From the NCBI RefSeq assembly GCF_014334095.1, contig NZ_CP060495.1, positions 2,069,001 to 2,133,000 on the forward strand: a stretch of 64,000 nucleotides of DNA. Direction: 5' to 3'. Of this stretch, positions 1-64,000 are shown one piece after another. Under the pieces are notes generated by a model, which made no database searches, was not told where the DNA came from, and worked only from the letters and a program-made list of their open reading frames with translations. Origin of the DNA: Novosphingopyxis iocasae. Its GTDB lineage: Bacteria > Pseudomonadota > Alphaproteobacteria > Sphingomonadales > Sphingomonadaceae. The stretch's first letter is position 1. Each line of letters begins with the position of its first letter. A program made the translations under genes and the position numbers.

Positions 1-622
1 CCAGCGCGTTGGTCGGGTTGGCCGGGCTTTCGAGGTAGACCACGGCCACTTTCGAGCCCTTGTCATCGGCGATTTTCTTCGCGCGGCCCAGCAGTTCCTT
101 GACCTCCTCGTTCGATGCGGTGGCCGGGAAATCGAGGAAGGTGATGCCGAACTTGGCGAGGATTTTCGCCACCATCGTCTCGGTCGCCGCGTAGAGCGGG
201 CCGGAATGGACGATCACGTCGTTTTGGCTGGCGAGCGCCAGCATGGTGGTGGCGATCGCGCTCATGCCGCTGGAGAAGACCAGCGCATCCTCCGACTCTT
301 CCCAAACGCTCAGGCGATCTTCGACGATCTCCTGATTGGGGTTGTTGAAGCGCGAATAGACCAGGCCCTCGGCGCCGCCGGGGCGCTTGCCGGTAATGCC
401 TTCGAAATGGCGCTTGCCCGCCGCCGCGCTTTCGAACGCGAAGGTGGAGGTGAGGAAGATCGGCGCCTTCAGCGAGCCTTCGGACAGCTTGGGATCGAAG
501 CCGTGGCCCATCATCAGCGTGGAGGGCTTCAGCTTGCGGCCGCCAATCTCCTTCACATCGGGCTTGGGGCGGCGGCGCGGCGTCATGGTGCCGAGCGGTG
601 GGTTCTCTTCGGATGTGCTCAT
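1..622 (-). CDS. Cystathionine gamma-synthase/lyase family PLP enzyme (partial)
   Basis: The reverse strand is open from an ATG at 622 to the window edge, giving the first 207 residues. The protein starts MSTSEENPPLG. Family landmarks are the substrate/PLP loop YSRFNNPN and the cofactor-phosphate motif FSSGMSAIAT, followed by YLESPANPTN. These belong to the Cys/Met-metabolism PLP family (fold type I), whose members replace or eliminate the gamma substituent of homoserine esters, cystathionine or methionine. The catalytic lysine lies beyond the edge, so the exact reaction cannot be settled; biosynthetic and degradative members look alike here. AGGAAGG lies 7 nt before the ATG and can be sequestered in a pseudoknot, which fits feedback control of a sulfur amino acid gene. 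Confidence 0.85.
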   Translation of the reverse strand, partial: MSTSEENPPLGTMTPRRRPKPDVKEIGGRKLKPSTLMMGHGFDPKLSEGSLKAPIFLTSTFAFESAAAGKRHFEGITGKRPGGAEGLVYSRFNNPNQEIVEDRLSVWEESEDALVFSSGMSAIATTMLALASQNDVIVHSGPLYAATETMVAKILAKFGITFLDFPATASNEEVKELLGRAKKIADDKGSKVAVVYLESPANPTNAL

Positions 623-629
623 GGAATGT

Positions 630-664
630 CCTTCCTGTCGTCACGCTCCCAGGAAGGCGGGAGC
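630..664 (-). promoter_or_regulatory. Candidate H-type pseudoknot enclosing the Shine-Dalgarno site
   Basis: Read on the minus strand, GCTCCC (664-659) pairs with GGGAGC (650-645). The loop between them carries CCTTCCT (657-651), which is perfectly complementary to the downstream AGGAAGG (636-630), the ribosome binding site of the PLP enzyme. Stem 1 has 6 bp, stem 2 has 7 bp, loop 1 is 1 nt, there is no nucleotide between the stems, and the last loop is 8 nt. This is the classical geometry of an H-type pseudoknot. Folding would hide the ribosome binding site. SAM-II, SAM-V and preQ1 riboswitches use this logic, but I do not see the SAM-II consensus. The ligand, if any, is unknown. Confidence 0.5.
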
Positions 665-691
665 TGTTCTGCTGCCGGGCGGGGCACGGCG

Positions 692-712
692 CCTTCTAAC
701 CTCCGCAGAAGG
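692..712 (-). promoter_or_regulatory. Upstream hairpin in the same leader
   Basis: CCTTCT (712-707) pairs with AGAAGG (697-692) around a 9-nt loop. It lies 28 nt upstream of the candidate pseudoknot in the leader of the PLP enzyme. Its loop and flanks are GC-rich. It may be part of a larger sensor domain or simply a stable stem. Confidence 0.3.
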
Positions 713-766
713 GCATCTCCGCCGCCGACGTCGTCTCGGTCCGGCCGCGGGGCCGGTGATAGGCCC

Positions 767-795
767 CATCTAGGCACTGCGAACGCCAGGGGCAA
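767..795 (-). promoter_or_regulatory. Possible sigma-70 promoter of the PLP enzyme
   Basis: On the minus strand a TTGCCC box (795-790) is followed after exactly 17 nt by TAGATG (772-767). The match to consensus is moderate. Transcription would start near 760 and give a leader of roughly 135-140 nt containing both structures above. Confidence 0.3.
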
Positions 796-805
796 CGGCG
801 CGGAT

Positions 806-825
806 GCTTCACACTGCTTCACACT
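806..825. repeat. 10-bp tandem direct repeat
   Basis: GCTTCACACT occurs twice without a gap (806-815 and 816-825), just upstream of the possible promoter of the PLP enzyme. It could be a binding site for an activator or be incidental. Confidence 0.35.
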
Positions 826-1052
826 GTCCAGAGCGGGAAAATCGCGCGCGTCGGATGGACGCGGCGACAGGTGATAGGAGCGGGGCGAAAGCGGAAGCAT
901 GAGGCGATCAGATCAGTGGAAGTCCTACTTTTCCAGCGTTTTCATAGAGACCTACGTCATTGCGAGGAGCCGAAGGCGACGCGGCAATGCCGGGCGGATG
1001 CAGCGCTGCAGAGGCCCTGCCTGAGCGAGTGTCAATCATGGCCGCCCAAACG

Positions 1053-1160
1053 CCGTAGCCCTGAGCTTGTCGAAGGGCGCTTATCGTCCGTAGCGCGTAG
1101 TCGAGAGACGTCGTTGGTGCTGCGCACCGTCTGCGACTCCGACAAGCTCAGGACTTACGG
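1053..1160. repeat. Dispersed inverted repeat, copy 1
   Basis: The left arm begins CCGTAGCCCTGAGCTTGTCG and the right arm ends CGACAAGCTCAGGACTTACGG in inverted orientation. The central part contains GAGAGACGTC, also found in copy 4. This is the longest of the near-intact copies, about 108 bp, and lies just downstream of the 3' end of pgeF. Confidence 0.85.
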
Positions 1161-1178
1161 AAGAGAAGAGAGGTATCC

Positions 1179-1952
1179 TCAGCGCGCCGCCAAGCCGATC
1201 AGCGATATCTGCCGCCCGTAGTCCGGCTCTTCCCGGTGGGTTGCGCGGCGGTAACTGAAATAGCGGTCCTCCAGCCGATAGGTATCGAGGCCGAGGCAGG
1301 CGACCCGCGTCACACCCGCCGCCGCCAGCCGCGCGGCGACATAGCCTTCCAGATCGAACTGATGGTGCCCATCGGCGCCGTCCGCGAAAAAGCGTTCGTT
1401 CTCGGGCGCGTCCTCGCAGAAGCGCTGCAGGAAGCCCGCATCTACCTCATAGCTCGCCTGCGCGATGCACGGGCCGACGGCGGCGACGATGTGGGCCCGG
1501 TCTGCGCCCAGCGCTTCCATCGCCTCGATCGCGGCGTCGGTGACCCCGGCCAGCGCGCCCTTCCAACCGGCATGCGCCGCGCCGACCACGCCCGCTTCCT
1601 CATCCGCCAGCAGCACCGGCGCGCAGTCCGCCGTCAGGATGCCGAGCAGCAGGCCGGGCGTCGCCGTCACCATCCCATCGGCTTTCGGGCGTTCGTCCGC
1701 GGGCAGCGGCCCGCTGAGCGTCACGACATCGCGTCCGTGCACCTGATACACCGTCTGCAGCGGCGCATCGGCCATCACCGCGCGGCCCGCGAGCCGCCGG
1801 TTTTCGGCAACGGCCAGGGCATCGTCCTGCGAACCGATGCCGACATTGAGATCGCCATAGAGGCCGTTCGATACCCCGCCCTTCCGACCAAGGAAGCCGT
1901 GTGGAACGGTGAGCGTGGGGGCGGTTTGTACGTCGATCATGAGCGGAACCAT
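1179..1952 (-). CDS. pgeF: YfiH-type peptidoglycan editing factor / purine nucleoside phosphorylase
   Basis: This 257-residue protein belongs to the multicopper-polyphenol-oxidase-like (YfiH/LACC1) family. The three metal ligands of the family are visible: His72 in QVHGRD, Cys110 in TADCAP and His127 in AAHAGWKG. Members have been assigned purine nucleoside phosphorylase or adenosine deaminase activity, and E. coli PgeF removes wrongly incorporated amino acids from cell-wall precursors. A second in-frame ATG at 1940 (MIDVQ) is also possible; neither start has a clear ribosome binding site. The gene lies between two repeat copies and has no obvious operon partner. Confidence 0.9.
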   Translation of the reverse strand: MVPLMIDVQTAPTLTVPHGFLGRKGGVSNGLYGDLNVGIGSQDDALAVAENRRLAGRAVMADAPLQTVYQVHGRDVVTLSGPLPADERPKADGMVTATPGLLLGILTADCAPVLLADEEAGVVGAAHAGWKGALAGVTDAAIEAMEALGADRAHIVAAVGPCIAQASYEVDAGFLQRFCEDAPENERFFADGADGHHQFDLEGYVAARLAAAGVTRVACLGLDTYRLEDRYFSYRRATHREEPDYGRQISLIGLAAR

Positions 1953-1960
1953 ATCATAGA

Positions 1961-2055
1961 ATCCGTTCGTGCTGAGCCTGTCGAAGCACCGCCCTTTTTT
2001 GATCCGTTGTTGCGGAAGAAGAACGGCCCTTCGACAAGCTCAGGGCGAACGGAAT
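1961..2055. repeat. Dispersed inverted repeat, copy 2
   Basis: The left arm ATCCGTTCGTGCTGAGCCTG and the right arm ending CAGGGCGAACGGAA are inverted copies of each other. Each arm is itself an imperfect palindrome (GTGCT...AGCAC and GCCCT...AGGGC). It fills the gap between the start of pgeF and the stop of pepN. Confidence 0.85.
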
Positions 2056-2077
2056 TTTTCATAGCAGTGCGCTGGGA

Positions 2078-4675
2078 TTACCGCCCCAGGCTCTTCAGCA
2101 CCTGTTCGCTCGTGTCCTTGCTCAAGCCCTGCTTGTCCGCGATCCGCTCCAGTTCGGCGCGCATCAGGACAGACCGTTTCTCCTCGAACCGGCGCCAACG
2201 GCCGAGCGTCGGCACGAAGCGGGCGGCGAGCTGGGCGTTCTTGTCGTCCAGCGTCATGATGAGATCGGCCAGCATGCGATAGCCTTCCCCGCTTTCGTCA
2301 TGGAAGCGCGCCTGATTGGCGGTGAAGCTGCCGTAGAGCGCGCGCACGCGGTTGGGGTTTTTCAGGGTGAAATCGGCATGGTCCGCCAGCGCCTTCACCG
2401 CCTCCAGCGTGTCGTCGCGCAGGGACAGTGCCTGCAGCCCGAACCATTTGTCGAGCACGAGCGCATCGTCGCGGTAGCGGTTGTAGAAGATATCGAACGC
2501 CGCTTCGCGCTTGTCCGAAGCCCCGTGCGACAGCGTGGCGAGCGCGGAGAGGCGCTGCGTCATATTGTCGGCGCGTTCGAACTGGACAAAGGCCAGATCC
2601 GCCGCCGCATCCTCGTCCGCAGCGGCCAGATAGGACAGCGCCACGCCCTGCAGCTTGCGCGCCGCCTTGGCGTCCGCATCCAGCGAGAAAGGCACCGATG
2701 AGCAGGCATCGTAATGCGCCTGCCAGCGATCCTTCAGCTGCGTGGCGATGGTTTTGCGCAGCGCGGCGCGCGCTTCGTGGATCGCCGCCGGATCGATCAC
2801 CAGCATCTGTTCGCCCAGGAAACTCTCGGCGGGCGGCTGCACCATTTCGGCCAGGAAGGCGCGGTCGATGCCGTCCTCGTCCAGCGCGGCGGCGATCGAA
2901 TCGACGATCAGCTTCTCGTCACCCGCCTCGCCGCCAATCACGCCGACCAGATGATCGATCATCAGCTGCTGCATCGCCTCGAACCGCGCGAACGGATCGT
3001 CCTCATGCGCGGACAGGAAGGCGAGATCGGCGGGATCGCGCCGGTTGTCGAGAATGATGGGCGCGGAGAAACCGCGATTGATCGAGAGGACGGGCGCTGC
3101 CTCGAAACCCTCGAACCGCACCGTTTTCTCCGGCGCGTCCAGAATGACAAGTTCCTCGCGCAGATTGCGGCCGGTCTCCCGGTCGAACAGCGCGATGCGC
3201 AGCGGGATCACCATTTCGCTGGGGGCAGGCTCCTCGGTGCCCGCGCCCTTGGTCTGCTTCAGCTCCAGCACCGCGGTATCGCCTTCATGGCGCAGCGTTG
3301 CGGCCACATGCGGCGTGCCCGCCTCGCTGTACCAACGGCGGAACTGTGTCAGGTCCACATCGCCGCCGTCTTCGATCGCGGAGACGAAATCCTCGCAGGT
3401 CGCGGCTTCGCCGTCATGGCGATCGAAATAGAGATCGGTGCCCTTCCGGAAGCGATCCTTGCCGATCATGGTCAGCATCATGCGGATCACCTCGGCGCCC
3501 TTGTTGTAGACGGTCGCGGTGTAGAAGTTCGAGATTTCCATATAGGAATCAGGCCGGATCGGATGGGCCAACGGGCCGCCGTCTTCCGGGAACTGCGCGG
3601 CGCGCAAGATACGCACATCCTCGATCCGCTTGACCGGTTCGGAGCCCATATGGGCGCTGAACTGCTGATCGCGCAGAACGGTGAAGCCTTCCTTCAGCGA
3701 AAGCTGGAACCAGTCCCGGCAGGTGACGCGGTTGCCCGACCAGTTGTGGAAATATTCATGGGCGACGACGCCTTCGATCCCGTCATAATCATTGTCCGTC
3801 GCCGTATCGGGATCGGCCAGGATGTAGCGGGTGTTGAAAATGTTGAGGCCCTTGTTCTCCATCGCGCCCATGTTGAAATCGCTGACGGCGACGATGTTGA
3901 AGATATCGAGATCATATTCGCGCCCGTAGGTCTCCTCGTCCCACTTCATCGAATTTTTCAGCGCGGTCATGGCGTGGCCGGTGCGATCGAGATCGCCTTC
4001 GCGCACGAAGATGCCCAGTTCCACCTTGCGTCCGCTCATGGTGGTGAACGTATCGCGGTTGACCACCAGATCGCCCGCCACAAGCGCGAACAGATAGCTG
4101 GGTTTCAGATGCGGATCGTTCCAGACGGCGTAATGGCGGCCGTTCTCGCCCTCGCCTTCCCCCACCAGATCGCCATTGGACAGCAGAACGGGGAAGGTCT
4201 TGGCATCGCCCTCCATCCGCACGGTGTAGCGCGACAGCACATCGGGCCGGTCCGGGTGGAAGGTGATGCGGCGGAAGCCCTCCGCCTCGCACTGGGTGCA
4301 CAGCATGCCGTTCGAGGCGTAGAGGCCCATCAGCTGCGTATTGTCCGATGGCTTCAGCGCGGTGGTGATGCCGATATGGTGCGCGTCCGCGGGCAGCGGC
4401 AGGACGAGATCGCCCTCCTCCATCCGCCAGTCGTTGATCCGCTCGCCATCGACGGTGACTTCTTCCGGCTCAATCCCGTCGCCCTTCAGGCGCAGCGGCT
4501 CGCGCGCGGCGGCGTCGGGATTCCGTGCGACCTTCAGCGTGGAATAGACCCGCGTTTCTTCCAGCCCGAGATCGAAATCGAGCGCCACTTCCGGCACCAG
4601 CCAGGCGGGCGGCGTGTAGTCCTCCCGCCGGATGATGGTGGGCGCGTCGGCGAAGGTTTTCTGTACGTCTGCCAT
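2078..4675 (-). CDS. pepN: Aminopeptidase N (M1 zinc metallopeptidase)
   Basis: The 865-residue protein cleaves N-terminal residues from peptides in the cytoplasm. It has the exopeptidase motif GAMENKG, the zinc motif HEYFH (about His306, Glu307 and His310) and the third zinc ligand Glu329 in KEGFT, nineteen residues after the second histidine. The alanyl-aminopeptidase beta and alpha C-terminal domains follow, and the length matches proteobacterial PepN (about 870). I start it at 4675 (MADVQKTF). The frame stays open to 4918, but that extension overlaps the divergent gene at 4763 and has no counterpart in the family. Confidence 0.96.
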   Translation of the reverse strand: MADVQKTFADAPTIIRREDYTPPAWLVPEVALDFDLGLEETRVYSTLKVARNPDAAAREPLRLKGDGIEPEEVTVDGERINDWRMEEGDLVLPLPADAHHIGITTALKPSDNTQLMGLYASNGMLCTQCEAEGFRRITFHPDRPDVLSRYTVRMEGDAKTFPVLLSNGDLVGEGEGENGRHYAVWNDPHLKPSYLFALVAGDLVVNRDTFTTMSGRKVELGIFVREGDLDRTGHAMTALKNSMKWDEETYGREYDLDIFNIVAVSDFNMGAMENKGLNIFNTRYILADPDTATDNDYDGIEGVVAHEYFHNWSGNRVTCRDWFQLSLKEGFTVLRDQQFSAHMGSEPVKRIEDVRILRAAQFPEDGGPLAHPIRPDSYMEISNFYTATVYNKGAEVIRMMLTMIGKDRFRKGTDLYFDRHDGEAATCEDFVSAIEDGGDVDLTQFRRWYSEAGTPHVAATLRHEGDTAVLELKQTKGAGTEEPAPSEMVIPLRIALFDRETGRNLREELVILDAPEKTVRFEGFEAAPVLSINRGFSAPIILDNRRDPADLAFLSAHEDDPFARFEAMQQLMIDHLVGVIGGEAGDEKLIVDSIAAALDEDGIDRAFLAEMVQPPAESFLGEQMLVIDPAAIHEARAALRKTIATQLKDRWQAHYDACSSVPFSLDADAKAARKLQGVALSYLAAADEDAAADLAFVQFERADNMTQRLSALATLSHGASDKREAAFDIFYNRYRDDALVLDKWFGLQALSLRDDTLEAVKALADHADFTLKNPNRVRALYGSFTANQARFHDESGEGYRMLADLIMTLDDKNAQLAARFVPTLGRWRRFEEKRSVLMRAELERIADKQGLSKDTSEQVLKSLGR

Positions 4676-4762
4676 AGAGGCAAGATGTAGGAGCAGGCGC
4701 TTCGGTTCCCAAGCGATATAAATCGGATGCGCCGCAGGGTCCCGTGGGTTAGGCAGAAGCCC

Positions 4763-5551
4763 ATGCATATGCTCATCTTCGGCCTCGGCTATACGGCATC
4801 GCGCCTTGCAGAGCGTCTTCGCGAACAAGGCTGGCGGATCGACGCGACCGGCAGCGCGGGCAATCTCGATTTCACCGACGTGCAGAGCGTGCGCGCCGCC
4901 ATCGGCCATGCGAGCCACATCCTGTCCTCCGTGCCGCCGAGCCGGGAGACCGGGGAGGACGATGTGCTCACCCGCTATGGCGACGCGGTGGCCGCCGCCC
5001 CGGCGCGCTGGATCGGCTATCTCAGCTCCACCGGCGTGTATGGCGATGCGGGCGGCGCCTGGGTGGACGAAAGCGCCCCTATCGGCGGCGGACGGCGCAG
5101 CGCGCGGGCGGAGGCCGACGCGGCCTGGCAGACGCTGGACGACCGGGTGCGCATCTTCCGCCTGCCCGGCATTTACGGCCCCGGCCGCAGCGCGCTAGAC
5201 AAGGTGCGGGACGGCAGCGCGCACCGCATCGATCTGCCCGGCCAGGTGTTCAGCCGCATCCATGTGACTGACATCTGCCGCGCGGTGGAGGCGAGCTTCG
5301 ATGCGCCGCCGGGCCTTTACAATATCGGCGACGATCGGCCCGCCAGCCATAATGCGGTGACCGAGCATGCATGCCGCCTGCTGGGCATCGAACCGCCGCC
5401 GCTGCAGACGATGGATGAGGCGGGCCTCAGTCCGATGGCGCGCGGATTCTACGCCGAAAACCGCCGCGTCGCGAACGGCAAGGCCAAACGCGTTCTGGGG
5501 TGGAAGCCGCTCTATCCGGACTACAAGGCGGGGCTGAAAAGCCTGCTCTAG
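4763..5551 (+). CDS. Atypical SDR / NAD-dependent epimerase-like protein (YeeZ-like)
   Basis: The 262-residue protein has an N-terminal Rossmann fold with the dinucleotide motif GLGYTA at residues 7-12. This shape is typical of the atypical SDR group that includes E. coli YeeZ. YLSSTGVYGD and RLPGIYGPGR follow the usual epimerase order. The substrate is unknown. I prefer ATG 4763, preceded by AGGCAG; an upstream in-frame start at 4727 would overlap the pepN leader. Its stop and the stop of the convergent transporter are both read from one CTAG palindrome (5548-5551). Confidence 0.8.
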   Translation: MHMLIFGLGYTASRLAERLREQGWRIDATGSAGNLDFTDVQSVRAAIGHASHILSSVPPSRETGEDDVLTRYGDAVAAAPARWIGYLSSTGVYGDAGGAWVDESAPIGGGRRSARAEADAAWQTLDDRVRIFRLPGIYGPGRSALDKVRDGSAHRIDLPGQVFSRIHVTDICRAVEASFDAPPGLYNIGDDRPASHNAVTEHACRLLGIEPPPLQTMDEAGLSPMARGFYAENRRVANGKAKRVLGWKPLYPDYKAGLKSLL

Positions 5552-6576
5552 CGCCGCGCGCGCATCGCCACCAGCAGGCCCAGCATCGCGATCCCGCCGC
5601 CCGCCGCGGCCAGAGGAGACCAACGATAGCCCTCGAACAGGGTGGACAGCGCCATCGCCACCACCGGCACGAGCACGCTGTTATACGCCGCCTTGCCCGG
5701 GCCGATGGCGCGCACGATCCCGAAATAGAGCGGGAAGGTGACGACTGAACCCAGCAGCCCGAGATACAGGATGCCGAAGAGATAGGCCGGACGCGGATCG
5801 ATCACCGGCGGGCCGAAGCTGACAAAGGCGACGGCGGCGTTGAACAGCACGCCATAGCCCATCGCCCAGGTGAGCAAAGTCAGCAGCGGCAGCGCCTGCA
5901 CCCGCTTGGCCGCCTGCAGCACATTGGCGAAGGAGGCGGAAAGAATGCCGCCGACGGTGAGCAGAATGCCGAACGCCACGTCCCGCCCGCTCGCCGGCAT
6001 GGCGCGATATTCCTGCACGAACAACAGCGCCACGCCCAGGATCGCGATCCCCGTGCCGACGAAGAAGCTCGGCTCCAGCCGCCGCCCCAAAAATATCCGC
6101 CCGAACAGCGCGTTGGGCAGCATCAAGAGCGCAAAGGTGCTTGCAACCAGGCCGGAGGTCACGAACCGCTCGGCATTGTACACGAAGTTGAAATTCAGGA
6201 CGAACTGGCTCGCCCCCAGCATCAGCGCGATGGCGTGGGCGCGGGCGGGCAGCCGCAGCGGCTGACCGCGCACCCGCGCCAGCACCGCCATGCCGATCGC
6301 GGCGACGATGAAGCGATAGCAAACCGACCAGGTCGGCGGCACGGAGCTTAGCTGATCGCGGATCACGATCCACGTCCCGCCCCAGATCAGAGCCACCAGA
6401 ATGAACGGAAACAGGATGCGCGGGGTGAGGAGGGAGAGGTCCGCCTCTCCTCCCGAAACCGAAACTCGCCCCTGATCCGTTAGCCCTGAGCTTGTCGAAG
6501 GGCGTTTCTCGCTTGAGAGCCGTGCTTTGACAGGCTCAGCACTTACGGCTTTATTTTGACCGTCAAACGATGTCAC
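5548..6576 (-). CDS. DMT-superfamily transporter (EamA), N-terminus encoded by a repeat
   Basis: Two EamA domains with about ten hydrophobic helices begin at ILFPFILVALIWGG and make this a drug/metabolite-type exporter of unknown substrate. The frame opens with GTG at 6576, in a 4-nt GTGA overlap with the threonine aldolase stop, which suggests translational coupling. The first 45 or so residues are hydrophilic, and most are encoded by repeat copy 3 (6478-6548; peptide KRPSTSSGL). No ATG, GTG or TTG lies between the repeat and the first helix. Either the repeat is translated as an N-terminal tail or a non-standard start is used. A perfect 7-bp hairpin (6433-6450) follows the repeat. Confidence 0.85.
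   Translation of the reverse strand: MTSFDGQNKAVSAEPVKARLSSEKRPSTSSGLTDQGRVSVSGGEADLSLLTPRILFPFILVALIWGGTWIVIRDQLSSVPPTWSVCYRFIVAAIGMAVLARVRGQPLRLPARAHAIALMLGASQFVLNFNFVYNAERFVTSGLVASTFALLMLPNALFGRIFLGRRLEPSFFVGTGIAILGVALLFVQEYRAMPASGRDVAFGILLTVGGILSASFANVLQAAKRVQALPLLTLLTWAMGYGVLFNAAVAFVSFGPPVIDPRPAYLFGILYLGLLGSVVTFPLYFGIVRAIGPGKAAYNSVLVPVVAMALSTLFEGYRWSPLAAAGGGIAMLGLLVAMRARR
6433..6450 (-). other. Stable hairpin inside the transporter 5' region
   Basis: On the minus strand GGAGAGG and CCTCTCC form a perfect 7-bp stem closed by the tetraloop CGGA, with GGAGG immediately upstream. It sits between the repeat-encoded tail and the first membrane helix. A structured SD-like element here suggests the region was once non-coding. 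Confidence 0.4.
6478..6548. repeat. Dispersed inverted repeat, copy 3 (inside a coding frame)
   Basis: CCGTTAGCCCTGAGCTTGTC opens the left arm and the right arm ends CAGGCTCAGCACTTACGG. The copy is 71 bp, the same length as copy 7. It lies in frame within the 5' end of the EamA transporter gene. Confidence 0.85.
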
Positions 6577-7568
6577 AAAGCCCCGATCGCATCGGCCAGC
6601 GGACGTACATCGGCCTCTTCATGCTGCCAGCTCGTCACCAGCCGGGCCGCACCCGTTCCCCAATCGTAGAAATCGAAGCCCTTGTCTCGCAGCCCCGCAG
6701 CCTCGTCCGCAGTGAGACGCAGGAACACCTCGTTCGCCTCCACCGGATAGAGCAGCCGCTCACCCGCAGCCTCGGCGATCAGCGCGGCGGCGGCATTGGC
6801 GGTGCGTGCATTCTCCAGCCAGAGATCGCCGTCCAGCATCGCCAGCAGCTGCGCGGCGAGATAGCGGCCCTTGGACAACAGATGGCCTGCGCGCTTGCGG
6901 CGATATTCGGACGCGGCGTAGAGATCGGTATCGAAGAAGACGAGCGCCTCCGCGCTCATCCCGCCATTCTTGACGCAGCCGAAGCTGAGCAGGTCCACGC
7001 CCTCGGTGATCGTGCGCCCGTCCCCGTCCAACCGCGCCACCGCATTGGCGAAGCGCGCGCCGTCCATATGCAGCTTCAGCCCGCGCGCCTTGGCGAGCTG
7101 CGCGATCGCGGCCACTTCCTCGGGCGAATAGACCAGCCCATATTCCGTGGCCTGCGTGATCGAAATGCCCGCCGCCTGCACCTGATGCACATCGGGCCGA
7201 ATCGCATCGAGCCGCGTTTCGAGCGCCTGAGCGGTGATCTTCGCGCCCTCTCCAGGCAGCAGCATCAGCTTGGCGCCCGCGGTGTAGAAGCCCGGCGCAC
7301 CGGCCTCGTCCACCTCGATATGCGCTTCCTCATGACAGAGAATGCCCTGATGCGGCGCGGCCATCGCGGCGCAGGCCAGCGCATTGGCGGCAGTGCCAGT
7401 GGTGACTGCCATCGCCCGGCATTCGCGCCCGAATAGCTCGCTGAACGCCTCGTCCAGCCGCGCGGACCAGCGGTCCCCGTCATAAGCGGTATCGAGGCTG
7501 TCCGCATCACCCAGCGCCTCCCAGATTTTGGGGTGCACAGGGGCGGCATTGTCGGAAAAGAAGCGCAT
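6573..7568 (-). CDS. ltaE: Low-specificity L-threonine aldolase (beta-eliminating lyase family)
   Basis: This 331-residue fold type I PLP enzyme would split L-threonine or allo-threonine into glycine and acetaldehyde. It starts MRFFSDNAAPVHP at 7568, where family members begin; the longer frame to 7628 adds only unrelated residues. The predicted Schiff-base lysine is Lys200 in the stretch SFGCVKNGG. The aspartate that contacts the pyridine ring is in HMDGARFANA. The stop overlaps the GTG of the downstream transporter (GTGA). A more distant relative is encoded at 49484. Confidence 0.88.
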   Translation of the reverse strand: MRFFSDNAAPVHPKIWEALGDADSLDTAYDGDRWSARLDEAFSELFGRECRAMAVTTGTAANALACAAMAAPHQGILCHEEAHIEVDEAGAPGFYTAGAKLMLLPGEGAKITAQALETRLDAIRPDVHQVQAAGISITQATEYGLVYSPEEVAAIAQLAKARGLKLHMDGARFANAVARLDGDGRTITEGVDLLSFGCVKNGGMSAEALVFFDTDLYAASEYRRKRAGHLLSKGRYLAAQLLAMLDGDLWLENARTANAAAALIAEAAGERLLYPVEANEVFLRLTADEAAGLRDKGFDFYDWGTGAARLVTSWQHEEADVRPLADAIGAL

Positions 7569-7979
7569 GGGCGGCGCTGTAGGAGTTCGCGCCGATCTGG
7601 GGAAGGAGGGAATGCGCGCAAATCGCATACCGATCCAATGCCGATGCGACGCTGCCTTAACCCTCGAACCAAGCCGGTAGTTCTTCGAACCGCGCCGGTA
7701 GCCTTTTCAATCAAGCCCGTAGCCCTGAGCTTGTCGAAGGGCGCTTATCGTTCGAGAGCGGCTCGTGACCGAGAGACGTCCTTCGACAAGCTCAGGACTT
7801 ACGGTCTTTGACTTCGGACAGTGATATTGGACCTGAATCCATCCGCTTCGGCGGACAGCCTTCACCCTACATCGCGCTTCAAGCTGGCCCGCCAGCCGAA
7901 GCCCGAAGGGCGCCCCTTCGCTTTGCTCGGGATTTCCGCCGCGAAAACCATCCCCCGGATGGTTTTCAGCAGGCGGAAA
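7569..7979. other. Intergenic region of about 410 bp
   Basis: This stretch lies between the threonine aldolase start and tRNA-Thr. It contains repeat copy 4 (7717-7804). The reading frames crossing it have the composition of translated repeat (for example ALSLSKG) and no recognisable domain. I see no gene. Confidence 0.65.
7717..7804. repeat. Dispersed inverted repeat, copy 4
   Basis: The arms are CCGTAGCCCTGAGCTTGTCG and, inverted, CGACAAGCTCAGGACTTACGG. The 88-bp copy shares the GAGAGACGTC core with copy 1. Confidence 0.88.
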
Positions 7980-8054
7980 TGGTGCTGCTGGAGAGGATTG
8001 AACTCTCGGCCTCACCCTTACCAAGGGTGTGCTCTACCACTGAGCTACAGCAGC
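7980..8054 (-). tRNA. tRNA-Thr (anticodon GGT)
   Basis: On the minus strand a 7-bp acceptor stem GCTGCTG/CAGCAGC encloses the D arm with GCTCAGTGGTAGAGC. The anticodon arm is CACCC-TTGGTAA-GGGTG, which places GGT at positions 34-36. The T arm contains GTTCAATCC. The discriminator is A, and CCA is encoded in the genome (7982-7980). All four arms are intact. No integrase lies nearby, so there is no sign that it serves as an attachment site. Confidence 0.96.
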
Positions 8055-8172
8055 GTACCAGATCCATGCCGGCCAAGGGGCCGCGCTAGAAGGCGGCCCT
8101 ATGGGAGCGGAGGGGCGGGAAAGTCAAGGGGCAGCTTGGCGGGGGCAGGCGATATTGCTAATCCCGCCCGCG

Positions 8173-8334
8173 ATGACCGACCGAAACGACGCGAATGACC
8201 GGGCCAAGGACGAGAAGGCCGCCCGCCTGGCCGAACAGCTTCGCGCGAATCTGAGACGCCGCAAGACGCAAAGCCGCGAGATGAAGGCAGGGGACGCGGA
8301 CGGAGACTCCACACAATCCGCGCCAGAGGACTAG
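8173..8334 (+). CDS. Small conserved hypothetical protein, highly charged
   Basis: The predicted 53-residue protein starts MTDRNDANDRAKDEKAARL. It is rich in Lys, Arg, Asp and Glu and should be mostly helical, with the basic core LRANLRRRKTQSRE. I recall similar short basic peptides in sphingomonads, but no function is known. I chose ATG 8173 because residues read upstream of it look non-coding. It could bind nucleic acid or ribosomes; that is inference from composition only. Confidence 0.55.
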   Translation: MTDRNDANDRAKDEKAARLAEQLRANLRRRKTQSREMKAGDADGDSTQSAPED

Positions 8335-8347
8335 CTCCGTCCCGATT

Positions 8348-8480
8348 CCGTAAGTGCTGAGCTGGTGGTGCCGTGCGCCGTCTTCGACTCCGAAGCACGT
8401 TTATCGGTGGCAGCGCCACGGCGGGAAACGCCGTTGGCGCCGCGGGGCCGTCTGCGACTCCGACAAGCTCAGGGCTGCGG
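8348..8480. repeat. Dispersed inverted repeat, copy 5 (degenerate)
   Basis: The left arm CCGTAAGTGCTGAGCTGGTG has diverged and the centre is expanded to about 133 bp. The right arm CGACAAGCTCAGGGCTGCGG is still clear. It lies at the 3' end of the aminopeptidase P gene. Confidence 0.6.
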
Positions 8481-8500
8481 TCTCTTAGAGGACGAGGGAT

Positions 8501-10291
8501 TCACCCCAGCGGCGCGCAGCGGGTTTCCAGCCATTCGCGATCCTCGCCGTCCAGTTGCGGGCCGACCACTTCCAGCGTGCGGGCGTGGTAATCGTCCACC
8601 CAGCGGCGCTCTTCGTCGGTCAGCAGCGACGGATCGATCAACTCGCGCTCCAGCGGCGCGAAGGTGAGCGTTTCGAAGCCCAGCATGTCCTTTTCGGCGC
8701 CGTCGATCGCGCGCTCTTCGACCAGCACCAGGTTTTCGATCCGGATGCCGAAATCGCCTTCCTTGTAATAGCCCGGCTCGTTCGAACAGATCATTCCGGC
8801 CTTCAGCGGCTCGGCGAACCCGCCGAATGCGGCGATTCGTTGCGGCCCCTCGTGGACGGCCAGATAGGCACCCACACCGTGGCCGGTGCCGTGGCCGTAA
8901 TCGACGCCGTCCTTCCACAGGAACTGACGCGCCAGCGTATCGAGCGCACCGCCCGTGGTGCCCTTCGGGAAAACGGCGACGTCCAGCGCGATATGCCCTT
9001 TAAGAACCTGCGTGTAGCGCTTGATCATTTCGGCCGTCGGCTCGCCGATCGCGGCGACGCGGGTGACGTCGGTGGTGCCGTCGCGATACTGGCCGCCCGA
9101 ATCGACCAGATAGAGTTCGCCCACCTGCATCTCGCGGTTGGTTTCTTCGTTCACGCTGTAATGCGGCAGCGCGCCGTGCGGACCGCTGGCAGAGATGGTG
9201 CGGAAGCTGATGTCGCGCAGTTCGCCGCCCTCTGCGCGGAGTTCGCGCAGCTTGGCGGCGGCGGTCAGCTCGTCGAGCCCGCCCTTCGGCGCGGTCTCGC
9301 CGATCCATTTGAGGAAGCGCGCCAGCGCCGCGCCATCGCGCGCCTGCGCCGCGCGGTGCCCGTCGATCTCCGCCTGGTTCTTGATCGCCTTCATGAGCAC
9401 CGACGGATCGCGCTTTTCGGCAATCTTCGCGCCCGCGCTGTCCAGCGCCTCGAAAATCGCAGCCGGCGCGCGTTCGGGATCGACCGCCACCGCCTTGCCG
9501 GCCAGATTGGCGAGCGAGGCGGCATAATCGTCATAGCCGCGCACCGACACTTCATTGCCCAGATGCGTGCGGACCTCGTCCGTCAGCTTCGTCTCGTCCA
9601 CAAACAAAGTCGCGGTGCCGTCCGCCTGCACCAACGCGTGCGCAATGGCGACGGGCGTGTTGGCGATGTCTCCGCCGCGGATGTTGAACGTCCAGGCGAT
9701 GGAGTCGAGCGCAGTAAGGACGGTAGCGTCATAGCCTTCGTCCTTCAGCCATGTGGCGATCTCGGCCCGCTTTTCGCCATGCGACTTGCCGGCATATTCG
9801 AGCGGCTGGACGTCCAGCTTCGCGCCGGGTTTTTCGGGCTGATCGGACCAGACCGAATCGATCGGATTGCCGTCCACGGCCACCATCTTGGCGCCGCGGC
9901 GGGCGGCAGCCTGCCCGGCCTCCTTCGCCCAGCTGCGGGTGTGGAGCCAGGCGTCATAGCCGATGACATCCTCTTCGCTCGCATTGGCGCGGATCCAGTC
10001 GGTCATGCTCATGTCGGCCAGCGGGACGTAGGAAAAGAGCTTTTCGTCCACCTGATCGCGCACCTGCACGGTGTAGCGCCCGTCCACGAAAATCGCGGCC
10101 TTGTTCTTCAGGACGATGGCGCTGCCGGCCGAGCCTGCAAAGCCGGTAAGCCACTGCAGGCGCTGCGCATATTCGCCGACATATTCGGACAGATGCTCGT
10201 CCGCGATCGGCACCACGAACCCGGTCAGCCCGCGTCGCCCCAGTTCTTCGCGAAGGGCGGCGAGGCGGTTTTCGTGGGTCTGCATCAGCAT
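8501..10291 (-). CDS. Xaa-Pro aminopeptidase (M24, aminopeptidase P type)
   Basis: The 596-residue enzyme removes the N-terminal residue in front of proline. Two creatinase-like N-terminal domains are followed by the pita-bread catalytic domain. The metal ligands Asp397 (VDSGG) and Asp408 (GTTDVT) show the usual eleven-residue spacing. The ligand His follows in GHGVGAYL, and the ligand glutamates in SNEPGYY and IRIENL. The length fits the long, eukaryote-like class of aminopeptidase P rather than E. coli PepP (about 440). I start it at ATG 10291 because AAAGG lies 9 nt upstream; ATGs at 10318 and 10285 are alternatives. It is divergent from oligopeptidase B, so two proline- or oligopeptide-degrading enzymes share a 116-bp intergenic region. 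Confidence 0.92.
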   Translation of the reverse strand: MLMQTHENRLAALREELGRRGLTGFVVPIADEHLSEYVGEYAQRLQWLTGFAGSAGSAIVLKNKAAIFVDGRYTVQVRDQVDEKLFSYVPLADMSMTDWIRANASEEDVIGYDAWLHTRSWAKEAGQAAARRGAKMVAVDGNPIDSVWSDQPEKPGAKLDVQPLEYAGKSHGEKRAEIATWLKDEGYDATVLTALDSIAWTFNIRGGDIANTPVAIAHALVQADGTATLFVDETKLTDEVRTHLGNEVSVRGYDDYAASLANLAGKAVAVDPERAPAAIFEALDSAGAKIAEKRDPSVLMKAIKNQAEIDGHRAAQARDGAALARFLKWIGETAPKGGLDELTAAAKLRELRAEGGELRDISFRTISASGPHGALPHYSVNEETNREMQVGELYLVDSGGQYRDGTTDVTRVAAIGEPTAEMIKRYTQVLKGHIALDVAVFPKGTTGGALDTLARQFLWKDGVDYGHGTGHGVGAYLAVHEGPQRIAAFGGFAEPLKAGMICSNEPGYYKEGDFGIRIENLVLVEERAIDGAEKDMLGFETLTFAPLERELIDPSLLTDEERRWVDDYHARTLEVVGPQLDGEDREWLETRCAPLG

Positions 10292-10407
10292 AGCGGCGGG
10301 CCTTTGTTCCGTGATCATCTTGGTTGCGCGCGAATATAGGGCCTCCCGGCGGTTTTCGAAAGGGCACGCCCTTGCATCCGCCCCCGCGCCCGCGCACATC
10401 GGCGCTC

Positions 10408-12474
10408 ATGAAAACGCACAACATTCCGCCGCGCGCCGAACCCCGCCCCGCCTCCAGCGAACATCACGGCATCGTCAGCGAGGATGAATATTCCTGGCTG
10501 CGCGACAAGGGCTATCCGAAGGTCGATGACCCCGAAATCCTGGAGTATCTGAATCAGGAAAACGCCTGGTTCGAGGCGCATATGGCGCCGCAGCAGCCGC
10601 TGATCGACACGCTGTTCCAGGAGATGCGCGGCCGCATCAAGGAAGCCGATGAGAGCGTGCCGCAAAAGGACGGCGACTGGCTCTATTGGGTCAGTTTCGA
10701 AGAAGGCGCGGAATATCGCAAGCACTGGCGCAAGGCCGCCGACGGTTCGGGCGAGGCTGAGCTGATCTTCGACGAGCCGGCAATGGCCGAGGGCAAGGAG
10801 TATTTCAGCCTGGGCGCGATGTCGGTGAGCCCCGACGGACGGCTGCTGGCCTATGCAGTCGATGACAACGGGTCCGAACGCTACACCGCGCGCGTGCGCG
10901 ATCTGGAAACGGGCAAGGACCTGCCCGACGCCATTCCCGGCACCTTGTCCGATCTCGTCTGGACTGCCGACGGATCGGGCTTCCTCTATTGCCTCGCCAA
11001 CGAACAGTGGCGCACCGACAATGCCCGGTTCCACCGGCTGGGCGACGATCCGGCGAAGGATATCGAGCTCTTCCACGAATCGGACGAAGGCTTCCGCGTG
11101 TCGGTGGGCGAAAGCAGCTCGCGGCGCTTCCTCGTCATCGCCAGCGGCGATCATGAAACGAGCGAGGTTCGGCTAATCCCGGCAGACGATGTGATGGCAG
11201 AGCCGATCCTGGTGCGTCCGCGCGAAACCGGCGTCGAATATGATGTCGAGGAGCGCGAAGGGCTGCTCTACATCCTCACCAACGACGCGCATGTGAACTT
11301 CCGTCTCGTCACCGCGCCGCTGGACGATCCGTCCACCTGGACTGAGCTGATTGCCGGATCGGACGAATTCTACCTCACCGGGATCGAAGCCTTCCGCGAT
11401 TTCTACGTGGTCGAGGGCCGCCGCGCCGGGCTCGATCAGATCGAAATCCGCTATTATGACGATCCCGCGCGGATCGAGCCGGTGGCGTTTCCCGAAGAGG
11501 CTTATGTTGCTGGCCTCGGCAACAATCCCGAGTTCGACCAGACCGTGCTGCGCATCGGCTACAACTCGATGGTCACGCCGAGCACCGTCTTTGACTACGA
11601 CACCGCCAAGCGCTCGCTCGAGACGCTGAAAGTGCAGGAAATCCCGAGCGGGTACGACGCCTCGCGTTACACCACCGAGCGGCTGTCGATCACCGCGCGC
11701 GATGGCACCGAGGTCCCGGTCTCGATCCTCTACCGCAAGGATCGGCCCCAAGGTGGGCCGCTGCATCTCTACGGCTACGGCGCCTATGGCATCGCCATTC
11801 CGCCGGGCTTTTCGACGACGCGGCTCAGCCTGGTCGATCGCGGCTTCGCCTTCGCCATCGCGCATATCCGCGGCGGCGACGATCTGGGCCGCAACTGGTA
11901 TCTCACCGGCAAGCGCGAGCACCGGATGAACGCCTTCACCGACTTCATCGACTGCGCCAAAGGACTGGTCGATCGGGGCTATACGCAGAAGGGCCGCATC
12001 TCGATCAGCGGTGGTTCGGCCGGCGGCAAGCTGATGGGCGCGGTGATCAATATGGAGCCCGATCTGTTCGGTGCCGTCGTCGCGCATGTGCCCTTCGTGG
12101 ACGTGCTTGCCACCATGCTCGACGCTTCGCTGCCGCTGACGCCGGGCGAATGGCCCGAATGGGGCAATCCCTTGACCGACAAGGCTGCGTTCGAACTGAT
12201 CCGCAGCTATAGCCCGTACGATAATGTGCGCGCGCAGGATTATCCGCCGATGCTGGTGACCGCCGGCCTCAACGATCCGCGTGTCACCTATTGGGAGCCC
12301 GCCAAATGGGTCGCGCGCCTGCGGGCCCGCAAGACGGACGACAATGTCCTGCTGCTCAAGACCAATATGGGCGCAGGCCATGGCGGCAAGTCCGGCCGGT
12401 GGGAGAGCCTGAAGGAAACGGCGGAAGAATATGCCTTCATCCTGTGGCAGATGGGCATGGTAGAGGCGGCGTGA
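10408..12474 (+). CDS. ptrB: Oligopeptidase B (S9 prolyl oligopeptidase family)
   Basis: The 688-residue serine peptidase cleaves short peptides after Arg or Lys. The N-terminal half is the beta-propeller gate and the C-terminal half an alpha/beta hydrolase. The catalytic triad is visible as Ser537 in GGSAGG, Asp623 in NDPRV and His658 in GHGGKSGR. No signal peptide is present, so it acts in the cytoplasm. The start MKTHNIPPRAEP at 10408 matches the family N-terminus. Its stop overlaps the GTG of the next gene by GTGA. Confidence 0.93.
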   Translation: MKTHNIPPRAEPRPASSEHHGIVSEDEYSWLRDKGYPKVDDPEILEYLNQENAWFEAHMAPQQPLIDTLFQEMRGRIKEADESVPQKDGDWLYWVSFEEGAEYRKHWRKAADGSGEAELIFDEPAMAEGKEYFSLGAMSVSPDGRLLAYAVDDNGSERYTARVRDLETGKDLPDAIPGTLSDLVWTADGSGFLYCLANEQWRTDNARFHRLGDDPAKDIELFHESDEGFRVSVGESSSRRFLVIASGDHETSEVRLIPADDVMAEPILVRPRETGVEYDVEEREGLLYILTNDAHVNFRLVTAPLDDPSTWTELIAGSDEFYLTGIEAFRDFYVVEGRRAGLDQIEIRYYDDPARIEPVAFPEEAYVAGLGNNPEFDQTVLRIGYNSMVTPSTVFDYDTAKRSLETLKVQEIPSGYDASRYTTERLSITARDGTEVPVSILYRKDRPQGGPLHLYGYGAYGIAIPPGFSTTRLSLVDRGFAFAIAHIRGGDDLGRNWYLTGKREHRMNAFTDFIDCAKGLVDRGYTQKGRISISGGSAGGKLMGAVINMEPDLFGAVVAHVPFVDVLATMLDASLPLTPGEWPEWGNPLTDKAAFELIRSYSPYDNVRAQDYPPMLVTAGLNDPRVTYWEPAKWVARLRARKTDDNVLLLKTNMGAGHGGKSGRWESLKETAEEYAFILWQMGMVEAA

Positions 12475-12863
12475 GCGAACCGTTCGAACGCCGCTGGACC
12501 GCCGCGCCGGAAGACATCGACGAGCTAGGCCATGTCAACAACGCGGTCTGGGTCACCTGGATTCAGGACATGGCGACCAGCCACTGGCAGGCGGTGGCCG
12601 ATCCGGCGCATGTCGCGGCCTATGTGTGGGTCGTGACCCGGCATGAGATCGACTATCGCGGCAATGTGAAAGCGGGCGAACCGGTGACGGGCCGCACCTG
12701 GGTCGACGGCACGCCGCGCGGTGCGCGCTTCGATCGGCGCGTGGATTTCCTGGACGGCGCGGGCAAGGTCGTCGTCTCGGCCAAGACCACTTGGGCCATC
12801 TTGGACCGCGCCAGCGGCCGCCTGATCCGCGTGCCGAAAGAGGTGGCGGCGAACTTCGTTTGA
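12471..12863 (+). CDS. Acyl-CoA thioesterase, hotdog (4HBT/YbgC-like) fold
   Basis: The 130-residue protein has the motif DIDELGHVNNAVWVTWIQD typical of 4-hydroxybenzoyl-CoA-thioesterase-like hotdog proteins, with the catalytic acid (Asp or Glu) in that stretch. EIDYRGNVKAGE supplies the next family strand. It should hydrolyse acyl-CoA or acyl-ACP; the chain preference cannot be read from the sequence. Translation starts at GTG 12471 inside the ptrB stop (GTGA), so it is probably coupled to ptrB. Confidence 0.82.
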   Translation: MSEPFERRWTAAPEDIDELGHVNNAVWVTWIQDMATSHWQAVADPAHVAAYVWVVTRHEIDYRGNVKAGEPVTGRTWVDGTPRGARFDRRVDFLDGAGKVVVSAKTTWAILDRASGRLIRVPKEVAANFV

Positions 12864-12886
12864 GGGCGGATGGTCGGCGCCCTTGA

Positions 12887-12921
12887 CTGATAGGCGTCCT
12901 TCGAAAGGCTCAGGACTGCGG
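12887..12921. repeat. Dispersed repeat, copy 6 (half copy)
   Basis: Only the right arm is recognisable (GCGTCCTTCGAAAGGCTCAG, then GACTGCGG). It sits between the thioesterase and the LexA box of the mutagenesis cassette. Confidence 0.5.
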
Positions 12922-12988
12922 TTCTTGAGGGCGGTTTACAGGGTGACGTTGACGCAAAGCCCACCCCAATTGACTCCGCTTCCCACCG

Positions 12989-13003
12989 GAACATAATGCG
13001 AAC
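12989..13003. promoter_or_regulatory. LexA (SOS) box of the imuA-imuB-dnaE2 operon
   Basis: GAAC, seven bases (ATAATGC), then GAAC is the inverse of the alphaproteobacterial SOS box GTTC-N7-GTTC and matches it perfectly. It lies 23 bp before the preferred imuA start, where LexA would cover the promoter. This places the cassette under DNA-damage control. Confidence 0.88.
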
Positions 13004-13025
13004 AAATCCATTCCCGATTCGCCTT

Positions 13026-13688
13026 ATGTTCCATGTGTCACGCCTCGACCCCCGCGCCGAAACGGCCCCGGACCCCTCGCTCGACGGGGCTTTCGCGCCG
13101 TGTCTGCAGGAAATCTTCCCCGGTCCCCATCCGGCGAGCGGCACCGGCTTCGCGCTTGCGCAGCTGGGCGCGTGCGATCGGCCGCTGCTCTGGGTGCAGG
13201 AGCGCACGGCGATTCGCGAGGGGGGGCGGCCTTTTCCGCATGGCAGCGCCTTCGGCTGCGACATCATTCATGTCGCCGCGTCCAACGCGAAAAACGCGCT
13301 CTGGGCGATGGAGGAGGGCCTGCGATGCAAGGCCCTGAGCGCGGTGATCGGCGAATTATGGGGCGAGCCCGCGGCGCTGGACTTTACGGCCACGCGGCGG
13401 CTGGCGGTGGCGAGCGAAAAGCATGGCGTGCCGGCCTTTCTGCTGCGCATCGGCGGCGCGCCCAATCTTTCGGGCGCGCGGCAGCGGTGGCGGATCGGCC
13501 CCGCGCCCTCCCCGCCGCATCGCTGGAACCCCGCTGCGCCGGGCACCGCCGCCTTTTCCGCAGAGCTGTTCCGATCGCGCACCCGCGCGCCCGCCAGCTG
13601 GACGCTGCATCATGACGGCGCGGCAAATCGTCTCGATCTGGCTCCCGAAGCTGGCGATCGAGCGCTGGGAGAAAGCCAGGCCGGATAG
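13026..13688 (+). CDS. imuA: ImuA, SOS mutagenesis accessory protein (RecA-like)
   Basis: The 220-residue protein sits directly upstream of imuB and dnaE2 and resembles the RecA/SulA-like ImuA family. GTGFALAQLGAC and PLLWVQE stand where the RecA core begins, and GCDIIHVAASNAKNALWAMEE follows. In Caulobacter and mycobacteria, ImuA/ImuA' and ImuB act as accessory factors for DnaE2-dependent translesion synthesis. An ATG at 12996 is in frame but lies inside the LexA box, so I start at 13026. The 3' end overlaps imuB by 77 nt. Confidence 0.85.
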   Translation: MFHVSRLDPRAETAPDPSLDGAFAPCLQEIFPGPHPASGTGFALAQLGACDRPLLWVQERTAIREGGRPFPHGSAFGCDIIHVAASNAKNALWAMEEGLRCKALSAVIGELWGEPAALDFTATRRLAVASEKHGVPAFLLRIGGAPNLSGARQRWRIGPAPSPPHRWNPAAPGTAAFSAELFRSRTRAPASWTLHHDGAANRLDLAPEAGDRALGESQAG

Positions 13689-15174
13689 CGCCGCTGCGCC
13701 CATCGCCCTGGTGAGCGAAGGGACGCACGGGCTCGTCATCGAAGCGGTGAACGCCGCCGCGCAAGGGGCCGGTGTGAAGGCGGGGGGCCGCTTTGCCGAT
13801 GCCCGCGCGATCTGCCCGGAACTCGCTGCGCAGCCGCATGATGCGGAAGGCGACGCCGCGCTGCTCGAACGACTGACCCTGTGGTGCCGCCGCTGGGGGC
13901 CGTGGAGCGCGCTCGACGGTGCGGACGGCCTGTTGATCGACACCAGCGGCGCGGCGCATCTGTTCGGCGGCGAAGCTGCGGCGCTGGCCGATATGACCGC
14001 GCGGATCGGGGCGGCAGGCTACAGCGCGCGCGCCGCCATGGCCCCCACCGCCGCCGCTGCCTGGGCGCTGGCGCGCTATGCCGATAATCCCGGCGTCCAT
14101 CTAGAGGATGTAGCCGCCACTCTGGCGCCCCTGCCCGTCGCCGCGCTCCGGCTCGACGGTGCCACGGTGCTGCTGCTGAAACGCCTCGGCCTCAAGACGA
14201 TCGGCGATCTCGCCGCCGTGCCGCGCGAGGGGTTGGTGCGGCGCTTCCGCAACCGGCGCGATCCCGCGGCCAATCCGCTGATCCGGATCGATCAGGCGCT
14301 GGGCCGCGCGCAAGAGGCGATCCCCGCGCTGGAGACCGAGCCGCCGCAGCGCGCCTTCGCCCGCGTGGCCGAGCCGATCCTGCATGTTTCCATCCTGTTG
14401 CCGGTGCTGGAGGGGCTGAGCGAGCGCTTGTCGGCCTCGTTGCGCAAGCGCCATCGCGGCGCGCGGCGGCTGGGGTTCGAGGCGTTTCGCGTGGACGGCC
14501 ATGTCGCGCGGCTGGAGGCGGAGCTGGCCCGCCCCACGCGCGATCCGGCGCATATGACGAAGCTGTTCACCGAACGGCTGGAAGGGCTGGAGGCGGGTTT
14601 CGGCTTCGATGCCTTTGCGCTGACCGCCCTGTGGCACGAGGCGCTGGACGCCGCGCAGCCCGATCTGTCGGGCGAGGTGGCGGACGACGCGCTGCTCGCC
14701 GGCATGATCGACCGGCTGGTGGTGCGCCTCGGCCGCCGCAATGTCCGCGTGCCCGAGCCGCGCGAAAGCCATATGCCCGAACGCTCGGTGCGCTGGCTGA
14801 GCGCGGTGGATGCCGATCTGGCATCTCCGCCGCGGGCCGGGCCGAACCGCACGCCCCGCCAGCTTCCCTTGCCCTTTCACCAGCGCCCCTTGCGGCTGCT
14901 CGACAGTCCGGAGCCGATTTCGGTGCTCTACATCACGCCCGAAGGCGTGCCGCGCCGCTTCACCTGGCGGCGCGCGCAGCATGAGGTGGTGCGCGTGGAG
15001 GGCCCCGAGCGGATCGCGCCCGAATGGTGGCGCGAGAAATCCACCGCACGGCTGCGCGATTATTACCGCGTGGAGGACGAGGCGGGCGGGCGCTACTGGA
15101 TCTATCGCAACGGCCTGGTCGGCGATGGGCGGGGCGGCGCGCCCGACTGGTATCTGCACGGGCTTTTTGCCTGA
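13612..15174 (+). CDS. imuB: ImuB, Y-family polymerase homologue lacking the catalytic site
   Basis: The 520-residue protein has Y-family palm, fingers and little-finger regions. Its N-terminus (IVSIWLPKLAIERW) lacks the DxD-type acidic residues of DinB, as is known for ImuB. ImuB is regarded as a hub that links the beta clamp and DnaE2 rather than a polymerase. RQLPLPFHQRPLRLLD near residue 430 fits a clamp-binding stretch followed by the C-terminal domain. It starts within imuA (77-nt overlap) and is followed 18 nt later by dnaE2. Confidence 0.9.
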   Translation: MTARQIVSIWLPKLAIERWEKARPDSAAAPIALVSEGTHGLVIEAVNAAAQGAGVKAGGRFADARAICPELAAQPHDAEGDAALLERLTLWCRRWGPWSALDGADGLLIDTSGAAHLFGGEAAALADMTARIGAAGYSARAAMAPTAAAAWALARYADNPGVHLEDVAATLAPLPVAALRLDGATVLLLKRLGLKTIGDLAAVPREGLVRRFRNRRDPAANPLIRIDQALGRAQEAIPALETEPPQRAFARVAEPILHVSILLPVLEGLSERLSASLRKRHRGARRLGFEAFRVDGHVARLEAELARPTRDPAHMTKLFTERLEGLEAGFGFDAFALTALWHEALDAAQPDLSGEVADDALLAGMIDRLVVRLGRRNVRVPEPRESHMPERSVRWLSAVDADLASPPRAGPNRTPRQLPLPFHQRPLRLLDSPEPISVLYITPEGVPRRFTWRRAQHEVVRVEGPERIAPEWWREKSTARLRDYYRVEDEAGGRYWIYRNGLVGDGRGGAPDWYLHGLFA

Positions 15175-15192
15175 GCCATGGCTGTCTGAACC

Positions 15193-18100
15193 ATGCCGGA
15201 TCGTGAAGGCCCCGAAAAACGCACGCTGAAGGCGATGGGCGATGCGTTTCAGCCCAATCCCCGCGCGCCCTTCGTGGAGCTGGGGCTACTGAGCCCGTTC
15301 AGCTTTCTGCGCGGCGCATCCGATGCGGTGGACATGGCGGTGCGTGCGCTGGAGCTGGGTTATGATGCGCTGGGCATTGCCGATATCAACACGATGGCCG
15401 GGGTGGTGCGCCATCATGTCGAGCTGTCGACCGCAAAAGTGCGCCCCGTGATCGGTTGCCGCATCGAGACCGTCGAAGGTCTCGCCTTCCTTGCCTACCC
15501 CGAAACCCGCGCCGCTTATGGCCGCCTGTGCGCGCTGATCTCCGCGGGCCGCATGGCGACGCCGGAGGGCGACTGGCAGGACAAGGATGTGTGCCAGATC
15601 AGCCTCGCCATGCTGGAGCGGCATGCAGAAGGCGTGCACCTGATCCTGCTTCCGCCTGCGGATTGGGAGGAGAGGTTCGCCATCGAAACGCTACCCCAGC
15701 CGGACGACGGAGAAGAGGGATCGACGCTCCGCCTCGTCCACTCCGCCCCGCTCACCGGCACCATCGAGGCGTTGCTGCCGCATCTGGCCGCGCGCCTGCC
15801 GAGCATGCGCCACATCGCCGCAGCCTGGCTCTATCGCGGCGACGATATTGCGCGGATCAACCGGCTCGACGCGCTGGCCAGGGCGCATGGGCTGGCGATC
15901 CTCGCCACCAACGACGTGCACTATTCCGCGCCGGACCGCCGCCCGCTGCAGGACGTGATGACCTGCATCCGCGAGAAGGTGCTGCTGAAGGATGCGGGCT
16001 ATCTGCTCCACGCCAATGCCGAGCGGCATCTGAAGTCTCCGCAGGAAATGGTGCGCCTGTTCGCGCTCTGGCCGCATGCCATCACCGCCGCGCGCGAGCT
16101 GGCCGATGTCTGCACCTTCGCGCTGACCGAACTGCACTATGAATATCCCGAAGACCCCGTGCCGCACGGGCGCGATGCGGACGAACATCTGGCCGATCTG
16201 GCCTGGGCGGGGGCGCAGGCGCATTATCCCGGCGGGGTGCCGGCAAAGGTCGCCGCGCTGATCGACAAGGAACTGGTGCTGATCGGCAAGATGAAGATCG
16301 CGCGCTATTTCCTCACCATCAAGGACATCGTCGATTTCGCGCGCAGCCGGGAGCCGCCGATCCTGTGCCAGGGCCGCGGATCGGCCGCCAACAGCGCGGT
16401 GTGCTTCTGCCTTGGCATTACCGGGGTGAACCCGGCCGAGCATGAGCTGCTGATCGAGCGATTCATCTCCGAAGAGCGCAGCGAGCCGCCCGATATCGAT
16501 GTCGATTTCGAGCATGAGCGGCGCGAGGAGGTGATCCAGTATCTCTACCGCCGCTACGGCCGCCACCGCGCAGGCCTGTGCGCCACCGTGATCCACTACC
16601 GCCCCCGCTCGGCGATCCGCGAGGTGGGCAAGGTGATGGGCCTGTCCGAAGACGTCACCGCCTCACTGGCCGGGACGATCTGGGGCAGCTGGGGCAGCGA
16701 GGTGGAGGAAAAGCGCGTAGGCGAAGCCGGGCTGGACCTTGGCGATCCGCAGCTGCGGCGCGTGCTGAAACTGGCCGACCTGTTGATCGGCATGCCGCGC
16801 CACCTCTCCCAGCATGTCGGCGGCTTCATTTTGACCGAAGGGCCGCTGAGCGAGACCGTGCCGATCGGCAATGGCGCGATGCCCGAGCGCAGTTTCATCG
16901 AGTGGGACAAGGACGATATCGACGCGCTCGGCATCCTGAAGGTCGATGTGCTGGCGCTCGGCATGCTCAGTTGCATCCGCAAGGCGTTCGATCTGATCGA
17001 TGCGCATCATGGGCATCGCTTCACGTTGGCCGACGTGCCGCGCGAGGACGATGCGGTGTACGACATGCTCTGTCGCGCCGATTCCATCGGCGTGTTCCAG
17101 GTGGAAAGCCGCGCGCAGATGAACATGCTGCCGCGCCTTCGCCCGCGCGAATTCTACGATCTGGTGATCGAGGTGGCGATCGTGCGGCCGGGCCCCATCC
17201 AGGGCGACATGGTGCACCCTTATCTGAAGCGCCGATCGGGCAAGGAAGTGGTCGAATTCCCCTCCCCCTCGCCCGAGCATGGCGAGCCGGACGAGCTGAA
17301 GAATATCCTGAAGCGCACACTGGGCGTGCCGATCTTTCAGGAACAGGCGATGAAGATCGCGCTCGACGCCGCACGCTTCACGGCGGAGGAGGCGAACCAG
17401 CTCCGCAAGGCGATGGCCACCTTCCGATCGCGCGGCATGGTCGATGCGCATCAGGACAAGATGGTCGGCCGCATGATCGCGCGCGGCTACGATCCCGAAT
17501 TCGCCCATCGCTGCTTCGATCAGATCAAGGGCTTCGGTGAGTATGGCTTTCCGGAAAGCCATGCGGCCAGTTTCGCGCACCTCGTCTACATCTCCAGCTG
17601 GATCAAATGCCACTATCCCGACGTGTTCTGCGCGGCCTTGCTGAACGCGCAGCCCATGGGCTTCTACGCGCCCGCGCAGATCGTGCGCGATGCGCGCGAA
17701 CATGGCGTGGAGGTGCGCGCCGCGGACGTGAACGAAAGCGGCTGGGACAACGCGCTGGAAGCGGAGCCAAAGTCTCCTGCACGCGGGAAGAGAGACACGA
17801 CCTGGTCTCCCCCTACCCATCTCCACCCGATGCGCCTCGGCTTCCGCCAGATCGACGGGCTGAAGCAGCCGGATATGGAGCGCCTCGTCGAGGAGCGGCA
17901 GTGCGCGCCTTTTGCTTCGGTGGCGGACCTGCGTGAGCGCACCGGGCTCGGCGTGCCGGTGTTGCAGCGCCTAGCCGAAGCGGACGCCTTCCGTTCGATC
18001 GGACTCGATCGACGCCAGGCCTTGTGGGAGGTGCGCGCGCTCAAAAATGTGCCCGATCTGCCGCTGTTCGCCGCCGCCGCGGCGCGCGACGAGGGGCAGG

Positions 18101-18678
18101 AGCGAAGCGCCGCCGCGCTGCCCGCCATGCCGCTGCCCGAACATGTCGTGGCCGACTATCAAACCACGCGGCTGTCGCTGAAGGCGCATCCCCTCAGCTT
18201 CCTTCGGGCCGATTACGCCGCGCGCGGGTTCACCCGGAACGATGCGCTGAAGACAGTGCGCAGCGGCCGCCGGGTGAAGGTGGCGGGCGTGGTGCTGATC
18301 CGCCAGCGCCCCGGCAGCGCCAAGGGTGTGTGCTTCATCACGCTGGAGGATGAGACCGGCGTGTCCAACCTCGTCATCTGGCCCAGCGTGATGGAAGAGT
18401 ATCGCAGGATCATCATGGGCGCGCGGCTGATGGAGGTGGAAGGGCGCATCCAGCGCGACGAAAAGCAGGACAAGCGCAATGACGCTCCCGATGTGCTGCA
18501 CGTTGTGGTGGACAAGCTGACCGACGGCACCGACCGGCTCCTGTCGCTATCCGAAGACCTCCTCAGCCCCCGCGTCGCGCGCGCCGATCATGTGAAGGCG
18601 CCGCTGCCCGCAAGCGTGGGCATACGCCGTCATCCGCGCAACGTCAGCGTGCTGCCGAAGTCGCGCGACTTTCACTGA
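15193..18678 (+). CDS. dnaE2: Error-prone DNA polymerase DnaE2
   Basis: This 1161-residue C-family polymerase copies past damaged DNA when the SOS response is on. An N-terminal PHP domain (around GIADINTMAGVVRHH) is followed by the palm with acidic residues Asp434, Asp436 and Asp438 in PDIDVDF and a further acidic site in LKVDVLALG. Then come fingers, a helix-hairpin-helix region (LRERTGLGVPVL) and an OB fold near the end. The first ATG (15193) lacks a strong ribosome binding site, and ATG 15235 (MGDAFQPNPRAPF) may be the real start. A low-complexity insert rich in Pro, Ser and Thr (about residues 857-873) sits just before RLGFRQIDGL. It is the third gene of the cassette. Confidence 0.94.
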   Translation: MPDREGPEKRTLKAMGDAFQPNPRAPFVELGLLSPFSFLRGASDAVDMAVRALELGYDALGIADINTMAGVVRHHVELSTAKVRPVIGCRIETVEGLAFLAYPETRAAYGRLCALISAGRMATPEGDWQDKDVCQISLAMLERHAEGVHLILLPPADWEERFAIETLPQPDDGEEGSTLRLVHSAPLTGTIEALLPHLAARLPSMRHIAAAWLYRGDDIARINRLDALARAHGLAILATNDVHYSAPDRRPLQDVMTCIREKVLLKDAGYLLHANAERHLKSPQEMVRLFALWPHAITAARELADVCTFALTELHYEYPEDPVPHGRDADEHLADLAWAGAQAHYPGGVPAKVAALIDKELVLIGKMKIARYFLTIKDIVDFARSREPPILCQGRGSAANSAVCFCLGITGVNPAEHELLIERFISEERSEPPDIDVDFEHERREEVIQYLYRRYGRHRAGLCATVIHYRPRSAIREVGKVMGLSEDVTASLAGTIWGSWGSEVEEKRVGEAGLDLGDPQLRRVLKLADLLIGMPRHLSQHVGGFILTEGPLSETVPIGNGAMPERSFIEWDKDDIDALGILKVDVLALGMLSCIRKAFDLIDAHHGHRFTLADVPREDDAVYDMLCRADSIGVFQVESRAQMNMLPRLRPREFYDLVIEVAIVRPGPIQGDMVHPYLKRRSGKEVVEFPSPSPEHGEPDELKNILKRTLGVPIFQEQAMKIALDAARFTAEEANQLRKAMATFRSRGMVDAHQDKMVGRMIARGYDPEFAHRCFDQIKGFGEYGFPESHAASFAHLVYISSWIKCHYPDVFCAALLNAQPMGFYAPAQIVRDAREHGVEVRAADVNESGWDNALEAEPKSPARGKRDTTWSPPTHLHPMRLGFRQIDGLKQPDMERLVEERQCAPFASVADLRERTGLGVPVLQRLAEADAFRSIGLDRRQALWEVRALKNVPDLPLFAAAAARDEGQERSAAALPAMPLPEHVVADYQTTRLSLKAHPLSFLRADYAARGFTRNDALKTVRSGRRVKVAGVVLIRQRPGSAKGVCFITLEDETGVSNLVIWPSVMEEYRRIIMGARLMEVEGRIQRDEKQDKRNDAPDVLHVVVDKLTDGTDRLLSLSEDLLSPRVARADHVKAPLPASVGIRRHPRNVSVLPKSRDFH

Positions 18679-18705
18679 TTTCGGTGGAAAAGCCCGAAGC
18701 CGGGG

Positions 18706-19314
18706 TCAAGCGTCGCCGCGGCCTTCGGCAATGGTATCGAGGCGGTCCATCAGCTCCTCGAAAGGCTGACTCTCGCCTGCCCTGGCATCGGGCAGCGGAT
18801 CGTCGCCGGCCATGATCTCTTCCAGCGCCGTGCGGGCGCGCGCCACGCGGCTCTTCACCGTACCCACCGCAACGCCGGTAATCTCTGCCGCGTCCTTGTA
18901 GGAGAAGCCGCCCGCGCCGACCAGAATCAGCGATTCGCGCTGCCCCACCGGCAGCTTCGCCAGCGCGCGCTGCATGTCGGCCAGTTCGATATGGCGTTCC
19001 TGATGGACGGGGCTGACGAGCAGCTTTTCCGCCGCGATCTCGTTCCATTCGCCCTTGAACTTGGAGCGGCGCATTTCCGAAAGGAACAGGTTGCGCAGGA
19101 TCACGAAAATCCAGGCGCGGAAATTGGTGCCGGCCTTGAAGCTGGCCCGCGCGCTCCAGGCGCGCAGGAGGGCATCCTGCACCAGATCGTCGGCAAATTC
19201 CGGCTGGCTGCCGGTAAGCGAGCGCGAGAAGGCGCGCAGCTGCGGCAGCACCTCGGTAAGATGCTGACGGAACTGCTCGTCTGTCAGAACTTCGTGCGGC
19301 TCTTTTTCAGCCAT
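18706..19314 (-). CDS. ecfG: EcfG, general stress response sigma factor (ECF15)
   Basis: The 202-residue ECF sigma factor has region 2 (FADDLVQDALLRAW and FRAWIFVILRN) and region 4 (ALAKLPVGQRESLILV, then FSYKDAAEITGVAVGTVKSR). It directs RNA polymerase to GGAAC/GTT-type promoters when freed from NepR. I start it at ATG 19314 (MAEKEPHEVLT); the frame extends to 19359 without family similarity. It is the last gene of a phyR / membrane peptide / ecfG run on the minus strand and converges with dnaE2, 27 bp apart. Confidence 0.93.
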   Translation of the reverse strand: MAEKEPHEVLTDEQFRQHLTEVLPQLRAFSRSLTGSQPEFADDLVQDALLRAWSARASFKAGTNFRAWIFVILRNLFLSEMRRSKFKGEWNEIAAEKLLVSPVHQERHIELADMQRALAKLPVGQRESLILVGAGGFSYKDAAEITGVAVGTVKSRVARARTALEEIMAGDDPLPDARAGESQPFEELMDRLDTIAEGRGDA

Positions 19315-19362
19315 TAACTCGCTTTCAACCCAAAAACCGGCCCTGTCGGACCGGTCCAACCA

Positions 19363-19515
19363 TTATTTCGAACCCGAGATCCAGATGATGCTGAGAGCAA
19401 CGATCGCGATTAGCGTACCGATCGCCAGGACATAGCGGCCGATATGCGGCGTGGAGCCGGCGCGGGCGCGATCCTTGTCGAGATCGATGTCTTCGTTCCG
19501 GTTCTCATCATTCAT
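19363..19515 (-). CDS. Single-helix membrane peptide between phyR and ecfG
   Basis: The 50-residue protein begins MNDENRNEDIDLDKDRARAG, a very acidic and then basic cytoplasmic head. One transmembrane helix (YVLAIGTLIAIVALSIIWI) ends five residues from the C-terminus. It starts at ATG 19515, 74 nt after phyR and 48 nt before ecfG on the same strand, so it is probably co-transcribed. I know no function for it. The position suggests a role in the stress response, such as a membrane anchor or a small regulator, but this is inference from location only. Confidence 0.65.
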   Translation of the reverse strand: MNDENRNEDIDLDKDRARAGSTPHIGRYVLAIGTLIAIVALSIIWISGSK

Positions 19516-19589
19516 GGCAAACCCCTCTTCTCCGCCCCGCCTAGATAAGCGGGACGGTCCTGTCCACAAGATGTGATACGCGCGCGGCC

Positions 19590-20393
19590 TCAGGCCGCGA
19601 CGTTCATGCCGTCGAAGAACAGCGCCTGAGCGATAGCGGTTTTCACCGTATCACGCTGGAAAGGCTTGGTGATGAGGAAGGCCGGTTCCGGCTTTTCGCC
19701 CGTCAGCAGCCGCTCCGGGAAGGCGGTGATGAAGATCACCGGCACCTTGTGATCGGACAGGATGTCCTTCACCGCATCGATCCCCGAGCTGTTGTCGGCG
19801 AGCTGAATGTCCGCCAGAACCAGCGTCGGATTATGCTCCTTGGCCGCGGCCACCGCTTCGTCGCGGGTTACCGCGATGGCAGCCACGTCATGGCCCGATT
19901 CGGTAACGATCGTCTCGATATCCATCGCGATGATCGGCTCGTCCTCGATGATCAGTACGCGGGCATGCGTCTGGCGATCGATCTCGTCGGTCGCTTCGCG
20001 CACTAGCGAGCGGACCGTATCGACATCCTCACCCAGAAGCGTGGCGGCTTCGCTCTCGCTGAAGCCTTCCATGGTGGTCAGCAGCAGCGCGCGGCGCGAC
20101 TTGGGCGTGAGATCGGCCAGGCGCTTCTGCACGATGAAGTCGCTGCCGGCATCCGGATCGGACCCTTGAGGGCCGGCCTCTTCGCTCGCCCGCCAGAAGG
20201 CTTCGAACGTCTTGTACAGTGCAATGCGCGGCTCAAGATCGCGGGGGAATTCCTCCGGAGCTTCCACAATCGACTGCAAGGTAGCGCGAACGATTGCGTC
20301 GCCCGACTGCTGGCTGCCGGTCAAGGCACGTGCATAGCGGCGCACATAGGGGAGATGGGGCGCCAGTTTTTCGCCCAAGGTTTTTTCGCTCAT
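19590..20393 (-). CDS. phyR: PhyR, anti-anti-sigma response regulator
   Basis: The 267-residue protein has a sigma-like N-terminal domain (residues 1-130, LPYVRRYARALTGSQQSGD) followed by a receiver domain, the hallmark order of PhyR. The phospho-acceptor is Asp195 in LVLADIQLA, the acidic pocket is in IIEDEP, and the switch Lys lies in LITKPF. Phosphorylated PhyR exposes its sigma-like domain, binds NepR and frees EcfG. The start MSEKTLGEK at 20393 has AGGGAAC just upstream; the longer frame to 20582 adds unrelated sequence. Confidence 0.96.
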   Translation of the reverse strand: MSEKTLGEKLAPHLPYVRRYARALTGSQQSGDAIVRATLQSIVEAPEEFPRDLEPRIALYKTFEAFWRASEEAGPQGSDPDAGSDFIVQKRLADLTPKSRRALLLTTMEGFSESEAATLLGEDVDTVRSLVREATDEIDRQTHARVLIIEDEPIIAMDIETIVTESGHDVAAIAVTRDEAVAAAKEHNPTLVLADIQLADNSSGIDAVKDILSDHKVPVIFITAFPERLLTGEKPEPAFLITKPFQRDTVKTAIAQALFFDGMNVAA

Positions 20394-20606
20394 GAGTTCC
20401 CTGAAATCCGTGTTGATCGTTTCCGCCGGCAAGGCCAACAAGCCGATATCGGCCGCCCTGCCCCGCGATGAAACCTTTTTGAAGCCAATTGGTTTCGGCA
20501 CGCAGCAACAATCTAGCGATGATGCCGGTAATTGGCAAACGCATGAAAATTCCGCGGAGGGAAAGATTTGACTGGCCACCACCCCATGCTAGACGCGACC
20601 GCCTGA

Positions 20607-20813
20607 ATGACGGACAATGTGAAAAAGGATCGGTCGGTGGGCAAAGCGGAGAACAACCGGAAGGGCGATGACTCCGCGTCCAAGCCAAAAAATGTCGATT
20701 CGATCCAAAAGGATTCTGACCCGATCGCCCAGGCGCTTCGCAACGCCTATCAGTCCACTGTGGACGAGGGAGTCCCGGATGATTTTCTCGATCTGATCAA
20801 GAAGCTCGACTGA
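20607..20813 (+). CDS. nepR: NepR, anti-sigma factor of the general stress response
   Basis: The 68-residue protein has a charged, disordered N-terminus. The two-helix NepR core ends the protein: IAQALRNAYQSTVDEGVPDD, then FLDLIKKLD. NepR binds EcfG in unstressed cells and is titrated by phosphorylated PhyR. Here it stands alone on the plus strand, divergent from phyR, instead of lying in a nepR-ecfG operon. Its last 17 bp overlap the 3' end of the convergent kinase gene. Start codon ATG 20607 has no strong ribosome binding site. Confidence 0.9.
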   Translation: MTDNVKKDRSVGKAENNRKGDDSASKPKNVDSIQKDSDPIAQALRNAYQSTVDEGVPDDFLDLIKKLD

Positions 20814-21927
20814 CCGACGATACGCCGGCGGCGGGAAATTCCCGCTTCGGCGGTCCGATGAAGGACACGGGCAGCTGCATTTCCACGCAAAGGCCATCGT
20901 CGAGCCAATGTTCGGTAAGTTCGCCGCGCAAGGCGTTACGCACGCTGGTTGCGATCAGGCGTGACCCGAAGCCGGGCGATCCCCGATCTTCCAGCACGCT
21001 ACATCCCGTCTCCCGCCAACGCAGGAAAAGATAGGCATCATCGCCCGTGCCGCTGATATTCCAGTGGATCGATAAGCGACCAGCGGGGCAGGAAAGCGCC
21101 CCAAAACGCCGCGCATTGGCGGCAAGCTCATGCAGCGCCATCGACATGGCGAGCGAGGATTGCGGGCCGAACTCCAGCGAAGGCCCTTCAATATCGAGCT
21201 GTCCCTGCCGATCTTTGTGACCAAATTCCTGATTGACCAGCACCGTCAGATCGATCGATTCCCAATTGCGCTCCGACAGCTTGCCATGAATTTTCGCAAG
21301 CGCGGTAATCCGCTCCCGCAGCACGTGCAGCACATCTTCCTTGGAACGGTTGGAGCGCAGGGCCTGTTCGACGAGAGCCATCACGTTCGCCAGCGAGTTC
21401 TTTACTCGGTGCTGGAGTTCCCGGATCATGTGCTTGGCAAAAAGCTCATGCCGCTCGGCCTCGGTCGCATCCGATACCAGGACCGTGATGGTCTCCACCT
21501 CGTCGCCCTGGAACGTCGGATACCATTCGACTTCCAGTACGCGCGACCGCTCGCTCCGCTCGTTGACAAAGCCCATCACACGCTCGCCCCGGATCGGCTC
21601 ACCTGTCGCAATCACCTCCCCGATGGAGGATTTGGCCACCTGGCTCATTTTGGGCACGATTTCGGCAACGCTGCGACCGAGATGTTCCTCGGCAGGAAGG
21701 CCATTCAAATCCGCCAGCCACTTGTTGACGCGAAGATAATTTCCTTCGCGATCGAACGTAGCGATCCCGATGGGTGCGTGTTCGCGGAGCGCGCTGAATT
21801 CGGCGCGGCACCGCTTAAGCTCCTGGCGAAGCGCATCGCGCTCGGCGCGCAGTGCCGCCAGATCGTCCTGCACATCCTCCGGCGTGGCCGAAGATTGGGC
21901 ATTTCTGTCTGGATCGCTTTGGCTCAT
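20797..21927 (-). CDS. PAS-containing HWE/HisKA_2 sensor histidine kinase
   Basis: The predicted 376-residue kinase has a coiled coil (LAALRAERDALRQELKR), a PAS domain (LREHAPIGIATFDREGNYLR) and the HisKA_2 dimerisation helix with His173 in RELQHRVKNSL. An HWE-like ATPase domain follows (LHELAANARRFGALS, GFGSRLI). It has no membrane helix, so it senses cytoplasmic signals. Kinases of this class phosphorylate PhyR in sphingomonads and Caulobacter, and the location next to nepR supports that role. The frame opens further to an ATG at 22020; I prefer 21927 (MSQSDPDRNAQS). Confidence 0.88.
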   Translation of the reverse strand: MSQSDPDRNAQSSATPEDVQDDLAALRAERDALRQELKRCRAEFSALREHAPIGIATFDREGNYLRVNKWLADLNGLPAEEHLGRSVAEIVPKMSQVAKSSIGEVIATGEPIRGERVMGFVNERSERSRVLEVEWYPTFQGDEVETITVLVSDATEAERHELFAKHMIRELQHRVKNSLANVMALVEQALRSNRSKEDVLHVLRERITALAKIHGKLSERNWESIDLTVLVNQEFGHKDRQGQLDIEGPSLEFGPQSSLAMSMALHELAANARRFGALSCPAGRLSIHWNISGTGDDAYLFLRWRETGCSVLEDRGSPGFGSRLIATSVRNALRGELTEHWLDDGLCVEMQLPVSFIGPPKREFPAAGVSSVSRAS

Positions 21928-22083
21928 GAGCCTCGCCTGCTCCGATATGGCATCAACAAAATCAAGTTCCGATTGGCACAAACCAGTTTCGGTTACAAAG
22001 TTTCCAGACCTGCCAGCCATCCATCTGACAGAGTATCACTTTAAAACGGGATAACCGTCCGGCGAACTTGCGGGTCCAAAGGT

Positions 22084-22108
22084 GGAACGCATCATCATGG
22101 CGGCGGTT
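22084..22108 (+). promoter_or_regulatory. Candidate EcfG-dependent promoter upstream of topoisomerase IB
   Basis: GGAAC (22084-22088), 17 bases, then GTT (22106-22108) fits the general stress promoter GGAAC-N16/17-(C)GTT, except that G replaces C before GTT. The predicted transcript would start near 22115, about 40 nt before the topoisomerase start. The neighbouring genes encode the cognate sigma factor. Confidence 0.5.
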
Positions 22109-22155
22109 TCCATGCTCGCACCGCAGGCTGGCGGCGCGCGTGTGAGGAACGGACC

Positions 22156-23163
22156 TTGGGTGAAGCGCTGATTTATGTCGATGACGACCTACCCGGCATC
22201 ACCCGGCAGAAAAAAGGCAAGGGCTGGTGCTATTTCGATCCCGATGGGAAGCGGATCACCGACACGAACCAGATCGAACGGCTGAACGCCATCGCCTTCC
22301 CCCCAGCTTATGAAGATGCCTGGTTCAGTCCCGCCTCCAACGGCCATATTTTAGCGACCGGCTATGACGAAAAGGGCCGCAAGCAGTATCGCTATCACCC
22401 CGATTTCCGCGCGCAGCGGGAGGGTGAGAAGTTCGAAGCGTGCCGAACCTTCGGCCACAAACTGCCGCTGCTTCGCGCGCGGCTGGACGAAGATCTTTCG
22501 GGCCGGAAGCTGGACAAGGACCGGGTGGTCGCCGCGATGGTGCGCTTGCTCGATCTCACTTCTATCCGCGTTGGCAACGAGCAATATGCGGAACGAAACA
22601 AGAGCTACGGTGCCACCACGCTGCGCCGCCGTCACGCCAAGCGCACGGGCCGCAAGCTGACGCTGAGTTTCAAGGCGAAATCGAACAAGCATCGCGAAGT
22701 TGCGATCACCGATCGCAAGCTGCTGTCGATCGTAAAGAAGATGGAGGACCTGCCCGGCCAGCATCTGTTCCAATATATCGACGATGACGGGGAACCGCAT
22801 GCGGTGCAGAGTTGCCATGTGAACGACTATATTCGCGAAAGCATGGGCGAAAGTTTTTCGGCCAAGCATTTCCGCACCTGGTCCGCCTCGGCCCACGCTT
22901 TCGAATTGCTGGCCGACGGCGAGGGCGACATGACGCTGAAATCGGTGATGGACGAAGTCGCGGCGGACCTCGGCAACACGCCCACCATTGCGCGCAACAG
23001 CTATGTGCACCCCGCGGTCGTGGCGCTGATCAAGGACGGGCAGAAGGAATGGCGCGAGAAACTGGAGCTGCCGCGCAAAACGAAATATCTGACGCGGCAC
23101 GAACGCGGGCTGATCGATTTCCTCGACGGCTGGACCGCTGCGGATATGGTGGCCGAGGACTGA
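22156..23163 (+). CDS. DNA topoisomerase IB (eukaryote-like, bacterial type)
   Basis: The 335-residue enzyme relaxes supercoils by forming a 3'-phosphotyrosine bond. The catalytic Tyr283 is in RNSYVHP. Family landmarks are SIRVGNEQYAERNKSYGATT with the active-site arginine, LPGQHLFQY, and KHFRTWSAS with the second catalytic Arg. The length matches bacterial TopIB (about 340). Translation seems to start at TTG 22156 behind GAGGAACGG. The gene follows the stress locus and carries a candidate EcfG promoter, as stress regulons in alphaproteobacteria often include DNA-protection functions. Confidence 0.92.
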   Translation: MGEALIYVDDDLPGITRQKKGKGWCYFDPDGKRITDTNQIERLNAIAFPPAYEDAWFSPASNGHILATGYDEKGRKQYRYHPDFRAQREGEKFEACRTFGHKLPLLRARLDEDLSGRKLDKDRVVAAMVRLLDLTSIRVGNEQYAERNKSYGATTLRRRHAKRTGRKLTLSFKAKSNKHREVAITDRKLLSIVKKMEDLPGQHLFQYIDDDGEPHAVQSCHVNDYIRESMGESFSAKHFRTWSASAHAFELLADGEGDMTLKSVMDEVAADLGNTPTIARNSYVHPAVVALIKDGQKEWREKLELPRKTKYLTRHERGLIDFLDGWTAADMVAED

Positions 23164-23196
23164 GCGGCACGTCCGCGCCGCCCGGCCGAGGACGCG

Positions 23197-23373
23197 TCAG
23201 AAATCCCAGCAGATACCTTCGCGTTCCCAGTCGCCGTAACGCACCGGGCTTTTCTCCAGCTCTTCTTTTCGCTCCTCGCTGATCGGCTCTGGCTCCGGCA
23301 CCGGCGGGCTCGGCGGCAACGGCTCGACCGGATCGAGATGAGGCGGGCGTTTCTTCGCGACGGGACGATCCAT
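23197..23373 (-). CDS. SDHAF4-like protein (DUF1674)
   Basis: The 58-residue protein has a Pro-rich N-terminus and ends in the DUF1674 signature [17 protein letters not shown]. Eukaryotic SDHAF4 assists flavin-loaded SdhA during succinate dehydrogenase assembly, and alphaproteobacterial homologues probably do the same. The start is ATG 23373 ([10 protein letters not shown]) behind GCAGG. The gene is divergent from htpX with 105 bp between the starts. A much longer open frame runs upstream through htpX on the other strand, but that part is a GC-driven shadow. Confidence 0.85.
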
Positions 23374-23478
23374 CCTGCTTACCTTTCGCTCTGCGCGGCG
23401 CCGATTGAAGGGGCGGCCATTGCTTCCCATATCGTTCGCAGGGGCTCCCATCGCAAGCGGGGGACGACGAGAGGACTT

Positions 23479-24420
23479 ATGAACCAGTTTAAAACCATGA
23501 TGCTGCTGGCGGCGCTGACCGCACTGTTCATGGCGCTCGGCTTTGCCATTGGCGGGCCGAAGGGTGCGATCTTTGCGCTGTTGCTCGAGGCGGGCATGAA
23601 CCTGTTCACCTACTGGAATGCCGACAAGATGGTGCTGAAGATGCACCATGCGCAGGAGGTTGACCGGCAGAGCCACCCCGAGTTCTACGGCCTGGTCGCA
23701 GGGCTGGCGCAGCGTGCAGGCCTCCCGATGCCCAAGGTTTATATCGTCGACGATCCGCACCCCAATGCCTTCGCCACGGGCCGCGATCCCGAACATGCCG
23801 CCGTAGCCGCCACCAGCGGCCTGTTGAACATGCTGAGCCGCGAGGAAGTGGCCGGCGTGATGGCGCACGAGCTGGGCCATGTGAAGAACCGCGACACGCT
23901 GATCATGACGATGGTCGCCACCATCGCGGGCGCGGTCTCGATGGTCGCCAATTTCGGCCTGTTCTTTCGCGATCGCAGCGCGGGCATGGCCGGTCTTGCC
24001 GCCGTCATCATGGCCCCCTTCGCCGCGATGATCGTGCAGATGACGATCAGCCGCACGCGCGAATATGGTGCGGACAAGGCGGGCGCGGAGATCAGCGGCG
24101 ATCCTAACGCCCTCGCCAGCGCGCTTGAAAAAATCTCTCGCGGCGCGCAGGCGATCCCGAACCATGCTGCCGAGCGCAATCCTGCCGCGGCGCAGCTCTA
24201 CATCGTTCCTGTGGGTATCAAGCAGATGTTCTCCACCCATCCTGCCACCGAAGACCGGATCGCGAAGCTGCGCGCTATGGCGGGATCGCCGCGTACGCCC
24301 GCCGTCGATCGGCTCCGCAGCGATATGTACGGCAAGCGCGTGCCCGAACCCACCGTACCCAGCAGCGGAGCGCGCAAACCCGCCCGCAGCGCGCTCGATC
24401 CGCTGGGCCGCGGCCGCTGA
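23479..24420 (+). CDS. htpX: HtpX, membrane zinc metalloprotease (M48)
   Basis: The 313-residue protease of the inner membrane degrades misfolded membrane proteins. Two N-terminal helices (residues 5-45) are followed by the zinc motif HELGH (His130), two more helices, and the third-ligand region [12 protein letters not shown]. The start [13 protein letters not shown] at 23479 sits behind GAGAGGAC. The C-terminal 30 residues are Pro/Arg-rich and look disordered. The TGA overlaps a possible CTG start of rsmB. Confidence 0.94.
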
Positions 24421-24464
24421 CTTCTTCCGCACCGGTCGAGGGTCTCGGTGCCCGCCGCGCAGCC

Positions 24465-25694
24465 TTGCGCCTGCTCGACGCCGTGCTGCGCCGAGGCGAA
24501 TCGCTCGACCAGGCGATGGGCGGCGCGACGCAGGGGCTGAAACGACCCGACGACCGCGCGCTGGCGCTCGCCATCGCGTCAGAAGCGCTGCGCCGCCTGC
24601 CCGATCTCGATGCGCTGATCGACAGCGCCACCAAACGCGCGCTGCCGGATGATGCCAAGGCGCGCAGCGTTCTGCGTATCGCGCTGGTGCAGGCGCTGGT
24701 CCTCGGCACGCCGCAACATGCGGCGATCGCCACCGCGCTGCCTCTGGTCGATGGTGGGCCGCGGCGGCTGGTCCACGGCGTGTTCGGCACGCTAATGCGC
24801 AAGGGCGCAAAACTGCCCGAAACCCCGCGTCTGCCGGGCGATGTGCAAGAGCGCTGGACCGGCCATTGGGGCGCGGACATGGTCGAAGCGGCAGCGCAGG
24901 CCATCGCCGCCCCGCCCCCGCTCGATCTTACCTTGCAATCGCGCGAAGACGCCGCCGTCTGGGCGGAAAAGCTCGGCGGCGTATCGCTCGCCGATCATCA
25001 TGTTCGCCTGCCCCGCGGCACCGATCTCACCGCCCTGCCCGGCTTCGACGACGGCGCCTGGTGGGTGCAGGACATTGCCGCGTCGCTTCCGGTCCGCCTG
25101 CTGGGTGAAGGCCGGGGCCGCACCGCGCTCGACTTGTGCGCCGCGCCGGGGGGCAAGACCATGCAATTGGCGAGCGGCGGCTGGACCGTCTCGGCGCTCG
25201 ACCAGTCCAAGCGGCGTCTCGAGCGGCTGCGCGACAATCTGAAGCGCACGAAGCTTTCGGCCGAAACCATCGCTGCCGACGCCGCCGACTGGCAGCCGCC
25301 GCAGCTTTACGATGCAGTTCTGCTCGATGCGCCCTGTTCGGCCACCGGCATCTTCCGCCGGCATCCCGACGTAATTCACCGCATCGGCGCGCGCGACATT
25401 GCGGAGCGCGCCGAGCTGCAATCCAGCTTGCTGGACCGCGCCGCCGCCGCCGTCGCGCCGGGAGGCCGCCTCGTCTATGCGGTCTGTTCGCTGGAGCCCG
25501 AGGAAGGCGAAGCGCAGGCTGCGGCATTCCTCGATCGCCATAGCGATTTCGCCCGCGCCGCCGTCGGATCGGACGAGCTGCCCGACTTCGTCGCGCCGAG
25601 CGAAGACGGATATGTCCGGACGCTGCCCACGATGCTGCTCGAGGCTGGTCGGCTCGACGGATTTTTCATCGCGCGGTTCGAAAAAGCGGCCTGA
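24465..25694 (+). CDS. rsmB: RsmB-like 16S rRNA cytosine-C5 methyltransferase
   Basis: The enzyme methylates C967 of 16S rRNA using SAM. An N-terminal NusB-like RNA-binding domain (LLDAVLRRG to about residue 130) is followed by the methyltransferase domain, with the SAM loop LDLCAAPGGKT, the motif IV cysteine Cys291 (DAPCSATG) and the motif VI cysteine Cys341 (AVCSLEP). The first usable codon is TTG 24465, but family-like residues (GLGARRAA) are encoded upstream. A CTG at 24417, overlapping the htpX stop as CTGA, may be the true start. The gene is next to rpe. Confidence 0.88.
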   Translation: MRLLDAVLRRGESLDQAMGGATQGLKRPDDRALALAIASEALRRLPDLDALIDSATKRALPDDAKARSVLRIALVQALVLGTPQHAAIATALPLVDGGPRRLVHGVFGTLMRKGAKLPETPRLPGDVQERWTGHWGADMVEAAAQAIAAPPPLDLTLQSREDAAVWAEKLGGVSLADHHVRLPRGTDLTALPGFDDGAWWVQDIAASLPVRLLGEGRGRTALDLCAAPGGKTMQLASGGWTVSALDQSKRRLERLRDNLKRTKLSAETIAADAADWQPPQLYDAVLLDAPCSATGIFRRHPDVIHRIGARDIAERAELQSSLLDRAAAAVAPGGRLVYAVCSLEPEEGEAQAAAFLDRHSDFARAAVGSDELPDFVAPSEDGYVRTLPTMLLEAGRLDGFFIARFEKAA

Positions 25695-25776
25695 TCCACA
25701 GACTTTGCACGAATTTTCCACAGGCGCAGGGTCTGCGCCCGTTGCGATGACGGCCCCGCATCGCTAGTTCGCCCCG

Positions 25777-26442
25777 ATGGCTCATCCTGCCGTCCGCATC
25801 GCCCCCTCGATTCTTTCCGCCGATTTCGCGAAACTCGGCGAGGAAGTACGCGCCATCGATCAGGCTGGGGCCGACTGGATCCATGTCGATGTGATGGACG
25901 GCCATTTCGTGCCGAATATCACGATCGGCCCCGCCGTGGTAAAGGCACTGAGGCCGCATAGCGACAAGCCGTTCGACGTGCATTTGATGATCTCTCCGGT
26001 CGACCAGTATCTGGAAGCCTTTGCCGAGGCCGGCGCGGACATCATCTCCTTCCACCCGGAAGCGGGTGCCCATCCGCATCGCACCGTGCAGTCGATCAAG
26101 GCGCTGGGCAAGAAAGCGGGCATCGTTCTCAATCCGGCTACGCCGCTATCGTCGCTCGATTATCTGTTGAACGATATCGATCTGGTGCTGGTGATGAGCG
26201 TCAATCCCGGCTTCGGCGGGCAGAGCTTCATCGAAAGCCAGTTGGACAAGATCGCGGAGATCCGCCGCCGCATCAATGAAAGCGGCCGCGACATTCGCCT
26301 GGAAGTCGACGGCGGTATCGATGCTGGTACTGCCCCGCGCGCCATTGCGGCGGGCGCGGACGTGCTGGTGGCCGGCACCGCCACCTTCCGCGGCGGCCCC
26401 GACAAATATGCCGAGAATATCGCAGGCCTGAGGGGCGAATGA
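25777..26442 (+). CDS. rpe: Ribulose-phosphate 3-epimerase
   Basis: The 221-residue TIM barrel interconverts ribulose 5-phosphate and xylulose 5-phosphate. Landmarks are APSILSADF at the N-terminus, the metal histidine in [29 protein letters not shown], and the catalytic Asp in LEVDGGI. Length is normal. The stop overlaps the ATG of the heparinase-like gene by ATGA, so these two genes are translationally coupled. Confidence 0.97.
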
Positions 26443-28160
26443 CCGGCCAGCGCCGCGAGTCTCCTGCAGAGGAAGGCCGCGCGCTCATGGTGCGGGAGTC
26501 CGGCCCGGCGGCGTCCCTTTCCGAACAGCTTGCGGGCCTTTTCTACAAGCTCACCTGGCGAACCCCGCTGCACAATATGCGGCTTACCGGCAAGCTGCCG
26601 CCGCGCCTCTACGCCGTGCCGGACGATCCGCTACCAGGCGATCCGGTGCGCGGCGATGCGCTGCGTGCAGGCCGCTTCCTTTTCCGCGGCATCCAGCTTC
26701 CCTTCGATAAGGTGGAGGATCGGCTCGAGAAACTGCCGTCTGATTTCCAGAACTACATCCACCGTTTCGCCTGGCTTCGCGATCTTGCCGCGGTGGCCAG
26801 CCGCGCGCAGGGCACCGAAACGGCCGAGCGGTTGATGGACGCCTGGCTCGATCATCATGGTATGAAGGTGGCCGAACCCGCCTGGCGCGCGGACAATTGC
26901 GCCTGGCGCTTCGTCAACTGGGCCGCGCATGCGCCCTATATCCTGTCGAGCAGCGATCTTATCTACCGCAGCCGCGTGCTGAATGCGATCGCCCGCAATG
27001 CCCGCCATCTGGACCGCGCCGCCCAGCGCGCGCCGGAGGGGCGCCACCGCCTCGTCGCCTGGGCCGGGCTCGTCGCCGCGGCGCTGCTGATTCCGGACGG
27101 CAAGGCGCGCAAGATCGTGGGCGAAGCGGGCCTGGAAAAGGCGATCGCGAGCGCGATCTTTCCGGACGGCGGCATCGTCTCCCGCTCGCCGCTCGCGCTG
27201 GTCGAGGCGATCCATATGCTGTCGCTGCTGCGCGATGCCTATGGCAAGCGCAAGGAAATGATCCCTGCCTTCATCGATCAGGCGCTGGAACGCGCGGTGC
27301 CGGCTCTTACCGGCCTGACCCATGCCGATGGCGGCCTGGGGGCTTGGCAAGGCTCGGGCGTGTTCCCCCCGGACGAACTGAACGCGCTGATCGGGGCCAG
27401 CGGCGTGCGGGCCCGCCCTGCCCGGCAGGCGCGCGATTGGGGCTATCAGCGCGTCACCGCCGGTCGCTCCGTCCTGCAACTGGACGCCGCGCCGCCGCCG
27501 TTGGCGCGCGAGAGCGCGGTCGGCTGCGCCTCCACACTGGCGCTGGAATTCAGCCACGGGCCCGATCGCATCATCGTAAATTGCGGCGGCGCGGCGCTGG
27601 TCGGCAAGCATGTTTCGCAAGGCCTTGCCACCGGCCTGCGCTCCACTGCGGCGCATTCCACGCTCTGCCTTGCCGATTCGAACAGCACCTCGATCCTGCC
27701 GGGCGGCAAGCTGGGCCGCGGCGTCGAGGAGGTGGAACTGGACCGACGCGAGGGCGAAAACGCGACGCGCATCGAGGCGAGCCATGACGGCTACAGCCGT
27801 ACCTTCGGCTTCGTCCACCGCCGCCTTCTGATGCTGCGCGACGACGGCATGGAACTTCGCGGCGAGGATATGCTGCTGCCCGCCGGATCGAAGCGCAAGA
27901 AGACCGAGGCGACGCCCTTCGTGCTGCGCTTTCACCTGGGCGACGGGATCGAAGCGCAGGCGACCGAAAACGGCGCAGTGCTGCGTTTGCCGAGCGGCGG
28001 CCTGTGGCAATTCCGGCTGACCGGCGGCACGCTGGCCATCGAAGACAGCCTCTGGGTGGATGCCGACGGGCGGCCCCACCCCACCACACAATTGGCGATC
28101 AGCGGAGCGGCGGAGGCGGGCGGCAGTTCGCTCGGCTGGCTGCTCAAACATATGGGATGA
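26439..28160 (+). CDS. Heparinase II/III family protein
   Basis: The 573-residue protein shows an alpha/alpha-toroid N-terminal half ([39 protein letters not shown]) and a C-terminal beta-sandwich ([26 protein letters not shown]), as in polysaccharide lyases of the heparinase II/III group. No signal peptide is evident. In sphingomonads and relatives it is usually found between rpe and purH, as here. The substrate is unknown; glycosaminoglycan cleavage should not be assumed. It overlaps rpe by ATGA and ends 4 nt before purH. Confidence 0.85.
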
Positions 28161-28164
28161 GACG

Positions 28165-29754
28165 ATGAAGAACGTCACGATCAAGCGGGCCCTCCTCTCG
28201 GTGTCCGACAAGACCGGGCTTGCCGAACTGGGCCGCGCGCTCAGTCAGCGCGGTGTGGAGCTGGTGTCGACCGGCGGCACGGCGAAGGCGCTGCGCGAAC
28301 AGGGGCTCGAGGTCCGCGACATCTCCGATCTCACCGATTTTCCGGAGATGATGGATGGGCGGGTGAAGACGCTGCACCCCAAGGTTCACGGCGCGCTGCT
28401 GGCCGTGCGCGACGATCCCCAGCATCAGGCCGCGCTGAAGGCGCACGACATCGGGCCGATCGACCTTGTCGTCGTCAATCTCTACCCCTTTGCCGAAACG
28501 CTGGCCAAGGGTGCGGACCGGGACGAGATCATCGAGAATATCGACATCGGCGGCCCCAGCATGCTGCGCAGCTCGGCCAAGAACCATGCTTATGTCACGG
28601 TGGTCACCGACCCAGCCGATTACGATTCGCTGCTGGCCGAGCTGGAGGAGCACGACGGCGCGGTGAGCCCCGCCTTCCGCAAGGCGCAGGCGGCCAAGAC
28701 TTTCGCCGCCACCGCCGCTTATGACGCGACCATCGCGGGCTGGTTCGCCTTTTCCGATCAGGGCGAGACACTCCCCTCCAGCTTGCTCACCGGCGGGCGC
28801 AAGGCGGATGAGCTGCGCTATGGCGAAAACCCGCATCAGCATGCCGCGCTTTATCTGCCCGCCAATCCTTCCGCACGCGGCGTGGCGCAGGCCGAACAGC
28901 TGCAAGGCAAGGCGCTGAGCTACAACAATCTGAACGACGCCGATGCCGCGCTGGAGCTGGTGAGCGAGTTTCGCGACGGCCCGCCGACGGTGGTGATCGT
29001 GAAGCACGCCAACCCCTGCGGCGTCGCAAGTGCGGACAGCCTGATCGATGCCTATCGCGCGGCGCTGGAATGCGACAGCGTCTCGGCCTTCGGCGGCATC
29101 GTCGCGGTCAACCGTCCGCTAGACGGACCTACGGCGGAAGCGATCACCGAGATCTTTACCGAAGTCGTTGCCGCGCCCGATGCCGATGATGCGGCCAAAG
29201 CGGTGTTCGCCAAAAAGAAGAACCTGCGCCTGCTGCTCACCGGCGATTTGCCCGATCCCGCACGCGGCGGCCTGATGATGAAAAGCATCACCGGCGGCAT
29301 TCTCGTCCAGTCGCGCGACAATGGCCGGATCGCCGAGGCGGACCTGAAGACGGTGACCAAGCGCGAACCCAGCGAACAGGAGCTGAAAGACTGCCTGTTC
29401 GCCTGGACGGTGGCCAAGCATGTGAAATCGAACGCCATTGTCTACGCCAAGGACGGCGCGACGGCGGGGATCGGCGCGGGCCAGATGAACCGCCGCGACA
29501 GCGCGCGCATCGCCGCCGTGAAGGCGCGCGAGGCGGCGGAAACCTATGGTTGGTCGGCCCCGCGTACCGAGGGATCCGCGGTGGCATCGGACGCGTTCTT
29601 CCCCTTCGCCGACGGCCTCTTCGCCGCGGTGGAAGCAGGGGCCACCGCCGTGATCCAGCCGGGCGGCTCGATCCGCGACGACGAAGTGATCGCCGCCGCC
29701 GACGAGGCGGGCCTGGCGATGGTCTTCACCGGCATGCGCCACTTCCGGCACTGA
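28165..29754 (+). CDS. purH: Bifunctional AICAR transformylase / IMP cyclohydrolase
   Basis: The 529-residue enzyme catalyses the last two steps of IMP synthesis. The N-terminal cyclohydrolase (MGS-like) domain shows [19 protein letters not shown] and [12 protein letters not shown]. The transformylase domain shows [17 protein letters not shown] and the C-terminal [12 protein letters not shown]. Length is normal. The start is ATG 28165 behind GATGAGAC. It is the third gene of an rpe / heparinase / purH run and is followed by repeat copy 7. Confidence 0.97.
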
Positions 29755-29776
29755 GCGAGAACACCTGCCCAAAAAG

Positions 29777-29847
29777 CCGTAAGTGCTGAGCTTGTCGAAG
29801 CACGTCTCTCGTTCGAGAAACGCCTTTCGACAAGCTCAAGGCTACGG
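29777..29847. repeat. Dispersed inverted repeat, copy 7
   Basis: CCGTAAGTGCTGAGCTTGTC opens the left arm, and the right arm ends CGACAAGCTCAAGGCTACGG. The centre TCTCGTTCGAGAAACG also pairs with itself. The copy is 71 bp, the same length as copy 3, and lies after purH where a terminator would be expected. Confidence 0.88.
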
Positions 29848-29963
29848 TTCTGACGGCAAGGTTCGCTTACGCCGTAACCCGGAATTAACCATCCGTTAGA
29901 AGATTTCCTTCACTGCCTTCGCCAGCCGCCAATTGCTTTGGCCAAAGGCAGGGGAAGGGAATT

Positions 29964-31544
29964 ATGTCGCTCCAGAACGAGGTCGAAGGCGAAGGACCGA
30001 TCGATGTCGCGATCATCGGTGCGGGGCCGGCTGGGCTGACGGCCGCCTATCTCCTGTCCAAAAAGGGCTACCGCGTCTCGGTTATCGAGAAGGACGAGAC
30101 CTATGTCGGCGGCATCAGCCGGACGGTGGAGGTCGACGGCTATCGCTTCGATATCGGCGGGCACCGCTTTTTCTCCAAATCGCAGGAGGTGGTCGATCTC
30201 TGGAACGAGATTCTGCCCGACGATTTCATCCAGCGCCCGCGCATGAGCCGCATCTATTATGAGGGCAAATTCTACAGCTATCCGCTGCGCGCGTTCGAGG
30301 CGCTGTGGAACCTCGGCATCTGGCGCTCCACTCTGTGCATGGCAAGCTATGCGCGCTGGAAGCTGCTGCCCAACAAGCGCGTGCGTAGTTTCGAGGACTG
30401 GGTGGTCAACCAGTTCGGCCACAAGCTCTATTCGATCTTCTTCAAAACCTATACCGAGAAGGTGTGGGGCATGCCCTGCGACGAAATGTCGGCGGACTGG
30501 GCGGCGCAGCGCATCAAAGGCCTCAGCCTGGGCGCCGCGGTGCTCGACGGCCTCAAGCGATCGCTCGGTCTCAACAAGCTGAACGACGGCAGCGGGGCGC
30601 AGGCCAAGACGCTGCTGGAAACCTTCCGCTATCCGCGCCTCGGCCCGGGGATGATGTGGGATGCGGCGCGCGATTTCGTGCAGTCCAAGGGCAATGAGGT
30701 CCGCATGGGCCATGCGCTGAAGCAGCTCGCGCAGGATGCGAACGGCGATTGGCGCGTCACCGCGAGGAAGGCGGACGGCGGCGAAGCGGTGATCGAGGCA
30801 CGCCACGTCATCAGCTCCGCGCCGATGCGCGAACTGGCCGCGCGGCTCCACCCGCTGCCCGCCACCAGCCTCAACGCGGCGGAGCTCAAATATCGCGACT
30901 TCCTGACCGTCGCGCTGATGATCAAGTCGGAGGATCTGTTTCCGGACAACTGGATCTACATCCATGACAGCAAGGTGCAGGTGGGCCGCGTGCAGAATTT
31001 CCGCAGCTGGTCGCCTGAAATGGTGCCGGACGAGAATATCGCCTGCGTGGGCCTGGAATATTTCTGCTTCGAGAATGACGGCTTGTGGTCGTCTGGCGAC
31101 GCCGATCTGATCGAGCTCGCCAAGAAGGAGATGGCGATCCTTGGCCTCTGCAAACCGGAAGACGTGGTCGGCGGCGCGGTGGTGCGCCAGGAAAAGGCCT
31201 ATCCGGTCTATGACGACAGCTATGCCGAGAATGTCGCCGCGATGCGGGAGGAGCTGGAAGAGCGCTTCCCCACGCTGCACATGGTCGGCCGCAACGGCAT
31301 GCACCGCTACAACAATCAGGACCATGCGATGATGACCGCCATGTTGACGGTCGAGAATATCGAGGCGGGCGCTCGCATCTACGACATCTGGCAGGTCAAC
31401 GAAGACGCGGAATATCACGAAGCCGGAAATGAAGGCCAACAGGCCCGCATCGCCGAGGACCGCAAGGCCGCGCTGGCATCCGAACGCGATGTGCCGCGCC
31501 GCATTGCGGACGATGAGGAAGAGCGGATCGACCGGGCCGCCTGA
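29964..31544 (+). CDS. FAD-dependent oxidoreductase/mutase-like protein (UDP-galactopyranose-mutase-like fold)
   Basis: The 526-residue flavoprotein has the dinucleotide motif [20 protein letters not shown] at residues 15-35. [14 protein letters not shown] matches the second FAD contact seen in UDP-galactopyranose mutase and phytoene-desaturase-like enzymes. It also has the C-terminal stretch [15 protein letters not shown]. The reaction is unknown. The operon partners, a GtrA flippase and a GT-C glycosyltransferase, suggest it modifies or isomerises a nucleotide- or lipid-linked sugar. About 60 charged C-terminal residues follow the fold. Confidence 0.8.
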
Positions 31545-31569
31545 CGCCCGATCCGAAGGAAGCCCGCTT

Positions 31570-31992
31570 ATGGCCCTTCTGCGCCTTGCCCATGCCGGCA
31601 TTCGCCTCGGCACCCGCGTGGTCTATCTGCGTTATGTAGTCGCGAGCGTGATTGCGTTGGGCACGGACGTGGCGCTGTTTCTGCTACTGATCGGCGCGAA
31701 CACTCCGCCGACCGCGGCTTCGGTGATCGGCTACAGCGCGGGCATTCTGGTCCACTGGCTGCTCTCCAGCCGCGCCGTCTTTACTGAAGCGCGGGCGAAC
31801 ACCCAAGGCGGCCAGCACCGCCAGCCTATGCTGTTCCTACTCTCTGCCCTGCTCGGCCTGGCTTTGACGGCGCTGATCGTCGCGGCGGGGGGTTGGCTCG
31901 GCCTGGATCCGCGCCTCGCCAAGCTGCTGGCCATCATCGTCAGCTTCCAGGCGGTCTGGCTGCTGCGGCGGCACATCGTCTTCGCCCGGTGA
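31570..31992 (+). CDS. GtrA-family membrane protein
   Basis: The 140-residue protein has four predicted helices (YVVASVIALGTDVALFLLL, ASVIGYSAGILVHWLLS, FLLSALLGLALTALIVAAGG, LLAIIVSFQAVWLL) and the GtrA signature ending RRHIVF. GtrA proteins are thought to flip or chaperone polyprenyl-phosphate-linked sugars across the inner membrane. The start at ATG 31570 lies 25 nt after the FAD enzyme. The TGA overlaps the GTG of the next gene, so the three genes form one operon. Confidence 0.88.
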   Translation: MALLRLAHAGIRLGTRVVYLRYVVASVIALGTDVALFLLLIGANTPPTAASVIGYSAGILVHWLLSSRAVFTEARANTQGGQHRQPMLFLLSALLGLALTALIVAAGGWLGLDPRLAKLLAIIVSFQAVWLLRRHIVFAR

Positions 31993-33764
31993 GCGAACCG
32001 TTGCCGAACCGTCGGCGGTGGGACGTCGCGGCGATCCTGCTGTCCATGCTGGCGCTGACCGGCTTCTTCGCGCTGTTCCAGAACGGTGGCTTCCGCGCGC
32101 TCGACTTCATCGATCCGGATGATGCACTGCGCCTGGTGGAAGTGCGCGATTGGATGGCGGGACAGAGCTGGTTCGACGTCAGCCAGCACCGCATCAATCC
32201 CCCCTTCGGGGGGGAGATGCACTGGTGGCGGTTGCTCGATGTGCCCATCGCGACATCGATTGCCTTCTTCCGCCTGTTCCTCGGCCCGGCGCGGGCGGAA
32301 CATGTGGCGCTGATCGTCTGGCCTCTGCTGCTTTACGGCCTCTTTCTGCTGATGCTTCGGAGCGCCCTGAAGCGCCTGGGCGATCGGGCGTTTGTCTTGA
32401 CCGGCCTTTTCCTGCCGCTGTCGATGGTGTTCTTGGCGCGCCAATTCTCGCCGCTGCGGATCGACCATCATGGCTGGCAGGTGGTCGCCGCCACGGCCTT
32501 GCTCGGCCTGTCGCTCGGCAAGCGCACCGGCCTTCGCGGTCTACTCGCAGGCCTCGCGATGGCGTTCTACCTCTCGATCTCGCTCGAGGCGCTTCCCTAT
32601 TTTCTGCTGTTCGGCGGCCTTTACGCCTTTGCCTATTGGCGAAACGCCGAAGGCTGGCCGATGCTGGCCGCGTTCCTGCTCAGCTGCACCGCAGGCGTCA
32701 TGCTGTCGCTGCCTGCCTCGCGCGGATGGAGCGCCCTGACGGCCGTTCATTGCGACGGGCTGTCCGCACCCTATTGGGGCGCTCTTGCGGGCGGCTCCGT
32801 CGCGCTGGTGCTGGCTGCCCGCAGCCTCGGCCATTCCAGTGCTGCCCGCCGCTTTGCCGTACTCGCACTGGCGGGCGTAGCCGCGTTGGCGCTGTTCTTC
32901 CTGGTCGCACCCCAGTGCCGCACCGGCCCGTTCGGCGCGCTCGATCCGCTGGTGCGGCAATATTGGTATCTGAACGTCTTGGAGGGCCTTCCGCTGTGGA
33001 AGCAGGAGCCGCTGACGGCGGTTTACAGCGTCCTCCCCTCGCTGATGGGGCTAGCCGGCGCGCTGCTGGCCCTGCGACGGGCGGAGCCGCCGATGCGGGA
33101 CCGTTGGCGCACCATGCTGATCCTGATGGTGGGCGCCTTCGCCGTCTCGATCGGGGTGTTGCGCGCCATGTATGTCGCGCACGCCTTCGCCATCCCCGGC
33201 TGCGCCGTCCTGATCCTTGCCGTCTGGCGATGGGCGCGGGGAATCGACAACACGGCGCTGCGCATCCTGGCCTCCGCCGCATCGGTGGCGGTGGTGCCGC
33301 TCGTGCCGCTGGCAGTGGTTTCCTATGTCGACGAGCTGGTGACGAATGACAGCGAACAGGAAGGTTCGCTGAAAATCGCCTCATGTTTCCAGCAGGACAA
33401 CATTGCCAAGCTGAACCGGCTGGCGCCCGCCACATTCCTGGCGCCTATCGACATCGGTCCCTCGATCCTCACCGATACACCCCACAGCGTGATCGCGACT
33501 GGGCACCACCGCAATCAGGCGGCAATGGCCGAAGTGATTGGCACTTATCTTGCCAACGGAGAGAAAGCGCGGCGGCTGGTTACCGGCAGTCACGCCGATT
33601 TCCTGATGATCTGTCAGGGCACGCAGGAGATGGACATTTATATCGAAGCGGCCCCCAATGGCCTCGCCGCGCAGCTTGCGCGCGGGCAAACGCCCGCGTG
33701 GCTGGTGCCGGTGCAGCCGGATGTGCTGAAACCCTATCAGGTCTATCGCATCGTCCGGCGCTGA
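31989..33764 (+). CDS. GT-C type membrane glycosyltransferase (STT3/AglB-like)
   Basis: The 591-residue protein has about eleven to thirteen hydrophobic helices followed by a soluble periplasmic domain of about 150 residues. The first loop carries FIDPDDALRLVEVRDW, the acidic pair expected for metal and lipid-sugar binding in GT-C enzymes. The next loop has RINPPFGGEMHWWRLLD, a conserved feature of this uncharacterised alphaproteobacterial family. It should transfer a sugar from a polyprenyl-phosphate donor in the periplasm; acceptor and sugar are unknown. It starts at GTG 31989 in the GtrA stop (GTGA). Confidence 0.75.
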   Translation: MSEPLPNRRRWDVAAILLSMLALTGFFALFQNGGFRALDFIDPDDALRLVEVRDWMAGQSWFDVSQHRINPPFGGEMHWWRLLDVPIATSIAFFRLFLGPARAEHVALIVWPLLLYGLFLLMLRSALKRLGDRAFVLTGLFLPLSMVFLARQFSPLRIDHHGWQVVAATALLGLSLGKRTGLRGLLAGLAMAFYLSISLEALPYFLLFGGLYAFAYWRNAEGWPMLAAFLLSCTAGVMLSLPASRGWSALTAVHCDGLSAPYWGALAGGSVALVLAARSLGHSSAARRFAVLALAGVAALALFFLVAPQCRTGPFGALDPLVRQYWYLNVLEGLPLWKQEPLTAVYSVLPSLMGLAGALLALRRAEPPMRDRWRTMLILMVGAFAVSIGVLRAMYVAHAFAIPGCAVLILAVWRWARGIDNTALRILASAASVAVVPLVPLAVVSYVDELVTNDSEQEGSLKIASCFQQDNIAKLNRLAPATFLAPIDIGPSILTDTPHSVIATGHHRNQAAMAEVIGTYLANGEKARRLVTGSHADFLMICQGTQEMDIYIEAAPNGLAAQLARGQTPAWLVPVQPDVLKPYQVYRIVRR

Positions 33765-33771
33765 TACCGGA

Positions 33772-34275
33772 TCAGGCGGGGACGAAATCCATCGCCACAC
33801 CGTTCATGCAATAGCGCTTGCCGGTGGGCGGCGGGCCGTCGTTGAAGACATGGCCCAGATGGCCGCCGCAGCGCGCGCAGCTGACTTCGGTGCGCGCCAT
33901 GCCCAGGCTGCGGTCTGTGGAGGTCACCACCGCACCCTTCAGCGGCGCATAAAAGCTCGGCCAGCCGGTGCCGCTTTCGAACTTGGTCTTGCTGCTGAAC
34001 AGCTTGTTGTCGCAGCCGGCGCAGATGAAGATGCCCGCGCGCTTTTCCTTGTTCAGCGGGCTGGAATAAGGCCGCTCGGTGCCGTCCTTGCGCAAGACAT
34101 TATATTCGGCCGGAGTGAGCTGCTTCTTCCATTGAGCATCGGTCTTGGTGACCGGGAAGCTTCGTGCTTCGGCAGGCGCGGTGCCGCATCCGGCGAAGCC
34201 GATCAAAGCGGTGCCGGCAAAGGCAAGACCTCCTTTAGTGAGGAGATCGCGGCGGGTGGGAATAAAGTGGGTCAT
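33772..34275 (-). CDS. msrB: Peptide-methionine (R)-S-oxide reductase, predicted Tat lipoprotein
   Basis: The 167-residue protein repairs oxidised methionine. The N-terminus TRRDLLTKGGLAFAGTALI carries a twin-arginine pair and ends in the lipobox GFAGC, so it should be exported folded and lipid-anchored in the periplasm. The MsrB domain has two zinc CxxC pairs (CAGC and CARC), SGTGWPSF, GHLGHVF and the catalytic Cys156 in RYCMN. I start at ATG 34275; the longer frame to 34344 would put 23 residues before the signal. It converges with the glycosyltransferase gene, 7 bp apart. Confidence 0.93.
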   Translation of the reverse strand: MTHFIPTRRDLLTKGGLAFAGTALIGFAGCGTAPAEARSFPVTKTDAQWKKQLTPAEYNVLRKDGTERPYSSPLNKEKRAGIFICAGCDNKLFSSKTKFESGTGWPSFYAPLKGAVVTSTDRSLGMARTEVSCARCGGHLGHVFNDGPPPTGKRYCMNGVAMDFVPA

Positions 34276-34376
34276 GGAAACAATACGCTTCGGGCGAGGA
34301 AAATTCCTCAATTCCCGTCCTTTCTTGGTCCCAGACCCTATCACGCGTCGCTTGACGCCAGCCTGAACATGGCGTC

Positions 34377-35654
34377 TCAGTAGCGGCTGAGCTCCACATC
34401 CATCGCGCGGTAGCCGTGGACGAAGCAGGCCGGCACCCGGTCCGGCTCACCGATCACATTGGCGCGCAGGCGGCGCTTGGCCATTTCCTCCAGGAGAATG
34501 CGTACCTGCAATTCAGCGAGCCGCGCGCCGACGCAGCGGTGGATGCCGTACCCGAAGGCAAGGTGGCGGCGCGCATTCTCCCGGTCGACGATAAGCCGGT
34601 CCGGATCTTCGAAGACGCTCTCATCGCGATTGGCGGAGATGTACCAGAGCGCGAGCCGATCCCCTTCCTTGATTTGATGGCCGAACAATTCGGTATCCTG
34701 CGTGGCGGTGCGCTTCATATGCGCCAGCGGCGTCTGCCAGCGGATTAGCTCCTGCACCGCATTGGGGATCAGGTCCGGGTTCTGCTCCAGCTTCGCGCGC
34801 TCATCCGGAAACTGGTCGAGCCCATAAGCATAGGCCGACATGGTGTTGCGGGTGGTGTCGTTGCCGCCCACGATCAGCAGGATCAGATTGCCCATGAAGG
34901 TCATCGGATCCATGTCGCGCATCTCCGAATGGATCATGCGGGAAAGCAGATCGGGCGCCTCTCCCGCCTCCAGCCGCTCGTTCCAGAGCTTCTGGAAATA
35001 GGCCCCCATCTCATACATGTGGCCGAGCCGTTCCTGGCGCAGTTCCTCGGTGCGCATCGCCTCCACATTGCCCGCCCAGTCGGACCAGAAAGTGAGCTTG
35101 CGCCGGTCCTCCCACGGAAAATCGAACAGCAGTGCGAGCATCTGCGTGGTCAGCTCGATCGAGACCTGATCGACCCAGTCGAAGCTTTGGCCAAGCGGCA
35201 GATTGTCGAGGATTTCCGCGGTCCGTCCACGCACATCATCGGTCAGCCGGGTCATCTCGCTCGGCGTAAAGGCAGGCGCGACCACGCGGCGCTGTTCGGT
35301 ATGTTTGGGCCGGTCCATCGCGATGAACATCGGCATTTCGACCACCTGATCTTCCGGCAGGTCCTGCGCTTCCTTGCCGACCAGCGTGATGCCGGTTGCC
35401 TCGGACGAGAACAGGTCTGGCAGCGCCTCGATATGCTGGATCGGCTTGGCCGTGGTGATGTTCCAGTAATCGCCATAGCCCGAATCGACGATCTTGTTGA
35501 TGGGGGCTTCCCTCCGCATCTCTGCAAAAATCGGCTGCCAGCGGTCCTCGGCGTAGATTTCCGGTCGGCTGACGTCCCAGTCATGCGGGGCGGTGTTCAC
35601 CACCGTATCCTTGGGCGCCTCTTCGGCGGCGGTGGTCTTGAAAGCGGTGGCCAT
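34377..35654 (-). CDS. Cytochrome P450, CYP153-like alkane/fatty-acid hydroxylase
   Basis: The 425-residue soluble P450 has the I-helix motif LIVGGNDTTRNTMSAYAYGL, the K-helix ELIRWQTP and the heme loop FGYGIHRCVG with Cys374 as the heme ligand. GGNDTTRN together with ARLAELQ after the heme loop points to CYP153, terminal hydroxylases of medium-chain alkanes and fatty acids. Class I P450s of this type need a ferredoxin and a reductase, and neither is nearby. The CYP153 assignment is from memory of motifs and should be read as likely. Confidence 0.85.
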   Translation of the reverse strand: MATAFKTTAAEEAPKDTVVNTAPHDWDVSRPEIYAEDRWQPIFAEMRREAPINKIVDSGYGDYWNITTAKPIQHIEALPDLFSSEATGITLVGKEAQDLPEDQVVEMPMFIAMDRPKHTEQRRVVAPAFTPSEMTRLTDDVRGRTAEILDNLPLGQSFDWVDQVSIELTTQMLALLFDFPWEDRRKLTFWSDWAGNVEAMRTEELRQERLGHMYEMGAYFQKLWNERLEAGEAPDLLSRMIHSEMRDMDPMTFMGNLILLIVGGNDTTRNTMSAYAYGLDQFPDERAKLEQNPDLIPNAVQELIRWQTPLAHMKRTATQDTELFGHQIKEGDRLALWYISANRDESVFEDPDRLIVDRENARRHLAFGYGIHRCVGARLAELQVRILLEEMAKRRLRANVIGEPDRVPACFVHGYRAMDVELSRY

Positions 35655-35789
35655 GGCCTCTCTCCTGATCCGGCAGGCGATCGGACGCGCCCGCTCTGAT
35701 AAGACACCATAGCCTCACATTACTGACCAAAATGTCAATAGAGTTGCGATCGGCAACTTAATCAGCACGGTAGAGAGGTGGTCCCGGGA

Positions 35790-37022
35790 TCAGGCGGCCT
35801 TGCGCTTGCCAAACAGAGCGGCCCAAGCGCCGCCGCTTGCACCCGACTTCATCACATTGCGCCGGAACAGCATTGCGCTCATCCGCACCACGAGCAGCGC
35901 GAACGCTGCCTGTCCGATCAGCGCCACGAGATGCGGCCACAGCTCCTGCACCTGCGCGGCCCGCGCGATCATCGCGAAGGGGGAGGTGAACGGCACAACG
36001 CAGGCAATGATTTCGACCGGCTGGCCGATCTTGCTGACGGTGTAGAAGGCGAAACCGAAGACGAACATTTGCAGCATCGTCACCGGCATGGAAAGCGTCT
36101 GCACCTCGCGTACCGTGCTGGCCATCGCGCCGATGCCGAGGAACAGCGAGCCCAGGATGAGGTAGGCCATCGCGAAATAGACAATGCCCAGAACAATGAA
36201 CGCCGGCCAGCCCACTGCAGGGACCGGCAGATTGGGCAAGCCCGGCCCCCAGATCTGCAACGCCGCGATACCCGCCGCGCCCCATACCGCGATGCCCACC
36301 AACGCCATCGCCAGCATGGCAAACAGCTTGCCGATGAACACCGCGTCGATCGGCACGGCGGCAGCCAGAATCTCGATGATCTTGTTCGATTTTTCCTCGA
36401 CGAGGTTGGAAAGCACCATGCCCGCCAGCAGCATGACGAGAAGGAACAGCAGGAATTGTCCGGCCTGTCCGGTCAGCAGCTGCGCACGCTGCATGCCGCC
36501 CGCGCTCGACTGCACGGTATCCACCCGCAGCGACTTCAATTGCCCGCCGCCATTCTGGGTCTGGCTGATAAGAAGCGCCAGTTCCGGGCCCAGATTTTGC
36601 GCCTGATCCGCTGTCGCGGTGAGTATGGGGGCCGCGAAGCTGCCGCTCAGCACCGCAGCGAGCTTGCCCTTATCAGCGCCTTCTCCGCCGGCCTCCGCCT
36701 GATCGGATTCCTTCAGCCAGTCGGCAGCAGGGCGGCCATCGTCCGGCAGGATACGAAGTTCCGGATAGCGTCTTTCGCCCATTGCTTGGGAGAGGCTGGC
36801 GCGCGTGGCCGCAAGGGCCTGCGCCTCGCCTGCGGGCATGCTGATGCCGACCACGTCCGCGCCGATATCCTCGGCCACCGAACTGCCGAGCGAGCCGAAC
36901 AGTACGCCCGCAGCCACCGGAAACAGCGGCCCCAACAGGAACATGAGGAACGCCTTGGATAGGACGACCGCGGTGAAATCCCGCCGGCCGATCACCCAGG
37001 CTGCGCGCAGTGTCTCGTTCAT
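35790..37022 (-). CDS. ABC-2 type transporter permease (NatB-like)
   Basis: The 410-residue membrane protein has one helix at about residues 21-42, a periplasmic domain of about 130 residues, then six helices starting QFLLFLLVMLLAGMVLSNLV. EEKSNKIIEIL is a well-known ABC-2 permease signature. The architecture matches NatB-like sodium or drug exporters, but the substrate is not known. The ATG at 37022 overlaps the ATPase stop (ATGA), so the pair is co-translated. Confidence 0.9.
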   Translation of the reverse strand: MNETLRAAWVIGRRDFTAVVLSKAFLMFLLGPLFPVAAGVLFGSLGSSVAEDIGADVVGISMPAGEAQALAATRASLSQAMGERRYPELRILPDDGRPAADWLKESDQAEAGGEGADKGKLAAVLSGSFAAPILTATADQAQNLGPELALLISQTQNGGGQLKSLRVDTVQSSAGGMQRAQLLTGQAGQFLLFLLVMLLAGMVLSNLVEEKSNKIIEILAAAVPIDAVFIGKLFAMLAMALVGIAVWGAAGIAALQIWGPGLPNLPVPAVGWPAFIVLGIVYFAMAYLILGSLFLGIGAMASTVREVQTLSMPVTMLQMFVFGFAFYTVSKIGQPVEIIACVVPFTSPFAMIARAAQVQELWPHLVALIGQAAFALLVVRMSAMLFRRNVMKSGASGGAWAALFGKRKAA

Positions 37023-37960
37023 CGGGCAGCTCCCTCGGCCTGGCTCTGTTGCAGTTCGGCCGCCGCCGCTTCCCCGGCGATGGCAACAAAAGCGTCGTGA
37101 AGCCCCGGCCGCTCGATCGACAGTGATCGGATGCCGGCATTTCCTTCGATCAGCGCGCCGAGCAGCGGCTCGGGTCCGCCATCGGGCAGGGTGAAGTGCC
37201 ACCAATGACCCTCGCGCTCTGTCCCGGCAGGCAGCGCGCTGCGCCATGGGCCGTCGGTTTCGCGCGTTTCCAGATGCACTTGCGGGCGCAGGCGATCGCG
37301 CGCCGCCTCCACGCTGCCGTCGAAGCGCACCTTGCCGCCGGCGACGATCGCGACATTCTCGCAAAGCCGTTCGGCATGGGCGATGACATGGGTGGAGAAA
37401 ATGACGGTGACGCCCGCTTCCGCCTGTTCGCGGATCAGGCGCTCCAGCTTACCCTGATTGATGGCGTCGAGCCCCGAGAAGGGCTCATCCAGCACGATCA
37501 GCCGGGGCCGATGGACAATGGTGCCGAGCAGCTGCACCGTCTGCGCCATGCCCTTGCTGAGTTCCTTGATCTTCTTCTCGGCGGCATGGCCGAGGCCCGC
37601 TTCCTCCAGCAACACGCGGCCGCGCTTGCGCCCTTCGTCCAGCGGCTGATGGCGCAGCGCGCCCATGAACGCGATGGTATCGACCGCCTTCATTGACTGA
37701 TAAAGCCCGCGCTCCTCGGGAAGATAGCCGACTTCGTGCGCGCGCTTCAGCGGCTTGTTGCTGCCGAGCAGCGTGCGCGTGCCCTCATCGGGATCGATAA
37801 TGCCCAGAAGCATGCGCAAAAGCGTCGTCTTGCCCGCGCCATTGGGCCCCAGCATGCCGGTGATGCTGCCCTCCGGCACGTTCAGGTCCACCCCGCCCAC
37901 CGCCGTGGTGTTGCCGAACCGTTTGACCAGCCCGCGGGCTTCGATTGCATTGTTCCCCAT
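37019..37960 (-). CDS. ABC transporter ATP-binding protein (NatA-like)
   Basis: The 313-residue ATPase has Walker A GPNGAGKTT, a Q loop in VGYLPEERGLY, the signature LSKGMAQ (in place of the usual LSGGQ), Walker B LIVLDEPFSGLD and the switch His in STHV. About 80 C-terminal residues form an extra domain, as in NatA-type exporter ATPases. It starts at ATG 37960 (MGNNAIEARGL); the open frame to 38737 is a shadow of queG. It is divergent from queG with a 45-bp gap. Confidence 0.92.
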   Translation of the reverse strand: MGNNAIEARGLVKRFGNTTAVGGVDLNVPEGSITGMLGPNGAGKTTLLRMLLGIIDPDEGTRTLLGSNKPLKRAHEVGYLPEERGLYQSMKAVDTIAFMGALRHQPLDEGRKRGRVLLEEAGLGHAAEKKIKELSKGMAQTVQLLGTIVHRPRLIVLDEPFSGLDAINQGKLERLIREQAEAGVTVIFSTHVIAHAERLCENVAIVAGGKVRFDGSVEAARDRLRPQVHLETRETDGPWRSALPAGTEREGHWWHFTLPDGGPEPLLGALIEGNAGIRSLSIERPGLHDAFVAIAGEAAAAELQQSQAEGAAR

Positions 37961-38005
37961 GCACCCACCCCTAGCCATTCCTCGGAATGCTGGTAGCTGG
38001 GTCCG

Positions 38006-39184
38006 ATGAACGGGCGCAAGGCTTCGATGGAGGACAGGCTGAAAGCGCAGGCCGCGCAGGAAGGCTTTGCCGCCTGCGGCATTGCGCCCGCCCGGCTTGC
38101 CCCCGAAACCGGCGAGCGGCTGAAGGCCTGGCTCGCCGCGGGCGCGCATGGCGATATGATCTGGATGGAAGGCCGCGCCGATCAGCGCGCACAGCCGCAG
38201 ACCCTGTGGCCCGAGGTGCGATCGGTGATTATGCTGGCGATGAGCTATGCGCCCGGCGACGATCTGACCGCCTATGATCCCGCCGCTAATCGGCAAGCCG
38301 CTAGCCATGGCCGCATATCGGTCTATGCGCGCGGGAAGGATTATCACGACATCGTCAAGAAGGCGCTGAAGCGGCTCGCACGCTGGTTCGTCGAGGAAAC
38401 GGGCGAGCAGGTGAAGGTGTTCGTCGATACCGCACCGGTGATGGAGAAGCCGCTGGCCGAGGCGGCGGGCATCGGCTGGCAGGGCAAGCACACCAATCTT
38501 CTCAGCCGCGATCTGGGCAACTGGTTCTTCCTCGGCGCGATCTATACCACCGCCGATCTGGCCGCCGACGAACCGGGGCGCGAGCGCTGCGGCAGCTGCG
38601 ATGCATGCCAGCGCGCCTGCCCCACCGATGCCTTCCCTGCGCCCTTCCGGCTCGACGCGCGGCGCTGCATCTCCTTCCTCACCATCGAGAACAAGGGGCC
38701 GATCCCGCGCGCGCTGCGCCCCGGCATCGGCAACCACATCTATGGCTGCGACGATTGCCTGGCCGCCTGCCCATGGAACAAATTCGCGAAGGCCGGGGCG
38801 GCCAACAAGGCCTTCCTGCCACGCGCCGAACTGGTCGCCCCGCCGCTCGCCGATCTGCTGGCACTCGACGATGCGGCGTTTCGCGCGGTGTTCTCCGGCT
38901 CGCCGATCAAGCGTTCGGGCCGCGACCGGATGGTGCGCAACGCGGCAATAGCGGCGGGCAATAGCGCCGATCCCGATCTGGTGACGCCGCTGCTGCCGCT
39001 GCTGGACGACGAAGCGCCCACGGTCCGCGGGGCGGCGATCTGGGCGCTGGAACAGCTTGATCCGCAGCGATTCGCGGAGGAACGCGTTTTACGGCTGGCC
39101 GGAGAGCGAGACGCAAGCGTCCGCTTCGAATGGAACGGGCGCTGTCCCATTGAGGCCGAGCCGGTGCGCGATCAGAAGATGTAA
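38006..39184 (+). CDS. queG: Epoxyqueuosine reductase
   Basis: The 392-residue cobalamin- and iron-sulfur-dependent enzyme makes the last step of queuosine formation in tRNA. Two 4Fe-4S clusters are bound by [12 protein letters not shown] and CDDCLAACP. The N-terminal half has the cobalamin-binding region ([15 protein letters not shown]). HEAT-like repeats close the C-terminus ([22 protein letters not shown]). ATG 38006 is the first start; MEDRLKAQ at 38027 is also possible. No preQ1 element is visible in the short leader. Confidence 0.95.
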
Positions 39185-39193
39185 TCTCTCAGG

Positions 39194-39271
39194 CCGTTCG
39201 GGCTGAGCGTATCGAAGCCTCGTACTTTATCGCAACCCGGTGCGGCCCTTCGACAGGCTCAGGATAAACGG
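39194..39271. repeat. Dispersed inverted repeat, copy 8
   Basis: The left arm is CCGTTCGGGCTGAGCGTATC and the right arm CGACAGGCTCAGGATAAACGG. Both have drifted from the consensus but remain inverted and similarly spaced. It fills the gap between the convergent queG and lipoprotein genes. Confidence 0.75.
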
Positions 39272-39288
39272 AAGAGGGTACGGTCGCC

Positions 39289-39657
39289 CTATTTCGCCTG
39301 CAGCGCCGCCACGCAGGCCGCGCGGTCCACCGCGGCACCGTCGCGCCGACGCGCATCGACATGGGTCACGACCTCCCGGCCCTGCCGGTCCGGATAAAGA
39401 TAGGCATCGAGGATGCAGGGCGCGCCAATGAATTGCAGCTTGCGGCCGACCGGCTCCACCACATCCAGCCGCGGCTTGCCGAACAGCCGGATCAATGTCG
39501 CCTCATTCGATCCCAGAACGCCCTCCAGCCCGCGCGTGTCCGTCATGTCGCTGGCAGTGCCCGGAACGCCGACGCCGGCAGAGGGCTGCCCGGAAGGCAC
39601 GGCGGCACACCCCGCGCAAATCAGCGTAAGCGCCGTCAGAGCTGCGATATTTCTCAT
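39289..39657 (-). CDS. Hypothetical lipoprotein
   Basis: The 122-residue protein has the signal MRNIAALTALTLICAGC with a lipobox at Cys17. The mature part (VLGSNEATLIRLFGKPRLDV, then KLQFIGAPCILDAYLYPD) resembles the small SmpA/OmlA-like lipoproteins in length and pattern. Two further cysteines could form a disulfide. It overlaps the upstream EI24 gene by 4 nt, so they are probably one operon. No function can be assigned. Confidence 0.75.
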   Translation of the reverse strand: MRNIAALTALTLICAGCAAVPSGQPSAGVGVPGTASDMTDTRGLEGVLGSNEATLIRLFGKPRLDVVEPVGRKLQFIGAPCILDAYLYPDRQGREVVTHVDARRRDGAAVDRAACVAALQAK

Positions 39658-40349
39658 GCCGTCACCGTCCTGCCCGAGCGCGGGCCATGGATCATGTGCG
39701 CCGCCATCGCCGCCGCAATAACCGGGACGACCAGATTGAGGAAGGGGATGCCGAGGCCGACGGCCGCAATCAATCCCAGAACGAAGCGCGGCACCGGCGC
39801 AATCCGCTCCGGCGTGCTGTCCGGGGAAGCGTCATGCCGCGCGATCACCATCTCCTGAAGATCCTTGCCGATCAGGAAGGCGTTCACGATCAGGAACACC
39901 ATCGGCGCGCCAACCGCGGTGATCAGCAGCGCGAAATAAAGCGGCAGCGCGATGAGGTTCCAGAGGATCGCGCGAAGCGCCGACCGGAGGCCGATCTTGA
40001 GGCCGCGCCAGGCCGATGGCGGCACCGCGCTCGCCGCACGCGCAGGGTAATATCGGCGTTCGACCGCCTCCACCACATCTTCGGCGAAGAAACCGATCAC
40101 CGCGAGGGCGACCGCGCGGAACAGGACGAGCCCGCCGAAGACGACCAGCAGCAAGGCGCCGAAGGCGGCGACCAGTCCGGTCGATGCCTCGTTCCATCCG
40201 ATCCGCTCCAGCAATGCCGAAAACCCGAAATACACCGCCGTGCCCAGCGCGGCGAAGATCAGCAGCGTCAGCGCCACGCTTTTGACAAGCACCGCCAAGA
40301 TGGCGCGGTCACCAAGCTGGCGAATGGCGAGGGCAAGGGCGCGGAGCAT
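39654..40349 (-). CDS. EI24-domain membrane protein (CysZ-like)
   Basis: The 231-residue membrane protein has about five hydrophobic helices (VALTLLIFAALGTAVYFGF, LVAAFGALLLVVFGGLVLF, then two in the centre and one near the end) and the EI24/CysZ layout with a cytoplasmic loop AVERRYYPARA. E. coli CysZ is a sulfate transporter, but many EI24 proteins are uncharacterised. A GTG directly before ATG 40349 would add one residue. The stop overlaps the lipoprotein ATG. Confidence 0.8.
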   Translation of the reverse strand: MLRALALAIRQLGDRAILAVLVKSVALTLLIFAALGTAVYFGFSALLERIGWNEASTGLVAAFGALLLVVFGGLVLFRAVALAVIGFFAEDVVEAVERRYYPARAASAVPPSAWRGLKIGLRSALRAILWNLIALPLYFALLITAVGAPMVFLIVNAFLIGKDLQEMVIARHDASPDSTPERIAPVPRFVLGLIAAVGLGIPFLNLVVPVIAAAMAAHMIHGPRSGRTVTA

Positions 40350-40468
40350 CACGCCGATCCATGACCCAATGCCCTGCCCCCGGTCAATCTCCGACCGCGA
40401 TCGCGCTTGCAGGCCGCGCCCGTGCGCCTTAGGCCGCCCGGCAACATTCCTTCTCCTCCGGAGCTTTC

Positions 40469-41458
40469 ATGACCGACACCACTTACGACGTGCTCGCGAT
40501 CGGCAATGCCATCGTCGACGTGCTCGCCCAGACCGACGACCAGCTCATCGCCGATGAGGGCCTTACCAAAGGCGGCATGTCCCTGATCGACGCGGACCGT
40601 GCCGTCAGCCTTTACGAGAAAATGGGCCAGGGCCAGGAAATCAGCGGCGGCGCGGCGGCCAATACGCTGGCGGGCCTTGCCATGCTAGGCGCGAAGTGCC
40701 GGTTCATCGGCCAGGTCGCAAAGGATCAGCTGGGCGAGGTCTATGCGCATGATCTGGGTGCGGTAGGCGTGGATTTCACCCATCCGCCGCGCGATGGCGA
40801 CGTGCCCACGGGCCGCTGCCTGATCCTGGTTTCGCCCGATGGCGAGCGCACGATGAATACGTTCCTCGGCGCATCGCACTATCTGCCAGGCAGCGCGATC
40901 GACGAAAAGGCGATCGCCGGCGCAAAGATCGTGTTTCTGGAAGGCTATATGTGGGATCCGCCGGAGCCGCGTGCCGCAATGCGCCGGGCGCTCGAGATCG
41001 CACGCGAATCGGACACGCAGATCGCCTTCAGCACCTGCGCCGATTTCTGCGTCCACACGCACCGCAAGGATTTCCGCAAGCTGATCGATGACGGGCTGAT
41101 CGACATCCTGTTCGCCAATGAAGAGGAAGCCGGCATCCTGGAGGACAGCGATCCCGAGGCAGCGATCGAAAGCCTGGGCAAGGACGTGCCGCTGCTCGTG
41201 GTGACGCGCGGACCGAACGGCGCGATCGCGGTGAAGGACGGCGAACGGTTCGAAACCAAGGCGCTGCCGACCACCGTGATCGACACCACCGGCGCGGGCG
41301 ATCTGTTTGCTGCTGGCTTCCTGTCCGGGCACCTGAAGGGCGAAAGCGTGACCCGCTGCCTGGAGATGGGCGCGGTCGCGGCGGCCGAGGTGGTTTCGCA
41401 TTTCGGTGCGCGTCCGGAGCAGGACCTTACCAAGCTGATGGCCGAAAAACTGGGCTGA
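40469..41458 (+). CDS. PfkB-family carbohydrate/adenosine kinase
   Basis: The 329-residue ribokinase-like kinase has the N-terminal signature VLAIGNAIVDVLA and GGAAANTLAGLAMLG. The C-terminal ATP/anion-hole motif is DTTGAGDLFAAGFL, with the catalytic Asp in the GAGD segment. It resembles the alphaproteobacterial proteins annotated as adenosine kinase. The substrate, adenosine or a sugar, is not proven by sequence. RBS CTCCGGAG lies upstream of ATG 40469. A strong hairpin follows the gene. Confidence 0.88.
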   Translation: MTDTTYDVLAIGNAIVDVLAQTDDQLIADEGLTKGGMSLIDADRAVSLYEKMGQGQEISGGAAANTLAGLAMLGAKCRFIGQVAKDQLGEVYAHDLGAVGVDFTHPPRDGDVPTGRCLILVSPDGERTMNTFLGASHYLPGSAIDEKAIAGAKIVFLEGYMWDPPEPRAAMRRALEIARESDTQIAFSTCADFCVHTHRKDFRKLIDDGLIDILFANEEEAGILEDSDPEAAIESLGKDVPLLVVTRGPNGAIAVKDGERFETKALPTTVIDTTGAGDLFAAGFLSGHLKGESVTRCLEMGAVAAAEVVSHFGARPEQDLTKLMAEKLG

Positions 41459-41484
41459 ACTGCCCGCCGCTCCGATGAGGCAAC

Positions 41485-41510
41485 GTCGCTCCGGCAGCAG
41501 CCGGAGCGAC
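41485..41510. terminator. Bidirectional terminator hairpin
   Basis: GTCGCTCCGGC and GCCGGAGCGAC form a perfect 11-bp stem around the loop AGCA. It lies exactly between the convergent kinase (ends 41458) and flippase (ends 41518) genes. There is no long U tract on either side, only AATTTT downstream on the plus strand. Confidence 0.75.
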
Positions 41511-41517
41511 GAGGCGC

Positions 41518-43047
41518 CTAATTTTGGCTCTTGCGGAGCGCCTTTTCCTCTTCGCTCTCACGCGCATCCCGCCCGCCCGCCTTGCGGAACAGCGCGCGGT
41601 CGTCATCGCCGAAGCCGAGCTTCCAGATGATCACGCCATAAACCGCCATGATCGCGGGAATGCCGAGCACCAGCTCGGTCCATTCGGGTAATAGGGAAAA
41701 GATATAGAAGGTCGGCACGGTGGCCGCCGCCGCCCATACCAGCGCCCAGCGCCATACGCCAACCGGCGCGGCCAGCAGCCGCGCAAGCAAGCGCGACTTC
41801 AGCGCCGACATCAGGCCGAGCGATATCATCAGCGCAAGAGCCGGCATCGCGCCGACATAGAGCGGCGGAAATTCCAGATGCCGCGCAAGCAGCAGAAGCC
41901 CCACACTGAGTGCCGCCTGAAACGCCAGGACGCTCAAGGAAATCACAAGATTGCGGTGGCGCGCGATGTAGACGAGCGTCGCCTCGCTCACCACGGCGGG
42001 CGCGGCGGCAACCTCTGCCATCAGAAGAAACGCAAGCGCGCCGGTGCCGCCCACGAATTCCGGGCCGATGACGCCCATCACCGCCTCGCCTGGAAGCCCC
42101 AGCGCCAGGCTGACCGCCATCTGTGCAGCAATGATCCAGAACCCCACCTGGCTTACCTGCGCGGCGATCGCTCCCTTGCGATCGTCCTTCAGATTGCGCG
42201 TGATGACGGGCCCCAGGATCGGATCAAAACTGGTCTTCAGCTTCTGCGGCAGGCTGGCGACCTGCTGCGCCACATAATAAATGCCGACCACGGCAGGCGA
42301 CGCAAACAGGCCGAGGATTGCCAGATCGAGCCTTCGGCTGCCCCACTCCACACCGTCCGCCGCGGCGAGCGGAAAATTGCGGCGGCTCATCTCCAGCAGT
42401 CCGGAAAATTGTGGCTTCCAGTTCTTCGGCAAGCCGTAGCTGCGGAAGAAAGGGATCAGCGCCGTAATCAGCGCCGCGACCATCGAGATGACGTAGGAGA
42501 TGACAAGCCCGTCACGCGGGAAGATGTAGTAAAGCGGGAAAGCCGCGATCGAGACCGTCCACGGCTCCACGATCGCGCGCGCCCGAACGGTCGCCTTGAT
42601 ATCATAGCGATAGGCGAGCGCCGCCAGCGTGATCTCCGTCACCGCAATCGCCGGGATGACGAGCGGCAGCATTCGGTCCAGCCCGCGAATCTCGCTATTG
42701 GGATACATGATCTGCGGCACGGCGATGAGGGCCGCGCCGGCTACCAGCGACACGAGGACCGCAAGCAGAATACCGTCATAGACGAGCGCACTGTGCCCAT
42801 CCTCGATTTCCGACAATTGTTCGGCCAACCCGCGCCGCAGCCCCATGGTGGCGAGCTGCGCGGCAAATTCGACGATCAGGATGGCATAGGCGAAACGCCC
42901 GAGCAGCTCCGGCCCGTACATGCGCCCGGCGATGAACAGGAACGGCAGACGCGCGGCAAGGCGCAGCACGAAACCCGTGATATTGGTCCGCCCGCCCTTG
43001 GCAAGCGCTGCGATGTCACGCTCGTCGCGCGCGCTATGGCCGTCCAC
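41518..43047 (-). CDS. Polysaccharide flippase (Wzx/MATE-like, MOP superfamily)
   Basis: The 509-residue protein has 12-14 predicted helices, beginning TNITGFVLRLAARLPFLFIAG. The layout is that of oligosaccharide flippases, which move lipid-linked sugars or exopolysaccharide units across the inner membrane. The substrate is unknown. The start is GTG 43047 behind AGGAGGGC; the frame to 43146 is open but has no ribosome binding site. It follows gpsA on the same strand with a 46-bp gap. Confidence 0.82.
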   Translation of the reverse strand: MDGHSARDERDIAALAKGGRTNITGFVLRLAARLPFLFIAGRMYGPELLGRFAYAILIVEFAAQLATMGLRRGLAEQLSEIEDGHSALVYDGILLAVLVSLVAGAALIAVPQIMYPNSEIRGLDRMLPLVIPAIAVTEITLAALAYRYDIKATVRARAIVEPWTVSIAAFPLYYIFPRDGLVISYVISMVAALITALIPFFRSYGLPKNWKPQFSGLLEMSRRNFPLAAADGVEWGSRRLDLAILGLFASPAVVGIYYVAQQVASLPQKLKTSFDPILGPVITRNLKDDRKGAIAAQVSQVGFWIIAAQMAVSLALGLPGEAVMGVIGPEFVGGTGALAFLLMAEVAAAPAVVSEATLVYIARHRNLVISLSVLAFQAALSVGLLLLARHLEFPPLYVGAMPALALMISLGLMSALKSRLLARLLAAPVGVWRWALVWAAAATVPTFYIFSLLPEWTELVLGIPAIMAVYGVIIWKLGFGDDDRALFRKAGGRDARESEEEKALRKSQN

Positions 43048-43093
43048 CGATGCCCTCCTGACCTGCCCGTCTAGCCGTCCACAGGGGGACGCG

Positions 43094-44122
43094 CTAGCTT
43101 TGCCTTTCAGATGGCCCGGCCGGTGCCTCCTGCGGACGCTCCGCACGAAGGGGGCGGGCCAGAAGACCGGCGATTACCTCGTCCACCCCGAAACTGCCGT
43201 CAAGAAGATGCCCCACCGCCTCGACGATCGGCATGTCGATGCCATGCTTGGCAGCCTCCCGCGCAAGCACCGGCGCGGTCGCAGCCCCCTCGGCCACCGT
43301 GCGCCGGTTGGACAACAGCTCGCTGGCCGGAATGCCTTCGCCGAGACCCTTGCCGAGCGAGAAGTTGCGCGAATTTTCGGAACTGCAGGTCAGCACCAGA
43401 TCGCCAAGGCCCGAAAGACCCGAGAGCGTATCGGCACGTGCGCCGCGCGCAAGGCCGAAGCGCGTCATCTCCGCAAAACCGCGCCCGATCAGCGCGGCGC
43501 GCGCGTTCAGGCCAAGTCCGGCCCCCGCGACCACGCCGCAACCGATGGCGAGCACATTCTTCACCGCCCCGCCGATCTCCGCACCGACGAGATCGTCGGA
43601 ATAATAGGGCCGGAAGGCGGGCCGGGCGATCCGTGGGGCAAGGTCGTCCCACAAAGCCTCACTCTCGCAGGCGAGCGTCACCGCTGCAGGTAGCCCGCGG
43701 GCGACTTCATGCGCGAAGGTGGGGCCGGAAAGGATCGCGATGGCACGGCCGGGCGCCGCCTCGCGTGCAACCTCGCACATCAGCTGGCCCGTTTCCGCCT
43801 CGATCCCCTTCGCGCACAGAACGAGCGGCGCGTTTCCGTCCGGCAGCGCACCGAGCACGCCGCGCAGGTGCTGCGCGGGCGCAACCACCAGAAGCGCGGG
43901 GCAATCGGCCAGATCGGCAAGATCGTTCGTCGGCAGCACGGTATCGGCGAGGGGAATGTCCGGAAGGAAGGCCGTATTGACGCGGGTGTCGCGGATCGAG
44001 CGGACCACCTCTTCCTCGCGCGCCCACAGGCGGACGGGCGCGTGGTCGCTCGCCAGCACCTGCGCCAGCGCGGTGCCCCACGCGCCCGCACCGATCACAC
44101 CGGCAATGGGCCGGGCGCTCAC
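43094..44122 (-). CDS. gpsA: NAD(P)H-dependent glycerol-3-phosphate dehydrogenase
   Basis: The 342-residue enzyme reduces dihydroxyacetone phosphate to sn-glycerol 3-phosphate for phospholipid synthesis. The Rossmann motif [13 protein letters not shown] is at residues 8-20, the catalytic lysine is in [12 protein letters not shown], and [10 protein letters not shown] and [12 protein letters not shown] follow the family order. It starts at GTG 44122 in a GTGA overlap with tsaD, so it is probably coupled to tsaD. Confidence 0.95.
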
Positions 44123-45153
44123 GCCTTCACCCCAGCGCCGCGTGCGGGTGCGGCGGTCTCATCCAGCGGCCAGCGCGGGCGGGCGGCGATATCGAGCGGA
44201 TCGGTCATGCCGAGCGCGAACCGCTCCGCCCCGGCCCAGCCGATCATCGCGGCATTGTCCGTGCACAGCCAGAGCGGCGGCGCCACGAAGCGCATATCGC
44301 GCGCTGCCGCCACCTCCTCCAGCATCGCGCGGACCGCGCCGTTTGCAGCGACACCGCCCGCGACGACCAAGGCAGGCAGCCGCTCGGTGTTTTTCAGGGC
44401 GAACTCCAACCGATCGCGCAGGCAGTCGACCACCGCCTGCTGGAAGGAGGCGGCGATATCCTGCGCGCTATAATTTCCGCTGTCGGAGGCGCGCAGCACC
44501 GCGCTCTTGAGGCCTGCGAAGCTGAAATGCGGTTCTTTCGATCCTGCCAGTGGCCGGGGCAGCGGAACGGCCGCGGAATCGCCGTCGCGGGCCGCCTTCT
44601 CGACCGCCGGGCCGCCGGGAAAGCCGAGACCAAGCAGTTTCGCCGTCTTGTCGAACGCCTCGCCCGCGGCATCGTCGATCGTGGTGGCCAGCCGTTCATA
44701 GCGGCCCACGCCGTTGACGCGCAGAATCTGACAATGCCCGCCCGAAACGAGCAGCAGCAGATAGGGAAAGTCGAGATTTTCATCGACCAGCCGCGGGGAA
44801 AGCGCGTGCCCTTCCAGATGGTTGACCGCGATCAGCGGCTTGCCGCTGGCAAGGGATAGCGCCTTCCCCGTCACCAGCCCGACCATCACGCCGCCGATCA
44901 GCCCCGGCCCAGCGGTTGCCGCAATGGCATCGACATCGCTCAGCGAACAGCCCGCTTCGGCGAAAACGGCTTCGACCAGCGGCGTCATCTTTTCCGCATG
45001 GGCGCGCGCAGCGATTTCCGGCACAACCCCGCCATAGGGTCGATGCCGCTCCTCCTGCCCCGCCAATTTGTGCGCCAGAATGCGGCGGTCGCCCGTCACC
45101 AGCGCCGCGGCGGTCTCGTCGCAGCTCGACTCCAGGCCCAAAATCACTGCCAT
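44119..45153 (-). CDS. tsaD: tRNA N6-adenosine threonylcarbamoyltransferase
   Basis: The 344-residue protein makes the t6A37 modification of ANN-decoding tRNAs together with TsaB, TsaE and TsaC. The family start [12 protein letters not shown], the metal ligands in NHLEGHAL, the motif LLVSGGH, and [13 protein letters not shown] are present. It is essential in most bacteria. The start is ATG 45153, divergent from hemC with a 44-bp gap, a layout I recall in many alphaproteobacteria. Confidence 0.97.
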
Positions 45154-45197
45154 CGCCCTTTTCCTTAACCGGAGAGGAGGCTAGCACAAGCCGCGAT

Positions 45198-46154
45198 ATG
45201 GCACAGACATTTTCCCCCGATCGACCGATGCGGCTCGGCACACGACGTTCGCCGCTGGCGCTGGCCCAGGCAGAAATGGTGAAGGCAGCGCTGATCGCCG
45301 CGCATGGCTGGGAGGCCGACGCGGTCGAGCTCGTCAAATTGCAGGCGAGCGGCGACAAGGTGCAGGATCGCGCGCTCGCCGAAATCGGCGGCAAGGCGCT
45401 ATGGACCAAGGAACTCGACAGCTGCCTCAAAGACGGCAAAATCGACGCCGCGGTCCATTCCATGAAGGATGTGGAGACGATCCGCCCGGCAAACCTGGTG
45501 ATCGCCGCCATTCTGCCGCGCGCCGACGCGCGGGACCGCCTGATCGGCGCGCCCTCGATCGAGGCACTACCCGGTCAGGCGCGGGTGGGCACGGCAAGTC
45601 CGCGCCGCGCAGCGCAGCTTCTCAGCCTCAGGCCGGATCTCAACATACAGCTCATTCGCGGCAATGTCGGCACGCGGCTCGCCAAGATCGAGGCGGGCGA
45701 GGCGGACGCCACAATGCTCGCCGCCGCCGGGCTGGACCGGCTGGGCATGGCCGACATCGGTACGCCGATCCCGGAAAGCGTGATGCTGCCCGCCCCCGCA
45801 CAGGGCGCCATCGGCGTGGAGACGCTTGCCGAAAACGAGGCGGTGCGCGCGGCGCTGTCCGCCATCGACGACCAGTCCTGCCACGCCTGTGTCCGAGCCG
45901 AACGCGCATTTCTTTATGCACTGGGTGCCGACTGCCACTCGCCCGTCGCGGCGCATGCAGTGATGAAGGACGAGCGGATCCACATGCGTGCGCAGATCCT
46001 CACCACCGACGGCAGCGAGCAGGCCCATGCCGACGCGCTGTTCGCCAATGCCGACGGCCCGGCACCCGCCAGCCTGGCGCGCGATCTGCTGGGCGAAGCG
46101 AGCGAAAAGCTGGCCGCATTGTTCAGCGGCCCCGATGGCGGCGGCGCGTCATGA
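45198..46154 (+). CDS. hemC: Hydroxymethylbilane synthase (porphobilinogen deaminase)
   Basis: The 318-residue enzyme joins four porphobilinogen units in heme synthesis. RLGTRRSPLALAQAEMV is the family start. The catalytic Asp is in VHSMKDVET, substrate arginines are in GTASPRRAAQL and RGNVGTRL, and Cys246 in GADCHSP carries the dipyrromethane cofactor. The stop overlaps hemD by ATGA. Confidence 0.97.
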   Translation: MAQTFSPDRPMRLGTRRSPLALAQAEMVKAALIAAHGWEADAVELVKLQASGDKVQDRALAEIGGKALWTKELDSCLKDGKIDAAVHSMKDVETIRPANLVIAAILPRADARDRLIGAPSIEALPGQARVGTASPRRAAQLLSLRPDLNIQLIRGNVGTRLAKIEAGEADATMLAAAGLDRLGMADIGTPIPESVMLPAPAQGAIGVETLAENEAVRAALSAIDDQSCHACVRAERAFLYALGADCHSPVAAHAVMKDERIHMRAQILTTDGSEQAHADALFANADGPAPASLARDLLGEASEKLAALFSGPDGGGAS

Positions 46155-46837
46155 GCACCGATCTCGTCATCATCCGCCCCGCACCCGGCGCCGGAAAGTC
46201 CGCGCGCGCTGCGAAGCGTGAAGGTTTCACGCCCATCGTCCATTCCATGTTCGAGGCCAAACCGCTGCGCTGGGAGCCGCCCGCTCCATCGCTTTACGAT
46301 GCCATCATCGCATCGAGCGCCAATGCGCTGCGCCTTGGCGGGCCGGCGCTCGCGGCGCTGCAGGACCTGCCCGTCCATGCCGTGGGCGAAGCAACCGCGT
46401 CCGCCGCCCGCGCGCTGGGTTTCACCGTGGGCGTGGTCGGCGAGAACGGCATAGAGGCACTGGCCCGCACTATCTCCACCGATTATCCGCAGCGCTTCCT
46501 GCGCCTGGCGGGCCGCAATCATATCGAGCTTGTCGAGCCGGGCATGCTGATCGACACCATGCTGGTCTATGCCGTGGACCCCGTCCCGATGCCCGCGCCG
46601 TTGAAACAGCGACTGGCCAAGGGCGACGTCACCGTCGCTCTACATTCGCCCCGGGCGGCACGCCACTTCGCCAATGAATGCGAGCGGCTGGAACTCGATC
46701 GTGGCGCCATCGCGCTCGCGGCGCTATCGGGCAATGTCGCAGAGGCGGCCGGCCAGGGTTGGCAAGCGGTGCATATTGCCGAAGCGCCGGACGATGCGCA
46801 TCTGTTGTCGGCAGCGGCAGCCTTGGCTAAACCATGA
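46151..46837 (+). CDS. hemD: Uroporphyrinogen-III synthase
   Basis: The 228-residue protein closes hydroxymethylbilane with inversion of ring D. HemD is poorly conserved; the placement directly after hemC (ATGA overlap), the two-lobed layout, and stretches such as AIIASSANALRLGG, VHAVGEATASAARALG and VALHSPRAARHF support the call. It is followed 49 nt later by a mitofilin-like gene, as is common next to hemD in alphaproteobacteria. Confidence 0.88.
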   Translation: MSTDLVIIRPAPGAGKSARAAKREGFTPIVHSMFEAKPLRWEPPAPSLYDAIIASSANALRLGGPALAALQDLPVHAVGEATASAARALGFTVGVVGENGIEALARTISTDYPQRFLRLAGRNHIELVEPGMLIDTMLVYAVDPVPMPAPLKQRLAKGDVTVALHSPRAARHFANECERLELDRGAIALAALSGNVAEAAGQGWQAVHIAEAPDDAHLLSAAAALAKP

Positions 46838-46886
46838 GGCGAACCGTTACTTTTTATCGGCAGATGGCCGTTTTTCGGGAATTACC

Positions 46887-47882
46887 ATGAGCGATTACGA
46901 GCCGATCAAGCGAAATTCCAACGGCAATTCGGGCCTTCGGAACGTGCTGATTGCGGTACTCATCGCCTTTGTGGGCGGCGCCATTGCGGCCGGCTGGCTG
47001 CTTACGCGTTCTGGCTTCGATTTTACGGGCGAAGAGCCCAAGCAGGCTGAAGCAGCGCCCGCCGCCAGCACCGGGGCAGACCGGCTGGCGCAGCGAATCG
47101 ATGCCCAAGGCAGGGTTGCCGCGCCGAGCGAGGCGATCGCAAGCGGTGAAATGGCGGTGCCCGCCGGCGGCACCAGTCTGGACGCCGCACTGTCCCGCCG
47201 CGTCGGCGATCTTGAGGACCGGCTTTCGCGCATCAACGTGCAGGCGCAGGCCGCATCCGGCAATGCCACCCGCGCGGAGGGTCTGCTGATCGCCTTTGCG
47301 GCGCGGCGCGCGCTCGATACCGGATCGCCGCTCGGTTACATCCGTGACCAGTTGCGCATGCGTTTCGGCGATTCGCTGCCCAATGCCGTCAAGACCGTGA
47401 TCGCTGCCGGGGAAGACCCCGTCACCCTTGAGCAGTTGCAGAGCGAACTGGATGATATCGGCGAACGCTTGACCGTGGGCGGCAGGGATCAGGCGTTCTG
47501 GCCATCGCTGAAACGGGAAATCAGCGAATTGTTCGTGCTGCGCCGGGAAGGCACGCCCTCGCCCGCCCCATCGCAAAGGCTGCGGCGTGCGCGGCGCTTC
47601 ACCGAAGCGGGCAACATCGCGGCAGCCATTGCCGAGGTGGAAAAGCTTCCCAATCAGGAAGAAGCCGCAAACTGGCTCGACCAGGCCCGCCGCTATGCGC
47701 GGGCACGCGACGCTCTGGACCGGATCGAGAACGCAGCCATCCTGCAGCCGCGCGCGAATATCGTGATGGGCACCAGCGGTCCGGCAGGCGATATCCAGGC
47801 CATGCCCCAGCCAGGCGCGGAGCCGCAGACCGATCCTGCCCCCGCCCCCGCCCCCGCTCCTGTGGGCGAACCGCAATATTGA
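46887..47882 (+). CDS. Inner-membrane mitofilin-like protein
   Basis: The 331-residue protein has one N-terminal helix (LRNVLIAVLIAFVGGAIAAGWLL), a short predicted coiled coil (ALSRRVGDLEDRLSRI), a helical region (ARRALDTGSPLGYIRDQL), a C-terminal helical bundle (RARRFTEAGNIAAAIAEVEK), and a Pro/Ala-rich tail. The architecture and the position after hemCD match alphaproteobacterial mitofilin-like (Mic60-related) proteins, which are linked to intracytoplasmic membranes in some species. The start is ATG 46887 behind CGGGA. Confidence 0.75.
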   Translation: MSDYEPIKRNSNGNSGLRNVLIAVLIAFVGGAIAAGWLLTRSGFDFTGEEPKQAEAAPAASTGADRLAQRIDAQGRVAAPSEAIASGEMAVPAGGTSLDAALSRRVGDLEDRLSRINVQAQAASGNATRAEGLLIAFAARRALDTGSPLGYIRDQLRMRFGDSLPNAVKTVIAAGEDPVTLEQLQSELDDIGERLTVGGRDQAFWPSLKREISELFVLRREGTPSPAPSQRLRRARRFTEAGNIAAAIAEVEKLPNQEEAANWLDQARRYARARDALDRIENAAILQPRANIVMGTSGPAGDIQAMPQPGAEPQTDPAPAPAPAPVGEPQY

Positions 47883-47930
47883 ACCTGTGCGCCAGCCGAT
47901 CTTTCGCCGGCGCAGTGCTATCCGAGATTC

Positions 47931-48893
47931 ATGCCTGATACTTCCCCACCGCAACCGCCGATCCTGATCGCCGCGCTTTACCGCTTCGCAGCGATCGACC
48001 CGTACAAGGCACGCGACCCGCTTCACGCGCTGTGCGAACGGGAGCGCGTGAAGGGCACGCTCCTTCTGGCGAACGAGGGCATCAACGGCACCATCGCCGG
48101 AAGCGACACCGGCATCGCTGCGGTGCTGAAGGCGATCCGCGCGCTGCCCGACTGCCAAACGCTTTCGGTGAAGTTCTCACGTGCCGAAGAAATGCCCTTC
48201 CACCGCCTGAAGGTGCGGATAAAGCGCGAAATCGTGACCATGGGGCAGCCCGATATCGATCCCGCCCGGTCCGTCGGCACCTATGTGCCGCCACGCGAAT
48301 GGAACGCGCTGGTGGACGATCCCGATACAATCCTGATCGACACCCGAAATGACTATGAAGTGGCGATCGGCAGCTTCCGCGGTGCCATCGATCCGCGCAC
48401 GAAGAGCTTTCGCGAATTTCCCGATTGGTTCGAGGCGCATCGCGCGGAATGGGAAGCGGATGGCAGGCATCCAAAGATCGCGATGTTTTGCACCGGTGGC
48501 ATCCGCTGCGAAAAGGCGACCGCTTTTGTGAAGCAGCAGGGCCTGGAGGAAGTTTACCATCTGGAGGGCGGCATCCTCGCCTATCTTGAGCAAATGGAGG
48601 CCGGGCAGAGCCGCTGGGACGGCGAGTGCTTCGTGTTCGACGAACGCGTCAGCGTCGGCCATGGGCTGGAAGTCGGCAGTCACACGCTGTGCCGCGCCTG
48701 CCGCATGCCGCTTGGCGCGCAAGACAGGGCTTCGCCGCTGTTCGTGGAGGGTGTCGCCTGCCCCGCCTGCCATGACGCGCGGACCGAGGAGCAACGGCGC
48801 AGCTATGCCGAGCGCCACCGCCAGAGCGAACTGGCGAAGAAGCGCGGCGTAGCCCATGTCGGTGCAAAACAGCCCGGAAGCGGCCGTGGCTGA
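47931..48893 (+). CDS. trhO: Oxygen-dependent tRNA uridine(34) hydroxylase
   Basis: The 320-residue rhodanese-domain protein (YceA/TrhO family) forms 5-hydroxyuridine at the tRNA wobble position. An N-terminal acylphosphatase-like domain ([14 protein letters not shown]) precedes the rhodanese domain, with [13 protein letters not shown] and the active loop [10 protein letters not shown] (Cys187 and Cys193). The C-terminal segment has two CxxC-type pairs (CRAC and CPAC), probably a zinc site. The last 38 nt overlap the GST gene. Confidence 0.93.
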
Positions 48894-49491
48894 CCCTATC
48901 CTCTACAGCTTCCGGCGATGCCCCTACGCCATGCGCGCGCGGATGGCGCTTCATGTGAGCGGGATGGCGGCCGAGCATCGCGAGGTACGCCTGCGCGACA
49001 AGCCGGCAGAGCTGCTGGAAGCCTCACCGAAGGGCACCGTGCCGGTACTGGTGACCGGGGACGGCGAAGTGATCGACGAGAGCCTAGACATCATGCGATG
49101 GGCGCTGGGCCAGAACGATCCCGAAGGTTGGCTGAGCGGGGTCGATGACGATCTGATTGCGGACAATGACGGGCCGTTCAAACATCATCTCGACCGCTAC
49201 AAATATGACACGCGCTATGACAGCGATGGGGCGCACCACCGCAGCGAAGCAGTGGCAATCCTGACCCACCTGGAGCGCCGTCTTGAAGATGGCGAATATC
49301 TATGCGGCAATCGCCGCACGCTGACGGATATCGCCATCTTTCCTTTCGTCCGGCAGTTTGCCGGGGCCGATCGCGACTGGTTCGATGCGCAGCCTTTGCC
49401 GCAGTTGCAGCTCTGGCTTGCCCGCCTGCTGGCTTCGGATCTGTTCGCGGCGATCATGGTGAAGCGCGACCCCTGGATTTCGGATGCCTGA
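48856..49491 (+). CDS. Glutathione S-transferase family protein
   Basis: The 211-residue protein has a thioredoxin-like N-terminal domain with the active-site region [12 protein letters not shown], the cis-proline segment KGTVPVL and the glutathione contact [11 protein letters not shown] helical C-terminal domain follows ([16 protein letters not shown]). The redox-active Cys in CPYAM suggests an omega- or glutaredoxin-like GST rather than a detoxifying transferase. The ATG at 48856 lies inside trhO; a start near VADPILYSF at 48889 would remove the overlap. Confidence 0.87.
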
Positions 49492-50587
49492 AAACCGGGA
49501 CCAGGACAGGAGCGATAAGGCTCTGGTGAAGGCCGCCTGCACCCATTTCCTGTCGCAGCACCCATCCGTTCCGGTTTCGCAGAGGTTATGTCAGCTTGCC
49601 GCCTCGCCCTACGCCGCAGAGGAGCCGGACCTATATGGCAAGGGCGGTGCGACGGCGCTGCTGGAACGGCGCGTGGCGGATATGCTGGGTAAGCCGGCCG
49701 CGCTGTTTTTCACTAAGGGCGTGACGGCGCAGCTTTGTAGCCTGCGCGTCCATATGGAGGCGGCCGGGATAAGCCGTGTGGCGCTGCACCCGCAAAGCCA
49801 TCTCGATGTGGACGAGGCCGGTGCGATCCACCGTGTCGGCGGTGCCGAGGTGGTTCGGCTGGGCCGTTACCAGCCTTTTTCCCTGGCCGATCTTCAGGCG
49901 GTGGGCGAGCGGCTGGCCGCAGTAGTAATCGAGCTTCCTCTGCGTCGGTCGGGCTATCTTCTGCCGAAGATGGAAGCGTTGCAGGCGATTTCCGACTATT
50001 GCCGGGCGCGGCAGATCGCGCTGCATTTCGACGGTGCGCGTTTGTGGGAAGCCGCAGCAGCCTATGGCGTGACGTTGGAAGACCTCGCCGCGCTGTCCGA
50101 CAGCGTCTATGTTTCTTTTTACAAGGGACTGGGCGGCCTTGGCGGGGCTATGCTGCTGGGCGAGAATGACCATATCGCTGCGGCGTTGCCCTGGAAGACC
50201 CGCTATGGCGGCGACCACTTCACCAGCTACCCCCAGGCAATTTCCGCACTAACCGGGCTTGACGATCATGTCGGCCGGATGGGCCATTATACTGCGCGCG
50301 CGCGCAGCTTGGCCGCGGCTCTGGACGGGTCAATCGACGCGATCGTTCATCCGAAACCTCCTCACGGCAACGCGTTCCAGCTTTTGATCGAAGGCACCCC
50401 GGCCGAGCTTACCGAACGCAATATGGCCTTCGCGCGCAGTCATGGCGTGTGGCTGTTCAATGCCTTCACCGAAGCGTCGCTGGCTGGCCGCTCGGTCGGC
50501 GAGATCGTGATCGGCGCGGCGGCGGACAACTATACCGACGATGAGGCCGTTTGCTGGCTGTCCCGGTTCACTCAGTTGGATCGGTAA
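49484..50587 (+). CDS. Threonine-aldolase-like PLP enzyme (beta-eliminating lyase family)
   Basis: The 367-residue protein is a distant relative of the aldolase at 6573. SQRLCQLAASPYAAEEPDLYG is followed by TKGVTAQLCSLRV, LHPQSHLDVDEAGAI, the pyridine-binding Asp in LHFDGARLWEAA, and the Schiff-base lysine in SFYKGLGGLGGAML. The reaction is an aldol cleavage or beta-elimination on an amino acid, but the substrate is uncertain. It overlaps the GST stop by 8 nt. The 3' end overlaps the convergent nodT gene by 20 bp. Confidence 0.82.
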   Translation: MPENRDQDRSDKALVKAACTHFLSQHPSVPVSQRLCQLAASPYAAEEPDLYGKGGATALLERRVADMLGKPAALFFTKGVTAQLCSLRVHMEAAGISRVALHPQSHLDVDEAGAIHRVGGAEVVRLGRYQPFSLADLQAVGERLAAVVIELPLRRSGYLLPKMEALQAISDYCRARQIALHFDGARLWEAAAAYGVTLEDLAALSDSVYVSFYKGLGGLGGAMLLGENDHIAAALPWKTRYGGDHFTSYPQAISALTGLDDHVGRMGHYTARARSLAAALDGSIDAIVHPKPPHGNAFQLLIEGTPAELTERNMAFARSHGVWLFNAFTEASLAGRSVGEIVIGAAADNYTDDEAVCWLSRFTQLDR

Positions 50588-52094
50588 AGCCAGCCGCATC
50601 GAAGCCGGCCTGCCGTTCCGCCTCCACGCCTTCCCAGCCGCCACCCAGCGCCTTGAACAAGGCGATGCTATATTGACGAAGCTGCGCGTCGCTCTGTGCG
50701 AGCTGCTCACGCGCGGACAACCACTGGGCGCGGGCCTTCAGCGCCGCGTCTTCCGAAACGAAGCCTGCGGCGTACCGCGCTTCCACCGCCTTGGCATTGG
50801 CCTGCGCATCCGCCACGCCCTGTGCCAGCACACCATTGCGGCGACGCTCGGTATCGATCTGCGCCAGCGGATCCTCCACATCGCGCAGCGCACCAAGCAC
50901 GGTCTTCCGATATTGCAAATAGGCCTCGTCGCGCGCCGCCTCCCGCCCTGCGACCGCAGCCTTTCGCTGGCCGAAATCGAAGATCGGAAACTGGCCGAGC
51001 GCGCTGCCCGTCAGCTGCAGGCTGTCCGTGCTGATCAGCGATGACAGCGCCGTGGAGATCAGCTGGACCATGCCGGTGAGGCTGAATTTGGGATAAAGGT
51101 CTGCCACCGCCACGCCAATATCCGCAGTGCTTGCCGCCAGATTGCGCTCGGCAGCGCGGATGTCCGGGCGGCGGCGCAGCAGATCGGATGGCAGGCCCGG
51201 CGGCACGATCGGCGCGGTCACCAAGGGCGCATCGAATTGCGCCAGTTCGCCATCGAGCGCACCGGGTTGATCGCCCAGTAACAGGGCTATCGCGTGGCGG
51301 CGCACCGCCATGTCCGCCCGGATCGGCTCGATCCGCGCCTGATCCGCCGTCAGTTGCTGGCGCGCATTGATGGCCTCGATCGCCGGGATCAGGCCGACCT
51401 CTGCGTTGTGCGCGGCAATATCGACGACGCGCTGCTGCGCGGCGATTTCGGTCTGGATGACGTCCATCTGCTGCTGATCGAACCGTAGGGCGAAATAGGC
51501 CTGCGCTATCTCGCCGGCCAGCATGACTTCGGCATCGCGCGCATTCCAGATCGCCGCTTCGGTGCGCGCGATGGCCGCTTCGGTACCGCGCTTGGCGCCG
51601 CCGAACAGATCGAGCTCCCAATTGGCATCGAAGCCAGCCGCATAGGTGGTGATGCCGCCGCCCGGCAGGGCCACACCGTTGGTCGCACCGCCGCCGGCTC
51701 CGCCCGAACCGGTCGACCCGCCGCCACCGAAGGCCCGCGCCAGATTGGCAAAGCCTGCGTTCTTGCTGAGCTCCAGCTGGCTCACGCTGGCCTGCGCATC
51801 GAGCGAGGGAAGGCCCTTGGCCCGCGCCGCAATCTCCTGCAACCGCGCCTGCCGCACCCGCGCAGCGGCGATGGCGATGTCCGGATTGCCCTCAACCGCC
51901 CGGGCGATCAGCGACGTCAGTTCCGGGTCCTTGTAATAGGTCCACCAGCGCGCCGGATCGATCGCATCACCGCTTGGCGCGGGGCCGGTGAAAGCGGGCG
52001 GCAGCTGCGTCTCCGGCGCATTGTAATTCGGCCCGACGGTGCAGGCCGACAGCATCACACTGGCAAGGAGAACTGATTTACCAAAATATTTCAA
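50568..52094 (-). CDS. Outer-membrane efflux lipoprotein (NodT/OprM family)
   Basis: The 508-residue outer-membrane factor has a lipoprotein signal with the lipobox MLSAC (Cys18). It contains the two repeated outer-membrane-efflux regions typical of TolC/OprM, including PGLPSDLLRRRPDIRAAERN. A Gly-rich insertion (FGGGGSTGSGGAGGG, near residue 125) is unusual and may be flexible. It is the last gene of a tetR-emrA-emrB-nodT operon, forming a full tripartite pump across both membranes. Its ATG overlaps the emrB stop. Confidence 0.92.
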   Translation of the reverse strand: MKYFGKSVLLASVMLSACTVGPNYNAPETQLPPAFTGPAPSGDAIDPARWWTYYKDPELTSLIARAVEGNPDIAIAAARVRQARLQEIAARAKGLPSLDAQASVSQLELSKNAGFANLARAFGGGGSTGSGGAGGGATNGVALPGGGITTYAAGFDANWELDLFGGAKRGTEAAIARTEAAIWNARDAEVMLAGEIAQAYFALRFDQQQMDVIQTEIAAQQRVVDIAAHNAEVGLIPAIEAINARQQLTADQARIEPIRADMAVRRHAIALLLGDQPGALDGELAQFDAPLVTAPIVPPGLPSDLLRRRPDIRAAERNLAASTADIGVAVADLYPKFSLTGMVQLISTALSSLISTDSLQLTGSALGQFPIFDFGQRKAAVAGREAARDEAYLQYRKTVLGALRDVEDPLAQIDTERRRNGVLAQGVADAQANAKAVEARYAAGFVSEDAALKARAQWLSAREQLAQSDAQLRQYSIALFKALGGGWEGVEAERQAGFDAAGFTDPTE

Positions 52095-53686
52095 TGTCCT
52101 GCTCCTGCCGGTGCGGATTCGCCATCAGACTTGCGCATGAGGAAGACGAGCGGAGAAACCACGAAGACGATCACCATCAGGAAGTGGAAGACGTCGATGA
52201 AACCCAGCATCGCCGCCTGCCGCTGCACCTGCTGATAGAGGATGGCGAGCGCCGCCAGGTCCTGCCCTCCCGTCAAGCCTTGGGCCTGCGCCATCCACTG
52301 GTTGTAGTTGGGATCGAGCGGGTTGAGGTGCTGCACCATCTCCGCCTGGTGGACCTGCATCGAATTGGCGAGCTTGGTCTGGGCGAGCGAAATGCCGATC
52401 GAACCGCCGAGATTCCGGCAGACATTGAGCAGGCTGGATGCCTGTGCGGTCTGGGTCTGTTTCAGCCCGACATAGGCGACCGCGTTGATCGGCACGAACA
52501 GGAAGGGCAGCGCTATCGACTGATAGAGGCGCGCGATGGCCGCATCGGTGAAGCTCATGTCCGTGTTCAGCTGCCCCATATTCCACAGCGCGGCCCCTTG
52601 GACCAACAGCGCGGGAAACAGCAGCCAGCGGACGTCCACCTTGTCGCTCAACTTTCCGGCAAACGGCACCGCGATCAGGGTTGCGAAGCCACCGAAGGTG
52701 AGCGCCAAGCCAGCATCGAGCGAACTGTAACCCATCACCTGCTGCAACATCTGCGGGATCAGCTGGGTGGTGCCGAACAGGATGACGCCCGTTACCGTCA
52801 TGATCAGTAGCGTCATCGAGAAGTTCCGGTTCTTCATGAGCCGCAGGTTCACGACCGGATCGTCATGATTGAGCTCCCAGAGAACTAGTGCGATCAGCGA
52901 TACTGCCGCAATCGAGGCCGTGACGATGATGAGGTTGCTGGAAAACCAGTCCTCCCGCAGCCCGGAATCCAGCGTGTATTCTAGGAACCCCAGGCCAAGC
53001 ACGACCAGCGCCACGCCGATATAATCGATGCGAAGGCCGTCCTTGAAGCGCGCCTTGCGGTCTTTCTCCACCTGTTCAGGTTCGGCGACAAAGGCCTGTA
53101 CCAGAAACACCGCCAGGATTCCGACTGGCACGTTGATCAGGAACACCCAGTGCCAGCTGGCATATTCAACGATGTAGCCGCCCAGTGTCGGCCCCAGCAC
53201 CGGTCCGACCACGACCACGATGGCAAAGGCGGCAAAGGCCATCCCGCGCTTTTCCGGCGGAAAGGTATCCGCAAGAATTGACTGTTCCACTGGTGCCAGC
53301 CCGCCGCCGCCTATTCCCTGCAGCACGCGCGCGATGATCAATGTCGTCAGGTTCGGGGCAAGCCCGCAAAGCAGGCTCGCCGCCGTAAACAGAATGATCG
53401 AGAGCGTGAAATAACGCTTTCGCCCGATCGCATCGCTCAGCCAGCCGGACAGCGGGATGATGATGGCGTTGGCGACCAGATAGCTTGTCAGAACCCAGGT
53501 CACCTGATCGGTGGTGACCGAAAGGCTGCCGCCGATATGATCGAGCGCGACATTGGCGATGGCGGTGTCCAGCACCTCCATAAATGTCGGAATCGAGATA
53601 ATCGCGACGATCAGCCACGGGCTGTAAGGCCCCGCCGCGGAGCGCGATGGCGTCCATTGGTTGCCGGATGCAGCGGCACTTGCCAC
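52091..53686 (-). CDS. emrB: EmrB-type MFS drug exporter (DHA2, 14 helices)
   Basis: The 531-residue proton-driven exporter has fourteen predicted helices. Signatures are FMEVLDTAIANVALDHIGG in helix 1, the loop LSDAIGRKRYF, LQGIGGGGLAPVEQ and the antiporter motif C region GPVLGPTLGG. It pairs with EmrA and the NodT channel. I start at GTG 53686, which follows the emrA stop by 4 nt; the frame extends to 53770 but overlaps emrA. Confidence 0.93.
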   Translation of the reverse strand: MASAAASGNQWTPSRSAAGPYSPWLIVAIISIPTFMEVLDTAIANVALDHIGGSLSVTTDQVTWVLTSYLVANAIIIPLSGWLSDAIGRKRYFTLSIILFTAASLLCGLAPNLTTLIIARVLQGIGGGGLAPVEQSILADTFPPEKRGMAFAAFAIVVVVGPVLGPTLGGYIVEYASWHWVFLINVPVGILAVFLVQAFVAEPEQVEKDRKARFKDGLRIDYIGVALVVLGLGFLEYTLDSGLREDWFSSNLIIVTASIAAVSLIALVLWELNHDDPVVNLRLMKNRNFSMTLLIMTVTGVILFGTTQLIPQMLQQVMGYSSLDAGLALTFGGFATLIAVPFAGKLSDKVDVRWLLFPALLVQGAALWNMGQLNTDMSFTDAAIARLYQSIALPFLFVPINAVAYVGLKQTQTAQASSLLNVCRNLGGSIGISLAQTKLANSMQVHQAEMVQHLNPLDPNYNQWMAQAQGLTGGQDLAALAILYQQVQRQAAMLGFIDVFHFLMVIVFVVSPLVFLMRKSDGESAPAGAGH

Positions 53687-53690
53687 GGGA

Positions 53691-54860
53691 TCAGCGCACC
53701 TTGACGGTGGGGACGGCCGACATGCCGGGGCCAATCGGATATTTGCGTGGATCGGGGCCGTTTTTGACATCGAACACGATGCGCACGGGCACGCGTTGTA
53801 CCACCTTCACGAAATTTCCCGTCGCGTTCTGCGGAGGCAGAATAGCAAAAGCTTGGCCCGCGCCCTGCTGGAAGCTGGCGACATAGCCTTTGAATTCGAC
53901 ATTCGGAAAGGCGTCGATCTTGATGCTGACCGGCTGGCCCACGCGCATGGTTTCCAGCTGGGTTTCCTTGAAATTGGCGGTGATCCACATGTCTTCGGGC
54001 ACCAGCGCCATCAGCTGCGATCCGGGTGCGACATAGGAGCCGACATTCACCTGCCGGTTCACCACCTGCCCGGCAATAGGGGCCTTGATCTGCAGGTTCG
54101 CGATATTCGTCTGGGAAGCCTTGGCCGATGCCTGCCGGGCGGCGATCGCGGCCTCGGCAACATCGGCTTGTTTGCGCGCTACGGTGACGGCGGCGTCCGC
54201 GCTTTCGATCTGGCTGCGCGCGGCCGCAGCCTGCGCCTGCGTGCTGCGCACTTCTTTGCGCGCCTCGTCCAGCTGCTGGCCCGAAACGGCATTGGGGTCG
54301 AGCTTCGCGAGGGTCAGATAACGCTGTAGATCCTGCTTCGCCTTCAGCGCGGCGGCCAGCGGGACGCGCGCTTCGGAAGCGGCCTGTTGCCGCTGCGCCT
54401 GAGCGGAGGAAATCTGGGCAAGTTGTTGGCGATATTGCTCGCGCGCCTGCTGGATATTGGCTTCCGCCTCGTCCAGCTTGTCGACCTGTCCGGATGGTTC
54501 GATCACCGCCAGCAGCGTTCCCGCCTTCACATGCTGGTTATCGAGATTGGCCACCTTGGTAAGGGTGCCAGCTTCCTGCGCGGCCAACCGCACGATATGC
54601 GCATCGACGAAGGCGTCATCGGTGGATTCATACTGGCGCGCATGAAGATAATAGAGCGTACCGCCGATCGCGATTGCGGCGACGACGATTACCAGAATGA
54701 TCCAGAAAACTGGCTTTTTGAAAAGAGACTTTTTCTGCTTTCCGGTGGCTTCTTCGGTACCGGCACCTTCCGTCCCTGTGGCGCCATCCTGTTCGCCCGC
54801 TTCATGGGCCGGCTTCGCATCATCCGCGTCTTCCGAGCGCGAGTCTTCGCCGTCGTTCAT
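53691..54860 (-). CDS. emrA: EmrA-type membrane fusion protein (HlyD family)
   Basis: The 389-residue periplasmic adaptor has an acidic cytoplasmic tail, one helix (FWIILVIVVAAIAIGGTLYYL), a split lipoyl domain (VRLAAQEAGTLTKVANLDNQ, then LQIKAPIAGQVVNRQV), a long alpha-hairpin (about residues 125-245, rich in Gln and Ala) and the beta-barrel (MWITANFKETQLETMRVGQ). It links EmrB to the outer-membrane channel. The start is ATG 54860, overlapping the TetR stop by 4 nt. Confidence 0.94.
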   Translation of the reverse strand: MNDGEDSRSEDADDAKPAHEAGEQDGATGTEGAGTEEATGKQKKSLFKKPVFWIILVIVVAAIAIGGTLYYLHARQYESTDDAFVDAHIVRLAAQEAGTLTKVANLDNQHVKAGTLLAVIEPSGQVDKLDEAEANIQQAREQYRQQLAQISSAQAQRQQAASEARVPLAAALKAKQDLQRYLTLAKLDPNAVSGQQLDEARKEVRSTQAQAAAARSQIESADAAVTVARKQADVAEAAIAARQASAKASQTNIANLQIKAPIAGQVVNRQVNVGSYVAPGSQLMALVPEDMWITANFKETQLETMRVGQPVSIKIDAFPNVEFKGYVASFQQGAGQAFAILPPQNATGNFVKVVQRVPVRIVFDVKNGPDPRKYPIGPGMSAVPTVKVR

Positions 54861-55504
54861 TGCATTTCCTTCGGGAGAGGCCGAGCCTTGTTTGCAAGGT
54901 TGTTCAGCATGGCGTCCACTTGGTCGGCGAGCACATGCTGGATTTCCAGGCGTGTCGCTTCGTCATAACTTCCCAGGCGCAGCTTGCGCAGCAGCAGTGC
55001 GCGCGAAGATCGGGGGCTCATAGCCTGACCCGAAAGAGCGGAAACGACGATCGCCGCCACGCGCTCATCGACACCAGTGGCAATGCAGACGAGCCGCATC
55101 ATGCAGGCGAACATGCCCTGCATGAAACCATCGTAGATATGATCGAAGGCTGCCGTGGGGTTCATCTGTTCGCGCAGGATGAAACGCGTATGGTCGGCCG
55201 TATCCTCAGCCGTCATCTTCTGGGAAAGCGAGCGGAATATATCCTGCAAGGCGTCGCGCGCACCGTCCCGATCGTCATCCTCAACCGCTGCGGCGGCACT
55301 GAGATGACGCTCCATTCCCTCACGCAGTTGCTCGGCAATGCGATCCGCGGCAGCGAGATATAAACCTTCCTTGCCGCCATAATGATAGGTGATAGCCGAC
55401 ATAGCGCTGTCCGCCTCACGGGCAATTTGCCGCGTACTTGCGCCTTGCAGACCATGGTGGCCGAAGACGCTTATGGCGACATCTAGCAGACGGTTTGTGA
55501 TCAT
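54857..55504 (-). CDS. TetR/AcrR family repressor of the efflux operon
   Basis: The 215-residue regulator has an N-terminal helix-turn-helix (LLDVAISVFGHHGLQGASTR, then EADSAMSAITYHYGGKEGLY) and a C-terminal domain resembling that of the CecR/YbiH group (FILREQMNPTAAFDHIY). It heads the emrA-emrB-nodT operon and probably represses it until it binds a pump substrate. A perfect 14-bp palindrome lies 14 bp before its ATG. Confidence 0.9.
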   Translation of the reverse strand: MITNRLLDVAISVFGHHGLQGASTRQIAREADSAMSAITYHYGGKEGLYLAAADRIAEQLREGMERHLSAAAAVEDDDRDGARDALQDIFRSLSQKMTAEDTADHTRFILREQMNPTAAFDHIYDGFMQGMFACMMRLVCIATGVDERVAAIVVSALSGQAMSPRSSRALLLRKLRLGSYDEATRLEIQHVLADQVDAMLNNLANKARPLPKEMQ

Positions 55505-55517
55505 GCGCGCGAATTAG

Positions 55518-55531
55518 TTCGATCGATCGAA
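55518..55531. promoter_or_regulatory. Candidate TetR operator (14-bp palindrome)
   Basis: TTCGATCGATCGAA is a perfect palindrome located 14-27 bp upstream of the TetR start. Size and position suit an autoregulatory operator. The core is a GATC/CGAT repeat, so chance or a methylation site cannot be excluded. Confidence 0.45.
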
Positions 55532-55702
55532 TGACGCAAGGGATCATTTTCATTTAGGGCGCTGTCGATAAGAATGATTGAGCAGGATCGTCGGGAGCCT
55601 GCGCAATATCAGCGCTCCACCGCGGGGGTGGTGAAAGGTGACAGGGCAAGCCGTCGGCGTTACGTGACTGGAAGGTTCCCAATTTTCGGAGGATGTCGCC
55701 CG

Positions 55703-57388
55703 ATGCGCCTCGCCTTTCTTTCCCTGCTGCTTGCAACCACCGCCTGCGTGCAGACCACGCCGGCTCCAGAGTCTTTGGCGTCTGAATCTTTAGCGCAGGC
55801 CCCTGCCGGAAGTGGTTACGATCTTGCCGGCCAATATGCCAAGCTCGCGCGGATCGACATGGCCCCGGACACGGCCTTTCTGAATCAGGAGCAGCGCGAT
55901 GTCGTGAACCTGTTGATCCAGGCATCGGATCTGATGAGCGAAATATACCTTCGCCAGCGCAGTCCCGCCAATCCGGACATTCGGGCCGCCATCGCCGCAA
56001 GCGATAGGCCGGATCGTGATCTGCTGCTGAAAATGTTCGACCGCAATTTCGGCCCCTGGGACTCGATCGAGGAATTGCATCCCTTCTTCGGCGGTGCGGC
56101 CATGCCGGAGGGCGCGGGCTTCTATCCCTCGGATATGACGCGCGCCGAGTTCGACGCCTATATCGCGGCGCATCCCGATCAGAAGGCTGCCCTCACCAGC
56201 CCTTATACGGTGGTGCGGCGTGATGGCGATGCGTTGAAGGCCGTCCCCTATTCGGTTGAATATGCGCAGTGGCTGCAACCGGCCGCGCGCCTGTTGCAGC
56301 AGGCAGCCGCGCGCACCAGCAATCCCAGACTGAAGAAGTTCCTCTCGCTGCGCGCCAAGGCCTTTCTCGACGACGACTATTATGAGAGCGAGCTGGCCTG
56401 GATGGACCTGACAGGCACGCCGATCGAGGTCGCGATTGGGCCGTACGAAGTCTACACCGATGGATTATACGGTACGAAGACCGCGTTCGAGAGCTTCGTC
56501 ACGTTGAAAAACCCGGAAGAATCCGCCGCGCTGGATAAATACAAACATTATCTGCGCGACATGGAAGCCATTCTGCCGATCCCGGACAGCGACAAGAATT
56601 TCCAGCGTGGGTTCGAGAGCCCCATTGCGGTGGCCGAACAGGTGCATGGCGGCGGCGATAATGTTCCGGGCGTGCAGACCATCGCGTTCAACCTACCCAA
56701 TGACGAGCGGGTTCGCGAGGCGAAGGGCGCAAAGAAGGTGATCCTGTCGAACGTCCTTGGCGCGAAATATGATCGCATCCTGAAGCCCATGGCACCTCTG
56801 GTGCTGGAGCCGGATCAGGCAGCGCTCGTCGCCAAGAAATATATGCAGCTGCATACGCTGTTTCACGAATTGTCGCACAGCCTGGGGCCGGGCACGATCA
56901 CGCTGAACGGTCAGCAAACCACCGTCAGCGAACAGTTACGCGATCAATATTCCGCACTGGAGGAGTCCAAGGCCGATGTGATGGGAATCTGGAACATCCT
57001 GTTGATGATGCAAAAGGGTGAACTGCCGATCGCGGAGAAACCGCAGCTATTCGCCAGCTATCTCACCGGCATCTTCCGCTCGATGCGGTTCGGAACGCAG
57101 GAGGCCCACGGCAAGGGCGCCGCGCTGCAATATGGGTATCTTCTGAATAAAGGCGCGTTTCGATGGGATGCTGCGGCCGACCGCTACGTCATCGACGATG
57201 CAAAGATGGAAAGCGGCCTGCGCGATCTTCTGCATGATGAGCTGATGTTGCAGGCGCGCGGCGATTATGACGGCACCAAGGCCTTCTTCGCCAAATGGGC
57301 AAAACTGGATGACCATGCCGAGCGGGTGATTGCCAGCATGCGCGACATCCCTGTCGATATCGAACCGGTCTATCCCGACCGGATTTGA
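55703..57388 (+). CDS. M49-like (dipeptidyl-peptidase III family) zinc lipoprotein
   Basis: The 561-residue protein has a lipoprotein signal (MRLAFLSLLLATTAC, lipobox Cys15) and should be anchored in the periplasm. The zinc motif is HELSH (His388, Glu389 and His392), and the third-ligand segment EESKADVMG lies about 30 residues on. Classical DPP III has a hexapeptide HExxGH; a pentapeptide (HEISH) is known in Caldithrix. The order of motifs (GPYEVYTDGLYGTKTAFES, HELSH, EESKAD) is that of M49. The start ATG 55703 has GGAGG 10 nt upstream; the open frame to 55574 lies before the signal peptide. Confidence 0.8.
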   Translation: MRLAFLSLLLATTACVQTTPAPESLASESLAQAPAGSGYDLAGQYAKLARIDMAPDTAFLNQEQRDVVNLLIQASDLMSEIYLRQRSPANPDIRAAIAASDRPDRDLLLKMFDRNFGPWDSIEELHPFFGGAAMPEGAGFYPSDMTRAEFDAYIAAHPDQKAALTSPYTVVRRDGDALKAVPYSVEYAQWLQPAARLLQQAAARTSNPRLKKFLSLRAKAFLDDDYYESELAWMDLTGTPIEVAIGPYEVYTDGLYGTKTAFESFVTLKNPEESAALDKYKHYLRDMEAILPIPDSDKNFQRGFESPIAVAEQVHGGGDNVPGVQTIAFNLPNDERVREAKGAKKVILSNVLGAKYDRILKPMAPLVLEPDQAALVAKKYMQLHTLFHELSHSLGPGTITLNGQQTTVSEQLRDQYSALEESKADVMGIWNILLMMQKGELPIAEKPQLFASYLTGIFRSMRFGTQEAHGKGAALQYGYLLNKGAFRWDAAADRYVIDDAKMESGLRDLLHDELMLQARGDYDGTKAFFAKWAKLDDHAERVIASMRDIPVDIEPVYPDRI

Positions 57389-57439
57389 AGTCCGATCAAA
57401 GCGGGGAGGCTGGCGTATCGGCCTCCCCCATGACTTCCG

Positions 57440-57823
57440 TCAGTTACCGGCGACCTGCATGGTCTGCCGACCGTTCAGGCGGTCCAACGCATAGATGGCC
57501 GCGCGGCGGCTATCGACGACACGTCCGTCCGCAAGCACCAGATCGAAATGCTCCTGCAACTCCACGGCGCGGCGCAATGTGGCGCGTGCCTCTTCCATCC
57601 GGCCCATTCGGGCATAAGCATTGCCCAGGTTGATGAGCCGCGCAGGATCATTCGGAAGCTCGGCCGAAGAGCTTTCCAGTTGCCGGATGGCTTCTTCGTT
57701 TCGGCCGGTTTGCATGGCTGCGAACCCCAGCTGACCTTGATCATAATTGATTTCTTGCGGCGCCTCGACCGACGCTGTGGCCTGCGGTGCGGTTGCCGCG
57801 GCAAGCAGAAAGGAAAGCAGCAT
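57440..57823 (-). CDS. Periplasmic TPR protein
   Basis: The 127-residue protein has an N-terminal signal (MLLSFLLAAATAPQATASVE) and two TPR-like repeats (GFAAMQTGRNEEAIRQLESS, then LINLGNAYARMGRMEEARAT). The C-terminus VLADGRVVDSRRAAIYALDR forms a further helix. It is probably a small protein-interaction module. A 26-bp near-palindrome lies 18 bp upstream of the ATG and may be its operator. Confidence 0.78.
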   Translation of the reverse strand: MLLSFLLAAATAPQATASVEAPQEINYDQGQLGFAAMQTGRNEEAIRQLESSSAELPNDPARLINLGNAYARMGRMEEARATLRRAVELQEHFDLVLADGRVVDSRRAAIYALDRLNGRQTMQVAGN

Positions 57824-57840
57824 TGCGAGTCTCCCGAAAC

Positions 57841-57866
57841 ATTTATGACACTAAAGTGACATAAAT
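57841..57866. promoter_or_regulatory. 26-bp near-perfect palindrome upstream of the TPR gene
   Basis: ATTTATG-A-CACT-AA-AGTG-A-CATAAAT pairs 11 of 12 positions around a 2-bp centre. It is AT-rich in a GC-rich chromosome and starts 18 bp before the TPR start codon, a typical place for a repressor site. Confidence 0.5.
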
Positions 57867-57886
57867 GCGAGAAGGCTGCAACGCTG

Positions 57887-57904
57887 TTGTAACATTCCTG
57901 TCAT
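57887..57904 (+). promoter_or_regulatory. PHO-box-like direct repeat
   Basis: TTGTAAC, four bases (ATTC), then CTGTCAT resembles a PhoB box (7 bp, 4-bp spacer, 7 bp). It reads on the plus strand, where no gene starts nearby, so the target is unclear. Confidence 0.25.
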
Positions 57905-57982
57905 TTCATCGTAGCAAGCCAAGCCGTTGCATCAGGCCTGCCGCAGTGAAACCGGAGCAGCCAATGGGCGACGTGTCAGCAT

Positions 57983-58189
57983 CTACGATGGCGCGATATT
58001 CCGCCGCTCTTCTGCTTCCGCCTCGCGCTGTTTACGCTCGGTAGCAGTGCGTTCAGCGCGCGCAGCCATCTGCCGCCAGGCCTTTTCGCTACGCAAGGCG
58101 CGCGAGCGGACATTGTCCAAGGCGGTCTGTGCGGCAATGGCCGCGTCAGCCTCGGCCCGTTCGAGGAAGAATTTCGCTTCTTTTTGCAT
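57983..58189 (-). CDS. Small helical hypothetical protein
   Basis: The 68-residue protein starts MQKEAKFFLERAEADAAIA and is almost entirely charged and helical (NVRSRALRSEKAWRQMAARA, ERKQREAEAEERR). GGAAAG lies 8 nt before ATG 58189; a longer frame starts at 58219. Similar short proteins occur in sphingomonads without known function. It follows the cold-shock gene by about 50 bp on the same strand. Confidence 0.65.
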   Translation of the reverse strand: MQKEAKFFLERAEADAAIAAQTALDNVRSRALRSEKAWRQMAARAERTATERKQREAEAEERRNIAPS

Positions 58190-58241
58190 AGTCTGCTTTC
58201 CGATCGGGCCGAGGTTCAAGATTTCAGGGTAGATCTTGCGA

Positions 58242-58448
58242 TCAGGCCTCCTGAAGGTTCACGGCAGACTTCTTGCCATTGCGGCCCTGCTCGATTTCAT
58301 AGCTGAGACGCTGTTCCTTCTGCAGGGTGTGCATGCCGGCGGCCTGCACGGCGGTGATGTGGACGAAGCTGTCTTCGCCGCCATCTTCGGGGGCGATGAA
58401 GCCATAGCCCTTGTCTTCGTTGAAGAATTTTACGGTGCCGATAGGCAT
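58242..58448 (-). CDS. Cold-shock domain protein
   Basis: The 68-residue single OB-fold protein has RNP1 (KGYGFIAP) and RNP2 (SFVHITAV) motifs for single-stranded RNA or DNA binding. It may act as an RNA chaperone. The 243-bp intergenic region upstream leaves room for a long 5' leader, as in cold-induced csp genes, but I could not define one. GAAAGGAAACG lies just before ATG 58448. Confidence 0.95.
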   Translation of the reverse strand: MPIGTVKFFNEDKGYGFIAPEDGGEDSFVHITAVQAAGMHTLQKEQRLSYEIEQGRNGKKSAVNLQEA

Positions 58449-58691
58449 AAGCGTTTCCTTTCTCACAGAAACAAAGTGTGACGCGCGCCGCGAACGCCGC
58501 GACGCGTGGTTCGCCGGAAGTCGATTCTGGAGGGAAAGCAGAGAAAGGCCGCCACCGCAGCGGCTGGCCAAGACACCAAGTTCCGTCGATAGGCGACGAT
58601 AGCTGGGTGTAATGTAGCAACGAAAGCAGCGCTTGGGAAGCGGTGCGCGTTCTGCCATGCTCTTGCACCGAACAGGAGGGGAATAAAAAAC

Positions 58692-59297
58692 ATGCGCTAT
58701 TCGATATTGATGATCGCAACTGCCGCTTTGTTGCCATTGGCAGCCTGCTCCGAAGGAAATCCTTCGGAAGAGACCGCTGCAGCAACGCCGGCGTCTGCCT
58801 TCATGGCGGGGCTGCGCGATAAATGCGGACGGGCTTTCCGGGGCACAGAAGCGGCCGGCGGCAACGAACAGATGCAGGGCAAGGAGCTTATCCTTGCCAT
58901 CGCGCCCTGCGAACCGGGCGGGGAGGTCAAAATGGCCGTGCACGTCAATGTCGGCCCGCTCCAGGTGAGCCGTGAGGAAGAAGTGTGGGATCGATCGCGC
59001 ACGATCACCCTGTCCGATGGCGATTCTGGGCTGACTGCAAAGCTGGGCCAGCGCAATGAGGACGGCAGCGCCGGGCCTATCGACGGCACGACCACCACCG
59101 CAGCCGCCGGTGGCAGCGACACCCGCCAGAATTTCAGCGTGCCGGGCGCCGAGCAACCGCTGAAGATCGAGCTGGGAACGGACGCGATCACGCTAAACGT
59201 TCCGGACATCGGCCAAACACAGGGCTACAGCGCGCCGTTCCAGACAAGCGACCGCGTCGCCATGCCGCCTGAAGCCTGGGGCGACGCAGTAGGCTAA
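58692..59297 (+). CDS. Hypothetical lipoprotein
   Basis: The 201-residue protein has the signal MRYSILMIATAALLPLAAC, lipobox at Cys19. The mature part has two Cys residues (DKCGRAF and APCEPGG) and a beta-rich pattern (VKMAVHVNVGPLQVSREEEV). I know no function. It starts just behind AGGAGGGGA and is divergent from the cold-shock gene. Confidence 0.75.
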   Translation: MRYSILMIATAALLPLAACSEGNPSEETAAATPASAFMAGLRDKCGRAFRGTEAAGGNEQMQGKELILAIAPCEPGGEVKMAVHVNVGPLQVSREEEVWDRSRTITLSDGDSGLTAKLGQRNEDGSAGPIDGTTTTAAAGGSDTRQNFSVPGAEQPLKIELGTDAITLNVPDIGQTQGYSAPFQTSDRVAMPPEAWGDAVG

Positions 59298-59311
59298 GAC
59301 AACCGGGGCGC

Positions 59312-59740
59312 TCAGGAGCGCCCCGGCTCCTCACCCGCATTTTTGGGCAGATCGCCGAACCGGTCCATCCAGCTAAGCCGGTCCGCCCAATAGATATGAT
59401 AGACATCGGATAGGTCGCTGAGACCTTCGATCAGACCGATCCGCAGGCGCAGCTGCCCCGGTTTCGCGGTCCGGCGGCTGTAGACCGCCGCGCCGCAGCC
59501 GCTGCAGAAAGCGCGCATCTTTCCCGGTGAGCTTTCGAACTCGCGCAAAGTCCCGCGCGCAATCCAGCGCAGCTGTGCCTCCGCCACCGGAACGGCGACA
59601 TTGAACGCGCTGCCGGTTGCGCGGCGGCACATCGAACAGTGGCACAGTGCAGCCTCATCGAGCGGGCCGGAGACGTCATAGCGCACGCCCCCGCACAGGC
59701 AGGAGGCTGGGTAGACGGTGCTGTCGGGATCGTTGCTCAC
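59312..59740 (-). CDS. GFA family protein (CENP-V / glutathione-dependent formaldehyde-activating type)
   Basis: The 142-residue zinc protein has the family cysteines SCLCGGVRYDV, CHCSMCRRATGSAF and FCSGCGAAVY, which bind two zinc ions. Some members have been linked to S-hydroxymethylglutathione formation, but most are uncharacterised. Length is normal. It converges with the lipoprotein gene, 14 bp apart. Confidence 0.9.
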   Translation of the reverse strand: MSNDPDSTVYPASCLCGGVRYDVSGPLDEAALCHCSMCRRATGSAFNVAVPVAEAQLRWIARGTLREFESSPGKMRAFCSGCGAAVYSRRTAKPGQLRLRIGLIEGLSDLSDVYHIYWADRLSWMDRFGDLPKNAGEEPGRS

Positions 59741-59781
59741 AGCAGACCATTAGGCTGGCAAGGGCACTGTAGGAAAGGCTT

Positions 59782-60216
59782 TTGGACGATCGCTACAATC
59801 TCAGCCGTTTCGTTGCAGCGCAACGCGGCATCTTCGAACAGGCCCTCGCCGAGCTTCAGGCCGGGTCGAAACGGAGCCACTGGATGTGGTTCCTGTTCCC
59901 CCAGATCGCCGGTCTCGGCAGCAGCGAAACCGCAAAGGCATTCGCCCTGTCCGGTATCGCGGAGGCCGCGGCCTATCTGGACCACCCAGTGCTGGGTCCG
60001 CGGCTCGAAGCGGCGACCGAGGCGATGTTGGCCCATGCCGGCAATCTCAGCGCCGAGGCGATTCTGGGCGGCATCGACGCGCTGAAATTCCGCAGCTCGA
60101 TGACGCTATTCGAACGTGCTGCCAAAGGCGACGCCACCCGCCGCTTCGCTACGGCACTCGATGCGTTCTACGATGGCGAACGGGACGAGCGAACGCTCAC
60201 CCTGCTCGGTCTTTGA
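59782..60216 (+). CDS. DUF1810 family protein
   Basis: The 144-residue protein has the DUF1810 signature with KRSHWMWFLFPQIAGLG, GSSETAKAFAL and LDHPVLGPRL, and ends SSMTLFERAA. The family function is not established. Translation begins at TTG 59782 behind AGGAAAGG. It converges with the SWIB gene, 36 bp apart. Confidence 0.88.
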   Translation: MDDRYNLSRFVAAQRGIFEQALAELQAGSKRSHWMWFLFPQIAGLGSSETAKAFALSGIAEAAAYLDHPVLGPRLEAATEAMLAHAGNLSAEAILGGIDALKFRSSMTLFERAAKGDATRRFATALDAFYDGERDERTLTLLGL

Positions 60217-60252
60217 AGACGGCAGGCATTGCAGCCCGCCGCCCGAAAGTTC

Positions 60253-60516
60253 TTACTTGATGTGCTTGGAGATGGCCGAGGTCATCTTGAACATCGAAAT
60301 CCGCTCATTGCCGATCACCTTGCCGAGCATTGCATCAGGCTCGATCTGGCGCTTGTCGTCTTTCGCCTGCAGATCATGCTTTTTGATATATTCCCACACG
60401 CGGCTGGTGACCGAGGCGCGCGTCAGCGGGCCTGCTCCGGTGATAGCCGCAAGCTCGGGCGTTACCGTCACCTCGCGCTGGAGCGCATTGGATTTTCCGG
60501 GTTTACTGTCAGCCAT
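60253..60516 (-). CDS. Stand-alone SWIB/MDM2-domain protein
   Basis: The 87-residue protein consists of a short basic tail and one SWIB domain (PLTRASVTSRVWEYIKKHDL, QIEPDAMLGKVIG, FKMTSAISKHI). SWIB domains are best known from eukaryotic chromatin remodelling and from chlamydial proteins; a few alphaproteobacteria have free-standing versions. The role is unknown, perhaps nucleoid- or topoisomerase-related. The start is ATG 60516. Confidence 0.92.
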   Translation of the reverse strand: MADSKPGKSNALQREVTVTPELAAITGAGPLTRASVTSRVWEYIKKHDLQAKDDKRQIEPDAMLGKVIGNERISMFKMTSAISKHIK

Positions 60517-60653
60517 GCTGCGCTTTCCTTCTTTCAACTGTTTGCGGGGCACCGCGCCGGATGGCGGGCTATCCCCCTCCGCCGGGCGGAGGTGAGGGGG
60601 AGCGTTGCCAGCTTTGGCCCGAAAATCAAGGGCGCTGGCGGTCTGCCGACCGT

Positions 60654-61376
60654 TCAGGCGGACCGATCGGGCGTTACCGCGATTGTGCGTGAGGAAGCGA
60701 AACGATCGCGCAGCCAGTGGCCGATCGCCCACCAGCCCAGCGCCCAGAGTGCACCGAAGGTCCAACCTGCCAGCACGTCGCTGGGCCAATGCACGCCCAG
60801 ATAGATGCGGCTCGACCCGATGGCCAGCACCAGCAAAATGGCCGCGCCCAGGATGAACACCTGCTCGCGCCGCGCCCGCACGATCTGCACCAGCACGAGC
60901 GCCAAGGTGAGATAGACCGCGGCGCTGTTGGCAGAATGGCCGCTGGGAAAGCTGGCCGAGCCGATGTCGATCAGATGATCGATCACTTCCGGCCGCTGCC
61001 GCCCAAACACTGGCTTCAGGATGGCGACCGCCAGCGGCCCGCCCGCGCCGCCCGCCACCACCAGAAGCGCCGTCAGCACATGACGCTGAATCAACAGGAA
61101 TCCAGCGCTGAGCACCACCACCAGTGTCAACACCGTGCCCCCGCCCAGCGCAGTAATATCGAGCATCGCCTGCTTCAAAAACGCCGGCCCCTCCGGCACG
61201 CCCGGCATCCCCGGCTCGCGCATCATCAGCAGCACCGCCCGGTCGAACGCGAACTGCGCTCCGCCATCGATCCAGCTGCCGACCGCCGCCAGGATCGCGA
61301 ACCCGGCGATCAGCAGCGCGATGCCGATCAGGAGCCATCGGATCCGGACCATCGGCTGAGGCGAGGATTGCGTCAT
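60654..61376 (-). CDS. PAP2-family membrane phosphatase
   Basis: The 240-residue protein has five to six helices and the three acid-phosphatase motifs KPVFGRQRP, PSGHSANS and SRIYLGVHWPSDVLAG with the catalytic His residues. It should hydrolyse a lipid phosphate such as undecaprenyl pyrophosphate or phosphatidic acid on the periplasmic side. The start is ATG 61376; a divergent gene begins 91 bp away. Confidence 0.93.
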   Translation of the reverse strand: MTQSSPQPMVRIRWLLIGIALLIAGFAILAAVGSWIDGGAQFAFDRAVLLMMREPGMPGVPEGPAFLKQAMLDITALGGGTVLTLVVVLSAGFLLIQRHVLTALLVVAGGAGGPLAVAILKPVFGRQRPEVIDHLIDIGSASFPSGHSANSAAVYLTLALVLVQIVRARREQVFILGAAILLVLAIGSSRIYLGVHWPSDVLAGWTFGALWALGWWAIGHWLRDRFASSRTIAVTPDRSA

Positions 61377-61467
61377 CGCGGTTGCTTAAGATCGCATCTT
61401 CGCCCTTGTCGAGCGAAACCGACGGCCGCATGACACCGCCCATGACGATCATGATCTCCCTTCCCTT

Positions 61468-61908
61468 ATGAGCCGCACGCCTCCTGCACAGGCCGAAAGC
61501 CGCGCGCGCGCCGTCTGGCGTTGGCTGCTGGCGCTCGCCTATCTGGCGGCGGGCGTGCTGCATCTGGCCTCGCCCGCGCCGTTCGTTGGCATCACACCGG
61601 GCTGGGTGCCCGCACCGGAGCTGGTGATCGCGCTGACCGGCGTGGCCGAGCTTTTGGGCGCGGTGGGGCTTCTGCAGCCCTTCTCCCGCCCGCTGCGCCG
61701 GGCCGCGGGCATTGGGCTGGCGCTCTATGCGGTCTGCGTGTTTCCGGCCAATATCAACCATATGATCCTCGACATGTCCTCGCCCGATCCGAAACTCGGC
61801 TGGGCCTATCATGGGCCGCGCATGCTGCTGCAGCCGGTGCTGGTCTGGCTCGCCCTCTGGGTGAGCGGAGTAATCGACTGGCCCTTCCGCAAGGGCCGGG
61901 CGGCATGA
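61468..61908 (+). CDS. DoxX-like membrane protein
   Basis: The 146-residue protein has four helices (WLLALAYLAAGVLHLASP, PELVIALTGVAELLGAVGLL, GIGLALYAVCVFPANINHM, LLQPVLVWLALWVSGVI) in the DoxX pattern. The segment AGVLHLASPAPF is typical. The function is unknown; DoxX relatives are associated with thiosulfate or quinone redox chemistry. The TGA overlaps the next ATG (ATGA). Confidence 0.82.
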   Translation: MSRTPPAQAESRARAVWRWLLALAYLAAGVLHLASPAPFVGITPGWVPAPELVIALTGVAELLGAVGLLQPFSRPLRRAAGIGLALYAVCVFPANINHMILDMSSPDPKLGWAYHGPRMLLQPVLVWLALWVSGVIDWPFRKGRAA

Positions 61909-62360
61909 GCGTCACCATCCTGGTCGATGCCGATGCCTGCCCGGTGAAGGACGAGATCTACCGCGTCGCCTGGCGCCATGAGGTGCCCGTCAAAATCGTC
62001 TCCAACAGCTTCCTGCGCGTTCCCGACCACCCGCTGATCGAGCGCGTCACGGTGTCCAACGCCTTCGATGCCGCGGACGACTGGATCGCCGAGGCGGCCG
62101 GCCCGCACAGCATCGTCGTCACATCCGACATTCTGCTGGCGGACCGGGCGCTGAAGGCGGGCGCGGCCGTGCTTGCCCCCACCGGAAAGCCCTTCACCGC
62201 CGCGTCGATCGGCCCGGCGATTGCGACGCGGGCGATCATGGCGGATCTGCGCGCGGGGGCGGATGGTATCGGCGGCGGCCCGCCCCCCTTCACCAAGGCG
62301 GACAGATCGAACTTCCTCCAGGCGCTGGACCGGGAGCTGGTGCGCATCGCCCGGCGCTGA
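61905..62360 (+). CDS. UPF0178 / YaiI family protein (DUF188)
   Basis: The 151-residue protein shows ILVDADACPVKDEIYRVA at the N-terminus and VVTSDILLADRALKAGA in the centre, both typical of the YaiI/YqxD group. The acidic residues recall PIN-like nucleases, but no activity is known. The ATG at 61905 lies in the stop of the DoxX-like gene, so the pair is coupled. Confidence 0.92.
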   Translation: MSVTILVDADACPVKDEIYRVAWRHEVPVKIVSNSFLRVPDHPLIERVTVSNAFDAADDWIAEAAGPHSIVVTSDILLADRALKAGAAVLAPTGKPFTAASIGPAIATRAIMADLRAGADGIGGGPPPFTKADRSNFLQALDRELVRIARR

Positions 62361-62436
62361 CTGCGTATTTTCCCGTACAAACAATCGGTTAATTTCTCTG
62401 CGCTATCTCCGACGATCTATCGTCAGGAGTGCAGCC

Positions 62437-62900
62437 ATGCCGCTTACCCACAGGTTCCGCCGCCAACATGACGAAGCGGTCGCGTTGGCCACGAAGATCA
62501 TGAGCGCCACCCAGCATCTGCTGGAGACCGAAGATGCCGCCGCCGCGCAGGCCATCGAGGCCGATTTCGCGCAGCTCGATGCCGTCTTGCGCCAGCATTT
62601 CAGCATTTCGCGCAGGAAGATCGGCTGCTCTACCCCCGCCTCATGGCCTCGCCGGACCCTACGACGGCGGGCACCGCCAAGGCGTTCTTCGACGAAATGG
62701 GCGGCCTCGCCCCCACCTTCCACGCCTTCTCGGCCCGCTGGATCGTTCCAGGTGCCATTGCCGCGCAGCCGCACGCCTTTGCAGAAGAGAGCGCCGCGAT
62801 CTTCGCCACCCTCGCCGCGCGGATCGCGCATGAGAATGAGGAGCTGTACCCGCTTGCCGACTGGTCCAGCGCGGACGAACCGGAATCCGACGCCGCCTGA
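62437..62900 (+). pseudogene. Hemerythrin-like (HHE) gene, frameshifted by an 8-bp duplication
   Basis: The gene starts at ATG 62437 behind CAGGAG and reads a hemerythrin-like domain (THRFRRQHDEAV, FAQLDAVLRQHF). CAGCATTT then occurs twice in tandem (62593-62600 and 62601-62608), and the frame breaks. Removing one copy restores QHFAQEDRLLYPRL, FHAFSARW and HENEELYPLAD, ending at 62900. The repaired protein of about 150 residues keeps the His/Glu ligands for a di-iron site. As printed, the first frame runs on to 63273 without similarity. It may be a recent inactivating mutation, a reversible slipped-strand switch or a sequencing error. Confidence 0.85.
62593..62608 (+). repeat. 8-bp tandem duplication causing the frameshift
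   Basis: CAGCATTT is repeated exactly twice with no spacer. Deleting either copy rejoins the two halves of the hemerythrin-like gene. Confidence 0.95.
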
Positions 62901-62994
62901 CCACGCGCGGCCTCAACTACAACCACCGCACGCGGCTTCCCCGCCGGCCCCTGAAATCGGGTCCGTCGATCGATTCGATAGTGCCGGAGGAGCC

Positions 62995-63020
62995 GCGCGG
63001 CGCGCCTTTCGCCGCCGCGC
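62995..63020 (+). terminator. Possible terminator hairpin
   Basis: GCGCGGCG and CGCCGCGC form an 8-bp stem around a 10-nt loop, followed by GCGCATTTATT. It lies between the convergent hemerythrin-like and hypothetical genes. The U tract is weak. Confidence 0.4.
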
Positions 63021-63026
63021 GCGCAT

Positions 63027-63878
63027 TTATTCGGGCGGATCGTCGGCGAAATCGTCCTCCTCCCCCCAATCCTCGTCGTCCGGAAAGTCGCGAAGGTCCG
63101 CATACGCATCCCCCCATTCCGGACCGGTGCGCCCCTCGGCAATGCGCGCCGCCGCCAGTGTCTGGCCCCGCTTCAACGCATCCAGCTTTTCCATGATCAG
63201 CGCGTCGGTCTCTTCCGCCGTCGGAATATGCTCGTGCTCCTCGGCGCGGGCATCGGCCTGCCGCTCGGTGTAGTAGGCCGGGCCGGGCAGCGGATCGTGC
63301 GGCTCCACCGGCTGCGGCACCGCGTCCGCCGCGCGCGCATCCGCCGCTGCTATGGCCTCCGCATCCTCGCTTACCCGCGCCAGCGCCTCGGCCAGCGCCG
63401 CGCCGGTATCGCCGCGCTCGCGCCGCACCTCGCGCCGGTCGATCCAGCAGCCGAAGCGTTCGGGCGCGCGCCGCGTCAGAATGAACATCGCCAGCCGCTC
63501 GTCATATTGGCGCCAGCTGCCCACCTGCTGCCCCTGAAAGAAGATCGGCCGCTCCACGCCGTTCATCGCGCGGCCGAAGGCGGCATCGGCAATGCGCTCC
63601 ACCGCATGATCGAGCGCCGCGTCCCAGGCCGCGCGAAAGCTCGCCGCCTCGGGCCGGGCGCGCAGGCGATAGGCCGATCGCGCGCTGATCCCCACGCGCC
63701 CCGCCGCCTCCGCCACGCAGCCGCACGCGGCCAGCGCATCGATGAACCCCATCTGCCGCGCCCGCGTCCACCCGTCATGGCGCGGGCGAACCGGCACGGG
63801 ATCGAGCCCGTCGGTGAGCGAATGGGTTTCCGCGCGATCACGCGGCGGAAAGGCGGAGCTGTTGGATTGGTGCGTCAT
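63027..63878 (-). CDS. Hypothetical protein with helix-turn-helix domain
   Basis: The 283-residue protein has an N-terminal helix-turn-helix-like region (FIDALAACGCVAEAAGRVGI, then SARSAYRLRARPEA) that resembles the DNA-binding part of phage terminase small subunits. SWRQYDERLAMFILTRRAPERFG follows. The C-terminal 120 residues are acidic and probably disordered, ending in an Asp/Glu-rich tail. I recall similar proteins in sphingomonads without known function. No other phage genes are visible. A 12-bp inverted repeat overlaps its start codon. Confidence 0.7.
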   Translation of the reverse strand: MTHQSNSSAFPPRDRAETHSLTDGLDPVPVRPRHDGWTRARQMGFIDALAACGCVAEAAGRVGISARSAYRLRARPEAASFRAAWDAALDHAVERIADAAFGRAMNGVERPIFFQGQQVGSWRQYDERLAMFILTRRAPERFGCWIDRREVRRERGDTGAALAEALARVSEDAEAIAAADARAADAVPQPVEPHDPLPGPAYYTERQADARAEEHEHIPTAEETDALIMEKLDALKRGQTLAAARIAEGRTGPEWGDAYADLRDFPDDEDWGEEDDFADDPPE

Positions 63879-63888
63879 GACCAGTCAT
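63877..63888. promoter_or_regulatory. Inverted repeat over the start of the helix-turn-helix gene
   Basis: ATGAC-CA-GTCAT is a perfect 5-bp inverted repeat with a 2-bp centre, extending over the start codon of the hypothetical regulator. It could be an autoregulatory site. Confidence 0.25.
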
Positions 63889-64000
63889 AACTGATTTGGA
63901 CGCCTGTAGGACAGGGGTAAGTTATTGGCGCTGTTGGACTTTCCCTACATGGTCCTTGGGTTGTGAAGGAAGGGTTTGAGAAGGACTCACGCAAAGACGC

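Follow-up and report, generated by a model that had tools for sequence, protein, structure and literature searches.

SAM-II (SAM_alpha, RF00521) is associated with methionine-pathway genes in alphaproteobacteria and forms an H-type pseudoknot that includes the Shine-Dalgarno (SD) region, and SAM-V (RF01826) and SAM/SAH (RF01727) are small pseudoknots that hide the SD. The leader described here precedes a PLP-enzyme gene at one edge of the window (the whole 64,000-nucleotide stretch of Novosphingopyxis iocasae DNA that was analysed). It shares with SAM-II the methionine-pathway type of gene, the alphaproteobacterial host and an SD-containing H-type pseudoknot, and the working logic that we propose for it is that of SD-sequestering riboswitches. 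Comparison of the leader sequences suggests that this conserved folded RNA probably switches translation of the gene in many sphingomonads. The element is about 95 nt long and has the following parts.

630-725, minus strand: whole conserved leader element, from P0 to the SD (match to covariance model R2 at 644-725, plus the SD from the sequence)
720-723, minus strand: P0 5' strand GGCG, pairing with 691-688 (sequence; cross-pairing)
713-719, minus strand: unpaired strand GAGATGC, conserved across the family as GAGADGC (base frequencies in 142 distinct leaders)
708-712, minus strand: P1 5' strand CCTTC (covariation)
697-707, minus strand: loop 1, TGCGGAGGTTA, 11 nt, whose GGAGGT (704-699) is complementary to loop 2
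692-696, minus strand: P1 3' strand GAAGG (covariation)
688-691, minus strand: P0 3' strand CGCC (sequence; cross-pairing)
659-664, minus strand: P2 5' strand GCTCCC, 6/6 pairs with 650-645 (covariation)
651-658, minus strand: loop 2, GCCTTCCT, an internal anti-SD (of 162 distinct leaders, 155 have GCCTTCCT and the other 7 GCCTCCCT)
645-650, minus strand: P2 3' strand GGGAGC (covariation)
630-636, minus strand: SD AGGAAGG, the 3' strand of the putative pseudoknot helix P3 (AGGAAGG count in motif leaders)
2-622, minus strand: 5' part of the PLP-enzyme gene presumably regulated by the element (PRK07049/NF005455 family, encoding 443 aa in the full genome), start codon 622-620

The original prediction of a pseudoknot at this site was borne out in its details: the 6-bp stem 664-659/650-645 is present as GCTCCC/GGGAGC with 6/6 pairs, CCTTCCT in its loop (657-651) is the exact reverse complement of the entire ribosome binding site AGGAAGG (636-630; 7/7 on the minus strand), and the segments joining the strands measure 1, 0 and 8 nt. 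The hairpin that it placed upstream, at 692-712, also exists (CCTTC 712-708 with GAAGG 696-692, around an 11-nt loop). This hairpin, suggested there as a possible added sensor, belongs to the same RNA and is no optional extra, being among the most conserved parts of the element.

Conservation and covariation of the leader RNA

The element in the window exceeds chance expectation. Covariance model R2, built from 58 other leaders with the window excluded, scored 74.7 bits (E 4.4e-14) for minus-strand positions 644-725, and its second-best match within the window had an E of 0.84. In alignment A3 (58 diverse leaders, window again excluded), P1, P2 and the loop-loop pairing together comprised 97.4% standard pairs, with 56 cells changed on both sides versus 13.9 in shuffles; covariation was 0.229 versus 0.128 (0/500 shuffles), and the signal was gone when the partners were slid. 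A home-made tree-based test in the manner of R-scape (coding-sequence tree, 157 of 162 leaders, 40 null alignments) ranked three pairs of P1 and one of P2 higher than all 40 nulls; four other pairs at E 0 were discounted because they lie in the poorly aligned SD/start-codon region. Cross-pairing of 107 representatives, not corrected for descent, gave z values of -15.4 for P1, -12.2 for P2, -5.5 for P0 and -3.8 for loop 2 with the SD region (representatives were less than 80% identical, and 107 of 112 were used, five having no recognisable AGADGC). The P0 helix is likely but less certain; it was not significant in the tree-based test, where its best pair had an E of 0.8.

Conservation and covariation of the stems in orthologous leaders, on which the original prediction had staked itself, were thus found for P1 and P2, and they extend to the tree-based null. 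In these two stems the leader has the conserved, covarying structure expected of a riboswitch. Outside the helices, unpaired bases are nearly invariant on the flanks of loop 1 and in the GAGADG strand, according to base frequencies in the 142 distinct leaders. A promoter 5' of loop 1 is only suggestive: the best -10 sites cluster about 40 nt 5' of loop 1 in some leaders, and -10/promoter matches of at least 8/12 occurred in 44% of 112 representatives versus 19% when shuffled; matches of at least 9/12 were not enriched in the same set (1.8% versus 2.7%).

Candidate partners of loop 2

The SD of these genes is itself distinctive. Of 142 distinct motif leaders, 95 had AGGAAGG in the SD region, against none of 368 other genes at the same loci, and loop 2 could form 7/7 pairs with its own SD, within 55 nt, in 111 of 162 leaders and at least 6/7 in 148. 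Of the two outputs sought in a riboswitch, SD sequestration or a terminator, the leader offers the former as a potential loop 2:SD pairing. P3 has fewer than 6/7 pairs in 14 of the 162 leaders (for instance, 4 in L124 and 5 in L137), including six of the seven with loop 2 GCCUCCCU; these seven fall under two genus labels, six under g48 and one under g103 (L221, genome G532). Loop conservation is biased in the full set because part of the loci were selected by the exact loop pattern. The subset found by the model alone, which over-samples weak hits, contains 51 distinct leaders; 29 of them could form P3 with 7/7 pairs and 43 with 6 or more (1.5% and 22% when shuffled), GGAGGU was kept in 51/51, and loop 2 was GCCUUCCU in 44 and GCCUCCCU in 7. 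By eye, eight leaders (L017, L108, L112, L114, L153, L165, L176 and L186) carry an extra hairpin between P2 and the SD. The SD of these eight, AGGGAGG or AGGAGGG, lies about 40 nt further on and can still pair 7/7 with loop 2, with one G-U.

Our comparison points to a second partner for the same loop, which had not been predicted. Loop 1 reads UGCGGAGGUUA in 156 of the 162 distinct leaders, and its GGAGGU matches GCCUUC of loop 2 with 6/6 standard pairs in all 162; the seven leaders with GCCUCC in loop 2 replace a G-U with a G-C in this pairing, and three with a shortened loop 1 (UUGGAGGUA) retain GGAGGU. Since the loop 1 and SD pairings would use the same bases of loop 2, they are mutually exclusive, and loop 2 appears to have two competing partners, with estimated duplex energies of -6.1 kcal/mol for loop 1:loop 2 and -9.5 kcal/mol for SD:loop 2. 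Covariation cannot prove P3 or the loop-loop pairing, because loop 2 hardly varies; for the kissing pairing, loop 1 too is near-invariant. The conservation of loop 1 could instead reflect ligand binding.

When folding was predicted pseudoknot-free, P1 and P2 were both present in 47 of 162 leaders, and a long P1:P2 hairpin was more stable in 143; for the leader in the window the order was reversed, the two separate hairpins (-23.1) being more stable than the long one (-21.9). As a conserved structure the long hairpin was rejected: it showed no covariation (0.092 versus 0.094 shuffled), and a leader's own arms paired no better than cross-paired arms (z +2.4). The outer arms do not covary, so the long hairpin is at most an extension of the kissing state, and it may represent an extended ON state.

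Distribution and the downstream gene

A protein search over 98 relatives yielded 30 orthologue loci, of which 15 carry the common block GATGCGTTCC-TGCGGAGGTTA-GGAACG ... GCTCCTGCCTTCCTGGGAGC, in most cases with an AGGAAGG-like site after it; the element is absent from the other 15, about half. Covariance model R1, built from the 15 loci with the block, found matches in 132 of the 397 family genomes searched at E <= 0.01 and in 125 of 397 at E <= 4.8e-5, each of the 125 strong matches being one copy per genome. An order-wide search with R1 matched 133 of 396 genomes at E <= 0.01, a class-wide search 3 of 385 and a phylum-wide search with a second model 5 of 299 (one weak), all within Sphingomonadaceae. 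Matches are therefore confined to one family in the genomes searched, under the stricter filters of these large searches, with which some weak matches were lost. The matches listed (80 of at least 120 stretches) belong to Erythrobacter, Qipengyuania, Aurantiacibacter, Parerythrobacter, Citromicrobium, Tsuneonella, Pontixanthobacter and others, with some Novosphingobium, Sphingorhabdus and Sphingomonas records among them.

The element is closely linked to one gene. We scanned 187 loci, 172 with the motif (142 distinct leaders) and 15 orthologue loci without it, and the PRK07049-type gene lay directly downstream in all 172 motif-bearing loci. Among a further 40 fetched hits, mostly weaker, the gene was downstream in 32 and missing in 8. 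These eight, which are all the fetched hits at E 3e-4 to 0.01 (hits in G167 and G595 and the second in G053 were not fetched), look like unrelated palindromes and were excluded from later sets, leaving 162 distinct leaders. Palindrome pairs of the pattern GCTCCTGCGAAGGCAGGAGC...GGCTCCTGCCTTCGCAGGAGC, which resemble P1 and P2, were seen in L204-L207 and L224-L227; one arm of this pattern occurs 29 times in genome G028 and 8 times in G005.

In the one other genome of the window's genus that was searched, the orthologue (L002) is 89% identical over 207 aa and its leader does not carry the element, which implies that the element was lost or replaced within the genus. The 15 orthologue loci without the element contained no Rfam family at gathering scores and no convincing weak copy; their best match (E 0.08) lies inside a coding region, and the sole match placed in a leader, L015 1356-1442, has an E of 7.6.

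The PLP-enzyme gene is cut by the window edge alone, and its open reading frame in the genome encodes 443 aa. The original prediction had called it a methionine/cysteine PLP enzyme resembling cystathionine gamma-synthase. A PLP enzyme of cysteine/methionine metabolism it is; however, the protein scores 669 bits against NF005455 ("cystathionine gamma-synthase family protein" PRK07049; cut-off 504), a family of uncertain substrate, and falls below the cut-off of cystathionine gamma-synthase proper. In sequence, the solved structures nearest to it are 5ijg and 7swh, followed by methionine gamma-lyases. Neighbouring genes give no hint of a ligand, since they differ among the three loci compared (DUF547, Na/sulfate symporter, short-chain dehydrogenase, laccase-type Cu-oxidase_4 and MlaE), and one target gene in one bacterial family offers little hint either.

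Two further repeats were noted in the window. CTGAGCTTGTCGAAG is an interspersed palindromic repeat that recurs 14 times (with at most 2 mismatches, against 0.11 copies expected), frequently in inverted pairs, at 1061-1075, 1137-1151, 1972-1986, 2029-2043, 6486-6539, 7725-7795, 29786-29839, 39203-39262 and other positions. A second repeat-like palindrome, CATTGCGAGGAGC..GACGCGGCAATG, lies at 958-989 between the leader and the next gene and has one copy in the window.

Proposed mechanism, alternatives and known systems

The structure of the leader and its potential to pair with the SD are well supported by sequence comparison; from these we infer the switching, its direction and the ligand. We propose that the leader acts in cis on translation of its own PLP-enzyme mRNA. 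In the OFF state the P3 pseudoknot would hide the SD, and in the ON state loop 1 would capture loop 2 by kissing, perhaps with further zipping, and free the SD. A signal read by P0/P1 would set the balance between the two states. Because many unpaired bases are nearly invariant and the single target is a cysteine/methionine enzyme, the most likely signal is a metabolite, which would be one of methionine/cysteine metabolism. The element is probably a new single-gene translational switch of an undescribed riboswitch class, and the riboswitch reading is plausible but unproven. For the whole reading, comprising the cis leader, P3 as OFF, loop 1 capture as ON, a metabolite signal and an undescribed class, our confidence is about evenly balanced. 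More tentative is the claim of a riboswitch class that is new in its design, with an anti-SD loop traded between a ligand-binding hairpin loop (kissing, ON) and the SD (pseudoknot, OFF), upstream of a methionine/cysteine PLP enzyme in a family whose searched genomes lack SAM-II; this we regard as possible rather than expected.

The same cis leader might instead respond to a trans-acting factor, either a small RNA or an RNA-binding protein, that lands on loop 1 (GGAGG) or loop 2 (CCUUCC), which we consider unlikely. The two loops, being short, exposed and almost invariant, look as a binding site should, but the conserved bases reach into the GAGADG strand. CsrA binds GGA loops; it was absent from 59 of 59 relatives, and a CsrA-controlled leader was rejected (0/59 genomes, with the control matched in 3 of 14).

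Rather less probable is a constitutive leader whose fold fixes the translation level or mRNA stability and whose loop 1, a better ribosome-binding sequence than the SD of the gene itself, acts as a standby or decoy site for ribosomes. Estimated pairing to the 16S tail is -10.7 kcal/mol for CGGAGGUU versus -5.4 kcal/mol for AGGAAGG, yet such a leader would leave unexplained both the conservation of loop 2 with its matched SD and the invariant bases flanking GGAGG.

It is very improbable that the leader is a diverged SAM-II, SAM-V or SAM/SAH riboswitch, although the kind of gene and the logic of an SD-hiding pseudoknot are the same. Rfam 15 at gathering scores found one tRNA in the window and nothing at the leader. 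Within 500-1100 of the window, up to E 10, unrelated families gave two matches at chance level, and all that six homologous loci yielded up to E 1 was eukaryotic microRNA and snoRNA families elsewhere. No covariance-model match to RF00521 (SAM-II), RF01826 (SAM-V) or RF01727 (SAM/SAH) was found in the window leader or the six homologous loci, so the original prediction, which had already seen no SAM-II consensus and would have yielded to a known family, stands on this point. SAM-II was not found in any of 24 family genomes searched and was above cut-off in 2 of 16 other genomes of the order. Genome searches for SAM-V (own genome only), SAM/SAH and SAH were empty, as were their positive controls, so these negatives carry little weight. 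Table 1 of PMC4239095 gives SahR alone, and no SAM/SAH riboswitch, for its 7 Sphingomonadales genomes.

A leader peptide in P1, MRSCGG-stop (MPFCGG-stop in the window), with attenuation at its cysteine codon, is hardly credible: ATG CGT TCC TGC GGA GGT TAG can be read in many leaders, the window's version included, but the start codon is not conserved (the middle base of the would-be ATG is T in 43%, G in 40% and A in 15% of 142 leaders), and the third codon positions of Gly-Gly-stop are fixed, which indicates a constraint on RNA rather than on a peptide. Where the leader has ATG, at 687-707 on the minus strand of the window and at the matching place elsewhere, the short reading frame is M-x-x-C-G-G-stop. 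Support is also weak for a REP-like mobile palindrome pair, located by chance or domesticated, an origin that we take to be most improbable: the 8 weakest fetched model hits (E 3e-4 to 0.01) are palindrome pairs resembling P1 and P2, but the palindrome pattern occurs in just 3 of 59 relatives and nowhere in the window at up to 3 mismatches, and the element occurs once per genome and accompanies a single gene.

If the riboswitch reading is true, the element would represent a new class of SD-controlling RNA, at about 95 nt small enough for structural work, and its single target would reduce the candidate metabolites to a short list. Its hosts include named bacteria in culture, among them Erythrobacter and Qipengyuania, and the near-invariance of loop 1, together with its complementarity to loop 2, makes for a concrete switching proposal. 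Even without any ligand, the element would be a sharply defined orphan regulator.

The leader element forms a new family, with no match in Rfam 15 and no description in the open-licence PMC passages searched (PMC4239095, PMC8632094 and PMC11109978 among them). As described in PMC8632094, the pnuC (SRC-10-1) motif resembles it as an orphan riboswitch candidate with a possible pseudoknot pairing to the ribosome binding site, but that motif belongs to an NAD-metabolism gene and has another structure, a distinction drawn from its description and not its sequence. The metXZ RNA element of betaproteobacteria, according to PMC4239095, is likewise a candidate RNA regulator 5' of metX or metZ, but it has a terminator-antiterminator mechanism and belongs to another bacterial class. 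SAM-V and SAM/SAH share with our leader the small pseudoknot that would hide the SD, and differ in that their Rfam models do not match it. Compared with SAM-II, whose model does not match either, the leader element carries a second hairpin, with a nearly invariant loop, 5' of the pseudoknot.
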